A stretch of DNA of 64,000 nt, taken from Bryoerythrophyllum caledonicum. Its lineage: Eukaryota; Streptophyta; Bryopsida; Pottiales; Pottiaceae. The stretch lies in NCBI GenBank assembly GCA_963971425.1, contig OZ020515.1:36656371-36720370 (forward strand), in the 5' to 3' direction. Shown here piece by piece: positions 1 to 64,000 of this stretch (positions are counted from its first letter, which is position 1; the number at the start of each line of letters is the position of its first letter). The position numbers and the translations under genes are program-made. The notes beneath the pieces were generated by a model. That model ran no database searches. It was not told where the DNA came from and was given only the letters and a program-made list of their open reading frames with translations.

Positions 1-1346
1 TGACTTGACCTTTTGTGGATAATGGTAGGAGACATTGTCTTATTTTTGTGTTTTTAAAAATATAGAATGGATTGATTAAGTGGCTAGTGAGAACACCAGA
101 ACCTAGCTTGCCATCGTAGTGAATAATAACTCCTATTACATAGACATGTGTCTGTGCTCTTGTCATTTGGGAAGAAGATGGTGATTGATTGTCAATGGAA
201 GGCAACCACATTGGTGTTGAATGTAAACAACTAGTTTAGGAGATTGTCACATAGGGAAAGATGTAGGAGACTGTCACATTGAGAAAGATAAAAGAGACTA
301 AGGTAGAGACATCCAATTCCAATAACTAAAGCCAGTTGGGGTCTCAAATGACATTGTATGTCAAAAGAAATTATGTAGAAAGATGCAGAATTAGGAATGA
401 AACCCAACAAACCTTTTTTCATATTTAATCTCAAAAATTTGGAATTGATATAGAATTTAAAAGCCCAAAAACCACCAAAGCTCATGGTTGTTCTATAGAG
501 TATGTAGTAGTTGTTATGAGGTGGGTTGGATTTTGTGGCTTCCTTTGCCCAATGCTAACAAGTAACAATGAGTAAAAGAGAGAAGACATGCCATGCAATT
601 CCGATAAACATGCGTGACCCAATTCCACACCCACTTCTGAGACTTTCAAGGCAAGGCCACCAATGAGGAGCTCAAGTGTGGTGGTGCAACCAAAAATTGC
701 ACACCTCGTGACCCAATGCCACTTCTGACTATTTTTAGTTACTGACATTTTAAAGATTTTTTGAGAGGTTGTGGGTGGATGGGTGATCCGAATTGGGTTG
801 CTCCAATCGGAATTGGGTTGCTCTACATAGCAGATTTGGGTGGGTGATTGGAATTGGGTGTCTCCACCTTATCACATAGGGAAAGCTGCAAGACAAAAAG
901 CTGCAAAAGAGACTCTCAGTCACAAATTCACCCACTCAACAACCATCCTCTACAAAATACCACATCAACAAAGAATTAGGCATTAACAAGATTCGATCAC
1001 CTTCCACTCAACATTCAATTCAACATATTGGTGGTTACCACCACTAATTCCCGTTGAATGCCACTAATAAGTATTTCCCTACTCACTGCACAGCAACTCC
1101 GAAATTTATAAGAGAGTAAAAAAAACGCCTCAATTGAACTCCATATCACTCTGGACCCAAAGCAATTCAACCAACAAATGATCACGCTACAAAACCAAAC
1201 ATGAGCAGGCCAGACAGTTGACAACGAACACAAGGACCATGATCACCGGCGTGGTAATCTTTTTATTTGCTGAAGCCTGACCCACATATGTCACTAACCT
1301 TTTCCATGACACCAAAGTCATCACACTTGGCTCTAATTACACTCGT
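1..1346. other. Non-coding left flank and 3' side of the SKIP35-like gene
   Basis: No reading frame here looks like a conserved protein. There are short local duplications: a roughly 20-bp GGAATTGGGTTGCTC phrase appears twice near 787–823, and a CACATAGGGAAAG phrase appears near 250 and 872. The last part, next to 1347, presumably holds the 3' untranslated region of the leftward ankyrin gene. Confidence 0.6.
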
Positions 1347-4300
1347 TCACTTGCCTCCAGACGCGAGCAAGAACCCCGGCAGCCGAGACTCCAGAACCGA
1401 CAGAAGCTCGTGTTTACTGAACTTCATAAACACCTCCTCTGCGGAAACCCCCCCTCCTTGGTTCAGCCTCAGTGCAGCTTCCACAAGCTGGCCTCTGAGC
1501 CACTGAGAGAGAACCACCCCATTGGACGCAACACACTCTTTATACAGCGGGAGATACGCCACCGTGACCTGAAATCATCACATGGCCCATTGAAAATGAT
1601 AGAGTTCGACTAATATCCTACTGAAATATAAGGAATTTATTTTTAGTGTTGAAACAGCAAATAATTGGATGGACACAACTTTCTAGAACTAGTATTAGGG
1701 CGGCCTTCCATTTCAATGAATCCCTAAATGAGCTAAGAACCACTAGAAGAGGCGAATGAAAATGAAGCAGATTGGCTATCAAAGGAAGGAAAGACATAGA
1801 TGTCTGTGAGCATGGCCCATTCTAAAAAGGAGTTAATCACTGTTGGGACTACAACCCAAGACGCCGCCCTAGGATTGGTTCTTGAATGTTGTGAAGTGAT
1901 GTATAGAGTTGGTTGAATATAGAAAACATAGGATACTAACCTGCAGTTGCAGAGGGAGCTCCTGCAAGTGGAGAGGCGAGGAGCCTCGCTTCAGGGCACG
2001 CATGACGTTCAGGTGGTGAGATTCGCCCAGCAAGCGCCCTTTTAGAAATGCCTCCTCTGACCACTCTTCTAGGAGAAATGACCTTAGCTCTGAAGTTATG
2101 GCCTCGTCCTCAGATTTGGCGATGCTGTCGGCTATCCTGTAGGTTGCCTCCGGGTTGTTCAGGAAGTCAGCTTGTAACAGAAAGGCTATGCCTTTAAGGG
2201 ACCCGCCGGAGCGTTCACCTGCGGCCTAGGCAACACAGCTAGAAACATGAGTTTTGGTACAGAAATTGCAAAAGAAAAGGGGAAATGATTAGTAAGCAGA
2301 TAAGGGAAAGGATTGGTAAGCAGATAGGGGAAAAAATTGCTTGGATACCTTGAGGATCTCGGCGCTGAGCGTCTGCAAGACATGGTGAGGAACGTGACTT
2401 AAAAGAAACGCAGCAACTTCCACACGGCTGCTAGAAGCCGCAGCAGTCAAAGCCAAGCATAGCTCCATGTCTTTGCAACCCCTCTCTACAAACCAATGGA
2501 CAACCTGTCCCACACAAAAACGATTGATGCGATATTAGTTGTAGTTCCATTGATGAATACATGATATAAATAATATATCCCACCATTACCACAAATCTAC
2601 TGACCAAGAATCACACAAAACTTTACTATAGAATCTGTACTGATACATGGTAGTACAAAAATGGCTTGAAACGGCTTACCTCCATGCAACCACGTTCAGC
2701 AGCTCTCATGAGAGGCCCCAAAAAAGAATCCGCTTTGCCATCTTCAACCAGGCACTCCATAGTGCCAATTTTACAATAGTGGGAGGCAAACCCCAACGCC
2801 AAGTCTACATCCAACTCCACACCGTTCCTTTGTGCAATCTACAGACAGTACATCATTCATATTCAGCTCAAGCTGAACCCTGAGAGTGATTCGCTTCAAA
2901 ACAGCACAAACAAAAAAAGAAGCACGCAGATTATTACCTGGAGCAATATTCGGACAAGTTCTGTACTCCCAAACCTTGCAGCTTCCAAAAAGCACTGATT
3001 GACATTATCTGCACCTCCTTCAACTAGTAGCCCAAGCAGGCCCTGCATGGCACTTGCTGCGATGCCAGTGGCCCATCCAGGATCTATGGCGCTGGAAAAC
3101 AGCGTGAGAGGGAAACACGCTGCATCAAATGCTTCTGTGTAATCTTTTTTCGTCAACCGAGCACCTGCGAGCTCCAGAAACCTCTTGAATGCTAGAAGCT
3201 GAAGCCGTGACTCCACAGCCGAGCTGTGTATTATCGCCATGCTTATGTCCCCGGATGATCCAGGATGCGCTCCTTTCCCACGAGAGTGTGAACCGATGCA
3301 CTTCAACGCCCATTCAGTGAATCTTTGTACTTTAGCTGCAGCTTCTGCTTTCAGAATCTCATCACCGTTGCATTCCTGGAGCCTCTCCCTCAACCTGAAA
3401 ATAGACCCTAATTATTTCTCCAGCGTAGATATCCTTAACAATTGTAACATTTACCAAACAAGCCATCTAGATTATTAAAAATGTAAAGAAACTGGCAAAT
3501 GAGAATCCTACCGTTGTGCCATTACAGTGACAGTGTCTGCCAGGCTCATAGTCCGAGATCGGCAGGCTGATACACATGAAGCCAAGAAGGAAGTCCGGAG
3601 CGCTGCTCTTGTAAAATCATGAGCACCCGCAACAATCAACCTCTCAATCAACCGTGTGGCAGCCGCCAGTTCCTTTGTTGTACTGGAAACAATCCACAAA
3701 TGGCTCAGCTTACTTCCTTCACGCAATCCCTCCACTCTACTATCCAACACATGTTCTGATCATGGCTGCCACATCAGAAAACCTCACGCAGAATACTTGA
3801 CCTCTCACCTCAAGAACCAGATGGAATCCAAGGCAATACACAAGCCATCGTTGAGTCTCTGAGGGTCGGCCAAAGGCACCAAACTCTCCGCCAGAGCCCA
3901 GTCGTGGACACTAACCGCCATCTGAAAAGACCGCCCGAGCTCAACATGATCTTTCTTTGCAGAGACTGCAGCATCGTCCCTCCCACTAGCTTCTGCTTCA
4001 CAACCATCACTCTCCTCGTAACACACATCTGTGCGGCTGCAAACTTCTGCACACATGACAACAGCCTCAGACTCTGAACTGCAAGCATCCACAACCATAA
4101 ATTCAATCGCTGAAATGGCCTTACCATCGTTGCTGCTTTCGACTCTGTCATGGTTGCTGCTAGTACTGGCCATGCACTCCTCGCTGTGAACATGGCTGCC
4201 GTTCTGCCGCCCTCCGCAAATACCTAAATCGCATTCAAACGAGTGCGGGACTACAACGCCCAGCGCCTCGTCCTCCTCCATGGGCGTCACCTCCACTTCG

Positions 4301-4386
4301 TCCATCGTGAATTCAGCTGAATCTGCTGCTAGCATCTTAGGGCGCGCTGTGAGCTTGTTGATAGCAATCGCCCTCGGGAGGATCAT
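1347..4386 (-). CDS. SKIP35: SKIP35-like ankyrin-repeat protein, seven exons
   Basis: Exons inferred from GT–AG boundaries are 4386–3809, 3682–3512, 3394–2938, 2838–2680, 2504–2349, 2225–1941 and 1568–1347. They sum to 2028 nt, or 675 residues plus a stop, so the frame is kept throughout. The N-terminal ~140 residues are acidic and low in complexity. The conserved body then begins at the phrase WALAESLVPLADPQRLNDGL and continues through RAALRTSFLASC and MSLADTVTVMAQRL. The C-terminal half contains degenerate ankyrin-like helical pairs (for example LLGLLVEGGADNVNQCFLEA and FGSTELVRILLQ). This arrangement matches my memory of the plant SKP1-interacting partner 35 family, ankyrin proteins recovered as ASK1 partners and so possibly linked to SCF ubiquitin ligases. 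The start is the first in-frame ATG; upstream initiation was not tested. It is divergently placed from TMA7, 1.4 kb away. The family assignment is fairly secure; the biochemical role is not. Confidence 0.88.
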
Positions 4387-4437
4387 AATCTGAGGTGGAC
4401 GCCATGATCATGTTTCGCCGCCAAACCATATGCTCCC

Positions 4438-4615
4438 GGTTTACATCGTCGTTGCCTAGTTCCCAAGCTCAGGGTTACCTTCTCCGGCTGCGAATCATGT
4501 AATCTGGTCGCCGAAGAGCAACCGGTTTACATCGTCGTTGCCTGGCTCCCAAGCTCCGGGTTACCTTCCCGGGTGGCGAATCATGTAATCTTGTAGTAGC
4601 CGAAGAGCAAATTCA
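4438..4615. repeat. Imperfect direct repeat upstream of SKIP35-like gene
   Basis: A block beginning CGGTTTACATCGTCGTTGCC and ending near GAATCATGTAATCT occurs twice head to tail, from about 4438 and again from about 4521, with scattered mismatches. It lies in the divergent promoter interval, within 50–230 bp of the SKIP35-like start codon, and so may be transcribed leader sequence. Confidence 0.75.
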
Positions 4616-4988
4616 CATCCCTCACTCCCTCTTAAAACCCTCGCAGACACAATCAGAGCTACCCTCGCAATTCCCTCTCGCACTAGCACCCGCACGCATC
4701 CTGGATGCTCACTCCCAGCTCCCTGCACCGCAAACATCAGAACAATCGCACGCAACGTGAGCTTCCATTCCAACAACAAAAAGCCTTATCAAAACAGCTC
4801 TTCAATTGAGCACACGACAACAACCAGACAATCAGTTTGAGGAAGAAACAAGTAATCTACACAACCTCCGAGTTCTAGGGATTGCCAAGAGATCGTCAAG
4901 AAGCACTCAGGTCAGAGAAACAGCAATCCTGCTGAAAACATCAACCACGAAGGATGCGAGCGACAAGAAACAGGAAACACACTCAATT

Positions 4989-5275
4989 GAGCTAGAAACA
5001 AGCACTCCGCACACAACAATCGGAATTCAAGATCAAAACATGCAACACGCTCTGTGAGAATGTTAGGTAAGCAGTGAGATAGAGGCGATGCAAGCAATAA
5101 CAGTCAATTGAGCTAGAAACAAGAAATCCATACGCAACCATCAGAATTCTCTCAAGAGATCACTCACAACAAAGAAAGAGAACACACGAGCGAATGTTAG
5201 GGCCGACAACACACTCAATGGAGCTAGAAACAAGACTCCACACAAGTATCCGAATTCGAGATCGTCAAGGAGCAC
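4989..5275. repeat. Three-copy ~110–120-bp degenerate tandem repeat in divergent promoter
   Basis: The phrase GAGCTAGAAACAAG starts at 4989, 5110 and 5221. Each copy is followed by a related stretch containing CA-rich sequence and a GAATTC-like block, giving a repeat period of 121 then 111 bp. The copies lie between the SKIP35-like gene and TMA7. Confidence 0.7.
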
Positions 5276-5472
5276 TTACGAGAGAGAAAGAGCCCCTGGC
5301 GAGAGAGTTAGGTTTGCTGGAGCGATGCAAGTCGGAATCGTCGCGCTCCTCGCTCTCTGCTCCGGTTGCTCTCCTCGCAAGCTCCACTTGGAGAGCCCTA
5401 ACACACGGCTATGGAGGTCGAGCAACCTTTGATCTCCGCAACGACTCGCACTCGACATCCCTCGAGTCACTA

Positions 5473-5476
<4 letters not shown>

Positions 5477-5504
<28 letters not shown>
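5477..5504. repeat. (TC)14 microsatellite
   Basis: Uninterrupted TC dinucleotides lie about 290–320 bp upstream of the TMA7 start codon. CT tracts are common in plant core promoters and 5' leaders, but a regulatory role is only a guess. Confidence 0.95.
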
Positions 5505-5507
<3 letters not shown>

Positions 5508-5690
5508 TGCAACGCATCACCAATTGCGCGCATCCCTTCGAGCCCACCAATACCCGCCTCCCATACCCGCTCTACATACCCGTCTGATACCACCTTCTAC
5601 ACCGACCTTGACTACTACCCGCCCCCAACTTGACAAAAGTAAAAGCAAAAGTAAAAAGTAAAAGCTTCAAGCGGCTGCCGCCCCAACACA

Positions 5691-5696
5691 TATAAA
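5691..5696 (+). promoter_or_regulatory. Candidate TATA box of TMA7
   Basis: TATAAA lies 99 bp upstream of the TMA7 ATG, in the context ACACATATAAACCC. The spacing fits a short leader. This is the only good TATA match close to the start codon. Confidence 0.45.
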
Positions 5697-5794
5697 CCCA
5701 CCAACACGTCTTCCATTGCCTGTCTGCGCCATCTCGAGTCTCCTCCGCCAGCAATTCCTCCTTCACTGCAATCTTTTTCGCACCTTCACCAGCC

Positions 5795-6668
5795 ATGTCA
5801 GGAAGACAAGGTATGTGGTGTTGTTTGTGGTTGAGCATGGATTTTCCCCTTTTTTTTCTCTTTGAGTTTCGTTTATGGTTTGTGGTAACCCTAATTGTTG
5901 GGTTTTTTCTTTCATGTTTTGGGTTGGAGTTTTTTGCTGAGGGTTTAGGGTTTTTTTCTTTTCACTTGCTAGTTGCGGTGGTTGATTTTTGGTTTTGGTG
6001 CAGGTGGCAAGCTGAAGCCCTTAAAGGCGCCCAAGGGCAAGGAAAAAGAGTACGATGAGGTAAATTTGTGAAGCTCTTTATGGTTTTTGTCCATGGCTAG
6101 GGTTTTGCTCTGATCTGCTCCTACATGGGATACGCTTTCATCTGACATGATTGTTTTGGTGCAGACGGACCTGGCCAATATCCAGAAGAAGAGAGATGAG
6201 GAGAAGGTGAGCTACGTTTCAGTTGATTTTGAACTGTGGTTGCAGTGAATTGCAGGCTCGTATGTGATGAGAGATTTCATACCACGTTGTATTTGCTTTT
6301 CTTCTCATGTGCTTGAGGATGTTATATGGACACAAGAGTGTCATTACGTTTGTTGTTCAGGCATTGAAGGAACATGTAGATACGGAACAACTAGTTGCAG
6401 CTCACATACCAGGCTCCTATGAGTACAGAAAGTGTTGTATTTTATGTTCCTTCAGGCTTTGAAGGAACATGTATGTCTGGTTGCAGGGAATTGTTAACAT
6501 ACCAGGCTCCTACGTGAACAAAATAAGCAATTTCGCACTGTTTTATTTTGATTTCTCACCTGGACGAGTGTTTTTTTGGTGCAGGCTTTGAAGGAACTGA
6601 AGGCCAAAGCCGCAGGCAAGGGTGCCTTCGGTGGAGCCGGGCTGAAGAAGAGTGGTGGGAAGAAGTAA
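5795..6668 (+). CDS. TMA7: TMA7 (translation machinery-associated protein 7), four exons
   Basis: Four exons, 5795–5810, 6004–6059, 6165–6206 and 6585–6668, join to 198 nt and encode 65 residues. The protein starts MSGRQGGKLKPLKAPK, continues through a lysine/glutamate-rich helix (DLANIQKKRDEEK) and ends in a glycine/lysine tail (KGAFGGAGLKKSGGKK). This is the full-length signature of the TMA7/CCDC72 family, a roughly 64-residue protein that co-purifies with ribosomes in yeast and is conserved across eukaryotes. The first exon codes for only five residues plus one base, so a gene finder could easily miss the gene. All introns have GT–AG ends. Codon phases agree at each junction, and the stop is TAA. 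Intron 3 carries internal copies of the exon-4 start, described separately. Confidence 0.96.
6358..6515 (+). repeat. Duplication inside TMA7 intron 3 mimicking the exon 4 acceptor
   Basis: Two related ~63-bp blocks (6358–6420 and 6453–6515) each begin with CAGGC(A/T)TTGAAGGAAC and end with CATACCAGGCTCCTA. The opening phrase copies the true exon-4 acceptor and first codons at 6582–6597. The intron therefore holds two decoy acceptors upstream of the real one. Confidence 0.8.
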
Positions 6669-9600
6669 ACGTGGAGCTCAATGAAGCTACAGTGGCAGGA
6701 GCTAAAGTCCAAAGGACAAATCCAAGGCAGTGCTTGGAAGCAGCGGAGTGATGAAAGCAGGAAACTGTTCCGTAATTAATTTACTGTTTTGGATGCCTTG
6801 CAATAGACTCTCGTTTCTCTAGAGAGAACCATAAAACACTATTTATTTATCATCTGTTGCAGGTTTAAAAGGATTTTGTATGCTTGTTTTCCTCTTGGTG
6901 TGAGGCAAATTGTAAATCAGTTTTTTTTGGAATTCACGTTTCTTGTTGGCGCACTTCTCTCAAGCACTATGAGATGTTGAGCTCGAGAATGAAATGTTTG
7001 GATGGTGATGAGTTTCAATAGTTCAGTGTTACACTCAGCTGCAGGTTTGATCCCTGAAAAGGTTGTCAGTTGAATCAACTTGAATAAATTTGCATGATTT
7101 GAATGTTTAAATAAGGATTTTTGTGATTTTTCGTTTAAAGCTAGGGATATTACATCTCATGGAGTGAAGTCTTCAGAAGAGTTTCTTTCACTTGAGACGA
7201 ACAATTTTAGAGCTTTGTAAGAAGTTCAATTTTGTGAAATTTTCATTCCTACAGAGAGGAGCCTTTTGATGATAAATAAGGTTAATATGAAGTGAATGGT
7301 GAAAACAAATGACTTCTAGAGTATTCTAATTGTTCATGAAAAACATGTGACCATTAATATGAGTATTTTAACCCCTATAGGACCAAATCTCCTTTGGGGG
7401 ATTTCTGATTTTGGGCAGGTTCGTAAAATTCGAAAAAAAATCCTTTTTCTTTGAAATTGTTATTCTAGATTGCCTCTGATAAGAGCTTTCTGGAGATGTT
7501 TTTTTTTTTTTTTTGGATTTGTGGTTTAAAAGTTAGTACCACTTAAAGCCAAAAGTGGGGACTCCGGGCACCTCCAAAAATTTTGACAAAAGTTTCTATT
7601 GACATTGAGATTTTTCACACATATAAAGAATATTTCCTTCTTTGGAAATTTTCAAAAAAAAATCTTGTCTTTAGTGTAAAAAGGCATTTTATTCCAAGTC
7701 AAACATTTCACACATTGTCAGGCAACGGGGGAAAAAAATTCATCTATTCTACATAAAACCTAGAGATCTTCATATTTTTCACTTTTTATTTCTTCAACAA
7801 CAATATGTGGTGAGAACCTACTTATTGACCATTTGGATTATCATTTGAATACATACGTAGTTCACAAAAAAATAAAATGTGAAATGGCAATTTTTGAACC
7901 TCCACTTGTTTTGAATATGCTACACCCCTTTTTTACCTCTAAAATTAGTGTACTGGGAAATAACATCATGCTTAAGAAAATGGTAAAAGATTTAGACCTT
8001 GTACAATGCAAAAATTTGATACAAAGTGAAGTCAAAGTCTGCTGATCTACTCATGGCAGGGAAGAAAATGAACCATTGTTTTGAATTTAAACACTAAAAT
8101 CTATCAATCTGTGCGGTGGATTGCAACCAAATTTCAACGGCATGTTTATATTGAAGTCTTTTTAAAGATCTTACGGTTGAAAATCCAAAATTCACTTTAA
8201 AATGTGATTTAAATGTCTCTTTTTGGCAGTGGCAGTTTTGGACTGGTTTTAGAGCAAAAGTGGTCGTGGTCCTTTAGGGGTTAAACCAATTGTGGTTGTC
8301 AAAGGAGACCATCATCAATAAGGCGTAAGTTTGTTGCTATTGCAAAGCTTATGTGCACAAGACATAAGTTACTACCAAAGTTATTGGATAATTTTATATC
8401 AAATATATATCTTGTTTCATTTCATAATGTCACAAATCATTAACCAATTTTTTCACAAAATCTTCTATGTCTATTATTTCATTTTTTCATAAAAAAAATT
8501 GTTCAAAATCTAAAATTCCTAATTTGTCTACTATCAAACACATAATAATTATTGTATAATCAAGTAGATGTATGTTGAAAAATAATAATTGAACCTCTTT
8601 ATGATGTACATTTGATATAGAAACTAAAGGGTTTGCATTATTGGTACTACATTAATGTAATTGTTTTTCACTTCTTTTGTTACTATGATATTTATTACAA
8701 GCACTCATTTCCTATGCATTGGTTGGGTTTGTACTTAATTAATTCAAAATGGAGATTGTCTGAAAGTTTTGGAAAATAGACCTGATTTGTCTAAAGTCAT
8801 ACCGAGGATACCCGTGGAGCACCTAGGGTAATACTTAGGTGATACCCGTTGTATCCAAACCATTGCGAATTGGAAAAATAATCAATTCAGCAAAGAGTGT
8901 CCAAACTCGACCAATGCGTATGGTACCACTTGTATATGGTGAATTTTGAGGCAAGAGACTTTGAAATTCCAGAATATATACAAAGATAATTCTCCATATC
9001 AAAAAAAGAATATTAGAAAATCATGAATTACAAGAGCCAACAAATTCCACACTCATATTTCTAAATATCGTTGAAATATTTTATTAAATAATGCCTTGAA
9101 TATGTTAATCCCTTTCCAATGTAGTACATTAATACCCATTGCAACCATGCAATCCATTGCGCCACATGGCGATACCTCAATATTGGCCTTCCTTCACACA
9201 TGACATTAGCTAGGTAAAAGAGAAAGGCAAATACTTGGGAGATGAAAACCAGGGATACATAGGTGATACCCGCCATAGGAGCTGCGACATGTGGCATTTA
9301 TTTTTATTTCTACTGATTTTACTTTTACTTTTACTTTTACAATTTTAGTTAACGTCCTTAAACTTAGATTTCCGATTTACCTCATCCATATCTTTTCCCG
9401 ATTATCATTCATCGGTTCAGTTGGGGAAAAAGCGCCGTCGAGAATAGGTTTGCAACTCGCACCGCATCGTCTTCTCTTTCGCGCCAGGAGCGTTACCGCT
9501 GCAGGAGTGCGCTCTCCGGCGCCCTCGCCTCGCACCCTCCATCGCCACTCCGCTCGCCACCGCCGTCCCCTTCCTACTGCTCTCTCGCTCCTCGTCTTCC

Positions 9601-9808
9601 GTTTGCGACAATTCTTACGCAATTTGACCCCGTACATTCTGTGTTAGGGTATACCTCGTTCTCTGCTTGGAGAGCAAGCAAGCTCTTGACGTGAAGGCGG
9701 TGATTGTTATATTCTGTGTTTTGGATTGGAGGGAGAGGAGTTATTAGCGTACGCGAATTGACCGCCTCTGGTCGTTTAGGGTTTCGGTCGATCTGTCTAG
9801 GGTTTGAG
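6669..9808. other. Spacer between TMA7 and the DEAH helicase gene
   Basis: This holds the TMA7 3' untranslated region, one TTAA-bounded element (listed separately), AT-rich sequence, and from about 9290 the promoter and leader of the helicase gene. A short TTTTAC run lies near 9312–9340. GC content and coding-like shadows rise after 9420 without a convincing protein. Confidence 0.6.
7368..8284. mobile_element. TTAA-bounded CCCCTAAAGG-family element, copy E1
   Basis: The left end reads TTAACCCCTATAGGACCA. The right end reads TGGTCCTTTAGGGGTTAA when a short insertion next to the inverted repeat is ignored. The element is 917 bp including the TTAA at each end and has no long reading frame. Its interior matches copy E2 (21.8–22.6 kb) in inverted orientation, including phrases around TGCTACACCCC and the GACTTCACTT/AAGTGAAGTC block. 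TTAA could be the target duplication, as in piggyBac or Kolobok elements, or part of the terminus. It is non-autonomous. Confidence 0.75.
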
Positions 9809-13471
<3,663 letters not shown>

Positions 13472-14955
13472 CCTCGTCGAGTTCCTGCTAACACTGTCCG
13501 CACAACAACACGTAGCCGGATTGAAACTCTTATCTTTTTTAGTTCCAACCTTCTTTTCGAAAGAGGTCTTTGGGATATCCCGGATTATTCCGCCCCTCAA
13601 AAATTTCCAAGTAGACGTCAGGAAACATTAAGGTTACGAGGCGTACTGCAGATGCGTGGATTGAAGTTTTGGAGAGGCGGCACAGAGGCACGTGGTGAAA
13701 AAGCACGTCGCATGGTGTCATTACAATTTATCTAGAGTCGCACCTTCTGTTGTTTCGATCTTCATGGAAAAGCTGCTAAAGAGGTGTACTACGTATAGGC
13801 CTTCCAAATCTACTTTTTGGTGAATGAGTCTCTGTAGTGGTTGTGCTTATCAATGACTAGAATTTCTGTGTTTGTTTTGGTAGGTCCTGATTGGGGTTCA
13901 GTCAGCGAGTCACCTCTGTTACGTGATCCACTTCGCTTGCTGCTAGGTTGCTAACGTAGATGTCTGTATTCCAAAAGAGCTGCTGTGTAATGTTCTTGTT
14001 ACTTTCACACTGAGATACATGTAATTTCTCATATGATGACGAGTGGTAGATGCCTGATGAGTTGCCTCACGTCTGCACAGTACGAAGTTTGACGCAGTCT
14101 CCTTCCTGTCCAAGCCACACATACTCATTTCTGAAGCTACTTTTTATATCTGATGCTTCTATTTTATCTCAGCATCGGAGTGGTAGCCTAAAACTCACCC
14201 CATTTGATCCCTTATGTAGACTTTTTCCCAACAAATCCTAATTATTCAGTATTTTAAAACTAATTTCACTGATCTAAAGCAAGCCTCTTCCAATTTTCCA
14301 TGCCGTTACAGTCTCTTGTCCGCCGATCCCCGGTCCCACCCATCATTTTAAACAAACGCCCTCCAATATGGCGGTTGGGGCCCCGCCAAAGTAAGCACTC
14401 CTCTCTGCCAAACAAGCCAAGGTGTCAGACCACCAAACCCGGACCCACTCACTCCACTCCTCATCCCTTTTCAAACACATCAATCATCCTGAAATATTAA
14501 AAATAAGACAAGAACGAAGAGAATGGATCCAATGTACCCATAACATTTAATAGAAGGTTTGTCCCAAATTAAGTCTCAAACATATTGAAACCTCCAATGG
14601 CATCTAAGAATTCCAAACCTAGACTGCAGTGAATATGATACAGAAAACCACCGTACTGGGCTTCTACCACTCAATTATGCACCTGCCTCCGATCTATTCT
14701 ACATTCATGTGTAAGTTAGTTGGTTAGGCTCGTCTCTACATTTGGAGGGGCAGCTAATCTGTTGACTGATTCCAAGGCGGAGTAAGGAAGTAGGTCACTG
14801 CCAATATTTGCGTAACGTGTAGCAAACTTCAGATGAGAATTTGGTTCAGAACCGGTTTGTAATTTGGGGAGTCGGGAGGTTTTTGTCAGTGTTTTTTGTG
14901 TGGATTTGGTGTTTTTTTAGGATTTTTTGTGTGTTGTTGGAGTTTGGTTGTGGCG
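13472..14955. other. Helicase 3' region and promoter of the next gene
   Basis: No conserved reading frame is visible. The first few hundred bases are probably the helicase 3' untranslated region. The stretch just before 14956 is T- and G-rich and should contain the promoter and leader of the hydrophobic-hairpin gene. Confidence 0.55.
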
Positions 14956-16116
14956 ATGGCGCCTCAGGTGGTGGCCGATTTGGTGGCGATGGTGAGTGCG
15001 CACCCGGTTCTGTTTGGGCTGAGCTTGATCCTGTTCACGCCGCCGTTCTTCCCGATCTTGAGATTCTTCTCGCCGCTGCTGATCTCCACGGCGCTCTTCA
15101 TGCTGGCGCTCTTCACCATGGGGCCAAAGAGTGCGCCTCAGGAGGAGGAGGAGGAGGGGGAGGAGGCGGATGGCGTGGTGAAGCAGCGGCGGACGAGGCC
15201 GGATGGGGGCTGGATGGACTGGGTGAAGAGCATGGAAGACACGAGCCTGGCGTTTATGTCGCCCCGGGCGAAGCTGAAGAGGGAGAGGAGAGGCGCCGTG
15301 AACGACGAGAACGTGTCGATCCTGGAGGACGCGTCGTGGGCCAAGGGCGCCGACTTCAGCTCGTACTCCCGGGGTGAGTCGGGCGTCACGGAGGAGGAGT
15401 CGCGGATGATGGTCGAGAACGCCGAAAACAGCTTCATGCCAGCCCTAATTGCGCCATCGATGCTCTTCAAGGTCGACTCCGGCCTGCAAGCCACCGCAGA
15501 CCGATCACTCTACCAAGATATAGGTGAGGATGGGCCAGACGAGGACGCTCCAGAGCTCGAGGATGTCGAGGAGCCTGAGCATACGTCGCAGGCGTCGCCT
15601 GCTGGCCCTGGCTTGCAGCATCAACCGTTGAAGGTGCTTCAGATCCCGAACCGAGCTGCGGCGGAGGACCCCGAAGCGGGGAGCCCGTACACGCCCCTCG
15701 ACTCGCCAACCGACAAGAGCAAGCGGTTCCTGCTGCGGAAGGATTCCTCAAACGCGAACTCTGGTCGCTCCGATGCAGACACGCCCGTTGCAGTGGGACT
15801 CTCCTTGTCCGGAAAGCTGCACCAGATGGAGAAGCTCGGCGACTTCATGGACGACACCGAGCATGCTGAGAACACGGGCCAGGAGTCGCCTGAGTTGAAT
15901 GTGTTGCTGCCCACCACCGCGGAGCAAGTAGAAGCTGTCAAGGATCAGTTGGAGAACTTCGTGCAGAAGGCTGAAGATGCACCAAACCCTAGCAACGAAG
16001 ACGCACCGAATCCTAGCGACGTGCAGAAGAAGGCAGAAGAGGCAGCTCCTGCAGAGAAACCACTGTCGAAGGTTGAGGAAAAGCAAACCAAGGAAGAGGT
16101 TTCTGAAGCTCAATAG
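14956..16116 (+). CDS. Uncharacterised protein with N-terminal hydrophobic hairpin and acidic tail
   Basis: A single open exon encodes 386 residues. I chose the ATG in GGCGATGGCGCC because it starts a compact N-terminus (MAPQVVADLVAM) and the extra upstream frame is low in complexity. Residues ~15–56 form two hydrophobic stretches split by a proline knot (FTPPFFP), an arrangement seen in membrane-inserted hairpins such as oleosins and some ER-shaping proteins. The rest is soluble and charged. An E-rich run (EEEEEGEE) comes near residue 58, followed by basic patches, a middle segment rich in D/E/P/S, and a K/E/A-rich end (KKAEEAAPAEKPLSK). No catalytic motif is visible. The GC-rich, strongly coding-like sequence argues that it is real. 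I do not recognise the family; a role at ER or lipid-droplet membranes is only a structural guess. Confidence 0.75.
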   Translation: MAPQVVADLVAMVSAHPVLFGLSLILFTPPFFPILRFFSPLLISTALFMLALFTMGPKSAPQEEEEEGEEADGVVKQRRTRPDGGWMDWVKSMEDTSLAFMSPRAKLKRERRGAVNDENVSILEDASWAKGADFSSYSRGESGVTEEESRMMVENAENSFMPALIAPSMLFKVDSGLQATADRSLYQDIGEDGPDEDAPELEDVEEPEHTSQASPAGPGLQHQPLKVLQIPNRAAAEDPEAGSPYTPLDSPTDKSKRFLLRKDSSNANSGRSDADTPVAVGLSLSGKLHQMEKLGDFMDDTEHAENTGQESPELNVLLPTTAEQVEAVKDQLENFVQKAEDAPNPSNEDAPNPSDVQKKAEEAAPAEKPLSKVEEKQTKEEVSEAQ

Positions 16117-19100
16117 GATCAGGTTCTCATTCATTGCAGGAGGAAGAAACATGAGCTTCACCAAACACTGCAAAGGCAAGACATCTAAGGTTCGATTTTT
16201 CAGTATGGCTCATTTTGTTTGGCCTGCGTCCATGCTTTTTGTACATAAAAGTCGGATTTTATTACGTGTATTTTCTGGTGTTTTTTGTTTCTGATAGGCT
16301 CCCATTTTTGTCTCTTCTATTGAAGAGACCCGAAGAGATGTGAGAAGTAGAAGTATTGCGGCTTTAGCGTGGTAGTAGTAGCTTTTGGAGGAGCTCTGAG
16401 CTCGTAGCCAATTTTTTTTGCCTCTCGTTGCGGGTGTCATGTTCAACATCAGCTTGGATTGAGTATGATCAAGCATCGTGATATTAGTGAATGGTTTACG
16501 ATATTGCTCAGTTGTTTGGTTTCAATCACGTGTCTCTAATTCTTGTGACCAGGGACTAAGATTTGCGATGATTTTCTACTTTGATTTCTAAGTTTAGGAA
16601 ACCTTTATGTGGATCTTGGAGGGTGTACCTACTTTATTAATCAGTTGAATCTTGCAGAAAAATGCAATAAGAAGATGGACGAGGTTCAAATGTGCACTAT
16701 ATTGATAGCTTCACATTGACATAACAATATGAGAAGTTTGTGGTTTATTTTGTTGGAGAGAAATGGTTCGGAAGAGCTTAAAGGTTTAGGTTTTTGTTTT
16801 TGGAGGTTGGAGTGGCATAATTTGGAAGTGCTTTAAGGTTCGGATAGGTTTGAATGCATGCCTTGGTGAGGTTCTTATTCTTTGATGTCGTGTCGGTATG
16901 TTTATCTGGAGACGAGAATGCAATTTTTAATTTTTTATAAAAAAATTTGCCCCTCATCATCAACTTTGCCGCCTATCCAAAATTGGATTATTAATCAAAG
17001 TTTTGTACATTTTTTTGGTCAATTATGGTTTAATCTTATACTTTCTACCCACTAAATTTTTATTTATAAAGTTATTATATTGTGTGAAAAATCTCAAGCT
17101 CATTTGACTTTTTTGTCCTCAAAGAGACGCCTAAGTATCAATTACAATATTAAAAGCAATGTAGCAATTACAATATTAAGAGCAATTATTGTCACTTCTA
17201 TATCTGGGAGTCCAGGCAAAGTCTTTTATTAGCAGCTTCACACATTTGGCCAAGTTCTATCAGTATATATGAATTGTGTTGCTTAGGATTATTTAGTTGG
17301 AGAGATATGGCTTAGGCTTTAGGATTTGCAGTGAAGGTGTGCCTTGTGCTTTGGGATTTTAAGACAATTTTGTGCGTACAAGCACTACAAACCCCAAAAT
17401 AGAGGGATGTAAAATCACCCTCACATGTGTAAAGAGCTTGGCCACAAAGGGCTCCATTTTTCTTGAAGGGGGATGTTGTTATTTGTAAAATCGCAACAAG
17501 ATACTCCTTCAAATAATTCCTTTTCACTTAAATAGTTATGGATCAATAGATGAGCTTGATGGTCTCATCCTTCAATTATGTCAATGGAAGAACTTGATGG
17601 TCTCTAAACTCAAGCTTAAGGAACTTTTGATCTCTTTAAGGTTGAAGAAAGGGTTTCAACTTTGATGAATACTAGTTGCTTCGTGTCCCTTGAGCTAATT
17701 ATAGATTGATCAATAATTATTTGGAGGATAGTCTGAGATGGTCCTCAACTACTAGGATGATTGTGGGTTATTATCCAATGTATTTCGAAATGGACTAGTG
17801 GCATGTTCGATTCTTAGCTGTGAAATCTTCTCTTTACTTGATGAGATTATCACAAGTGATCTATATAACAACTGGACGCTTGTGTGTGCCCAAAAAAAAT
17901 TAAAAAATTGGAAGGCATTCTAATTATGAAATGAAGGGATAATTTTTGAATTATGCCATGTAACTTCCCAAAAACTTCAATTTTAGAAGAATTTGAGTTC
18001 TTTACATGTAACATTCGATTGCAATTAGAGAATTGTGATTCCTTAAGTCTTTGGTTCTCTTGTAAATACACCTTCAAATTCAAACCAAGAGTTGCAAGTG
18101 TTTTTCATTTGAGGAAAATGGCGTTGAAGAGAGGCCAAGTTGTGATTGTAGTTGAGGTGAGTTATCTTTATGGTTGCGGGTTAATGAATTGAAGAGGATG
18201 ATTACCGACATGGAGGAGATAGATGAAGAAGGGTTTGAAGACTTGTAGGTAGAGCTTTTGAAGCAAAATTGTATTGGTTGCCAGTGGAGCAATGTGTAGC
18301 TCACGTGCTCTTTTTGCAATGATTGTAAAACGTGCTCAATGTACCTCAAATACTTTCAAACCATTGTTTGATGGTAGAAATTACAACAAGCCCACAATGG
18401 ACTTCAAACAATCATGAATCAAGCTTGGTACTTACAAGAAGTGACATGAAATGAATGATTTTGTTTTGAGGTTGGCAATGTTTTCACAAAAGAAAGTTTG
18501 TTATATTTGATCTCCTCCCAACTTACATAAAGCACGGTTGGATCATAGAGACGAAGGGTTATGGCTAGAAAATGATCAAACGCTTATGCTAACAAGATAC
18601 ATTGGCTATCCATTACTTTCCCATGAGTGAAAGTTGGCCTTTTCACTTGGGCTAGTGAAGCAACGTGGTGCTCCAAAGTTCTATTCTATGTTCAAAATCG
18701 ATAAAACAATTACTTGATAACAAGCCTTGTTATCACACAAACATGGCAAGGTAAACTTTCTCAATATAAGAGAAAAATATGATTCTCAATATGGAAGACC
18801 ACTTTCTCACACATGTCACACCTAACTACTTCAATACTTAAAGACTTGGAATACAAAGTTTTCTCATGTTGAATAGTAACTAACAATTCTGAAGATGAAC
18901 ATTTTACATTGTCATCAATGCCATAAGGTCATCCTTGTTCTCCTCTTCAGCTTGTTCTTCTACAGAGAATGTGTATGGAGAATCTATGACAATTTAGTAA
19001 ACTCAATGACAATAAACAGCCGTCAAGATGAACATTCCCGGTTGCATGCGCTGATTTATGTATGTGGGATAAACACATGGACTAAGTTATGTATGTGAGA

Positions 19101-19178
19101 TAAACACATGGGCTGAGTAAGGCATGAGTGCTTGTTGCTGAGAGTTTAGGATCTTATTAGCATCGTGAAAGAGAGTGT
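16117..19178. other. AT-rich spacer
   Basis: The first ~350 bp is probably the 3' untranslated region of the preceding gene. After that the sequence is AT-rich with only short open frames that show no family resemblance. Decayed repeat sequence is likely, but no boundaries could be found. Confidence 0.5.
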
Positions 19179-20060
19179 ATGATAGTAACTTTAGATGAAA
19201 TCTGTGCACACATGATATGTATGAGTGAGGGAGACAATACAAGAGTAGCCATTGTCGGAGATTCTATTAGAACAACTCAAAGGGTAGTGAAAATATTCAG
19301 AGAAGATGGAACTTACACGCGCAAATCCTACGGTGGAATTTTACCAATATATGGCCTACTCAAGCCTGTAGACGTACCATTCAAAGGCTCTTTCCTACAA
19401 GTGGCATTTTTAGCTAGATTGTAGTCAAACAATCTTTCTTGACACCTCCTCACATGTCTCAGCAATTAATTTTTGCTTGGAGTACCTTGGATGGAGTGTA
19501 GAAGAGCATGAGCGTATTGTTTGGGCTGATGAATCTTCTTTTGAAATTGGAAAAAATTCTAGACAAGTTCATGTTTGGAAAATTGCTTGTGAACACTATT
19601 CATCAAGTTGTATAGTTTCTTACTTTTAAAAGTGGATGGACTTTTTAAATGATTTGGGGCGCATTTCTGAAGAGCAAAAGTCAAAATTTATCTTTATGCC
19701 TAAAAATCGACGTTCTGCTAAAGATTTTGTAGAAGTGGTCTACAATGGTTCATTTCATGGATAAAGTTCCACCAGGAGTGCTCATGGAAGATGGCGCACC
19801 CGTCAATCACAGCAAAATAGTGAAGAATGGAGACAAACACACCTTCTTGGAATGCTCAATTGGCCTGCAACTTCTCCCGATCTCAATCCAATTGAGAATC
19901 TCTAGAAGATTCTAAAAGATGTTGTGCAACATCGCAAGGCATGCCCTAGAACATAGATGCGTTGAAGGTAGTTCTTGAAAGAGAGTGGAAGCTAGTCAGT
20001 GGTACAAAGCTCCTTCAATCATGTCATCTATGCCCTCCAGATAAGAAGTAATGATTGACG
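19179..20060 (+). pseudogene. Tc1/mariner transposase relic
   Basis: Broken frames on the plus strand line up with a Tc1/IS630-type transposase. The helix-turn-helix end is visible as SIRTTQRVVKIFREDGTYTRK near 19260–19325. The first catalytic aspartate lies in IVWADESSFE (near 19525), the second in LMEDGAPVNHSK (near 19790), and the third in WPATSPDLNPIENL (near 19865). Multiple stops and frame changes separate these blocks, including a stop right after IENL where a tryptophan is usual. It is followed directly by a ~180-bp satellite shared with the fold-back element at 31.4–32.7 kb, so it is probably a relic of that family's autonomous parent. It is non-functional. Confidence 0.85.
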
Positions 20061-20129
20061 CTAAGGAAAGATATATAGGTTGGTAGATCTTCGAATGTTT
20101 TATTTTTGTTTGCGTCATTTGGCCTTGGG

Positions 20130-20640
20130 ATTTTTCTCACATGTTATCAACATCGGGATGATCTTGTGCCAAAAATTTCATAGTGAAGTAACAAATTTTC
20201 AGCCCTAAAGAGGGTGTCAAAGTTGGAAGTAGTGAAATGGTTTCGCTGTTTGTTTCTCACAACTACACATGTTGGTAGACTTGGATATTTTTTTGGTAGA
20301 TCTTTTGGACTTGAAATTTTTTACAAATGTAATTAACAAAGAGACCGCCTCATGACAAAAACTTCATAGGCAAATAAAAGTATTCAAATTCTTGGGAGGG
20401 TGTCAAAGTTGGCAACTATGAAGCTTTTCTCATAGCTACCCCATGTTGGTAGATTTTGTATATCTTTTTTTGTATCCATCTGTTGGTCTTGAAATCTAGC
20501 GCATATATTTTCAACATAAAGATGATCTTGTGTCAAAAATTTCACGGTATACTAAAAAATTTCCAGCCTTCACGAGGGCGCCAAAGTTGGCAGCAAAGTG
20601 GACGCTATCATTGGAATTGCAAAAACGCCAATTTTTATCT
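20130..20640 (+). repeat. ~180-bp satellite, three copies, next to the Tc1/mariner relic
   Basis: The phrase GAGGGTGTCAAAGTTGG (or a close variant) recurs at 20210, 20396 and about 20575. Each is preceded by a GATCTTGTGCCAAAAATTTCA-like block, and the intervening sequence contains ACTACACATGTTGGTAGA. The period is 175–186 bp. The same unit builds both arms of the element at 31385–32704. Confidence 0.85.
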
Positions 20641-20661
20641 CTTCCAAGTGTACACACCGTA

Positions 20662-20999
20662 GGTGAACCTCTAGTTTGGCACCTCAATGCCAAATAATTA
20701 ATTAAAGTGAAGAAATGACATTCGGCATTGAAAATAATAATAATGTAATTTTCGGCAAGAAGTCATAGACTACTGTATTTTACCTACTTTGATGTCCATG
20801 GGGATTCCAAACCCAAGAGTTCATGCATGAGAGGCCATGAATGAAGACCTTTCCAAGCCTTAATCCCCTTTGATGTCTCTCAATGCGACAAAGTCTGTAA
20901 ATATACATTTCCAATAAATTCGGCATTTTCAAAAAAATAAATTCCACTTAATTTGGCATGGACTTTTCTAATTATTTTAAGCCGAACTAGAGGTTCACC
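20662..20999. mobile_element. 338-bp MITE with TA target duplication
   Basis: The ends are GGTGAACCTCTAGTTTGGC and the reverse complement of GGTGAACCTCTAGTTCGGC, a 19-bp inverted repeat with one mismatch. TA flanks both sides (20660–20661 and 21000–21001). There is no coding sequence. The TA duplication and size fit a Stowaway-like Tc1/mariner MITE. It abuts the satellite block, so it may have inserted into that older element. Confidence 0.85.
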
Positions 21000-21000
21000 T

Positions 21001-21807
21001 ACGATAGTGGTAGAATGAACAAAAACTTTATCCACGCCAACCCATTACACGGGCCCAAATTCTACTTCTTCTGTACATTATGTTGGAGTTGAGAAATTAG
21101 CCAATCAATGTTTAAATTGAAGCAAATATATCTACTTTAAAAAAATTCTAAACCTTGTATAACTTTAGGTAATTGATAGTAAGTCTAGTCAGGATTAGTT
21201 TCTCACATGGATTACAATAAGTAAGTTATGTTTTACTAATTAAGCTCTTTAATGACAAGTTTTTATGGAATAACATCTTAGACATGTTTGTTACTTAACA
21301 AATTATAATCGACAAACCTATCACAGAGAAACATTTGATTGATACACTTGTCATGGCTAGAAACACAATATTTGTAGAAACAATACATGGTATATGAAAA
21401 TATTATAAACATGTGACATTTTCATATACCATTTTTCCAAATAATTACAACGACAGCTTGAAAAATGCGACCATTGCACAATAAGATGAGGTTTCTATAC
21501 TATTCACATCACCGACTTCGGTTGGAGACATCAAGAAGACTAATATACCAATACCATATTAATATATAGTAATAATAAAATATGTCAATTGCAAATGTAA
21601 CATCTTTATAGATATTTCATTTAAGATTATTACACAATTTTATACCAAGACTACCATTAAATATCTACATTGAACAAGGCCCCATGTTCAACCAATCTCA
21701 TTAAATTATAAAATAATTAATAGATGGTTATATTTTTTGAGTACTACAAGATTAAATATTTTAATAAATAAACTTTATGGTCATACAACCCAAATCACCT
21801 GTTTACT
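21001..21807. other. AT-rich spacer
   Basis: No gene is visible. A short self-complementary stretch occurs around 21384–21436 (TGGTATATGAAAAT…CATTTTCATATACCA), which would form a hairpin. Confidence 0.5.
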
Positions 21808-22631
21808 TTACCCCTACAGGCCCAAGGCATTTTCACACCAAAAACACTTCAAAACTCCTCGTTCTAGTGCAATGAGTAATGAGGTAATCAAAACAATTTA
21901 TTTCTACATCTAGCTATAGGATCTAAATTAAGACTTATTCATTGACACCCTCACAAAATTTAATAAACTTTGACCGCACGGATTGAAAGACTGTAATGTT
22001 TGAAGTAGAGAAACCTCTTCTTTTTCTTCCCTGCAATGAGTCGATCAACAAACTTTGACTTCACTTGGTGTCAAATTTTTGCACTACACAAGGTCTAAAA
22101 ACATTACCAACATGTTAATCATAATGTTATTTCCTTGCACACCAGTTTTTAGAGGTAGAGAAGGGGTGTAGCATATTCAAACAAATGTGCAAGGAATAGA
22201 GGTTCAAAAATTGCCTGTTCACATTTTATTTTTTTGTGAACTAGATGTTTTAGAGTGATAATCCGAATGGTCAATATGAAGGTTTAGACCACATCTTGTA
22301 GTAGAAAAAATAAAATGTAAGAAATATGATGATCTCATAGTTTTATGTGGAAAAGAAGAAGTTTTTTTGGTACCTTGCCCGACAAAGTGTGACAATGTGT
22401 GAAAATATTAGAATGAATCCTCGTTTGAAATTCAATATGTGTGAAAAATGAAAACCCTATAACTTTTGCATAGAATGTCGGATCTAGAAAAAATTTAGAC
22501 TCTCACAAAGATTTTAGCAATGTCCATCTACAATAGAAATTTCAAAAATGAATGTTACAAATTGACACCATAGGAACCTGCCCAAACCTTCAAGAGTCCC
22601 CTGAGGGGACTCTTGAGCCTTTAGGGGTTAA
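21808..22631. mobile_element. TTAA-bounded CCCCTAAAGG-family element, copy E2
   Basis: The left end is TTTACCCCTACAGGCCC and the right end is GAGCCTTTAGGGGTTAA. Just inside the right end is a perfect hairpin: TCAAGAGTCCCCT, one base, then its exact reverse complement (about 22590–22616). Compared with E1 the interior runs in the opposite direction. The element is ~824 bp and non-coding. Confidence 0.8.
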
Positions 22632-23567
22632 TTTCTGAAGGCCCAAGGCATTTTCACACCGCAAGCACTTCAAAATTGCTTGTTCTAGTGCAACGAGTAA
22701 GAAGGAAAACAAAGATTGTTAAGTCTACCTCTAACCATAGGATCTAAATTAAGACTTATTTAGTGACGTTGTGACAGAATTTCAGAAACTTTGATCTCAC
22801 AAATTGAAAGATTATAGTGTTTGAAGTAGAGAAAACGATTCATTTCTTCCTTGCGTTGAGTGAATTAGCAGACTTTGACTTCGCTTGGTGCCAAATTTTT
22901 GCACTACACAAGGTCTAAATTCATTACCATCATGTTGATCATGATCTTAGTCCCTTATACACCCATGTTTAGAGGGAGAGGAGGGGTGTAGCATATTCAA
23001 AACAGATGTCCAAGGAGTGGAGGTTCAAAAATTGCCAATTCACGTTTTAATTTTTTGTGAACATAATATGTTTTAGACTGATAATCAGAATGGTCAACAA
23101 GAACGTTCACACCACATATTGTTGTGGAAAAAAAAAAGTATAAAATATGAAGATCTCTTAGTTTTAAGTTTTTCTAGGAAGAAGTTTTTCTGGTACCTTG
23201 CCCAACAATGTGTGAAAATGTTTGACTCGTGGTTAATATGCTATTTTTCACTAAAGACAACAACTTTTTTTCTAACAATATGAAATCAAACAAATATTAT
23301 TTACCAGTACTCAAAATTTCACATTCAATAGAGTGTCCTACCAAAAGCTTTAGAAAGTGTGCAACGCGCCCACTCTCCCTATTTGAAATTCAAAACCCTA
23401 TAACTTTTCCAATAAATGCCGGATCTAGGTAAAAAATTGTTTTGCCGTTGATTTTTAGTAATGCGCCTCTACAACAAAAATCTCAAAGAGGAATATTAGA
23501 AATCGATACCAGAGGAGCCTACCCAAATCGCCATTTTACAACACATGGTTCCTTCCGGGGTTTGAAA
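22628..23567. mobile_element. Degenerate CCCCTAAAGG-family copy E3, adjoining E2
   Basis: Directly after the E2 terminal TTAA the sequence restarts with TTTCTGAAGGCCCAAGGCAT, a decayed left end, then repeats the E2 interior in the same orientation (GCACTTCAAAATTGC, TTGCACTACACAAGG, GGTGTAGCATATTC). The right end near 23553–23567 reads TTCCGGGGTTTGAAA, a mutated CTTTAGGGGTTAA. E2 and E3 are thus a head-to-tail pair that appears to share one TTAA. Confidence 0.65.
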
Positions 23568-23998
23568 CCAATCATAATAATTCCCACTAACATATTGACC
23601 CGTTGTCCCCAACCGGGCAATGAAGCATCTCGCTACCTTCCCGTCTTTAAATTTCAACCTACCTTTCTCACTTCTTTTGTCTTCAAGGAAAACTCTAATG
23701 CTTGCAAGAGATTACAAGCGCGAATCATTAAAATTCCGACACCCATAACCGTCGCCATCTACCCAGGGACTAGATTCCAAACACCCAAATCCTGGCCACC
23801 GGAACATAACGTCCATTTCAGGTCCTGGCCCCCCCGCTCAGCCACCAGCCCGAGTACGACCCAGACACCACCGGGTCATCACCCAAACCCGTGAATTAGA
23901 ACCAAAACCCGGAAATCCACACCCTCGGTACACATCGTCGCTGTTAGAAACCCTCCCCCATCGCGCCCGACACACAAGGACAGGGGCGGGACATCAAC

Positions 23999-24095
23999 CT
24001 AATATCACCATAGTAAGGACATAACCCGAATATTACCACAATATAGACATCACCAGAATATCACCGTAGTATGGACATGACCGAAGCATCACCAG
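23999..24095. repeat. ~29-bp tandem repeat, about 3.5 copies
   Basis: Units begin with AATATCACC(A/G)TAGTA or AATATTACCACAATA and end with ACATNACC(C/A)GA. They lie about 700 bp upstream of the PIG-Q start codon. Confidence 0.7.
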
Positions 24096-24782
24096 GTCAT
24101 CACATAGGTAGCGGAGAAGTCACAAGACAGCCCAAGAATGCATGTGGAAGGGGGAGCTGATGCGGAGGAGCAGGAACATGGATCTCCGGGTTTGGCAACA
24201 ACGAGACAGAATTGCGGGGCCGCGCAGGGCGCTGAGCGTGGCACGCCAGGATTAGCGATGGCACGCTCGCGGTGGCGATGCAGCAATCTCGCGACAGGCA
24301 GGCGTCGGTAGCGAGCGAGCGAGGGAGCGAGCGAGGGAGCGAGAGGAGCGAAAAGAGGGCCCACGGTTGTTCTCGCAGGAGCAACTTGGAAGCTCTCGCG
24401 CGCAACAGCACCGTCGCATCGTCATTTGTCAAGTTGCGGACTCCTCGCGTCCGGAATCTTTCAGGGTTTGCGCCCCCACCCGGATTCTCTTTGGAGTGCG
24501 ACGTGAATTTGTATCTTGAATTGCGGACCAGGGAATTGGATCTGGTTGGCGTTAGGTTTCGAGCAGGTTGAGGTTTTCGTTTTAGGTTTTTGCGATCCAA
24601 TGCGGGATCGGATTCGGGAGGGGGGGCGGCGGTGATGGGTGGTGGGTTGCGGCTCCGGGGCGGTGGCGCGGTTTTGGTAGTCGGGGGGGAATGATCAGGT
24701 TGCGTGTGTGAGTGAGAGGGGTTTGTGGATTCTGCGGCGCCAGATGGAGAATGGAGGGGGGTTTTGAGGGAGGGGGGACGAC

Positions 24783-27700
24783 ATGGAGAAGGGGGCGCAC
24801 TGGCAATGTCGGCTTTGGTGGCCCAGGCACCTCAGCCGTGCGCGCCCTCCTGCTGCGGCGGCGGCGATGGCGCTCGTCGGCTGGGTCTCCTTCTCGGATT
24901 CCTGCTCCCTGGACCTCGTGATCGCTGCCACTTGCGCAATGCCAGCTTCACAGTCCCTCCAGGTTTTGCCTCCCCTCACGAATGGCCAGTGTGAAGGTTT
25001 TTTCTTTTTGTCATTTTCCTGAGAACGTTGAAATTTCTGTCACGATGACACAATTTCAGGGAATCAATGCTCTAGTTTCGTGGAGATTGTTGCAAGAGTG
25101 ATTCAAACAGCTGTTGATGGTGATGAACGTCTGTAGGGTTTAAGCTTTAGGGGTGTACGATGTTCATTGAAACTGTAGCTCATGTTTTATAGCGTGTATT
25201 TCTCAGCAGCTTCATTTAGGGCTGGGGTGATCATTTACTACAGGAAGGTCAAACAGTTATGGTGTCGTTTCAGTGCGAGACTGTCTATGCAGTCATGTTC
25301 CTCTTGTGGCATTTGAATATCGTGATGTACGGGGTTAATGTCAATTCTATCTCCGACACTAGACAACAGAAGCGATGGAGTGTGGGAGCGACTTAGCTAG
25401 ACCATTCGTAGTCGTAATATTTGTTTTCTCTCATACTTGGTTGCGTCTATCATGCAGGCTTTAGAAGATATTTTAGGTTCCACGGGAAGAATGCTGCAGA
25501 GCCAGATTCCGACAGCAACCACTCCGTGTGTTTTAGGGAAATACTACTCATCATGGGACGAAGGGTATGAAGAGCAACGTAAAGGCTTGAGCAATGGTGG
25601 TTTAAATGGAGTTAGTGGCCGTGGTTCCACGACCAAAGGAAAGAACCGGAATACGCGTGGGCATGTAAATGGTTTCCATCTCGGTCCTGCTGTCTGGGCA
25701 ACGGCCGTAGCCTGGAAGGTGGAGGGCGGTGGATTCGTGCCAAGATTATCCCATATTAGTGTCAAGGGTGTACAATATTATGCTGATACCCATGTGAGTG
25801 GCCCTGCTTTGATTGTCCAGTATTTCAGAAGGAAGTCCAGTTCTTCGTTTATTCTTTCCTTTGGGGTTTTAGAATCGAAAGTACATGATGAGGGCACATG
25901 TCTGCAATCAGGGGGCTTCGTTTTGTCGTTTTAAACTGGTAGCACTTTTTGATAATTGATGCGAGTAATAGTGTGTTTTGATGGCAGATAGTACTTTATG
26001 AACAACCTCAATATGGAAGGGGTCATTTGTCATGCCGCATGTGGTCCTCAGCACATCTTGCAAAGCAAGCGTGCTTGAGGTCAACGATAAAGCCCAAGTG
26101 GGTGATGGATGCCGTGGTCGAGCAGCAACCGGCAAATGACATTGTGAGAACATCTCATTTGGATTCTGTTTTTTCAATTCCTGCCTCTTTGATCTTCTTA
26201 TTGGCTTCACCCTCACAAGAGGAAACTCCACTTTACAGACCGACTGTTATATATGCAGGATGGCTATGCTGATGTAATCTCTCTCAATGTTTTTGGACGC
26301 AGGAAAGAGTAATCCAGCAGTTAAATTGCACTTCTTTCATAGAGAAGACACTTGCGCTGGGTCTGGGTGCAGCTCCTGCAAAGCCGTCTCTACTTTACAA
26401 GTGAGTTGGTTTGAAATATTGAAAGTTGGTCATATGTTGGCTTCTTGCTTTTGTTTAACAATGGGATTGATAATTCCAATGAACTCATTCGTGTATGTTT
26501 TGCGGCAGGTGGTGGAGGCACACGACGGCAGCTTTCGTTGCATCGGTTGCCACAGTTCTCTACATTCTTGCGTGGGCTTGTTCCACTTTGTTAGATAGAT
26601 GGCTCTCTGTTGTCCCTCATATTGGATGTGTTCAACAGATGAGCCACACTTGGCACGCTTTGCATCTTCGGTGTCATCAGCTACTCGCCTGGCCGTTCAT
26701 TCTTCTCTGGGGCGGCTCAGGGTACGTCTCTTCTCCAAACCGCATATAATTGGAAACGTCAGCCAGCGCAGATCCTTGGGCTGCAACATTTGGTCTCATG
26801 CGGAGTTGTTTGCATGTCTGCAGGTCTGAGCAAGCAAACGTAGCAATGGCCCACCGTTGTGCTCAGAATAGGCACGCAACCTGGACTGCGATTGTGGTGG
26901 ACATGGTTTTGGGGGTCATAGCCGGTGTTCTAGTTCTCTATCACGAACTGGCAATCGCCAAGTTCGTACATAGAATGGTGCGAATGCTGACGAATGACAT
27001 CATGCGAACGGGGTGCATATGGTTAATGGGAGTTCCTGCAGGCTTCAAACTAAACGAGGAGCTTGCGGCGAGACTTGGAACTCTTGCATTGCACGTGATA
27101 CAGACATGGGCCACTGTGGGTGCGTTAGTGAAGCCAGCTCTTCGAGCATTTTTACCAATTTTGGCTCTCTTTGGGATCTTACTGGGTCTTACTGTTCCTG
27201 TTGCAATGCTCGTGGACACGCTACTGCTGGGCTCGATTCATATCGCTGCTCTTCATCAAGCTACTGCGTCTTTGTACGCAAGCCAACTCCGTGCTTTGGC
27301 TGCTCTCTGGCGTCTTTTCGGGTACAGTTCAATTTTCCTCAGATCTTGCATTAGTAAGGAATTGTTTTTGGTTATTTTGGTTGACAGATTGTATCTAAGT
27401 TAGCGTTGTTACTTGCGGTTGGAATTTGAGATCTCCACTGAAGTAAGGTGGTGACTTATACTGCAATGCCTTTTTGAAACAGGGCTAGGAAAAGGAATCC
27501 TTTGCGAGGGAGACAAGATTCTTATGAGTGCACAGTGGAGCAGCTCGTCGTCGGGTCGCTTATGTTCACTCCCCTTCTTTTGCTGCTCCCCACAACATCC
27601 GTGTTCTACACCTTCTTTACACTCATCTACTCAATCATATCAATAGTGCGATTATGTCTTCAGTACTTAATTCTTATACTGCAATGGTTTCCATATGCCG

Positions 27701-28427
27701 AGGTTGTTCTATGGCTTGTTCAGCCAAGGAGATATCCGTCCGGTATTTGGTTCAAGTCACTTTTTGTGGATCGAACTAAGCCATTATTGAGGTCTGGAAG
27801 ATCTGGCAGCGGAATCAATGGTTCAAGAGGACTTTGGAACTTGGCTCATCCAAATGGACCTGCACCTGTGGACTCTACGGAATCACGTGAGAATCAGCAA
27901 GAGGAGAAAACCACATTAGTGTCATCGTTAGGTGTTGAGACGGCCGGCATAGGTACTTCATCTCTTATTTAACAATTTTACTACTGAGACGTCTGCTACT
28001 TTGTGTGGTTTTCTACTGTCACATGAGGCTCTCTCACATTCGATTGACACAAATGCCATGATCCAGGAGAGTTGCTAGCCCCTTTCACAGAGCAGCTAGG
28101 AGGAGTTTGCACTCTACGATCTGCTGTGGCGTTAATGTACAAGTCTGTAAGTGGTGGCAGGTAATAATCCCTAACTGAATTGCTTTGTCTCTTCTACAAG
28201 TTCTAAAAATCTGGGAGCTTCAACAATTTTTTTTGTCGGAGTGTAGCGTATTATTTTCCTGAGCCCGCAACGTAGATCACTGTCTCATTTCCGTTTGGTG
28301 TTGGTTCTTCAGAATACCTTTGGCATTGGAGTTAGAAAAGGGAGCAAAGCTCCCACACACATTAGTGAGTGTACGTAAATTCTGGAGGTTGTGTTACGAA
28401 GCCATTTTTCCATCCACCCAAGTGTAG
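24783..28427 (+). CDS. PIGQ: GPI1/PIG-Q subunit of GPI-GlcNAc transferase, nine exons
   Basis: Exons are 24783–24962, 25458–25793, 25988–26143, 26303–26400, 26509–26721, 26824–27321, 27483–27952, 28067–28160 and 28313–28427. They total 2160 nt, or 719 residues, with matching phases. PIG-Q/GPI1 is a multi-pass ER membrane subunit of the complex that moves GlcNAc from UDP-GlcNAc to phosphatidylinositol, the first step of GPI-anchor synthesis. The evidence is the plant-type N-terminus (QCRLWWPRHL), the cytosolic segment ending KPKWVMDAV, the membrane part (GVPAGFKLNEELAARLG; AALWRLFG) and the highly conserved NPLRGRQDSYE followed by VEQLVVGSLMFTPLLLLLPT. The alternative donor GTAAGT at 28147 breaks the frame, so 28160 is preferred. 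Catalysis resides in another subunit (PIG-A), so no active site is expected. Confidence 0.94.
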
Positions 28428-29669
28428 CGCATGGGAGCTGAATTCTTTGGTGGCGATCAGTTTCAGTATCAATCATTTTCCAAAGCCCTTGCTGCATCGG
28501 AACCCATGCGATCTGTCTCCAGGTTCTGGGTTTTGCTTTTCAGGTTCGTTATTTCTAACTATCACCACATTATGTCTTCTTTTTGCAGGCATTCTTTCTT
28601 CTTGTCCTCATTGTGCAATGTTGTAATTTTTCCAGGGTTGGAACAGACTTGAGACCCTTTGTACCGAGGACTTCGCTAGGATGTAGAAGCTAGATTGTAA
28701 CTCTTTGTCCCCAAAAGATTAAACCTGGAATAGACGCATCATCTGATATCTCCAAATCAAATCATTGTGGAAATTGTTGCCAGCTCTTGTGAGGACGAGG
28801 CGAGATTTTCAATCTAGTTCTAGTTTCACTGCAGTACTATCTTAATTATCACTAACACACTGCTAGTCCGTGAGGCCGTTCTTTGGACAGTTGAGATTCT
28901 TTTTTATACAAAATGCTAGTCGGTGAGGCCGTTCAAGGGCGTGTACAACAGGATAAATAGTCAACAGAAATAATGTAGGCTGCCAATTCATCATTCATCA
29001 GTTTTACAAGCAACACATGTTCCTCTCGGTTTGGCATGCGTCACAGTGTTACTGTACTTGGACTCTGCAATCGTGGAGTCATCCTTATCCAGAACAGGAG
29101 AAGTAAAGAATATGCAGCCGACTCATTTGCTAAATAATATTATAAAAGATGAAACCGACTAAACTTGTATAAAGAAATAAATCTCTGCAGTCCAAAGACC
29201 TCCGAAGTCATTTTTGTAAAAATAATATAAAAGCATGCACCCCTGCCAAGGTTTGCCCACTCTCCAAGCATGCATGAACAACTTACTTCTAATAGATCTG
29301 CTTTTCATACATTCAGAATTGCCTTTGTGAACATTCCCGGTATCATGCTCAAGCAGTCAAATTTCTGGTACGCACTTGCTCACCATCTTTATTTGAAGCA
29401 TGCAGGGATCTTTCTCATAATAGCTTCAGTGGAAACACATTGCTTTACTTGACAAACTTTACGGTAGAGACGAGAAACTTACAAATAGCCGGACCTTTAT
29501 CTCACATGTGAGCTACCCTCAAACTTAAGAAAATCAGAAGAAGTCATGTAAATTGGTTCTGAGTTAAAAAAATTCTACTATAAGGTTCATCACAGCTAGA
29601 GTCGAACACCCAACCAGTCTGCAAATACCTATGTTCTTTTCATTGATTTTCGAGTAGTTTCACCCGAGA
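28428..29669. other. PIG-Q 3' region and spacer
   Basis: The first ~250 bp is probably the PIG-Q 3' untranslated region. A short direct repeat, TGCTAGTC(C/G)GTGAGGCCGTTC, occurs at about 28861 and 28913. No coding region is visible. Confidence 0.55.
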
Positions 29670-30402
29670 ATGTGGTTCAGAGCTGTTTTTCATGATAATG
29701 AACCTCCCATTGATGCATCGTTTGGCAGGGAGCTCGATGACATCAATCTGACAGGCACTCTAGACCTCGACATCATGCCCACTCAAAGCTCGAGCCTGCA
29801 ACTCGTAAGCCTCACAAACAACAAAGTAGCACACGTAGCTTACTCGGGTCGTGTTGCCAACATCATCGTCAAGTGAGTATTCCATTGGAGCAGCCATTCT
29901 ATTCGAAAAGTGAATGGTAGAGCTTTTGTGATGTTTGATGGTGTCCATGTGGTGAAATTGGAGGCACATAGTTTCGATGGTCTAGAAAGTTTTGTCTCAT
30001 GTTTGCAACTCACATCTCTTATAAAATCATATGTTGTTTAAACGATGATTGAAAGTGCGTGTCGAGCTCGTGGTGTGTTGGGAAATCCATACTGCGACAA
30101 CTCCACGTCTGGGACAAATGATTTTCTGTGAGCAAATATGCGTAGATACACTTACGCATCAGAGTTCTTTGTAACGTCACCCAAAGTTTTTGTACGACAC
30201 CGGTCTTTTTATATAATTTTGCTCATAGCTATTAACTGTGAAAAGAGCTTGCTGGCTCCCAAACTCAAGTTAGAAGTGCTTTTAGCCGCCCTCACTATGA
30301 ACCGTAACCATCTTTTTCTTATTTGAGCTGATTACGTTAGGCAGACTTTGATCATTTAAAATGAAATAAAGAGGTTTTCTGCTACAGAATTTGCAGAGTA
30401 TG

Positions 30403-30723
30403 AAGGCCCGTTCGCACTTGCACTTGCGGTGGACTTGCGTTCCGCATTAGGGTAATTTGAGAAAACATTTTCTTATTCAAAAACACTGTAGACTCTTGTC
30501 TCACACCAACTCAAGTCACTATTGCATATGGTTGCCGCACGCAAGCCAAGATGAGCCATTATTTTGCGTTAGTAAGTACTATTCAAGTGGCCGCAAGAAC
30601 TATTCACTTTTGGATTTTAGTTCATTAATTTTTTGAATGATTTTTTACATTTACCCTTATGACGCAGATTCTTGCAACACTTGCGGTGAACATGAGTTCT
30701 TCCGCCTAGTGCGAACGGGCCTT
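30403..30723. mobile_element. 321-bp MITE with AAGGCCCGTTCGCACT termini
   Basis: AAGGCCCGTTCGCACTTG at 30403 is mirrored by CTAGTGCGAACGGGCCTT ending at 30723, an ~18-bp inverted repeat with one mismatch. ACTTGCGGTG blocks also lie just inside both ends in opposite senses. No clear target duplication is visible, so the superfamily is open. It sits just before the juxtamembrane fragment of the broken receptor kinase. Confidence 0.75.
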
Positions 30724-31384
30724 GAGGTAAAGCCCACAATCTACACTTTCTCCGAATTGCAGGCCATCACCAAATCATTTTGCACCAAAGAGCTTTTGGG
30801 GCTGTTTACAGTGCTACGAGCTTTTTTGTTTGGAGGTTTTATTAACGTAAAATGAAGGAAATTGTACTCAGTTGCAAATGATGGAGTCTACCTTCACTAG
30901 TACAGATTAGGCTCTTTCCGACACTTTAAATTCAACACTTTTACACTGTACACATGTTTTCGACACCTTTCATGGCACTTTTTATTAACACTTCACTGGA
31001 AGAAGAAAAAAAAAAAAGTGAGATTTAGAGTGTCAAATTAAACCCCATTGGTACTAGTAATATCCGTGGAATTTTCCGGCTTCTGAAAATGGTTGTTGTG
31101 TCCACCAGGGAACTTTACCAAATGGGATTGAAGTGGCTGTGAAGCAATTGTACACAAAGTCGCAGCAGAGCCTCGACGACTTTCTCAACGAGATCGTCCT
31201 TGTTACTGCGGTCAAGCACCAAAGACCAGCCTCTCTTGGTGTACAAGTATGTTGAAAATGGCGACTTGGACCAGTTCTTATTTGGTACTTTCCATCCAAG
31301 TAACTTATCTGTGCTAAATGCATTCATGCGTGGATATTCTTAAGATTGCTTGCATTCAATGATCACTTCGTGCTGGCATACGTA

Positions 31385-32704
31385 CAGTCCCCTTCAGTAA
31401 AGATACGTACTTTTTGCATTCCTTGGGAAAGTAGTTTTCAGTGCTACCAACTTCGACACCATCTTGAGGGTTAGAAATTGTAATTTTACCTTGAAATTTT
31501 TGGCACAAGATCATTTCTATGTTGACAACACGTGTGAAAAATTCAAGGTCAGAAGTCAAATTAAAAAAAAAGATATTCAAGATCTACCAACATGGGTAGC
31601 ACTAAAAAAAGTTTCATAGCTACGAACTTTGACACCCTCCCAAGGATTGAATTTTTTGTTTTTTGTGCATGTTATTTTTGGCATAGCACCGTCTCTTTGT
31701 TTATTACATGTTTAAAGTCTAAAACATCCACACAAAGAGACATATTTAAAATCTAGCAACATGTGTAGTTGTGAGTGTAGTTGTAAGACACATTTCACTC
31801 CTCGCCAACTTTGACACACTCCCAAGGATTAAATCTTTTGTTTTTGCGCATGAAATTTTTGGCATGAAACCATTTCTATATCGAATACATGTGTGCCAAG
31901 TTTTAAGGCTAGAATACCTACATAGCAAAAGATTTTTGAAATCTACCAACATGTGTAGTTGTGAGAAACATTTCACTCTTGCCAAATTTGACACCCTCCC
32001 ATGGATTGAGTTTTATATTTTTCCCCATGTGATTTTGGACATGAGACCATCTCTATGTTGATTATATGTGTACTTAATATCAAGTCTAAAATATTCACGA
32101 TAGAAAAGAAAAAATCAAAATCTACCAACGTGCTAATTGTGAGAAACAACCAAGGGTACCATTTCAACTTTGGCACCTTCCCTAGGTTTGAAAAATTGTT
32201 ATTTTACTATGAAATTTTTAACACATGATCACCTCTATGAATATAATATGTGGGCCAAATTTCAAGGCCATAAGATAAATAATAAAACCCATATTCAAAA
32301 TCTACCAACATGTGTAACTATGAGAAACAATCTTGTGTATCTATTATTGTATTCATCACATGGCTTTGAAATTTAACACATATATTATCAGCATAAAGAT
32401 GATCTTGTGATAAAACTTTCATGGTAAAATATCAAATTTTCAGCCCTCAGGAGGGTGTCAAAATTGGCAGTAGTGAATGGCTTACAACTACACATGTTGG
32501 CAAAATTTGGAATATCTTTCTCTATATTCATCTTCTGGGCTTGAAATTTGGCACACATGTTGTCAACATAGAAGTGATCTTGTGCCAAAACTTTCATGGT
32601 AAAATAACAATTTTTTAAACCTCAAGAGGGTGTCAAAGTTGGCAGCCCTGAAAGTTACTATCCCTAGGAATGCAAAAAGTACGTATCTTTATTGAAGGGG
32701 ACTG
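31385..32704. mobile_element. Fold-back Tc1/mariner-like element made of inverted satellite arrays
   Basis: The 1320-bp element is flanked by TA (31383–31384, 32705–32706). Its ends are CAGTCCCCTTCAGTAAAG and the reverse complement of CAGTCCCCTTCAATAAAG. The inverted repeat goes on with few mismatches for about 85 bp, into the satellite. Inside, five copies of the ~180-bp unit run one way (GACACC-containing cores at about 31452, 31630, 31811, 31988 and 32170) and two run the other (32451, 32626). There is no coding sequence. CAGT termini with TA duplication are typical of Tc1-like elements. The satellite links it to the transposase relic at 19.2–20.6 kb. It lies within the broken receptor kinase gene. 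Confidence 0.88.
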
Positions 32705-32904
32705 TACTAGGAAACGAGGATGATAAAAAGAAGGATTGGACGATACGGAGGAACATATGCTATGAAGTGGCTGAAGGCATCCAGTACTTACACTTTGCAA
32801 ATCAGCCAAAGATCATCCATAGTGACATCAAGGTGTGCAACATGTTGTCAGACAAGAATCTGGAGCCAAAGATCGCAGATTTCGGTTTAGCATTTATTGT
32901 GTAA

Positions 32905-35094
32905 ACATTTACACTTACAGTTTTGAGTGAGGATCTCAAATCCAATTGGAAAATGGCTTCTTTTGATTTTCTTTTGAATTATTTAAAGCGAATCTTTGTA
33001 GACCATTGAAGGTTTAGTGGAGTACTTCATTCATATACTTATATCATCCACCAATCACATGCCACAATTTTGGCCATGTTTGGATCCACAACCAAATACA
33101 AGATGAATGGATTAGGAACCAAGGAGTTGGACATAGGTGCATTTATAGGAGATAACCGGCGGTCCCACCGTGAAATTGTATCCTCCACCTTGCTGAAAAT
33201 GGTGAATCAAATTTTTGTTCTTTATGCAAAGAAATGACAGAAAAGCACCACGTATGACATTACAATATGAATATGTAAAACTTTTAACAAGGGACGCATG
33301 GTGTTCATAGAGTAATGTTTAGATACTCATTACAATATGATTATTAAATGTTTAAATGATCAGTAAGCTTTTCTTAATCATATTGTAATGCATGCTTGAA
33401 GGATTAAGTCACATAACCATTACATAGTAATATTCACATGATCATTACAATATGATTATGTAAAACTTTAATCAAGCATGCTTGATGATGATGAATGGTG
33501 TTCATAGAGTTTATTGGAGATTTTTGTTGAACGTTGACCTTTGAATTGCTAGGTTTTTATATTATACCTTTCCAGGAATTTTATCTCAAAGCACTTTTCA
33601 TCAAATTATGTATTTTCATCCAATAATCTGAATGATATGACTGATACACATCTGCAGTAATAAGACTTTGAGTTGAGTCATTTATGAGAGGAGTCAATGT
33701 GACACAGTACGTGATTCCATACATGCTGAACTTTGTATTACAAAGACCATCTTTTATTCCATCCTTCAAAAAACTTCAGGTGTATGTACAGGCCAGGATA
33801 TCCGTGAGGGTCTGCAATGAGCAGCCCAAAAGACTCACTGGAGTGAATTAAAAAATCTACTATCAAAATTTTCAAACAGAATGTCTTCAAACCTGACCTT
33901 GTACAGAAGCAGCACATACCATAAACTATGTACATAAATAAATTACTGGACAAGATAACATAAATAAATTACTGGACAAGATCAAAGATATCAAAATGAA
34001 ACAACAGTGGATTTCTGGTGTCCGCTGTTTTCAAGGATTGGTGTGGTGTAAAACATCAAAATTGTGGTAAGCTGAGCATGTGCAAAGTCTCATGTCCTTT
34101 GCAAGTACTGTAAGATGCTCGTGCTTTTTAATGTTGCCTAAGTACATACCTATTTATGACTCTACCTGCACATCAGTGCATGAGTTATCTTACCAAACTA
34201 GTGCTGCTGTGTCAGGAATGTACATAGCTGAAATATATCATACTTTGGGGAACTTACATAGCCAGCCACTAGATAAACTTACAAAGAGTTTACCATAGAA
34301 TATGAAGTCATGGAGCCTAAAATCATGACATTAGAAATCAGAATATGACAAAGACCTTGCAGATGTTCTTACCAATGTTGATGATCCTCTTCTTTCAACT
34401 ATTTAGAATCCAATGAAGCCAGCAGAGTTTCCTTACACAGGAAGTTTAGTACAATGTAGGGAAGTTACGTAAGATTTTTTTTCATGAACATGGTTTAGTA
34501 GAAACTAAAATGTAGATCTAAAATAGTTGTCTGATAAAAGAAAATAATCCCGCATAATCACTACCATCATTCTACGTCATAATATCATATTTGTTACTTT
34601 GAATAATAAGAAATTGAGCTGCAAGAACTTAGAAATTCATATATACTATTTATTACATTTTTATCATCATGTTTATATTACGTGGAATAACATGATTTGA
34701 ATAAAAAAACAACATTGACAGTATGTCAAATCATGACAATTAACCATAAATTACAAATTGTTGATTTGTTTTCTTTGAACCGGACAATAAGTACATTAGT
34801 GTTGAGAATCCACCACACAAATTTCATACCTGGACATTATATATATACATTACAACGTTTGTAACAAAAAAAAATATTATACAGTAGAATGAATGGTAGC
34901 AATTGTGTGGACAATGCTGATCATTCTCTTTTATCAGAGAACTAGATAAAAACACACATTGATTTCTCCTGAACCTCTTTCATGATTCAAAAATCTTAAG
35001 GTAACTTCCCTTCACTGTCATAAACTTGATTGTGCAAGACCGAAACCAAAGAAATCACTCACACAAAAATCAGTGAATCCCGAAGACGAACTTT
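32905..35094. other. AT-rich spacer with small repeats
   Basis: A CATTACAATATGATTATGTA motif recurs in both orientations between about 33254 and 33510, as in a decayed inverted-repeat element. A 26-bp unit containing AAATAAATTACTGGACAAG is duplicated head to tail at 33932–33982. No gene is recognisable. Confidence 0.55.
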
Positions 35095-35356
35095 ACCTCG
35101 ATTCCTGAACGTCCACAAACTGACAAGATTACACTCCGTCCTCACGAGCTCCCTAGTTTTATCGTGACTACCGAACGTCGAGAGACTGTCAAGATTACAC
35201 TCCGTCCTCACAAACTCACTAGTCTTACCTTGATTACTGAACGTCCACAAACTGACAAGACTAGTTCACTTCGTCCTCACAGACTCACGAGCCAGCTTAT
35301 CTTGATTCCTGAACGTCCACAAACTGTCAAGATTACACTCCGTCCACACAAATGCA
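35095..35356. repeat. ~66-bp minisatellite, four copies
   Basis: Units contain CTGAACGTCCACAAACTG followed by AAGATTACACTCCGTCCTCAC. Copies start near 35103, 35169, 35237 and 35310, with small length changes. Further TCACAAACTCACGAG-like pieces continue to about 35540, so the block may have been longer. Confidence 0.85.
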
Positions 35357-38300
35357 CTAGCAAGTTGCAATACACTACCATGATGGAGCACAACCTCACT
35401 AGTGAGCTGTAACGCACCAGCAGCATGGAGCTTGAAACAGCAAACAAACTACTTGTCCTTGCAGGACCTCAACCCACAGGTTAGAGATGAGGTTTCAGTG
35501 GGAAAAGTATGGCATCGGCAACACTCCTCACAAACTCACGAGTCGATTGTAACGCACTACCAGCAGATACTTGACCGCCGACCGGTGATATGTAACCTAC
35601 AAAAGATCAGCAGGACCTTAACCTACAGATCAGAGATGGAAGATCAGCAATCAATATTAGGCGTTGGCAACACTCAGACCTTGCATTGGTTTGGTCTGAC
35701 ATAATCTCGACCTGAATATACAGAGGCTGAAGTTAGTGGACAACTGTGTGCGAGGTTGGAATGCCAGGGCTGGGCATGCCTTTATATTCGGTTACTACTG
35801 GTGCATGAGGTGCTTGAGTAATATTATAATTTACATGGAAGGAGAGTGGGAAGGACCACGTCCACAACTACACCAAACACAGTCTGAAGGTAGAGTGGAT
35901 TCATTCGTAACGTGCGTGGAAAATGATGTGGACCACATCAATTTTAGTTTTGAAACACAATTGATGTGGATACATTTCAACATGTGTCATGCCATTTCAT
36001 TGCCACCTCATGGCCACTCACTACCAAATATCTTCCACTCCTCAAACAACTTTGAAACATCCCACACTATTTTATAAGGAACATGATTTGATGTGGATTG
36101 AGATTTGCGGTGGACGACTGTAATTTACATGTACTGAAATTAGTGCAGGTATTTCGAAATAGTTTGATCCACACTGTATGCAGCATTTCGTGTTCCAGTT
36201 GTGCATAAGTCCAAAAACACGATAGTAAAAACAGGATAGAAATGGGCCCATGTGAGAACCACAATACACTGTGGCTTCTATGAATCCACACAAACCTACA
36301 CCGTCTTTTTCTGCACAACTTTAGCTCAAGATAGAGTCTATGATCTATATATATTCGTGGGAGTAATTTGATTATACCCTAGGTTGATTAAAAAAGGTCT
36401 GAGTGGTTTGACTACAACCAACCACTACACCGACCACATTATCTGGTGTGGATTGAAAAGTTACGTATCATCTATTCAATTTTACATCAAGCACATGCAT
36501 GTCAAGTTTTGAGAGGGTATTTATTTTCAAGCAATAAAAAAGATTCCAGGTAATTTCCAAGTAGTGTAAAAGTTCCAGATATACATATTATGGTCCACAC
36601 TATAGAAAGCGGTGTTGCTAGTTAAATATGCTCGAGAATAAAAGATCAGGCGACTCATTCAACGGCCGGCAGACCAGTTAACCCGACATTTAAACCCCTG
36701 ATTAATTAGTAGTATCGTTCAGTGGTCTGGGTCACGTAACGTGGATCATACCTTAGGTTGTTTTTTTCCATATATATAATATGCAACTTGCTGTTGTGAG
36801 TGGCTTGCGAGTTGTATCGTGTATTCCACAGAGTAAAATACGTCCCTTCCCGACTGACGTTTAAGGGTTAATATTGAAGATTGGCAAGTCTATCTTAAGA
36901 TGAATACTCTGTTCAGAAAATTGGAGGGGTTGTTAATTGGGTGCATGCATAATGCCGCATTCACACCGAGAGGTCAAGTTAGCGGTGCTACGAATCCTGT
37001 CCACACCAGTATCATCCATGAAAACTTTATTGCTTCCACCGCAAAATAAGAGCCAGGCAAGTTGGAGGTAGAAGTGAGGTGGAGATAGAGGTGTGTATTT
37101 CAAAACTGAAAGATTTCAGATACGTAGAGACCAAGCTGTTTGTAATCATGCATGGAGACATCTGTTGGGATTCCTTATTACTTATAAAAAGTTTATCTGT
37201 TGGAAGTGAACAGTGCTTCACACTTCTGTGCAATATCAAACCCATGTAGGTAGAGGAGATTTTGCTAGACCACCATGTCTACACCACCATGTGAAAATGG
37301 ACCTCGACATATGTACTGGAGTAGGTAATTATGTGAGTAGGTAATATGAGAGCCAACCCAGCAACTTCTGATTCTGAGAGACAATCTGATGATCAACCAA
37401 GGCTTCACGTGGTTCGAGATTACCTTAACTTGAGCATGGAGAGGGGTACCCTAGGGTGATATTCCATGAGGTTGGCGGATCAAACGCCACCGGCCTTAAA
37501 ATCTCTGATCTCTTCACGGAAAAACCTTGGTCACAAGTTGCATGCCGCGACTGTGAAAAGCAGTCTGTGTGGTTCCAAGAGAAAGACATCCTAGATTCAA
37601 AGCAACCGGGAAAGAACTGGTACTACTGATTTCTCGCGGCACTGGTTGAAATAAATCGCCGCTGGTCTACTGCTGACCAAAGAGTGATGACACGTTCTGA
37701 AGGCGTGTCCTTTCTGCGTGTCTCGCCCGGCTAGTCTCTCTCGTGAAGCTGGGCACCCCGTTCGAGAAGCTGAACTGTCGACCAGCTTAACTTATTAGGT
37801 CTCGTGACAGGCGTCGATTCATCTGTGAAGGAATGATCTCTGTAGTCTTTGTAGTACACGAGCAGATAAGCACTAATCAGTTGTACACGGGGTACATGAG
37901 CATGATTATCTCCAGTATCTGTGCTACATGAGGATGAATATTCTAAAAAGTTCATGTACGTGGGAGAAATGACGTCCAGCAAACTGACCAGGTTCGATCA
38001 TCCGCGTTGTTTGCGTGCAGCTGCCGGTGAATTAGCGCCGTCCGTGTAGCTGATCCCTGTCTTCAATATCTGGATGCCAGGATGATCACTTGTCGCTTGT
38101 GCATATTGTCAATTGTCCGTTCTCGCAGCTGGAAGATTCATGAGCCACATTTAAAATTAGAGCACGTGATAGAGTTTTTCGTAAAGTCACCATATCTTTT
38201 ACTTAATTTAACATAGAGTAATGCAAGTCCATCGTTGGGAATACTGCTACTGACTCCTGAAAAGCACATGCTACCTTGACCCTTACAGATCAGAGAAGCC

Positions 38301-40135
38301 ACCTTTGGGTTGCAACCTGATGTTTTTTGTGTAGGAATTGATAAAAAAAACTTCTCCTCTAACGCTTGTCATAACGCATCATTTAGCTAAATCTGGAAAA
38401 TTCAGTGAATTCTGGACTTTCTACCGAACGTATCTCCGGTTGAATTACACTAGAATCATCCGGAGATTTCTCAAATCACTGGGAGATGTGATCAACAGTC
38501 ATGATTTCTGGGCTTTGCATAGTGCAGTTGTAGTTAAGTATGTCATTTGAATATTTTTCTACATAAGGAGGACACTTGCTAGTTTTTAGATAAAATCAAC
38601 GGAGGACATTATATTTGCTATTGCATGGAGGTATGGTTGTCACATTTGACAAGTTACTATTTATTTCTTGTCCACGTCTAGTTTCTGAGATGTATCTCTC
38701 AAGTAGATGGAACCTGTCCAATGGACTTCTAATTCATTGTCCTTGATCTTTTGGTCAACCTTTTATTTCATGTCTGTCATACATTCGTAAACTCAATATA
38801 ATGGGCAATCTTGGTCATACTTTCTTCTACAGTGGAAACAAGTATAGAGGTTAGAATCATAATCTATCTTGTTCTAAATGTAGAATGGATTTTGTAGATG
38901 TACTATATGGCATTCAACTTAATTTTTGTGGTGTTTACAAGAACTAATTCAAATGTCTACTTGGCGTGCATTTTCTTACAATAGATGTCTAGTTTTTTAG
39001 CCATAAATGAATGTCATTCCTTCTTGATTTTGTGATGATAATGAATGCCACAAAAGTATCATTTTATCATTCATCAAAGGCAATGATGGTGTAAATGAGA
39101 TACTGTTATGAGTGAATATAAGACAATATTAATATTACAAACTAAAATTGTTATCAATCCTGCATTTCATATTTTACATCAAATGTATTTTTAGCAACTA
39201 CATAGGCACAATGCAAAAATAATATACAAAAAAACCTCGATAATTTTTTTAATTTTATGAGTATATAAATATTATCTTTGCTTCTATAGACACCTGCCAT
39301 ACTTCACCATGATCTTCAACTACCAAAGGATTTGAATTGCAATATAGAATAGTCTTTCTTTAGTTGTACCACATCTTTTAGCTCAAAGCTTCCAAATTCC
39401 TTGAAATGAAAGATTCAGTCAAGTTTATAATACTCTTTTCACATTCTAGTACTTAACAAGTCGCGCCAATGGTTTTGCTTTATATATTCAATGGCGATCC
39501 AATGCTCTTGTGTATTGCCGTTTGAGAGGGTTTTATTTTGCAATGAAAGCTCCATCTGTATCGATCCATATATACAATACATATATAAATAAAAAGAACA
39601 TAGCAATAAAAAATGTGTATAAAATGAACCATTGATAGATGATTAATAAGGATAACATTTACATTTTAAAAATATTATATTTTAATGATATTGAATTTGA
39701 GGACTACCATTTTGTAAGAAAATGATTTCTTATTTCAACGCTAATAGAATAATGTAAAAAATTATATACTCATAATATATGTGTTTCAAATGGACTTCTC
39801 ATCATATTAAAAACTCCAAGTGAACCTACCTCGTAGATGAACCATGCAACTTCTAGTAAATTCAATCCACCTACAACTTGTTTTTGTAAACATTTTGGTT
39901 AACAACTTTTGCAATTGATCTATGCCCAACATCCGATCCATAAGGATCATTGCCATTGCAATACCACCTGCCATTTGAAATAATAAAAACCAAGCTTTAG
40001 AAAAATAATTACTTTTTAATTACTATGCAGTGTTACAATGTTGATCGTTCATAAATTGTAGTAAATTCTCAAATGAATAAATTTATCAAAGCATATGATT
40101 TTCGTACCTTCCAACCAAGTTTTCTTCAATATATA
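35357..40135. other. Spacer without recognisable genes
   Basis: The sequence is AT-rich. Related phrases around 35440–35500 and 35600–35650 (AGGACCT(C/T)AACC) suggest a diverged duplication. A 57-codon open stretch at 37456–37629 looks protein-like but matches no family I know. Nothing else can be supported. Confidence 0.5.
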
Positions 40136-40605
40136 TCTACCTATATAACAAGCGACAGTCTGTCTGTCGTCCGCTCCCGGTCACGTGACCTTTGACTTCG
40201 CCATTTGAATCAAATGTACCCTTTGAATTGAATGTGAACTTTGAAAGAATTTATTGAGTTTTAAAATTGTATTATGTATTAAAAATAGAAAAATAAAACC
40301 ATAATTTCCGACATATTGAAACTACACAATATACTACCTTAGGTACATAAAATAAATGATAGTTATCTAAAGACAATAACACATATATGAAATAAATAAT
40401 GGGTATTTAAAGTGAAAATAGGTATATATAGTACATAATGTGTATGTAATAGGTAAATTTTATTTTTTCATTTACATATGTTTATTTAACTTGGGATTGC
40501 CCCGGCCAGTTAGTGACAACGGGTTTTATAATACAAAACATACAAACGTAAATTTAACACACCACCCTCCGCTCTCCCCGTCGAGACGACGGGTACCAAC
40601 TCTAG
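40136..40605 (+). mobile_element. 470-bp non-autonomous Helitron
   Basis: The element starts TCTACCTATATAACAAGCGA and ends in CTAG. A perfect 7-bp-stem hairpin (CCCGTCG AGA CGACGGG, 40578–40594) lies 7 bases before the CTAG. The flanking bases are A (40135) and T (40606), as expected for Helitron insertion between A and T with no duplication. There is no reading frame for a Rep/helicase. The 3' structure is textbook; the 5' end is defined only by TC and the A/T rule. Confidence 0.85.

Positions 40606-40610
<5 letters not shown>

Positions 40611-40640
<30 letters not shown>
40611..40640. repeat. (AT)15 microsatellite beside the Helitron end
   Basis: Uninterrupted AT dinucleotides begin five bases after the Helitron 3' end. 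Either the element inserted next to an AT repeat or the repeat grew afterwards. Confidence 0.95.
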
Positions 40641-40642
<2 letters not shown>

Positions 40643-43600
40643 TCAAAACTGTTAATATCCAATTACTTGAATTGTTCTACGGCAGTTTGTTTCATTCTAC
40701 TTGATGTGCTAAATTTTATTGCTTCAAGTTTTTACATTTACATATGGAAAAAATTTAAAGTTGCAAGTTTGAGTAATATTAATCCATAATCACTAGCTAA
40801 AACTAGATATTTCTAGTCAACTCTTGAAACACATGGTATATATTTTATTATTTTATTATTTGATTGTTTTATTGTTTTATCATTTATTTATTTATATTTT
40901 TTCTATATAAAAATGAAAGTTTACTTGTTAATACTAACAAAATATCAATTTATTGTCTATAGAACTAGGTGATGTCAGGTAAAGGAATGTTATATCTTGG
41001 AATTTAAATCTAACACTTTCCTTTCAAGATTTAAAACCTAGTAACTTACTTGAAAATTTCATCATTTAGTTTCATCATTTAGCACGACTGCTGCCATAAA
41101 CTATTGTCATTCATTGTCTAAAAATAATATGTTATATTTGTTATGTTATACTTATAATCTATTTAATATTTAAAACTACTTGTTGAAATTTTGAATTGCT
41201 TTGTAATGATTCATAGCCTTTAGGGGTGTTTCAAGGCTTTTATTTTTTTTGGAAAGCTCATGTGCTCTACCTCCCTATATCCAACTAAAATAAGGCTCAT
41301 ACATATGGCCCTATATAGGGAGGCCCGACTGCTGCCACATAGGCGGTGGAGGATCTCACCAATTGGGGCCGAACCTATTGTTTAGGCTCCGCACATGGCC
41401 GGATGTGGCACCGGGTTGCGGCTAGTTTTTTTAACTTCACCTAAACCTAAAGCTGAAATGATTACTTCAAACTGAAAAAACACAACTTGAATGGTAAAAC
41501 GTGAAAATCCAAGAATAGGAGTAAAACTTCTGAAAAAGACACCAACACTCTGATCATGGTCATGCTTCCACACCAGGTTGTGTCGTTGACCTAATATGGG
41601 CTGGAACAATCCAACCCAGGCCTAGCGCTCCCAGATCAGGGGTTAATTCTCTCCTTCAGAAGTCATGTGCGTGTACCTATAATTTGGGTTTGTTGAATTC
41701 TAAGTTCAAAAGAAGTAAAATCTAAAACCAAAATACCAAAGATTGAATCCAAATATGTCTAGTAAGTTGTATATAAACAAAAGTGCACCTAAAATTAGAA
41801 AAGTAAAAATATCAAATACAAAGATTTTTTTAATTTACTATAATTATTATAATTTTAAATATTAATGTCTCAATATCTTCTTCTGATTTTTTGTTTTTTA
41901 ATATATTTTTAGCATTGATACTTGAAATATATCATTTTATTTCTCTTACTAACAATTTTTTTTAATAATTAAAAATTTGAAACTTTATTTCAATCTATTA
42001 ATGACATGTATTTTTATGTTATATCATTATTCAAAGTTATATCAAAATCTTGTTATTAACTGAATCTCAATGTTAAAATTCATTAAAGACGTGACTCAAT
42101 AGTCAATGGCTTAGGGTTTCTCCTAAATCACTCCAAACACTATCTACTCAAGAATAAGTAATAAAAATTATTAATTCTTCAAATTTAAAGAATTTTTTAC
42201 AATGGTTATTTGGAGGACAATGTCTTTAGATTCTCTCTTTTAATCATTTTCTAATATAACATTAATCGTGTGAGAAATAAGTAAATTAAATTTATTAGTT
42301 AATTAAGTTTTTGAAAGAAATCAAAAGAGTATTGCAGAGGTTTATACCTAAGATTCCCCTCTTAATCATTCTCTAAACATTTATTAGATGACAAATACTT
42401 ACCACTAGATAACCCTTTAGTAAGTACCGTAAACAAGTGAAATAATTCAATTTAAGGTGTTAAATTTTCCTTGATATACTTTTTTATTTGGCAGTTTATT
42501 GGGTTGTTGGTAGCTTCAAAAATGAAGCTATGGTGCTACTTCGAGATTTATTTATACCATTCAATTTTATTAATCCTTTGAAAATTGTAAAAAATACAAT
42601 TATCGCATTTTGAAACAATGTAGAAGAGATTTGAGGGTGCAAAAGTTGTATTTGCTCACTTTACTATATTTGCATGAGTGTTGTTCATTGAAAGGATTGT
42701 TAATCTTAGTTCAATTGAAGGCTCTTGCATTCTTCAAAGGCGGCGCATACTGCCTCTGTGGGTTGTACGAGGTTGTGGAAGGTTTTTTTTCTACGATTGC
42801 TTGTTGGGATATAGTTTTGTAGACTATTCTACGGAGCTCCTTGGGGCCTATTGTGACTGTAGGTTCTGGTGTTTGTCACCATGGGTACTACATTCGAGGT
42901 CATTTCAGGTATTAAGAGGTTCATCACAGGTAAAAGGAGGTATTACTTAGTTTGCGGTAAGAGTTTTTTAATTATCTATATTTGTGAGGAAGGAAGTATA
43001 TGCGTTGCTCGCATGGGCTGATGATGGTTGCATGCCATGCCATGAGCCATGGATTGTGCATTATATGAAAGATCGGTGTGGAGGAAATTCCAAGCATAGA
43101 AGACCCAATCAAAAAACCTTAAATTGTAATAAGTCAACATTAAAAAAAAAAATATTACAGAATATAAATACTAGCTTATACATAAATTTATTACTATGTC
43201 AACTACACAATTTTTTGATAAAAACAAGTTAGTATTAATTAGTTATTTTTATTTTTTCATAAACTTATAACATGGAAAATTATATTTACATTTATGATAT
43301 AATTATGAAAAATTAAAAAAATTGAAAATTTGAGATTATTTTAAATTTATTATGTTGAATTGATAATTAAATAATAAATAAGTTACATAACCTTCATTAT
43401 GATTATTTAATTAAAAATAATATAAATTTCGATAGAGTAACAACTTAATCACTATTTTTTAATCAATCAAAACAATTCATAATAATGAGTTAGCCTAAAA
43501 TATAACATATTAATTTTGTACATTTTAAATGTATTAAACATAGTATTGTAATCAATATTTCTGAAAAATTAGTGATTTATTATTTTTAATTATATAATAT

Positions 43601-45045
43601 AATGAGTATTGCTATATTTAATTTATACCAATATTAAAATTCACAATTACAAAATAGCTTCAAAATTTATAGACATGCTTGTCTAAAGTTTAAAGTCAAA
43701 AGATCTACTTAAATGCTATAAGTTACTCTAGGGTTTAGCCTTATTCAAAAAAAATAATTACAATAACTATAGATAAAAGTTTTAATAAAATTTACATAGT
43801 AAAAGTTTTTTTGAAGAAGACAAGTTGTGGACCTTTTTTTAAAATATAAAATTTCAATTAAATTATTATGCTCATGAAAGAGATCTCAACCTATCATGGT
43901 ATGTGCACATAGGTTTGATGAAAAATCAAAACAACATTACATTTGTTGGCCCCTTTTCAAAAATAAGCATTTGTGAAATTTAAGAGTATAAAAGTGGATC
44001 TTTGTCGAAATTTTCTTAGAGAAATAAAATCATATTTTTATGTTGTGGCATACTAGAAGGTTTCTTGTTGATAAGTATTAAGCTACTTAAGTTGAAGAAT
44101 TACAAATTTTAATGTAGTTTATAATTTTGTAGTCATGTACATAATATTAGAATATTATTAAAATAGGATTGGAATAAATTATATTTTTATTGTATAGGAG
44201 TTTCAAAAAAAATCCCAATCTTGTCTGGAAGACTTTAACATTTTAAAATCATAATAAATAGACTTTTTAGTGATTTGGATAAAGGAAATATACTTGATGC
44301 GCTAAAAAACTTCACTATACCTAAATATTATTTAAGAAATACTTCCATCATATGAATTGTGATGGCAGGAGTTGCAACTTTGCATTGCGCATTTAATTAA
44401 AAAAACATAGGTATTGCCTTGTAAAACGAGGATGCAAAAATTCAATGAAGCATACTTCAAATGCTATTACTTTTTATTTCAATTGGTAAAAAATTATATG
44501 AAGAATTTGGTGTGTTTTTCCAATAGTCTTCAATAAGACCCTATAGATAGAAGTTACAAAGGATTGTTATTTTTGTATGTCTTATTTTGACATTGTTGAG
44601 ACGCATGAATGAACTGAGGGTGGTAGAGCAGTTGATCAAACAATTACTCTTCCTCAACAACGTGACTTAGTTGAATCAAATGTTAATTATGCGTGGAATA
44701 ACAGACTTATTATCCAACCCGCCACATTTCAAGACTTTCTATAATATGAAATAAACAACAAGGCTTTTAGATGAATCGAGCATTATCTGAACTTCTTGGT
44801 GGAGAATAGGTGGCAAATACGGCATCTGGAGGAGGTTTGAATGGGCGCCTAGAGTACAAGGGTGACGGAGTGGACAAATCACTACAAGATCTTTTAGACT
44901 AGACAAAAAGGCTAAATAGTGATTTCTAAAAGAAGAAGAATGATGTTAACGCTTCATATAGAAGACGGTATTGTTCAAGACTACTGCATAGAATGCCTTT
45001 GATCAAGTGACCCTGGAACTTGTAATAAATCATGAGTGTAAACCG
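40641..45045. other. Very AT-rich spacer
   Basis: Long runs of A/T with no recognisable protein. The only long open stretch, near 42610–42950, has no family resemblance and is overlapped by another frame of similar length. Probably old, decayed repeat sequence. Confidence 0.5.
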
Positions 45046-45300
45046 GCACCACGGCCTTGATGTAGTGGTTTGGGTCACGGCACACCGGTAAGGTGGTCGT
45101 GAGTTCAAGTCCTATTGCGAGCGTGGTGGCTACCACCATAGTCGACTCAATTATAGTGGGGGGTCCCAAGGCCTCGTTGTATGGGGACCCACAAAGCCCT
45201 TGGGGGAGATGAGATGTCAATTGACTCCAAGGCAATTAGTGTAGGGAAGTACTTGGTGTAGAAAAGTGTTTACCCTTGAGAGGGGGGAGTAGTTTTATTA
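45046..45300 (+). mobile_element. tRNA-derived SINE-like element
   Basis: A tRNA-like head holds a box-A-like TGATGTAGTGGTTTGG (45058–45073) and a box-B-like GAGTTCAAGTCC (45101–45112), spaced as in a polymerase III promoter. A non-tRNA body follows. The head lacks a convincing acceptor stem and anticodon arm, so it is not a functional tRNA. The end is uncertain, perhaps in the T-rich tract near 45295. Confidence 0.5.
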
Positions 45301-46036
45301 CACTAGCTTATGTCCCGTGGCCATAGCGCATTCAACACGAAATGATACAAAATATTTTTTCTGAAAATTTAACTTACGGATTAAATTTTCACGGATTGAA
45401 AGATATCGGCCTTTGAAGTGAGACATGATCTCTTTTTGAGGTCATACTAAACACCTTCAACAAACTTCGACCACCTTCTATGGCAACTTTTTGCACTATG
45501 GTCCGTGAATTTATTATGTTAACTTGAAAAGGATCATGTTAGGCACATAAGCACCAAATTTTAGAAGTAGAAGAGGTGTAGAAGATGTCCTAAAAAATCC
45601 TGCAATGCAACTATGTGCTGAGAATCAACTATACACTTTATATTTTGCATATACCATATCCTTCTCAAATTTTTGAAACTCATAAATCCGTACAGTAGAT
45701 GCAAAGATCTCAATTTCCTTTCCAAGAGGACATTTTCTTTCTTTTAAATGGAAAAAAACTAGAATTTCTATTGAATTTAGAAGGTATTAAAGTTTAGTGA
45801 CAGTATTTGTAATATGTCATACTAAACTGCTGCACTATTTGTATATGTAAGTGAAAATAAATTGTAACTTTTGAACCGTAAGTCGGAATTCTACGAAATT
45901 TGTGTCTATGCAAAGCTAATCAAAAGTTGTCCATTCAGAAGAAAAATCTCAGAAAACAATGCCTAGAATTGAGAACGTGGTACCTCACACAAACTCAAAA
46001 TGTCTCCCGAGGGGACTTTGGTCCTTTAGGGGTTAA
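45301..46036. mobile_element. CCCCTAAAGG-family element, copy E4 (left end decayed)
   Basis: The right end is GGTCCTTTAGGGGTTAA (TTAA at 46033–46036), with a CTCCCGAGGGGA hairpin-like core just inside. The interior is the inverse of copy E5: GGATCATGTTAGGCACAT here matches ATGTGCCTAACATGATCC there. The left end cannot be placed exactly, because no clean CCCCTAAAGG remains after the SINE. Confidence 0.65.
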
Positions 46037-46865
46037 GGGAAAATGAGAGGGGCCTATGTGCAACTCTGAAGAGAATCTGGATATTGGAGATACAATATGA
46101 AAGCAACTAGGTAGTTAATATAGATTATTGGTTTGGTAGTGAATTAACATGGATTTTTAAAAATTTGGGTGATATTATTAAGTTAAACCTTAGTCTTATG
46201 GACACTGTGACTTTTCACCTTGATATTTTTGATATTTTGGACACTGTAATGGATTTTTTTTCATTAGATTATACCAAGTTAGATCCAAGGCTCCGCCTGC
46301 TTCAACTTCTTCAACAATGGAATTAAAATTGTGAACATTATGCGATACTAGATTTTACAAAAATAATAGCTCAGAGAGTTGTAAGTATTCAAAACGAGGC
46401 CAGAAGGGTTTCGATAAATAAGCACAAACAATTTTTTTAATCAACAAAAGGCTAATAAATAATTAGTCGTGCCTTTAAAAGAAGAATGGAAATCTTCTAC
46501 CAAAATTGATTCTGGTTGTAATTCTCATAATCATCATCATAATTAAAAAAAATTCTTGGCTCTTTTGGACAGCCTAAAAAAATTCATAACATAGTTGTTG
46601 ATCAACCTAGAACCTCTTAACCTGAATGCCTTCCACTTGGATCCCTTCAATATGGATCTTCTCAACCTGTATCCTTGGAACCTTTTCTATTGAAATGGTT
46701 AAAATTCAATTCCATTGGAGAAAAAAATTGATTTCAGTAGAAAGAAATGGGGAATTGTTTGAAACACAAAATCCGCAGATTCTAGTTTGAAACAATTTGA
46801 ATTACAACGTAGGCTTTCAGGAGTTGTTTCAGGAAGTTTATTCTTATTCTCAAAAGTGTAGGATT

Positions 46866-47672
46866 TCAACCCCTAAAGGCCCAATGTCCCCTAGGGAGAC
46901 ATTTTGAGTTTGCATAGGGTACCACGTTCTTAAATTTAGGCATGATTTTTTGAGATTTTATAATGAGAGGAAACTTTTTATTAGCTTCTTGTAGACATAA
47001 TTTTTGTAAAAATCTAATTCACGGTTCAAAAGTTACAATTATTTTTTCCACTAACATATATAAATAGTGTAGCAGTTTAGTGTGGCATATAACAAATAGT
47101 GTAGCAATACTTTAATTAACTCTAAATTCGAGTTTTTGTCCATTAAAAAAAAAAAAAATCCTCTTAGAAAGAAAATAGGAATCTTTGCATTCACCGTATG
47201 GATTTTCAAATTTCAAAAATATGAGAAGGATATGATTTATGCAAAACTTGAAGTGTATACTAGGTGATTTTTAGCACAAAGATGCATTGCAGTATTTTTA
47301 AGGACATCTTCTACCCCTCTTTTACTTCTAAAATTTTGTGCGGATGTGCCTAACATGATCCTTACCAAGTTAAAATTAGAAAACCATGGACCGTAGTGCA
47401 AAAAATGCCATAGAAGGTGGTTGAAGTTTGTTGAAGGTGTTTAGTATGACCTCAAGAAGAGTTTATATCTTACTTCAAAGGCTAATATCTTTCATTCTAT
47501 GCGGTCAAACTAAACAAAAAAATTTACGACATACACTTGTACAATCCTAGTACAAGATCCTACGGTTAGATATGTAAAAATTGGGTTTGTTTGCATTTTG
47601 TGTTGAATGCATTGAAACTGGCAGTTTTCAGCGAGTTTAGGTGCTAAAATACCCTGGGCCTTTAGGGGTTAA
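46866..47672. mobile_element. CCCCTAAAGG-family element, copy E5
   Basis: The ends are TCAACCCCTAAAGGCCC and GGGCCTTTAGGGGTTAA, so the inverted repeat is perfect over CCCCTAAAGGCCC. A TGTCCCCTAGGGAGACA near-palindrome sits just inside the left end. It is 807 bp, non-coding, and faces E4 head to head across about 830 bp. Confidence 0.82.
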
Positions 47673-48081
47673 GAAACCAAGCTGAACTTAACAAAGCTTG
47701 GTAACAAGTTTACTTTAATCAAGTTTCAAAAATAAAGAATTATTGTGGTACGCAAAACTATAGTATGCAAAAAGTTTTTAAAAGTTAAAAAATGAATTAT
47801 TATTATTGTTGAGCTTGTGACAAAGGTCAAGCTGGACGAGGATGTTATTAAACTACAACAAATACTATCTACCAGAGCCCTTGAAGCGCTCTAGGAGTAA
47901 ATTTTTTTTTTATAACCAGGTTTGTTTTAAACACACAACAAATAAGGATCTGTTTATGGAATTCGTGGTTTATTGACAAAATTTGAACCTTTCATTCGCT
48001 AGGAAAATTTTACAGCTTGTTTTACCAGATCATCCCAAGTTAGTGAATTAAAAATATTGTGCAAAATTCAAACAAAATAAG

Positions 48082-49065
48082 GTGGTTTTTTTAAATTATT
48101 ATCAGATTGTTGGACGGAAGATTCGACGCACTATGGTTGTTGTATCTTGGAGACCTCTATCATCTACAACAAGAAAACAATGGCCATATTATAAAAGTAC
48201 GGAAAATAGATGGATTTTGGTAAACCAATATGAGGTTAAAAACGAAATTGAGTATTTGAGGTCAAATACTCAATTTGTTTACATCAAATGAAAAACGAAG
48301 CATAAGTACCCGCTCATTTAAGACAACCATTCTAAAAGTATTAGAAGCCAAGATTTACATTGAAGTTAATAGCAAATTAAGGATTATTTATAAGAATGGA
48401 CAACTCATTTATGAAGATAACGAGCTACGCTTAAAACCAACGACATTTAAGGAAGATTCTACATTTGATCATAATGATATCCATTTGGACATAAATGCTA
48501 GTCTTGAAGAAATATTGAAAAATATTTGATGGACTTTGGGAATGGTTGTAAAATTAAAATTAACTTGTTAGGGGTCTTTTTGGCCTTTAGTTCGCAAGGA
48601 TAAAATCCTCATCAAATAGCTTTGTATATTGATGGGCCGGGGGGTTCTGGAAAGACTTTTTTTACAGGTCTTGTTGAGTTTTTTTTGTAGGAGACTTTAG
48701 AATGAATTTAGACACTCACATGATTGATCTAAGGTTTGAGTTTGTTGGGATCAAAATTGGTTATTATTTTGTCTGACACAACGTACACTCTGAACATGGA
48801 TGCAAATGCCATCCTTACGTAGATATTTAGTCATCAGGTGATTGGGGTGGGAGGAATGAATAAAGACTGTACGGAAGAAGTCCTTTGAAGACTGTAATAA
48901 TTACAAGAAATAAGATACGGCAATCAAATGACAACATATCTGGTTATCAACGTAGAATTGTGGACATACAAACAAATAGAGTCGCGGCTGAAATTGATCC
49001 AACATTTAATGAGAACCTCAAAGGGGAAATTTCAGGATTGGTTGTAGAAACATTCAAATTCTAGT
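48082..49065 (+). pseudogene. PIF1-like helicase relic, probably from a Helitron
   Basis: The Walker A block LYIDGPGGSGKTFFTGL is clear at about 48624–48674. It is the typical motif of PIF1 helicases encoded by Helitrons. Flanking open pieces on the same strand (48082–48291, 48275–48529, and a piece near 48880–49060) are interrupted by stops and frame changes. No Rep HUH motif or Helitron terminus could be tied to it, so attribution to a Helitron is from family knowledge only. Confidence 0.55.
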
Positions 49066-49597
49066 TTAACTAACTCAGTTGATTGGATAGGCCAAAGAGA
49101 TCAGCAAAGTTACTGCGTGAGAAGGTTTATGATAACCCCCTTGTATCCAATCAAAACTGGTAACCGAAAGCTATAAAATTGGGTCATATCCAACTCCATA
49201 TAGTGGTTTGCTATTAGTCAAGACCCCTTATTTTTGGTCCGCGCTTTTGGAGGGAACCTATTGGTGGCCACTGGCTAAACATGGCAGCATACTTTGAAGA
49301 TTCAAAACTAGGTTTACATTTCATCGGAAAAATATGGAATCAATCTGGTTGAAAATTGTGATTCTATTGACTATCATGTTGAAAATTGTAATTCTATTGG
49401 CTATTACTTAAATTAGTTTATTATTAACTGTTCACTCCATATATGCACATTGCTTAACTTGTTGGTTATGGGGGGTTTACCTTAGATCCATTTGGATTAA
49501 AAGGATGGCTAAACATAACCCTTAAATAATTGCCAAGGAAAGCACAACTATAGGCGTGATAATAGAACCTAAATTACAAAGCCTATATGAATCTTGT
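49066..49597. other. Short spacer before the nested element block
   Basis: AT-rich sequence with no gene. It may be a continuation of the helicase-bearing relic. Confidence 0.45.
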
Positions 49598-50709
49598 TTA
49601 ACCCCTAAAAGCCCAGGCATTTTCCCTCATGAAACACTCCAAAACTGCCGTCATCAACAAGTGGCAACGAAATCTAACATTAAAGTCTAATTTTAGGCTT
49701 TTAACCATACAATCTTAAAATAAACACGTATATGAACTTACAATACAAATTTGGTTGCAATCCACCGCACGGATGTGAAGATTATAGCGTTTGAAGTGCA
49801 AAGAAAAGTAATTTTCCCCCCTTGCCCGGCAAGGTCAGCCTACTTTGACTAGGTATATCTTCTAGTTTTTACATTGAAATGTGATCAAATTTTTTACCAA
49901 TATGACTTATATGTTGTTAGCTATTTGTGTGCAAAATTTGAGGTCAATTCGAGGGGTAATAGATGTAGAAATATACACTTTAGTAAAAGGGGGTACAAAA
50001 TGTTGACAATTACTACGTAAGTGATATGAAATTGTTTGTTTCATACAAGTTGTTGCATTTGAGAATCCCAATGGTGGAAACTTTCAATTTATTTTTTCAC
50101 TAATTTTAGAAAAAGAAACGACTAAAAATAGTAAAACCCATAATTTTCATGAATATATGGAATAAATAAAGCATTGTGGGAAAGGGCAGTGCTTGAAATT
50201 GGGTGGCCAATTTGTCCCGTTGTTGACCACCCTCGCAGCTGGACAGAAAAAAGAAAAAAGAAATAAACAAAATAAAAAATAAAAAATAAAAAATAAAAAA
50301 TTTGGCGGGCCCGCTTCTCGCGCTGGATGCTGGCAGGCCAGCTGACGGCTGATTGTTTGCTGTTTTTTTTAAAATTATTTTAATAACTCTTTTAATAATT
50401 TTCAATGCTTTTTCTACTTGGACTTCGTGCATAGAAGACTGGATTCCTTTCCTCGCCCTTTTTATCCCAAAATTCTGCCCCTTTTTTCTCCTCAAATTGC
50501 ATTGGTTGACATGGCTGCCCCATAGTCAGACTCCCCATTTTGACCTTTGAAGGCTATAACTTTTGAACCAAAAGTCCAAAATCATATTTGAAAAATTCCC
50601 CATATAGATTTCTTAAAGGACAATGCAGTGTGAAATTTTCATAAGAATCGGAGTATTTTTTCCATTCAAAGGTACATGCCCAAAATCCGAAACGTACTTC
50701 CCAAGTACA

Positions 50710-50717
50710 CTTGGGCT
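50710..50717. repeat. Left 8-bp target-site duplication
   Basis: CTTGGGCT here is repeated exactly at 61490–61497, immediately outside the two CAGGGTTGT termini. Eight identical bases bracketing a 10.8-kb block are strong evidence for the element boundaries. Confidence 0.9.
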
Positions 50718-50733
50718 CAGGGTTGTCTACATA

Positions 50734-50796
50734 GACGGACAGGGGCCCAAAGACAACGGACGGACGGACAGGACGGACAGTATTTTTTGGCGGACA
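50734..50796. repeat. GGAC-rich block inside left terminus
   Basis: Irregular (GGAC)n units: GACGGACAGG, then CGGACGGACGGACAGGACGGACAG, ending with GGCGGACAG. A similar block lies inside the right terminus in the same orientation on the plus strand, so the two are direct, not inverted. Confidence 0.8.
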
Positions 50797-50902
50797 GTTG
50801 CGTGTAAAAAAAAATTACAAACCCTAAATCTAATTTTCAACGTACCCCCAGGTAAAACACGTGTGCATGACACGTTAGACGGCATTCCACGTCACATCAA
50901 GG

Positions 50903-51233
50903 GGCGAGCGCGTGCCTTCAGACCGCGCGCGCAGCATTTGGGGCCGGGCGCGTACCAATCTGGACCGGTCGCGTTCATGTAGGGCCGGGCGCGTTCATGT
51001 AGGGCCGGGCGCGTTCATACAGGGCCGGGCGCATATCCCTAAGGGCCTCGCGCGTGCATTCAGGGCCGGGCGCGTACGCGTCAGGGCCGGGCGCGTTGCA
51101 CTCAGGGCCGAGCGCGTACCGTTAGGGGCCGGGCGCGCAGCGTCACGGGCCTGGCGCGTTTCCATTGTAGGTCGCGCGCGCACCTACCTATCGGGGGCGC
51201 CCGATTAGGGGCCGGGCGCGCGCGATCGAACAC
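50903..51233 (+). repeat. Left subterminal GGGCCGGGCGCGT array
   Basis: About 14 imperfect units, mostly 20–22 bp apart, each with a GGGCCGGGCGCG core followed by a variable AT-containing spacer such as TTCATGTA. It is highly CpG-rich in an AT-rich neighbourhood. It runs into the assembly gap, so its length is a minimum. Confidence 0.9.
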
Positions 51234-51433
51234 NNNNNNNNNNNNNNNNNNNNNNNNNNNNNNNNNNNNNNNNNNNNNNNNNNNNNNNNNNNNNNNNNNN
51301 NNNNNNNNNNNNNNNNNNNNNNNNNNNNNNNNNNNNNNNNNNNNNNNNNNNNNNNNNNNNNNNNNNNNNNNNNNNNNNNNNNNNNNNNNNNNNNNNNNNN
51401 NNNNNNNNNNNNNNNNNNNNNNNNNNNNNNNNN
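51234..51433. other. Assembly gap of 200 N
   Basis: A run of exactly 200 N joins the left array to the 3' part of the damaged leftward gene. The round number suggests a placeholder rather than a measured size. GC-rich repeats are a likely cause. Confidence 0.99.
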
Positions 51434-53127
51434 CCTTCTGGCCCGAAAGGATTTAAACAAACCGGGCAAGCATCTTCATTTTGCGTGAAGCTTGCTGGTG
51501 TTGGCCATAATTTGCGTGGTGCCACGTTTGCGCTTGGTTGAAGGGCATGAGAAGACATAGCCTCTACGTGGTCCCATTCCAACTTTGCCCAGTCAATAGA
51601 TTACCATCTGGCAACAGAGGCAATTCAGTTGGAAACAACTCGTCGATGTGAGCCCAAGATGTGAGTCCAAAGTCACGGCGCGTATTATTCGTCAGATATT
51701 CGTTGTCAATCTTCTTGAATTCTATTGCCATTTGCCTCGCACGATCAACATTCAAGATGCATGCCACCTTCCATTGATAGTACTGCTCGCCCACCGATCT
51801 AATCATTTTTCGAAGGATGTCGTTTGCAGTGCGAAGCTGAACAAGTTCCGTGCTTGGATTAGCTGGGGAAAATGACAGAGAATCCTTGATGCCGATGGAA
51901 TCTACGAATGGCTATGCTGCTACAGTCGGCGGCGGTAGAAAAAACCAACGGACGACTAGCGAAGCGGTGACGCGGTGGTTTTGTCGGGGTCTCTAGCAAG
52001 CAGCTAGTAATGTTGCCAATAACATTGGCGATCATTGTCTCGTCCACACCTCGAGCAACTTCGCCAATATCAACCTGGCTGGCAACACGTTCTCGACGCA
52101 ACTCTTCTATTTCAGCTGCTTGCTTGGTGATAATATCACCCTTTTCACTGGATTGCAGCTTGAGGTTTTCAATCTCTTCTTGGAGACGTTGAATCATCTC
52201 ATCCTTCAAGCTGATAGAGTCCAATAACTCCTGGTGAGCATCGACGGTCGTACTTCCGGACCCTGATGCTACATGCCTGGTGTTGGAAGTGGTGACTACG
52301 ACATCCATCATTGGCATTTCATCTACAACATGAATGGGTTCTTCATCTCCAACACCCTCAAGCCTCGCGGCGGGTTCATCATCGCCAACAAGATTTACGA
52401 TTGGTAAATCTACTTGGCCAACTTCTTGAACCATCAGACGTCCTGCTTGATGGAGCTTCACTCGTTGCCGCTTTTTCCGTGACGCACGCGCCACTAGAGA
52501 AGTCGATGAACGCCGACCTACACGTCCATCTGAGTCCGAATCCGGTGATGAATCTGACTCTACTGGAGCTACTTCTTCTGGGCCATCCGTTTTCTGTGGT
52601 CCTAGTGCCGTAAAAGGAAACACTAGATGTTGCTCCCAAGGCACATCAGCATGCATCCATACCCTCGGCATTTTGGGAGTTTTCCGCACAGTCCTCCAAT
52701 CCACTCGCTTATTGAGAATGACCTCCGCATATACCATGCGAGCGAGATAGAGGGGACAATCATTGCGGGGCATGAATTCGAGCTCGTATAAGTATTGGTG
52801 AACTTGGAGGGCACGAGCTCGAAACGCCTTATTGATGCAATACTTCAAATTCGCCTTGTTTGCGCGACGATTTATTAAATGGCGATGTGGAGGAAACATC
52901 TTCGACAAATGGCACCACTCGATGTAATCCTCGCAAGTGATAGACGACCACGGCGATGGCTCATCTTGCCAACCCACAAATGCAATCTTCGCTGGATTGT
53001 TGAACACGTGCATCCGCTTCTTCTAGAGCTTCCCATGCCTCGCCCTATCTCTGTCTTTCTCCCTCTTCCTCTACGCGGTGGACATTGGTGGCTGTTGTTG
53101 GGCATCCGGCTCACTCTCACTCTCCAT
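51434..53127 (-). pseudogene. Damaged leftward gene for an acidic coiled-coil protein
   Basis: The reading frame opens at 53127 (MESESEPDAQQQPP) and hits TAG stops after 18 codons and again 16 codons later. It is then open from 53013 to 51859. The long part has a conserved-looking N-terminal domain (FVGWQDEPSPWSS, YLYELEFMPRNDCPLYLARM, WMHADVPWEQHL), an acidic serine-rich linker (ESDSSPDSDSD), a basic patch (RKKRQR, possible nuclear signal), and a coiled coil (DEMIQRLQEEIENLKLQ … EIEELRRERV). Frame shifts lead to NDILRKMIRSVGEQYYQWK (51564–51806 region), then a CPVCLNPFG metal-ligand-like motif (51440–51470) entering the N gap. It diverges from the kinase gene. I do not recognise the family; it could be the element's DNA-binding or transposase protein. 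Some breaks could be unrecognised introns. Confidence 0.65.
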
Positions 53128-53389
53128 AGCCAAACACTGTAAAAAAATCTACCAAAATGTTCGTTAACTACGCTAAGCTCTATCGGAAAAAAAAACTAAC
53201 AAAAATCACCACCTTGGATTTTAAAATAATCCAAGGTAGCAATGTTAATTAATTAGAACGGTGATCGATGCGGTGATGCAATATGTCGTATGGATGTGTG
53301 CAAATCTGGAGCCCCAATCGAAGATCACGCAATCAGCCACCTTAAAAAGATAGTTGAAGGCCACGATTTCCAATTGGAGTTTGTGAGAT

Positions 53390-53893
53390 GGGCTGGGCGC
53401 GCGCGACTATTTATACTAGAGGGCCGGGCGCGCACGTCGCATGGGAAACGCGCGCATGCCATATGGGGACCGGGCGCATACGCTGGGGTCTCGCGCGTAT
53501 GTTTCGGGGTCTCGGGCGTAGGGTTTGAGGCCTCGCGCGTAGGATCCACGGTCGGGCGCGTGGACATTGGGGCCGGGCGCGTGCGGGAACGGGTCGGGTG
53601 CGTGCGGGAACGGGTCGGGTGCGTGCGGGAACGGGTCGGGCGCGTGCGGGAACAGGCCGAGCGCGAACGGGAACGGACTGGGCGCGTGCGGGAATGGGCT
53701 CTATCATGGCGGTGGCAGGCTCTATTCGTGGGGGAACAGGCTCTATTCGTGGGGAACAGGCTCTATTCGCTGGAGGGCCGGGCGCGTACGCTGAAGGGCC
53801 GGGCGCGTTCGCTGGAGGGTCGGGCGCGTTCTCCGGAGGGCCGGGCGTGTACGCTGGAGGGCCGGGCGCGTTCTCTGGAGGGCCGGGCGCCTG
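53390..53893 (+). repeat. Central GGGCCGGGCGCGT array, left part
   Basis: Units of 21 bp are clearest at 53774–53890 (GGGCCGGGCGCGTACGCTGGA type). A CGTGCGGGAACGGGTCGGG variant is repeated at 53580–53660, and a GGCTCTATTCGTGGGGAACA variant near 53710–53760. The orientation matches the left subterminal array. The array is cut at 53893 by the copia element and resumes at 58803. Confidence 0.9.
53408..53415 (-). promoter_or_regulatory. Candidate TATA box of the leftward coiled-coil gene
   Basis: Read on the minus strand the sequence is TATAAATA, about 280 bp upstream of the 53127 start codon and at the left edge of the central array. A 9-bp-stem hairpin (CCTTGGATT…AATCCAAGG, near 53212–53236) lies in the presumed leader. 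Confidence 0.4.
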
Positions 53894-54058
53894 TATTGGA
53901 TCTCAAGAGTAGAAAAGATGAATTGATGTGAGACATAAGTCTCTTAAATACAATGAGTGTGCAAAAGCACAACAGTCATTGGCTGCAATGGAAGGTGTAT
54001 CCTAACCCTAACCTAGTGTGATGAATGTCTACAGTGAAGGTTTCTTCTAGTTACAACA
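53894..54058 (-). repeat. 3' LTR of the copia element
   Basis: 165 bp. It differs from the 5' LTR by five substitutions and no indels. The presence of both LTRs gives an insertion-age handle. Confidence 0.93.
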
Positions 54059-54072
54059 CCCTCCCTGAAACC
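54059..54072 (-). promoter_or_regulatory. Polypurine tract
   Basis: On the minus strand GGTTTCAGGGAGGG immediately precedes the 3' LTR start TGTTG, the usual place of the plus-strand primer. Confidence 0.75.
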
Positions 54073-54132
54073 TAAAGTGGAAGAAGTGATAAACACTCAA
54101 GGTCAATTTACAGAAAGAAAAAATTTATGGTA

Positions 54133-55200
54133 CTACAAATGTGGTCTTTGGTTGTCGTTGTCAGAGCTTACAGTAGAGTGGGTGCTACTATATTGGAGGA
54201 GTTGCTTGCAGTTGTTGAATTTGATGCGTCCAAGTGCCTTTGTGAGCATGTCTGCAGGTTGTTGATCTGTTGGTGTATAAGTGATGTTGACCAATCCTTT
54301 GTTGACCATATCTCTGACATAATTTAGGTGAATTTCGAAATGTTTTGTCTTGGAGTGAAATTGCGGGTTGTCAGAGATCTTGATGGCACTTTGGTTGTCA
54401 CATTGAATATTTGTTGGTTTGGTGGGGTCAAAACCAAGTTCTTGAAGTAATACCCGTATCCACATTGCTTCTTTGGTTGCCTCAACTAATGAACGGAATT
54501 CAGATTCGGTGGACGATAAAGCTATACAAGTTTGTTTTTTTGTGTTCCACGTGACTGGTGTATTGTTGATGGCAAAAATGTAGGCGCCAGTGGATTTTTG
54601 CTGGTCAAGGTCACCACCCCAATCTGCATCACTGTATCCAATGAGTTCGATCTTGTCTTGTCGAGAATAAAATAGACCTTGTGATGTTGTTCCGCGGATA
54701 TAGCGTAAGATGTGTTTGGCAGCTTGGAAATGGGCGAGTTGCGGGGATGAATTGAACCTAGATAGTAGGTTAATAGAATATGTAAGATTGTGCCTTGTGG
54801 TGGTGAGGAAAGAGAGTTTACCGATTAAAGATCGGTAAGTAGTAGGGTCAAAATTTGGAGTGCCAGTTTGACTTGAAGTAGTGAAACCGGGTGGTAGAGG
54901 GGTTTGTGTGGGATTGCACTCTTGCATCCCATAGTCTTCTAGTATGCTTTGAGCATAGGTGGCTTGGTGGATAAGGATGCCTCGGGATGATATGATAAAT
55001 TCTATTCCTGTGAACTTGGTGAGACTGCCAAGATAAGACATCGTGAATCGAGCCATTAACTTTTTTTTAAGCCATGCGATCATGGTTTTGTGATTGCCGG
55101 TGAGTAATAAGTCATCGACATAAAGTATGAGTATGATGATGAAATTACCTTGTCGAAATAAATATAGATTGTTGTCGGCGTGAGATGGTTGAAGTCCCAT
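54133..55200 (-). pseudogene. copia reverse transcriptase C-part and RNase H
   Basis: 355 open codons begin inside reverse transcriptase. The catalytic box LYVDDLLLTG is near residue 29. The connection domain follows, then RNase H with GYSDADWGG, LSSTESEFRSL and CDNQSAIKIS, carrying the expected acidic residues. The final HSKTKHFEIHLNYVRD block is intact. It is displaced by one frame from the upstream integrase/reverse transcriptase segment at about 55200, beside a six-A run on the coding strand. Confidence 0.9.
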
Positions 55201-57148
55201 GTTTTTTAAGCCAACGACTTATTTTCCGGTTCCAATTGCGGGCGGACTGTTTCAATCCATATAATGAACGATGTAGCTCGTAAACTAAATCCTCTTTTCC
55301 TCGAATTTTGTGCCCAGGTGGTTGATGCATGTAAACTTTTTCCTTGAGGTGACTGTTGAGATAGGCGGTTTTTACATCAAGGTGGTGTGTTTCCCATCCA
55401 AAAGTGGCGGCTAGAGCTGTAGCAATTTTAATTGTATTATACTTGGCGACGGATGCAAATGTTTCATTGTAATCAATACCTTCGCGTTGTTGGAATCCTC
55501 GTGCTACAAGTCGAGCTTTATAGCGTTCGGGTATGTCACCTTGAGCTGGTTTTAGTTTGAATATCCATTTTGAAGTGATGGCTCTGTGTCCGATGGGTAA
55601 CTTTGTTAAAGTCCATGTTTTGTTTTCCCCGAGGCTATCCAGTTCTTCCTTCATGGCTTGTGTCCAATGGGGGTCTTTCAAGGCATCTCGATATGTGAGC
55701 TCAGAATCTTCAATGGCTCCAATGTATCCCTCGAGTCTCGTGGAAGGTCGTCGCATGCGGTTTGAGCGTCGCAATAATGGGGTTGGTTCAATAATTTTTG
55801 GTGGAGGTGGAGAATGATACTCGGGTGTAACGGAGTGTGATGGAGCATCATTGGATGGAAGTTGGGATATTGTTGGGGGTTCCTGTGGAATGGATATGGC
55901 AGATGGTGAAATATGGGGAATGGATGAGACGGAGGTCGGGATAATCACCTTGAATTGGTCACATATGTGGTCGATTTGTGTGGTCATATTTGGGTGTGTA
56001 TATCCAGATTTGTCTTCATCAATTTTGATGTCTCGTGATATGATGATGCGTTGTGTTTGAGGGTCATAGCATCGATATCCCTTGGTCGATTCGTCACGTC
56101 CCAATAGTATACATTTTGTTGATTTTGATGACAGCTTGTGTCGTTTTTCTTTTGGGATATGTACGTATACTCGTGTGCCGAATGTTCGAATTTGGGAGAC
56201 ATTGGGTTTGTTGCCGGAGAAAGCTTGTTCGGGGGTCGTTTTGTTCAATGCTCTTGTCGAAAGCTGGTTTGTAAGATATGTTGTGGCTTTGATTGCTTCT
56301 GACCATAAGTGTTTTTGTAAGGAGTGTTGAAAACACAAGCACCTTGCCATTTCTACTATGGAGCGGTTTTTTCTTTCAGCTACTCCATTGCTTTGAGGAG
56401 TATAAGTTTGTGTGAATTCATGGTGAATCCCGGAGTTGATGAGTAATTCATCAAATGCTTTGGATGTGTATTCCGTTCCATTATCGGTCCGGAATGCTTT
56501 GATACGTTTGCCAGTCTGATTTTCAAGACGGTTTTTGAATTTTGTGAATTCGTGAATGACTTGGTCTTTGGTCTTGATGAGAGATATCCATAATTTTCGG
56601 CTATAATCATCAATAAATGTGACAAAGTAGTGTGCTCCGGTGATGGATGGCCGTTTGAAGGGTCCGCATACATCACTGTGTACTATTTGAAGTACCTCCG
56701 TTGTGTGTGGTGTGCTTCTAGAGAAGGTTTTACGGCTCTGTTTACCTTGTTGGCATGTGTCGCATATAATGTCGAGATATGGTAAACGTGGCAATCCTTT
56801 CACAATCCCTAATTTTGACATAATATGTAGGGTTTTGAAATTGATGTGCCCTAACCTTTGATGCCATAGTAATGTCTTGGCTTTGATTTTTTTATTGGGT
56901 TCTAATGCATTGAGTTCGGGCCATATTGTGGTTTCTAACTTATATAGCCCCTTGCCTTGCATTCTAGTCCCATATCCAATAGTTTCTTTGGAATAAGTGT
57001 CTTGGAGTATAACTCCTTTGTTGTGGAAGTTCACATATATACCCTCATCAGTAATACGTCCCACGGATAAAAGATTGCGTTGAATACCCGGCACATACAA
57101 AATATTTTTAAATTTCTTGGTTTTTCCTCCGGAGAGAATAACATTCAT
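55145..57148 (-). pseudogene. copia integrase and reverse transcriptase N-part
   Basis: The frame is open for 667 codons. A GAG-pre-integrase segment with the zinc-binding HHCC pattern (WHQRLGHINF … CDTCQQGKQ) is followed by the integrase core, with the DDE residues in VHSDVCGPF, FRTDNGTEY and GVAERKNRS. A proline/serine-rich linker leads to reverse transcriptase (WIFKLK, KARLVARGFQQ, HHLDVKTAYLN). The frame is lost after SLYGLKQSARNWNRKI. The active-site residues visible here are intact. Confidence 0.92.
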
Positions 57149-58560
57149 AGTGCCTTTGCCCTTGACTTTGTGTGGCTCACCCCCGCGGCTAACATTTGGC
57201 TACTACTAGCATATGCTTGCACATCGCTCAAAAGGCTAAGATCCCCCGTAACATGATGTGTTGCCCCGGAATCTAGTACCCATGTGGGCTGTGACTTTTC
57301 TGCCATGTTGGTTTCTACCTCACAAATATTTGTCTCACACATATATGCCTCTAAGATGCTTCCTGCACTCTCATTGCTACTGCTGGTGGAGTCGGATTCG
57401 GATTTAGGGTTTTTACCTTTGGAGATAATGTTGGCATGCCCATGTGGGCGTCGTTTGAGTTTTCCTTCCAAGGTTTTCACTTGTTCAATAGCCTGGCGCA
57501 ATAGTTGACAATCCCGCTCAATATGGCCTTCTTCTCCGCAGTAGTTGCAGATCCAGTTTCGTTTGGAGCGTTCCCCACGTGGGTTCCCTCGTGCTCCTTG
57601 GTACTCACGACTTTTGCCTTGGGAACTCCGCCGGTTCCCCACTGTCCGTTGACCGTCCCCTCCTTGCCTGCGAGCTTCGCCGTCTCTATGGCGGCCACGG
57701 TCTGCGAACTTCGGCGTCTCCTCGTGGCCGCGGTCTGTTCTTTGAATGTTGCCGCGCTTGCCGTTCTCTCCTCGCCGATCTTGCTCGCCGCGGTTATTGT
57801 TCCTCCATCGCCAGTTGTCGTTGAGGCCGTCGCCTCTTGCTTCAGTGCCTGCCTTCTTAGGGTTTGCGTTCTTGAAAGCTAGAGCTTCAGCTTCGCCCTC
57901 CTTGTTGGCGTCTAGTTTCAGCTGCAGTTCTTCATCAAGCAGCCGTGCTTCTATTTCGAGAAACGATGGTAGTTCCTCTTTGCTGGTTTGAGTCCTGCAA
58001 AACAACTTATACTCAGCAGGCAATGAGTTCAGTAGCAGTAACGTGCACAGATCCTCAGGTATGCCAACTTCCATGCTCTTCAACTGATCTATTGTGTCCT
58101 TCACATCAGTCATGTACTGCTCCATTGTGATGGTTTCTTCCTTGCGAAGAGATACTAATTTTCTGAGTAGCATGAGACGGCGAGATCCAGATCTCGACTG
58201 ATATCTGTCTTTCAATGCTGTCCAGAGAAGATGCGGGTCCTCGAATCTACACACAACTGGCACGACTGAGTCTTTTACTGAATCAGTAAGTGCCTGCAAT
58301 GCTATCCTTCTACCTTCTCTTTCTCTCTCAGATGCAGATCTAGATAGAGACGTAATACAGTAATTCCATATTTGGTGCCTCTCTAGAATCCGTTTGAGAC
58401 GAAATGCCCACACTTGATAGTTGCCCAATCCATCAAGCCGGCTTGATTCAGGGATTGAGATCTCTATCTCTCTCCTACTAGTGTGATTTGTCTCTGATGT
58501 AGCATCTAGCATGTTTGATGTGCGCTCAGCTATTTCACTGATTGCCTCATCTGTGTCCAT
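57145..58560 (-). pseudogene. copia gag and start of protease
   Basis: 471 codons. A UBN2-type gag domain (LDGLGNYQVWAFRLKRIL … LLLLNSLPAEYKLF) is followed by an arginine/glycine-rich segment, one CCHC zinc knuckle (CNYCGEEGHIERDC) and the protease active site WVLDSGATHHV. The frame is lost about 30 residues later beside a GCGGGGG run, where the next open segment takes over in a different frame. The start is the first ATG, 78 bp inside the 5' LTR boundary. Confidence 0.92.
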
Positions 58561-58620
58561 GCCTCCTAGGTGCTACTGATCTATCTCTAGAACTATGACC
58601 TAGATCTCTGTAGATCTGAA

Positions 58621-58637
58621 CCTGCGCTTTGATACCA
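58621..58637 (-). promoter_or_regulatory. Primer-binding site
   Basis: On the minus strand TGGTATCAAAGCGCAGG follows the 5' LTR directly. It fits the plant copia pattern TGGTATCAGAGC complementary to part of initiator methionine tRNA, with one difference in that core. Confidence 0.85.
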
Positions 58638-58802
58638 TATTGGATCTCAAGAGTAGAGAAGATGAATTGATGTGAGACATAAGTCTCTTAAATACAATGA
58701 GTGTGCAAAAGCACAGCAGTCCTTGGCTGCAATGGAAGGTGTAACCTAACCCTAACCTAGTGTGATGAATGTCTACGGTGAAGGTTTCTTCTAGTTACAA
58801 CA
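58638..58802 (-). repeat. 5' LTR of the copia element
   Basis: 165 bp, paired with the 3' LTR. On its outer side lies GCGTG, a 4/5 match to the 5-mer at the other end. Confidence 0.93.
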
Positions 58803-58930
58803 GCGTGGCATCTTGGGCCGGGCGCGTGGCATCTTGGGCCGGGCGCGTTCACTGGAGGGCCGGGCGCGTACGCTGGAGGGCCGGGCGCGTGGTATCTCGG
58901 TCAGGCGCATGCAGACGCGCATGCGCGGCC
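58803..58930 (+). repeat. Central GGGCCGGGCGCGT array, right part
   Basis: About five more 18–21-bp units in the same orientation as 53390–53893. The array ends just before the TATA box of the kinase gene. Confidence 0.9.
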
Positions 58931-58947
58931 AGGGTTTTCCATTTCAC

Positions 58948-58954
58948 TATAAAT
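58948..58954 (+). promoter_or_regulatory. Candidate TATA box of the kinase gene
   Basis: TATAAAT lies 175 bp upstream of the kinase ATG and about 20 bp after the central array. With the minus-strand TATA at 53408 it makes a divergent promoter around that array. Confidence 0.5.
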
Positions 58955-59122
58955 GGAACAGATTCTAATATCAATCACATAGGCTCCTCTCAAGTGGCTC
59001 CTTGTCCTAGTACTATTTGTACTTTGCTAGGAACTAAGAGGGGGCCACCACACATTGGGTCCGGGGGAGGTTTTGATTTTTTTTTTTAAAATTATAGTTT
59101 GTGTAGGGTTGTGATTATTGCA

Positions 59123-60709
59123 ATGGCCACCGATCGTAATACTGGGAAGCGGCCGGCGTATGTTGATTTAGATGCTCCAGATGCATCGGAGCTTCCACCT
59201 ACTAGCGTTGCGGAGTCGAGCCGCAATCCTTCCGATGCACCGAAGGCACCGTCGAAGAGGGCGAAGCAAAAAATGTCTGCGCACGAGAAGGATGCCGGTT
59301 ATCCACCAAAGGAGTATACCGCATTTCTTCGAGGTGTGGCAATACAATACTACCGTCAATGGTGTGAAACTGACGTGGTGCGATTCCGTCAAGTTTATTT
59401 GGAGAAGGGAGAGCCAGGAATGATGTGCTTACAGACCGACCTCCAGTCGAAATTTGAGCGCGCTCTGGAGAGTTCTGAATCGTTCAAGGATGCATATGGC
59501 ATGTATCACTATGCCTCATTCATGGAGAGAGTAATCACTCAATGTACGAGTAATGCATCGCATGTATTTGATTGTGAGGTGAAAAAACCTCGCGGGGGCC
59601 AGCATCAGCCACGAGACTTGGAACTCCGCAAGTTCCTCGAAGGTGTGAAGACCACCATCGGCAGGTTTTCAAGCTCTCGTACGAGAGGTATGCCTTGGAA
59701 TGAACAAGCGATGAAGTCAGCCATGGAGGCGCATATGTTGCACAGCGTGCAATTTCTTCCACAAGATATCGGAGTTTATGGACTTTCCGGATATGACGCC
59801 GTTGGTGGATACGGAAAGGTTCGGAAGGTCCGCATCGTGGGTGTGCAAGCCATTTCGGCATACATGGAGTTTGCCGGGAAAATGCCAACGGCGTCTCATC
59901 CGAAGGAGAAATTTAGACAACGGTCTCACGAGGCCATGATATGTCATGTTGCACACCCAAGAGTTATAAAGTTTTGGGCGGTGAATACAAAGAATATGGA
60001 GGCGTACACATTGTGGTGGAATGGTGGTAGTTGGGCCCATTTTAAAACCGTCGATTTAAAGGCAAATCCGGCGGCTTCAAGCAACTCAATCCTTTCAGCT
60101 CCATATATTTCGGCGGAGGATACAACACAAATCTTAGCCTTCCGGAAGAATAGAGCAAGACTTGCGTGGGCTTTGATGTGCACCATGGCCCAAGTCCACA
60201 AAGCAAATGTCATTCACAATGACATCGCTCCCACAAACGTGCTTCTCCACATTCCTCCAGAGAAACCAGGATCCGTCTTCATAGGCGTTTGTGATTGGGG
60301 AATTGCGAGCCGAGTATCACACGAAGAGCCATCAAAATATGGATTTCGGACAGACACGGAGCTGGACAATGAACGCCGTAGACGACATTGGGTAGCTCCA
60401 GAGTTGTTTTACAAATTCGGCCCACAAGATTCGGAAACGGCATTGGATGTGATGCAGCGGCGTCACCAATACACACAGCTCGCCGATTTGTACTCCGTTG
60501 GGTGGATGGCTAGAGCGATTTGGGAGAAAGAATCTGACTCAACATTCTTCAAATCAACCGTCAACTACGCAGCTTTTCAAGTGAAGATCGAGAAATTACT
60601 GGAGCGAGATCCCCTCAAACGTCCAACACTCTGCAAAGTGGTTGACGAGCTAATGGCTAAACCATTCATCTTTGAAGTTCCGGACGCTTGCTTCCGCTAT
60701 GAGATATAG
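59123..60709 (+). CDS. Transposon-borne protein kinase, 528 residues, intact
   Basis: Uninterrupted frame from the ATG in GCAATGGCC. Residues 1–~215 form a non-kinase N-terminal region with a basic patch (KRAKQK), the YTAFLRGVAIQYYRQW helix and a Ser/Pro-rich start. The kinase domain follows: glycine loop GGYGKV (228–233), candidate ATP lysine K253 in FAGKMP, candidate αC glutamate E270, catalytic loop HNDIAPTNVLL (365–375, D367 and N372 present, HRD arginine replaced by asparagine), metal loop CDWG (390–393) instead of DFG, APE (425–427), αF aspartate D455 and a closing arginine at 500 (DPLKRPT). The key catalytic residues are kept, so activity is plausible. It lies inside the 8-bp-flanked transposon and diverges from the damaged coiled-coil gene. 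The substrate and role in the element are unknown. An origin by capture of a host kinase is possible, but the long specific N-terminal region suggests a dedicated element gene. Confidence 0.9.
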   Translation: MATDRNTGKRPAYVDLDAPDASELPPTSVAESSRNPSDAPKAPSKRAKQKMSAHEKDAGYPPKEYTAFLRGVAIQYYRQWCETDVVRFRQVYLEKGEPGMMCLQTDLQSKFERALESSESFKDAYGMYHYASFMERVITQCTSNASHVFDCEVKKPRGGQHQPRDLELRKFLEGVKTTIGRFSSSRTRGMPWNEQAMKSAMEAHMLHSVQFLPQDIGVYGLSGYDAVGGYGKVRKVRIVGVQAISAYMEFAGKMPTASHPKEKFRQRSHEAMICHVAHPRVIKFWAVNTKNMEAYTLWWNGGSWAHFKTVDLKANPAASSNSILSAPYISAEDTTQILAFRKNRARLAWALMCTMAQVHKANVIHNDIAPTNVLLHIPPEKPGSVFIGVCDWGIASRVSHEEPSKYGFRTDTELDNERRRRHWVAPELFYKFGPQDSETALDVMQRRHQYTQLADLYSVGWMARAIWEKESDSTFFKSTVNYAAFQVKIEKLLERDPLKRPTLCKVVDELMAKPFIFEVPDACFRYEI

Positions 60710-60879
60710 ATATTTTGACTTAGCGTATTGATAGTGAAGGTTTCAATTGTTGATCATTTTGCAATACGTACTAGCATTGTGATGTAACGGTGCTTTTTGC
60801 CCATCTCGTGATAAATATAAGATTAACATTTTTCATACACATTGCGATATGAAGCTCATGCATGTTAAGAAGTGAGAGA
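60710..60879. other. 3' flank of the kinase gene
   Basis: AT-rich stretch between the kinase stop codon and the right array, presumably holding the 3' untranslated region and polyadenylation signals. An AATATAAG-type sequence occurs near 60816. Confidence 0.4.
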
Positions 60880-61320
60880 GCGCGCGCGACCCCTAAATTC
60901 AATACCCATACGCGCGCGACCCCAAAGGCCACGCGCCAGGCCTAGCCCCCTCCACGAACGCGCCCAGTCCTCCCCACGAACGCACGCAGCCCCTCTACGA
61001 ACGCGCGCGACCTTGGCCGGACGCGCCAGCCCCTCCAAGTATGCGCCCGGCCCTTCACCGCGCACGCCCGGAGACTTGCGTTACGCGCGCAGTCCTCCCT
61101 GCACGCGCCCAGCCCCTCACAGTATGCGCCTGGTCCACCCCTGTACGCGCCCAGCCCAACATGGTACGCGCCCGGTCCTCCCCTGTATGCGCCCGGCCCC
61201 TTCAATGCGCGCCCAGCCCATATCCGCACGCGCCCGGCCCCTTCAGTATACGCCCGGCCCATCTCCGTACGCGCCCGACCCCTTCATGCGCCCGCCCCCT
61301 GACCGCACGTGCGCGACCCT
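60880..61320 (-). repeat. Right subterminal array, inverted relative to the left
   Basis: About 20 units with an ACGCGCCCGGCCCCT-type core, the reverse complement of the left and central arrays, 19–23 bp apart. Opposite orientation of matching arrays near the two ends is typical of subterminal transposase-binding regions. Confidence 0.9.
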
Positions 61321-61408
61321 GTTGACGACGTGTCAGCCACGTAGTCGCCTTCGTGGCAGTGGGTAAATTGATTTACCTCGAGTCATGGTCAAACTAGGGT
61401 TGACCCTT

Positions 61409-61478
61409 ATCGGACGGACAGCAGCCTCTATCGGACGGACATCCGGACGGACGGACACTACCGGACGGACGGACGGCT
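61409..61478. repeat. GGAC-rich block inside right terminus
   Basis: Repeated CGGACGGAC units, such as TATCGGACGGACAGC and CCGGACGGACGGAC, reach to within ten bases of the right terminal CAGGGTTGT. Confidence 0.8.
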
Positions 61479-61489
61479 GAACAACCCTG

Positions 61490-61497
61490 CTTGGGCT
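61490..61497. repeat. Right 8-bp target-site duplication
   Basis: CTTGGGCT, identical to 50710–50717. Confidence 0.9.
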
Positions 61498-61509
61498 CTT
61501 AGGGGTTAA

Positions 61510-62324
61510 ACTACTCTGAAAATTTCAATTTAGAACACATTATCCTTAAGAAGTTTGGAAGAATCCTTGTTAAATACTTTGACATCATGAAGGCATAATA
61601 CTAAATTTGCTACAAGAAGCTTGTTTTCTTTGTGTTTTCAACAACTCCGACCTTGTAACCTGCTTTCACAACCTTGTTGGATATGCAACTAATGTCCCAC
61701 ATATTTTGTCTATAAGGTACGAGCACCCACTCCCGTGAGCGGCCCCATTCCCGACGGATACTTTGGCACCCGAATTCGGGTATATCTGGAGTGAGCCGGT
61801 TCAGGGTGCAAAGGGGCGTGGATATCAGGGTTACTTAACACGGATCGGGGTGCACAAAGTGGCGCGCTATTGACTTCTGATCGACGGCGACAAGCGAATA
61901 GAAAGGCGGCAGTGGTGTTCACTACGACGTGGAATGTCAACCACGAGATTTAGTTATAGGTGCTGTGAGTGGCAGGAACGTCGCCCATTTCGGCGTGGTT
62001 TAGATACTTCTAGGTCATTGGTTGTTGTACATCTAATTCGGAAACCAAATGTAGTAAGTGACAGATTGGCAAGTTGTTAATCTTGGTAATGGAGTCACAT
62101 CATGCAATTAATGACTGACATTCCGTGGTTCAGAGATATTTCATATGTTGTGCATATTAAAGAGTGGGCTTCGGCATTTGCAAATCACAGAGTGTCGTCA
62201 GTCATTCAGCATCCAATTTGCACAGCTCTGCCGTATTCTCAGTCTTGCGGTGCATGAGAGCTTCCATGCAGCGTGCACTGTTCACAGCGTGCAAGCTTCA
62301 CTAATCACAGTCCCAATATTGTCG
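61510..62324. other. Spacer and probable 5' part of the pogo-like element
   Basis: AT-rich to about 61715, then GC-richer from GGTACGAGCACCCACTCCCG onward. That change may mark the left end of the pogo-like element, but its right end is beyond the window, so no inverted repeat could be matched. Confidence 0.4.
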
Positions 62325-64000
62325 ATGACAAGTCGCTGGAATCGTCAGAATTTTGAGAGAGAGGATGAGTGTCGTGCGTGGTCCGATACTGAAAGTGAGG
62401 ATGCTCGGATGATGGAGCACGGCGACTTTCAGGGCAGTGGCGACGAGAGCGATGGTGATCTGGAGTTGCTGCAGGGCGAAATCCCGCCTGCCCTCACGAG
62501 CCTCAATCGGCCCGGGAGGTGTTCAATTGGAAGTTCACATGGCATCAACTCGGCCTCACTTACTGCCGATTTCGATACCATTGGAGACGACAATGATATC
62601 ATTGTCGCTCCTACGCCTCCAAAGTTGCTTCGGTCGACTAGTAGCCAGCAACTGCCTACGTCGAATCCTCAACTCAGGGCGTCTCGGAGGTTTGGAGCGG
62701 GCAGTAGACAAGTTGGCGAAGGGCGCATGAGGGCTAATCAAACGGCCATCCCATATCTTTGGTGCAGGTCCGGAGGGGCCAATGCTACATCGAGGAGGTC
62801 ATCTGGAGTGGGGTCGGGAGGCATGCGGCATCTTGACAGCCGAGGAGTTGGGCTCAGCTCACAACCATCAATTCAAGGTGGTACTTAGCCGAGCAATTCA
62901 AGCCCAGCTGTAGCAGGTCGGCAAGTCTTGGGAGATATCAGTAACGTGGAAGGGGAACGTGGAGTAAGGACTGCAGGATCGGGGGCCAAGAAGCGATCAC
63001 TGCAGAGAGGGCTCTGGACCGACGATCAACTTTCCAGAGCCATGCATGCAGTTGAAGGTGGGATGCGAATTCAAACTGCCGGGAACCTATACCGAATTCC
63101 TCCATCATCACTGCGCGACCATCTTTATGGTATCACCCGTGGGCGCAAGCGGGGTGGAAAATGCGTGTTGTCCGCAGAGGAGGAACAACTCATTGTCGAT
63201 TGGGTCATTCAGCTCCAACAACGTGGCCACCCCATCACATTGGCCTCACTGCGGATGAAGGTAGCAGACATATGTCAAGATAGAGAGACTCCCTTCACCG
63301 AAGGTATACCCGAGCGAGGCTGGTTGAGATGGTGGCGCCGTCGGCATCCGGAGTTGACTCTTCGAGTCGCTCAAGGGCTTCAGACTTCCCGTGCACGTGG
63401 CCTTTGTGAGGAAAACGTACAGACCTTTTATCAAAATTTGAAGCACCTGTATGATATGAATTTGTACTCACCGGATAGAATTTGGAACTGTGATGAAATA
63501 GGTGCACAGGCTGGTCGAAACGGAGGTGCACTTGTTCTTGCACGCAAAGGTACTCGCACTATCCATCAAGTGATGCCAGATGAGAGAGAGTGGCTATCAG
63601 TTCTCGTGTGTGTCAATGCTGCAAGACAAGCGATTCCTAGCTTCTATGTTTTCAAGAGCAAGAGATTTCGACGGAATTATATAGCGAGCTGTGAAAGTGG
63701 TGCCACCATGGCCATGCAGCCACATGCGTGGATGAAAAGTTTTTTGTTTTCTAAGTGGATTTCCCATTTTGTCAAGTCTGTTGAACAGTTGGAGGTATTT
63801 CATGTGAGCGTAGGCACTTGCTCATTTTAGATGGGCATGTGAGTCATGTGTCTATTGACACAGTAGTGGAAGCACGTCGACAAGGTCTTGATATCCTGAC
63901 GTTACCATCGCATACGTCACATGCGATGCAACCGTTGGATGTGTGCTTGTTTAAACCTTTTAAAACCGCATTCAAGGCCTACCGTGATTATTGGACATAT
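62325..64000 (+). pseudogene. pogo/Tigger-like transposase, one stop and one frameshift, runs off the window
   Basis: From the ATG at 62325 (MTSRWNRQNFE) an acidic, disordered-looking segment leads to a TAG at 62886–62888. The same frame continues without a break to about 63800. The second part has a Psq-type helix-turn-helix (LWTDDQLSRAMHAVEGGMRI … YRIPPSSLRDHL), a CENP-B-type DNA-binding domain (LSAEEEQLIVDWV … RGWLRWWRRRHPEL) and the start of a DDE_1 domain (IWNCDEIGAQ, first aspartate). Around 63801 the frame shifts. LLILDGHVSH (second aspartate) and TLPSHTSHAMQPLD (third) follow in another frame to the window edge. These are hallmarks of the pogo superfamily of Tc1/mariner-like elements. 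No termini can be tested here. It is non-functional as read. Confidence 0.88.

Follow-up and report, generated by a model that had tools for sequence, protein, structure and literature searches.

The window, by which is meant the whole 64-kb stretch of Bryoerythrophyllum caledonicum DNA that was analysed, contains a copy of a large transposon of the hAT superfamily, almost certainly a gapped and copia-interrupted copy of an element with four genes: a hAT transposase, a predicted protein kinase, a putative RING protein (gene A) and its apparent RING-less paralogue (gene C). The kinase and RING genes recur alongside a hAT transposase, with an unchanging gene order, in two families and have homologues in public sequences, which indicates a new variant of hAT element in which the kinase has been held for a long time. 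The four-gene element together with the regulatory mechanism proposed below is probably the best explanation of the whole; the mechanism taken by itself is tentative, with the balance tilted somewhat against it. A cut-and-paste transposon is usually viewed as a transposase between two ends, and because such elements normally hold little beyond the transposase, a kinase and a RING gene in a hAT element are surprising.

The element in the window is a real single mobile unit with exact ends (Table 1), as the preliminary description of this DNA had proposed from the termini CAGGGTTGT, the perfect 8-bp duplication CTTGGGCT and the inverted arrays, all of which were found. An 8/8 match arises at a frequency of 3.5e-5 among random pairs of 8-mers drawn from the window, and the terminal 9-mers, CAGGGTTGT and its reverse complement ACAACCCTG, occur once each in the 64 kb. 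The arrays at the two ends face inward: counted with at most 2 mismatches on both strands of the whole window, the array motif GGGCCGGGCGCG has 13 forward and 0 reverse occurrences in the left array, 20 and 0 over both parts of the central array, and 1 and 15 in the right array, with none in gene A, the copia element or the kinase gene and a single reverse occurrence across the remaining window. The first 153 bases of the element have at least 40 matching places in the genome, the window included.

Table 1. Features of the transposon copy in the window (positions in the window;., no strand).
Feature	Position	Strand	Remarks
Left target-site duplication copy CTTGGGCT	50710..50717	.	Identical to 61490-61497
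Left terminal inverted repeat CAGGGTTGT	50718..50726	+	GGACGGAC-type subterminal repeats come next, as far as ~50800
Left subterminal array, ~21-bp units (GGGCCGGGCGCG)	50880..51233	+	GC 0.71
Scaffold gap, 200 N	51234..51433	.	Longer copies have the gene A end, gene C and hAT transposase at this place
Broken remnant of gene A (N-terminal domain, Ser-rich acidic stretch, coiled coil, RING start with CPVC)	51434..53139	-	Remainder in gap
Central array, left part, between the divergent genes	53380..53892	+	Array motif GGGCCGGGCGCG
Copia LTR retrotransposon within central array	53894..58802	-	LTRs 53894-54058 and 58638-58802; flanks GCCTG/GCGTG
Central array, right part	58804..58912	+	Array motif GGGCCGGGCGCG
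Kinase gene, 528 aa, intact	59123..60709	+	ORF 59123-60706 open; Pfam PF00069 E 7.3e-13
Right subterminal array, ~21-bp GGGCCGGGCGCG unit inverted	60880..61320	-	
Right terminal inverted repeat ACAACCCTG	61481..61489	-	9-mer unique in 64 kb
Right target-site duplication copy CTTGGGCT	61490..61497	.	Identical to 50710-50717

The central array is split in two by a copia element with LTRs of 165 bp each that differ from one another at 5 positions; its flanks are compatible with a 5-bp duplication that has undergone one change. Gene A in the window passes through three successive frames and is then cut by exactly 200 consecutive N, a place that was interpreted by alignment to longer copies. Across 36 other loci and the window there are 19 such runs (17 distinct), every one 200 long and several of them within these elements, so the absence of a transposase from the window copy is best explained by a scaffold gap, although a true deletion at this place may be the case instead. 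Neither the copia element nor the 200-N gap appeared in the preliminary description. Scaffold gaps inside such elements can thus mimic a transposon without a transposase, and caution is warranted.

In the longer copies, the order is left end, array, transposase (minus strand), gene C (minus), gene A with its RING (minus), array, kinase (plus), array and right end. One of these, E033 (C2:29101100-29113200), has GTCACTGC on both sides and contains all four genes, so that other copies with the same ends and both of the genes originally noticed do exist. E033 has a single 200-N gap, in gene C, and stops in its genes, and is therefore not an active element; the last base of its right end is altered, for which reason it was missed by the routine scan and was located via its left flank. 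The preliminary description had found no recognisable transposase in the element and had suggested that it may represent an undescribed transposon group. The former is correct for the assembled window copy, which has none, and wrong for the family, given that in E033 a hAT transposase is enclosed by these ends and a perfect duplication, and that one is likewise present in a second family; a group outside the known superfamilies is not supported, as a transposase with DUF659 and Dimer_Tnp_hAT domains occurs together with the kinase in other copies that have these ends. A transposon group without known transposase was accordingly rejected, and with the gap standing at the transposase place in the window this reading retains a negligible probability.

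Membership in the hAT superfamily (Ac/Hermes type, DUF659 branch) is indicated by 8-bp duplications, CAGGG-type short inverted ends, DUF659 and a C-terminal dimerisation domain. To the left of gene C in the longer copies are hAT transposase reading frames, with Pfam matches to DUF659 (PF04937, E 6e-29 in the E033 transposase piece) and to Dimer_Tnp_hAT (PF05699, 7e-7 in L031 and 7e-6 in L036, both above the cut-off). The duplication is 8/8 in the window and in three further copies (E033, L010 and L023), 7/8 in the second family and 6/8 in E016, and the ends are CAGGGTTGT in the first family and CAGGGTTGTCAT/CAGGGTTATCAT in the second. The stretches CTDGW, TDNAPN and CERNWS, which we take to hold candidate residues of the DDE catalytic triad, occur in the transposase frame of the second family. 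The N-terminal transposase piece has a BED-like Cys/His pattern by eye, with no Pfam family called there, and a PDB search matched Hermes to the transposase at E 0.058, below significance. The nTnnnnAn preference of hAT duplications is not seen in the duplications of these elements. Unlike the usual hAT element, which has a single gene, these have three additional conserved genes, a length of about 12-14 kb and GC-rich tandem arrays next to the genes.

The genome (437 Mb) contains at least 82 places with this kinase, namely the window and 81 others at 87-96% identity. Twenty further kinase copies were fetched as 9.9-kb stretches, a good number of which end before the left terminus; as 18 of them have most of the right end and 16 have gene A sequence, the kinase moves together with the element. 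Gene A is missing from four (L009, L010, L017 and L024), each with a 200-N gap, but since 14 of the 20 have such a gap overall, this supports the gap as the cause only weakly. The routine scan, which required both ends and flanks agreeing at 6 or more of 8 bases, was positive for the window, L010, L023, E016 and the element of the second family; it found no such ends in the other 18 fetched stretches, which often stop short of the left end, or in E019, E027 and E028. Every first-family copy that was read has a gap (in E016 it lies between gene C and the transposase), and the full length of about 14 kb is the sum of the usual distances between parts. L010 (2.9 kb, kinase only) and the nested copy in L023 (3.9 kb, transposase only) were considered as true minimal forms and set aside, each having a 200-N gap at the missing part, although real deletions may be the explanation. 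L023 was also the sole case of a hAT transposase without the kinase among the matches listed, an arrangement that would have told against the kinase as a regular component; with a 200-N gap in its interior, a hAT copy without the kinase is not established, and more kinase-less copies may exist.

The genes lie together more often than shuffled places do. Genome places listed numbered at least 82 for the kinase, 147 for gene A, 148 for the transposase and 40 for the left end. Among these matches, 21 kinase-transposase pairs lie within 15 kb, with the transposase to the left and on the opposite strand in 20 (the odd pair is the inverted copy nested in L023); 30 kinase-gene A pairs lie within the same distance, with gene A to the left and opposite in 27 and a median separation of 3.8 kb; and all 38 gene A-transposase pairs within 15 kb agree in strand and in order, with a separation of about 6 kb in most of them. 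When places were shuffled 200 times on the 13 largest listed contigs (the sizes of two being estimated), the mean numbers of pairs were 1.1-2.0 and the maxima 4-7, compared with 21, 30 and 37 observed on those contigs. Nine kinase copies among the matches listed have both partners in order, and of the 40 places listed for the left end of the window element, 10, E033 included, have a listed transposase at a distance of 2.51-2.57 kb. Among the matches listed, 61 of the 82 kinase places are without a transposase and 53 without gene A within 15 kb.

A second family with the same genes was identified by searching with a distant kinase homologue (P0016), which yielded at least 80 further places with a kinase in this genome; their identity to the query is 41-44%, and 29 of them are stop-free; these may comprise more than one subfamily. 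The one locus read (L036+L035) is a gapless element of 12,253 bp with CAGGGTT ends and flanks ACCCTTTG / GCCCTTTG that match at 7 of 8 bases. Its genes are in the same order as in the first family: transposase (minus strand; a frame of 1010 codons, the N-terminal part being in a different frame), gene C (minus), gene A (minus; a 777-codon open frame with RING-H2 spacing) and kinase (plus; open). Its arrays, as far as this one locus represents the family, consist of a palindromic 31-32-bp unit, GGGGCGGGGACGTCTCCGCCCC, in place of the 21-bp GGGCCGGGCGCG of the first family. All 34 kinase-gene A pairs within 15 kb, from 80 and 59 places listed, have gene A to the left and opposite, 33 of them at 2.33-2.53 kb, versus a shuffled mean of 0.33 and maximum of 4. 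The two families are 34% identical in the kinase, 42% in the RING half of gene A and 45-60% in pieces of the transposase, and their kinases fall in different supported clades of a 26-row tree that includes public homologues.

Public sequences contain homologues of the kinase (32-80% identity) and of gene A (27-67% identity), full-length ones among both. These homologues bear on the possibility of a Pack-type capture, by which a non-autonomous hAT derivative would have taken up a host kinase and been moved by an unrelated hAT element, the proximity of kinase and transposase being due to nesting. Gene capture by plant transposons is an established theme (reviewed in PMC13317346), and nested insertion does occur in L023, but the order, strand and spacing of the genes are fixed across tens of pairs and the same arrangement recurs in a second family with a kinase only 34% identical. 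With the full-length homologues elsewhere, capture in this form is very improbable, and recent capture from the host was rejected on the grounds of the fixed arrangement, the second family and the public homologues. By its sequence relationships, the kinase is a long-held part of the element, as the preliminary description had suspected from the long N-terminal region and the altered HND and DWG motifs, features that the kinase alignment shows to be common to the family.

The kinase gene of the window is open throughout, and the original report of an intact 528-residue kinase was borne out by the Pfam match. The protein consists of a helical N-terminal domain (residues about 50-200) and a kinase domain that keeps Lys253, Asp367, Asn372 and Asp391; in an alignment of 32 rows Lys253 is invariant and the other three are at least 90% conserved. 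Its predicted structure matches kinase folds, plus the helical N-terminal domain. It is thus, judged by sequence, a kinase-fold protein with the catalytic Lys, Asp, Asn and Asp kept and with predicted activity, and identity as a pseudokinase was rejected because these residues are retained, although the L035 copy has CNWG where CDWG is usual. No relatives of the kinase were found in the viral contigs and prokaryotic genome contigs searched.

Among 23 first-family kinase copies, variants present in at least 4 copies comprise 6 replacement and 19 silent changes, with a ratio of replacement to silent variants (N/S, normalised over four mutation classes) of 0-0.48; the normalised ratio is 0.14-0.96 for variants in 2-3 copies, and singletons range from 0.57 (transversions) to 1.47 (CpG transitions) of neutral. 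In this small sample, the pattern fits an element gene that would be constrained while mobile and decay once inserted; as the rarer classes reach approximately neutral values, the signal of constraint is carried by few sites. The conserved catalytic residues and the apparently constrained variants common to many copies would also fit a kinase that works in trans for the cell or defence of the host, the element being retained for that service. The kinase is stop-free in only 7 of the 82 places listed, window included, and it travels with the right end and gene A in the copies fetched, which makes service to the host most unlikely.

Gene A had been recognised as a damaged, divergently transcribed acidic coiled-coil protein with a CPVC motif, and the three frames, the motif and the coiled coil were all found; an open relative was then recovered at L035:4410-6701 (minus strand). 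In 20 gene A proteins C488, C491, C506 and C525 are invariant and H511, C514 and C528 at least 90% conserved, and these RING metal ligands have the standard spacing. Pfam RING scores of the gene A copies of this genome are under the cut-off (PF13639 in the case of L035), and of 31 gene A homologues, 8 have a precomputed RING family assignment. A QDSLSF-like stretch is invariant in the 20 rows and a DSDG stretch nearly so; both could be targets of the kinase. A fold search with the predicted gene A model (N-domain) gave no match, which implies neither a new fold nor the absence of a known one. Gene C, the second leftward gene, lies to the left of gene A in the longer copies and shares a domain with it (44% identity over 115 residues, single frames of the window and E019 being compared); the window gene A frame is 32% identical to gene A of the second family over 312 residues and 50% identical to its gene C over 122. 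Gene C may accordingly be a paralogue of gene A without the RING.

The following mechanism is suggested. The transposase would cut at the CAGGGTT ends and generate the 8-bp duplications. The domain common to genes A and C would bind the GC-rich tandem arrays of the element itself; the kinase, divergent from gene A over a shared array, would act by phosphorylation on A, C or the transposase, or on a silencing factor of the host; and the gene A RING would direct ubiquitination. Jointly, A, C, the kinase and the RING might keep the promoters of the element open or set the level of transposition. The products of genes A and C would then act on their own arrays in the manner of VANC in VANDAL elements, and the kinase and RING would tune them or host silencing factors. 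In its broadest form, which is speculative and rather unlikely as a whole, the proposal is of a transposon lineage with its own phosphorylation and ubiquitination circuit, in which a kinase, a RING protein and a RING-less paralogue license transposition via arrays and host silencing proteins, and arrays and array-reading domains are replaced together when families split.

The same anatomy could also serve a different purpose, the kinase and RING acting mainly to restrain or time the transposase by phosphorylation and turnover instead of opposing silencing. A self-limiting element would fit the many copies, mostly decayed (75 of the 82 kinase places listed have a stop), and the conserved QDSLSF-like and DSDG stretches, if these are kinase targets. 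Self-restraint leaves unexplained the arrays next to the genes and their complete change between families, and is a possible but somewhat doubtful alternative to the array-based mechanism.

The nearest parallel for the array-based mechanism is VANDAL/VANC of the Mutator superfamily in Arabidopsis, in which a protein encoded by the element acts on tandem arrays whose sequence varies from family to family (PMC5735166). The likeness lies in an extra gene encoded by the element and in noncoding tandem arrays that are not the same in related families (PMC5735166), the action on arrays being only proposed here; unlike VANDAL elements, the present element has a hAT and not a Mutator (MURA) transposase, and a kinase and RING are present. 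Among published hAT elements with additional genes, the nearest that was found is that of Pyrenophora tritici-repentis, which has a length of about 5.6 kb, a histone H3-like gene and almost identical copies, the word "kinase" being absent from the main text (PMC3538342). The main text of the 2026 review of gene capture in plants contains neither "kinase" nor "hAT" (PMC13317346). A literature search by title and abstract opening, covering few subscription journals, returned no kinase-bearing hAT element, and a prior description is possible. Spm/CACTA elements with TnpA resemble the present ones in having a second element protein that acts on subterminal repeats, and differ in their 3-bp duplications and other transposase.

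A conserved kinase and RING in a hAT transposon would mean signalling encoded by the element itself, and genome annotations may be counting element genes as host kinases. The elements offer a system in which it can be tested how transposons resist silencing or submit to it: two families that share a genome and a gene set but not their arrays constitute a natural swap experiment.

The copia element inserted into the central array, the GC-rich array between the divergent gene A and kinase of the window's hAT transposon, is a later arrival than the hAT element itself; its gag frame is open, and its pol frame is shifted near 55145-55218. Of the other copies in the genome, one contains a Tc1/mariner-type transposase frame, and two mutually similar frames, one with DUF7869, lie inside or adjoin two further copies and probably belong to another mobile element. 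Copy E027 contains a transposase of a third hAT lineage (44% identical to that of family 2, the second kinase-bearing family), which may derive from a third kinase-bearing family.

Features in the window and in loci (L) fetched from the same genome
Feature	Position	Strand	Domain match or length
Copia element	window 53894-58802		
Tc1/mariner-type transposase frame	L028:1765-2394	+	HTH_Tnp_Tc3_2 9.7e-14
Frame with DUF7869	L030:425-3249	-	DUF7869 1e-43
Frame resembling that of L030	L029:3232-4989	-	
Transposase, third hAT lineage	L032:1420-2736	+	Dimer_Tnp_hAT 3.6e-11
Genes C and A, family 2	L035:2296-2946 and 4410-6701		
Element copy	L018:900-8393		
N run	window 51234-51433		200 bases
Further N runs	among L002-L033		200 bases each

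The window and the loci fetched from its genome together have 19 N runs, at 17 distinct places (two of these present in two overlapping loci), and every run is exactly 200 bases long. Several fall within copies of the element and some adjoin GC-rich arrays; these elements seem to have broken the assembly, and the gaps seem to hide genes. The L018 copy is flanked by TTCTCAAT and TTGAGAAG, which are near reverse complements of one another and do not form a direct duplication; because this copy contains a scaffold gap, misjoining is possible.

In family 2, gene A shares 66% identity with gene C; in family 1 (the window's family) the figure is 44%. Gene C may have arisen by more than one duplication of gene A, or may have undergone conversion. 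An alignment of 20 gene A proteins shows a QDSLSF-like stretch with invariant D331, S332, L333 and F335; at D191, S192, D193 and G194 conservation is at least 90%. Both stretches are possible phosphorylation or docking sites.
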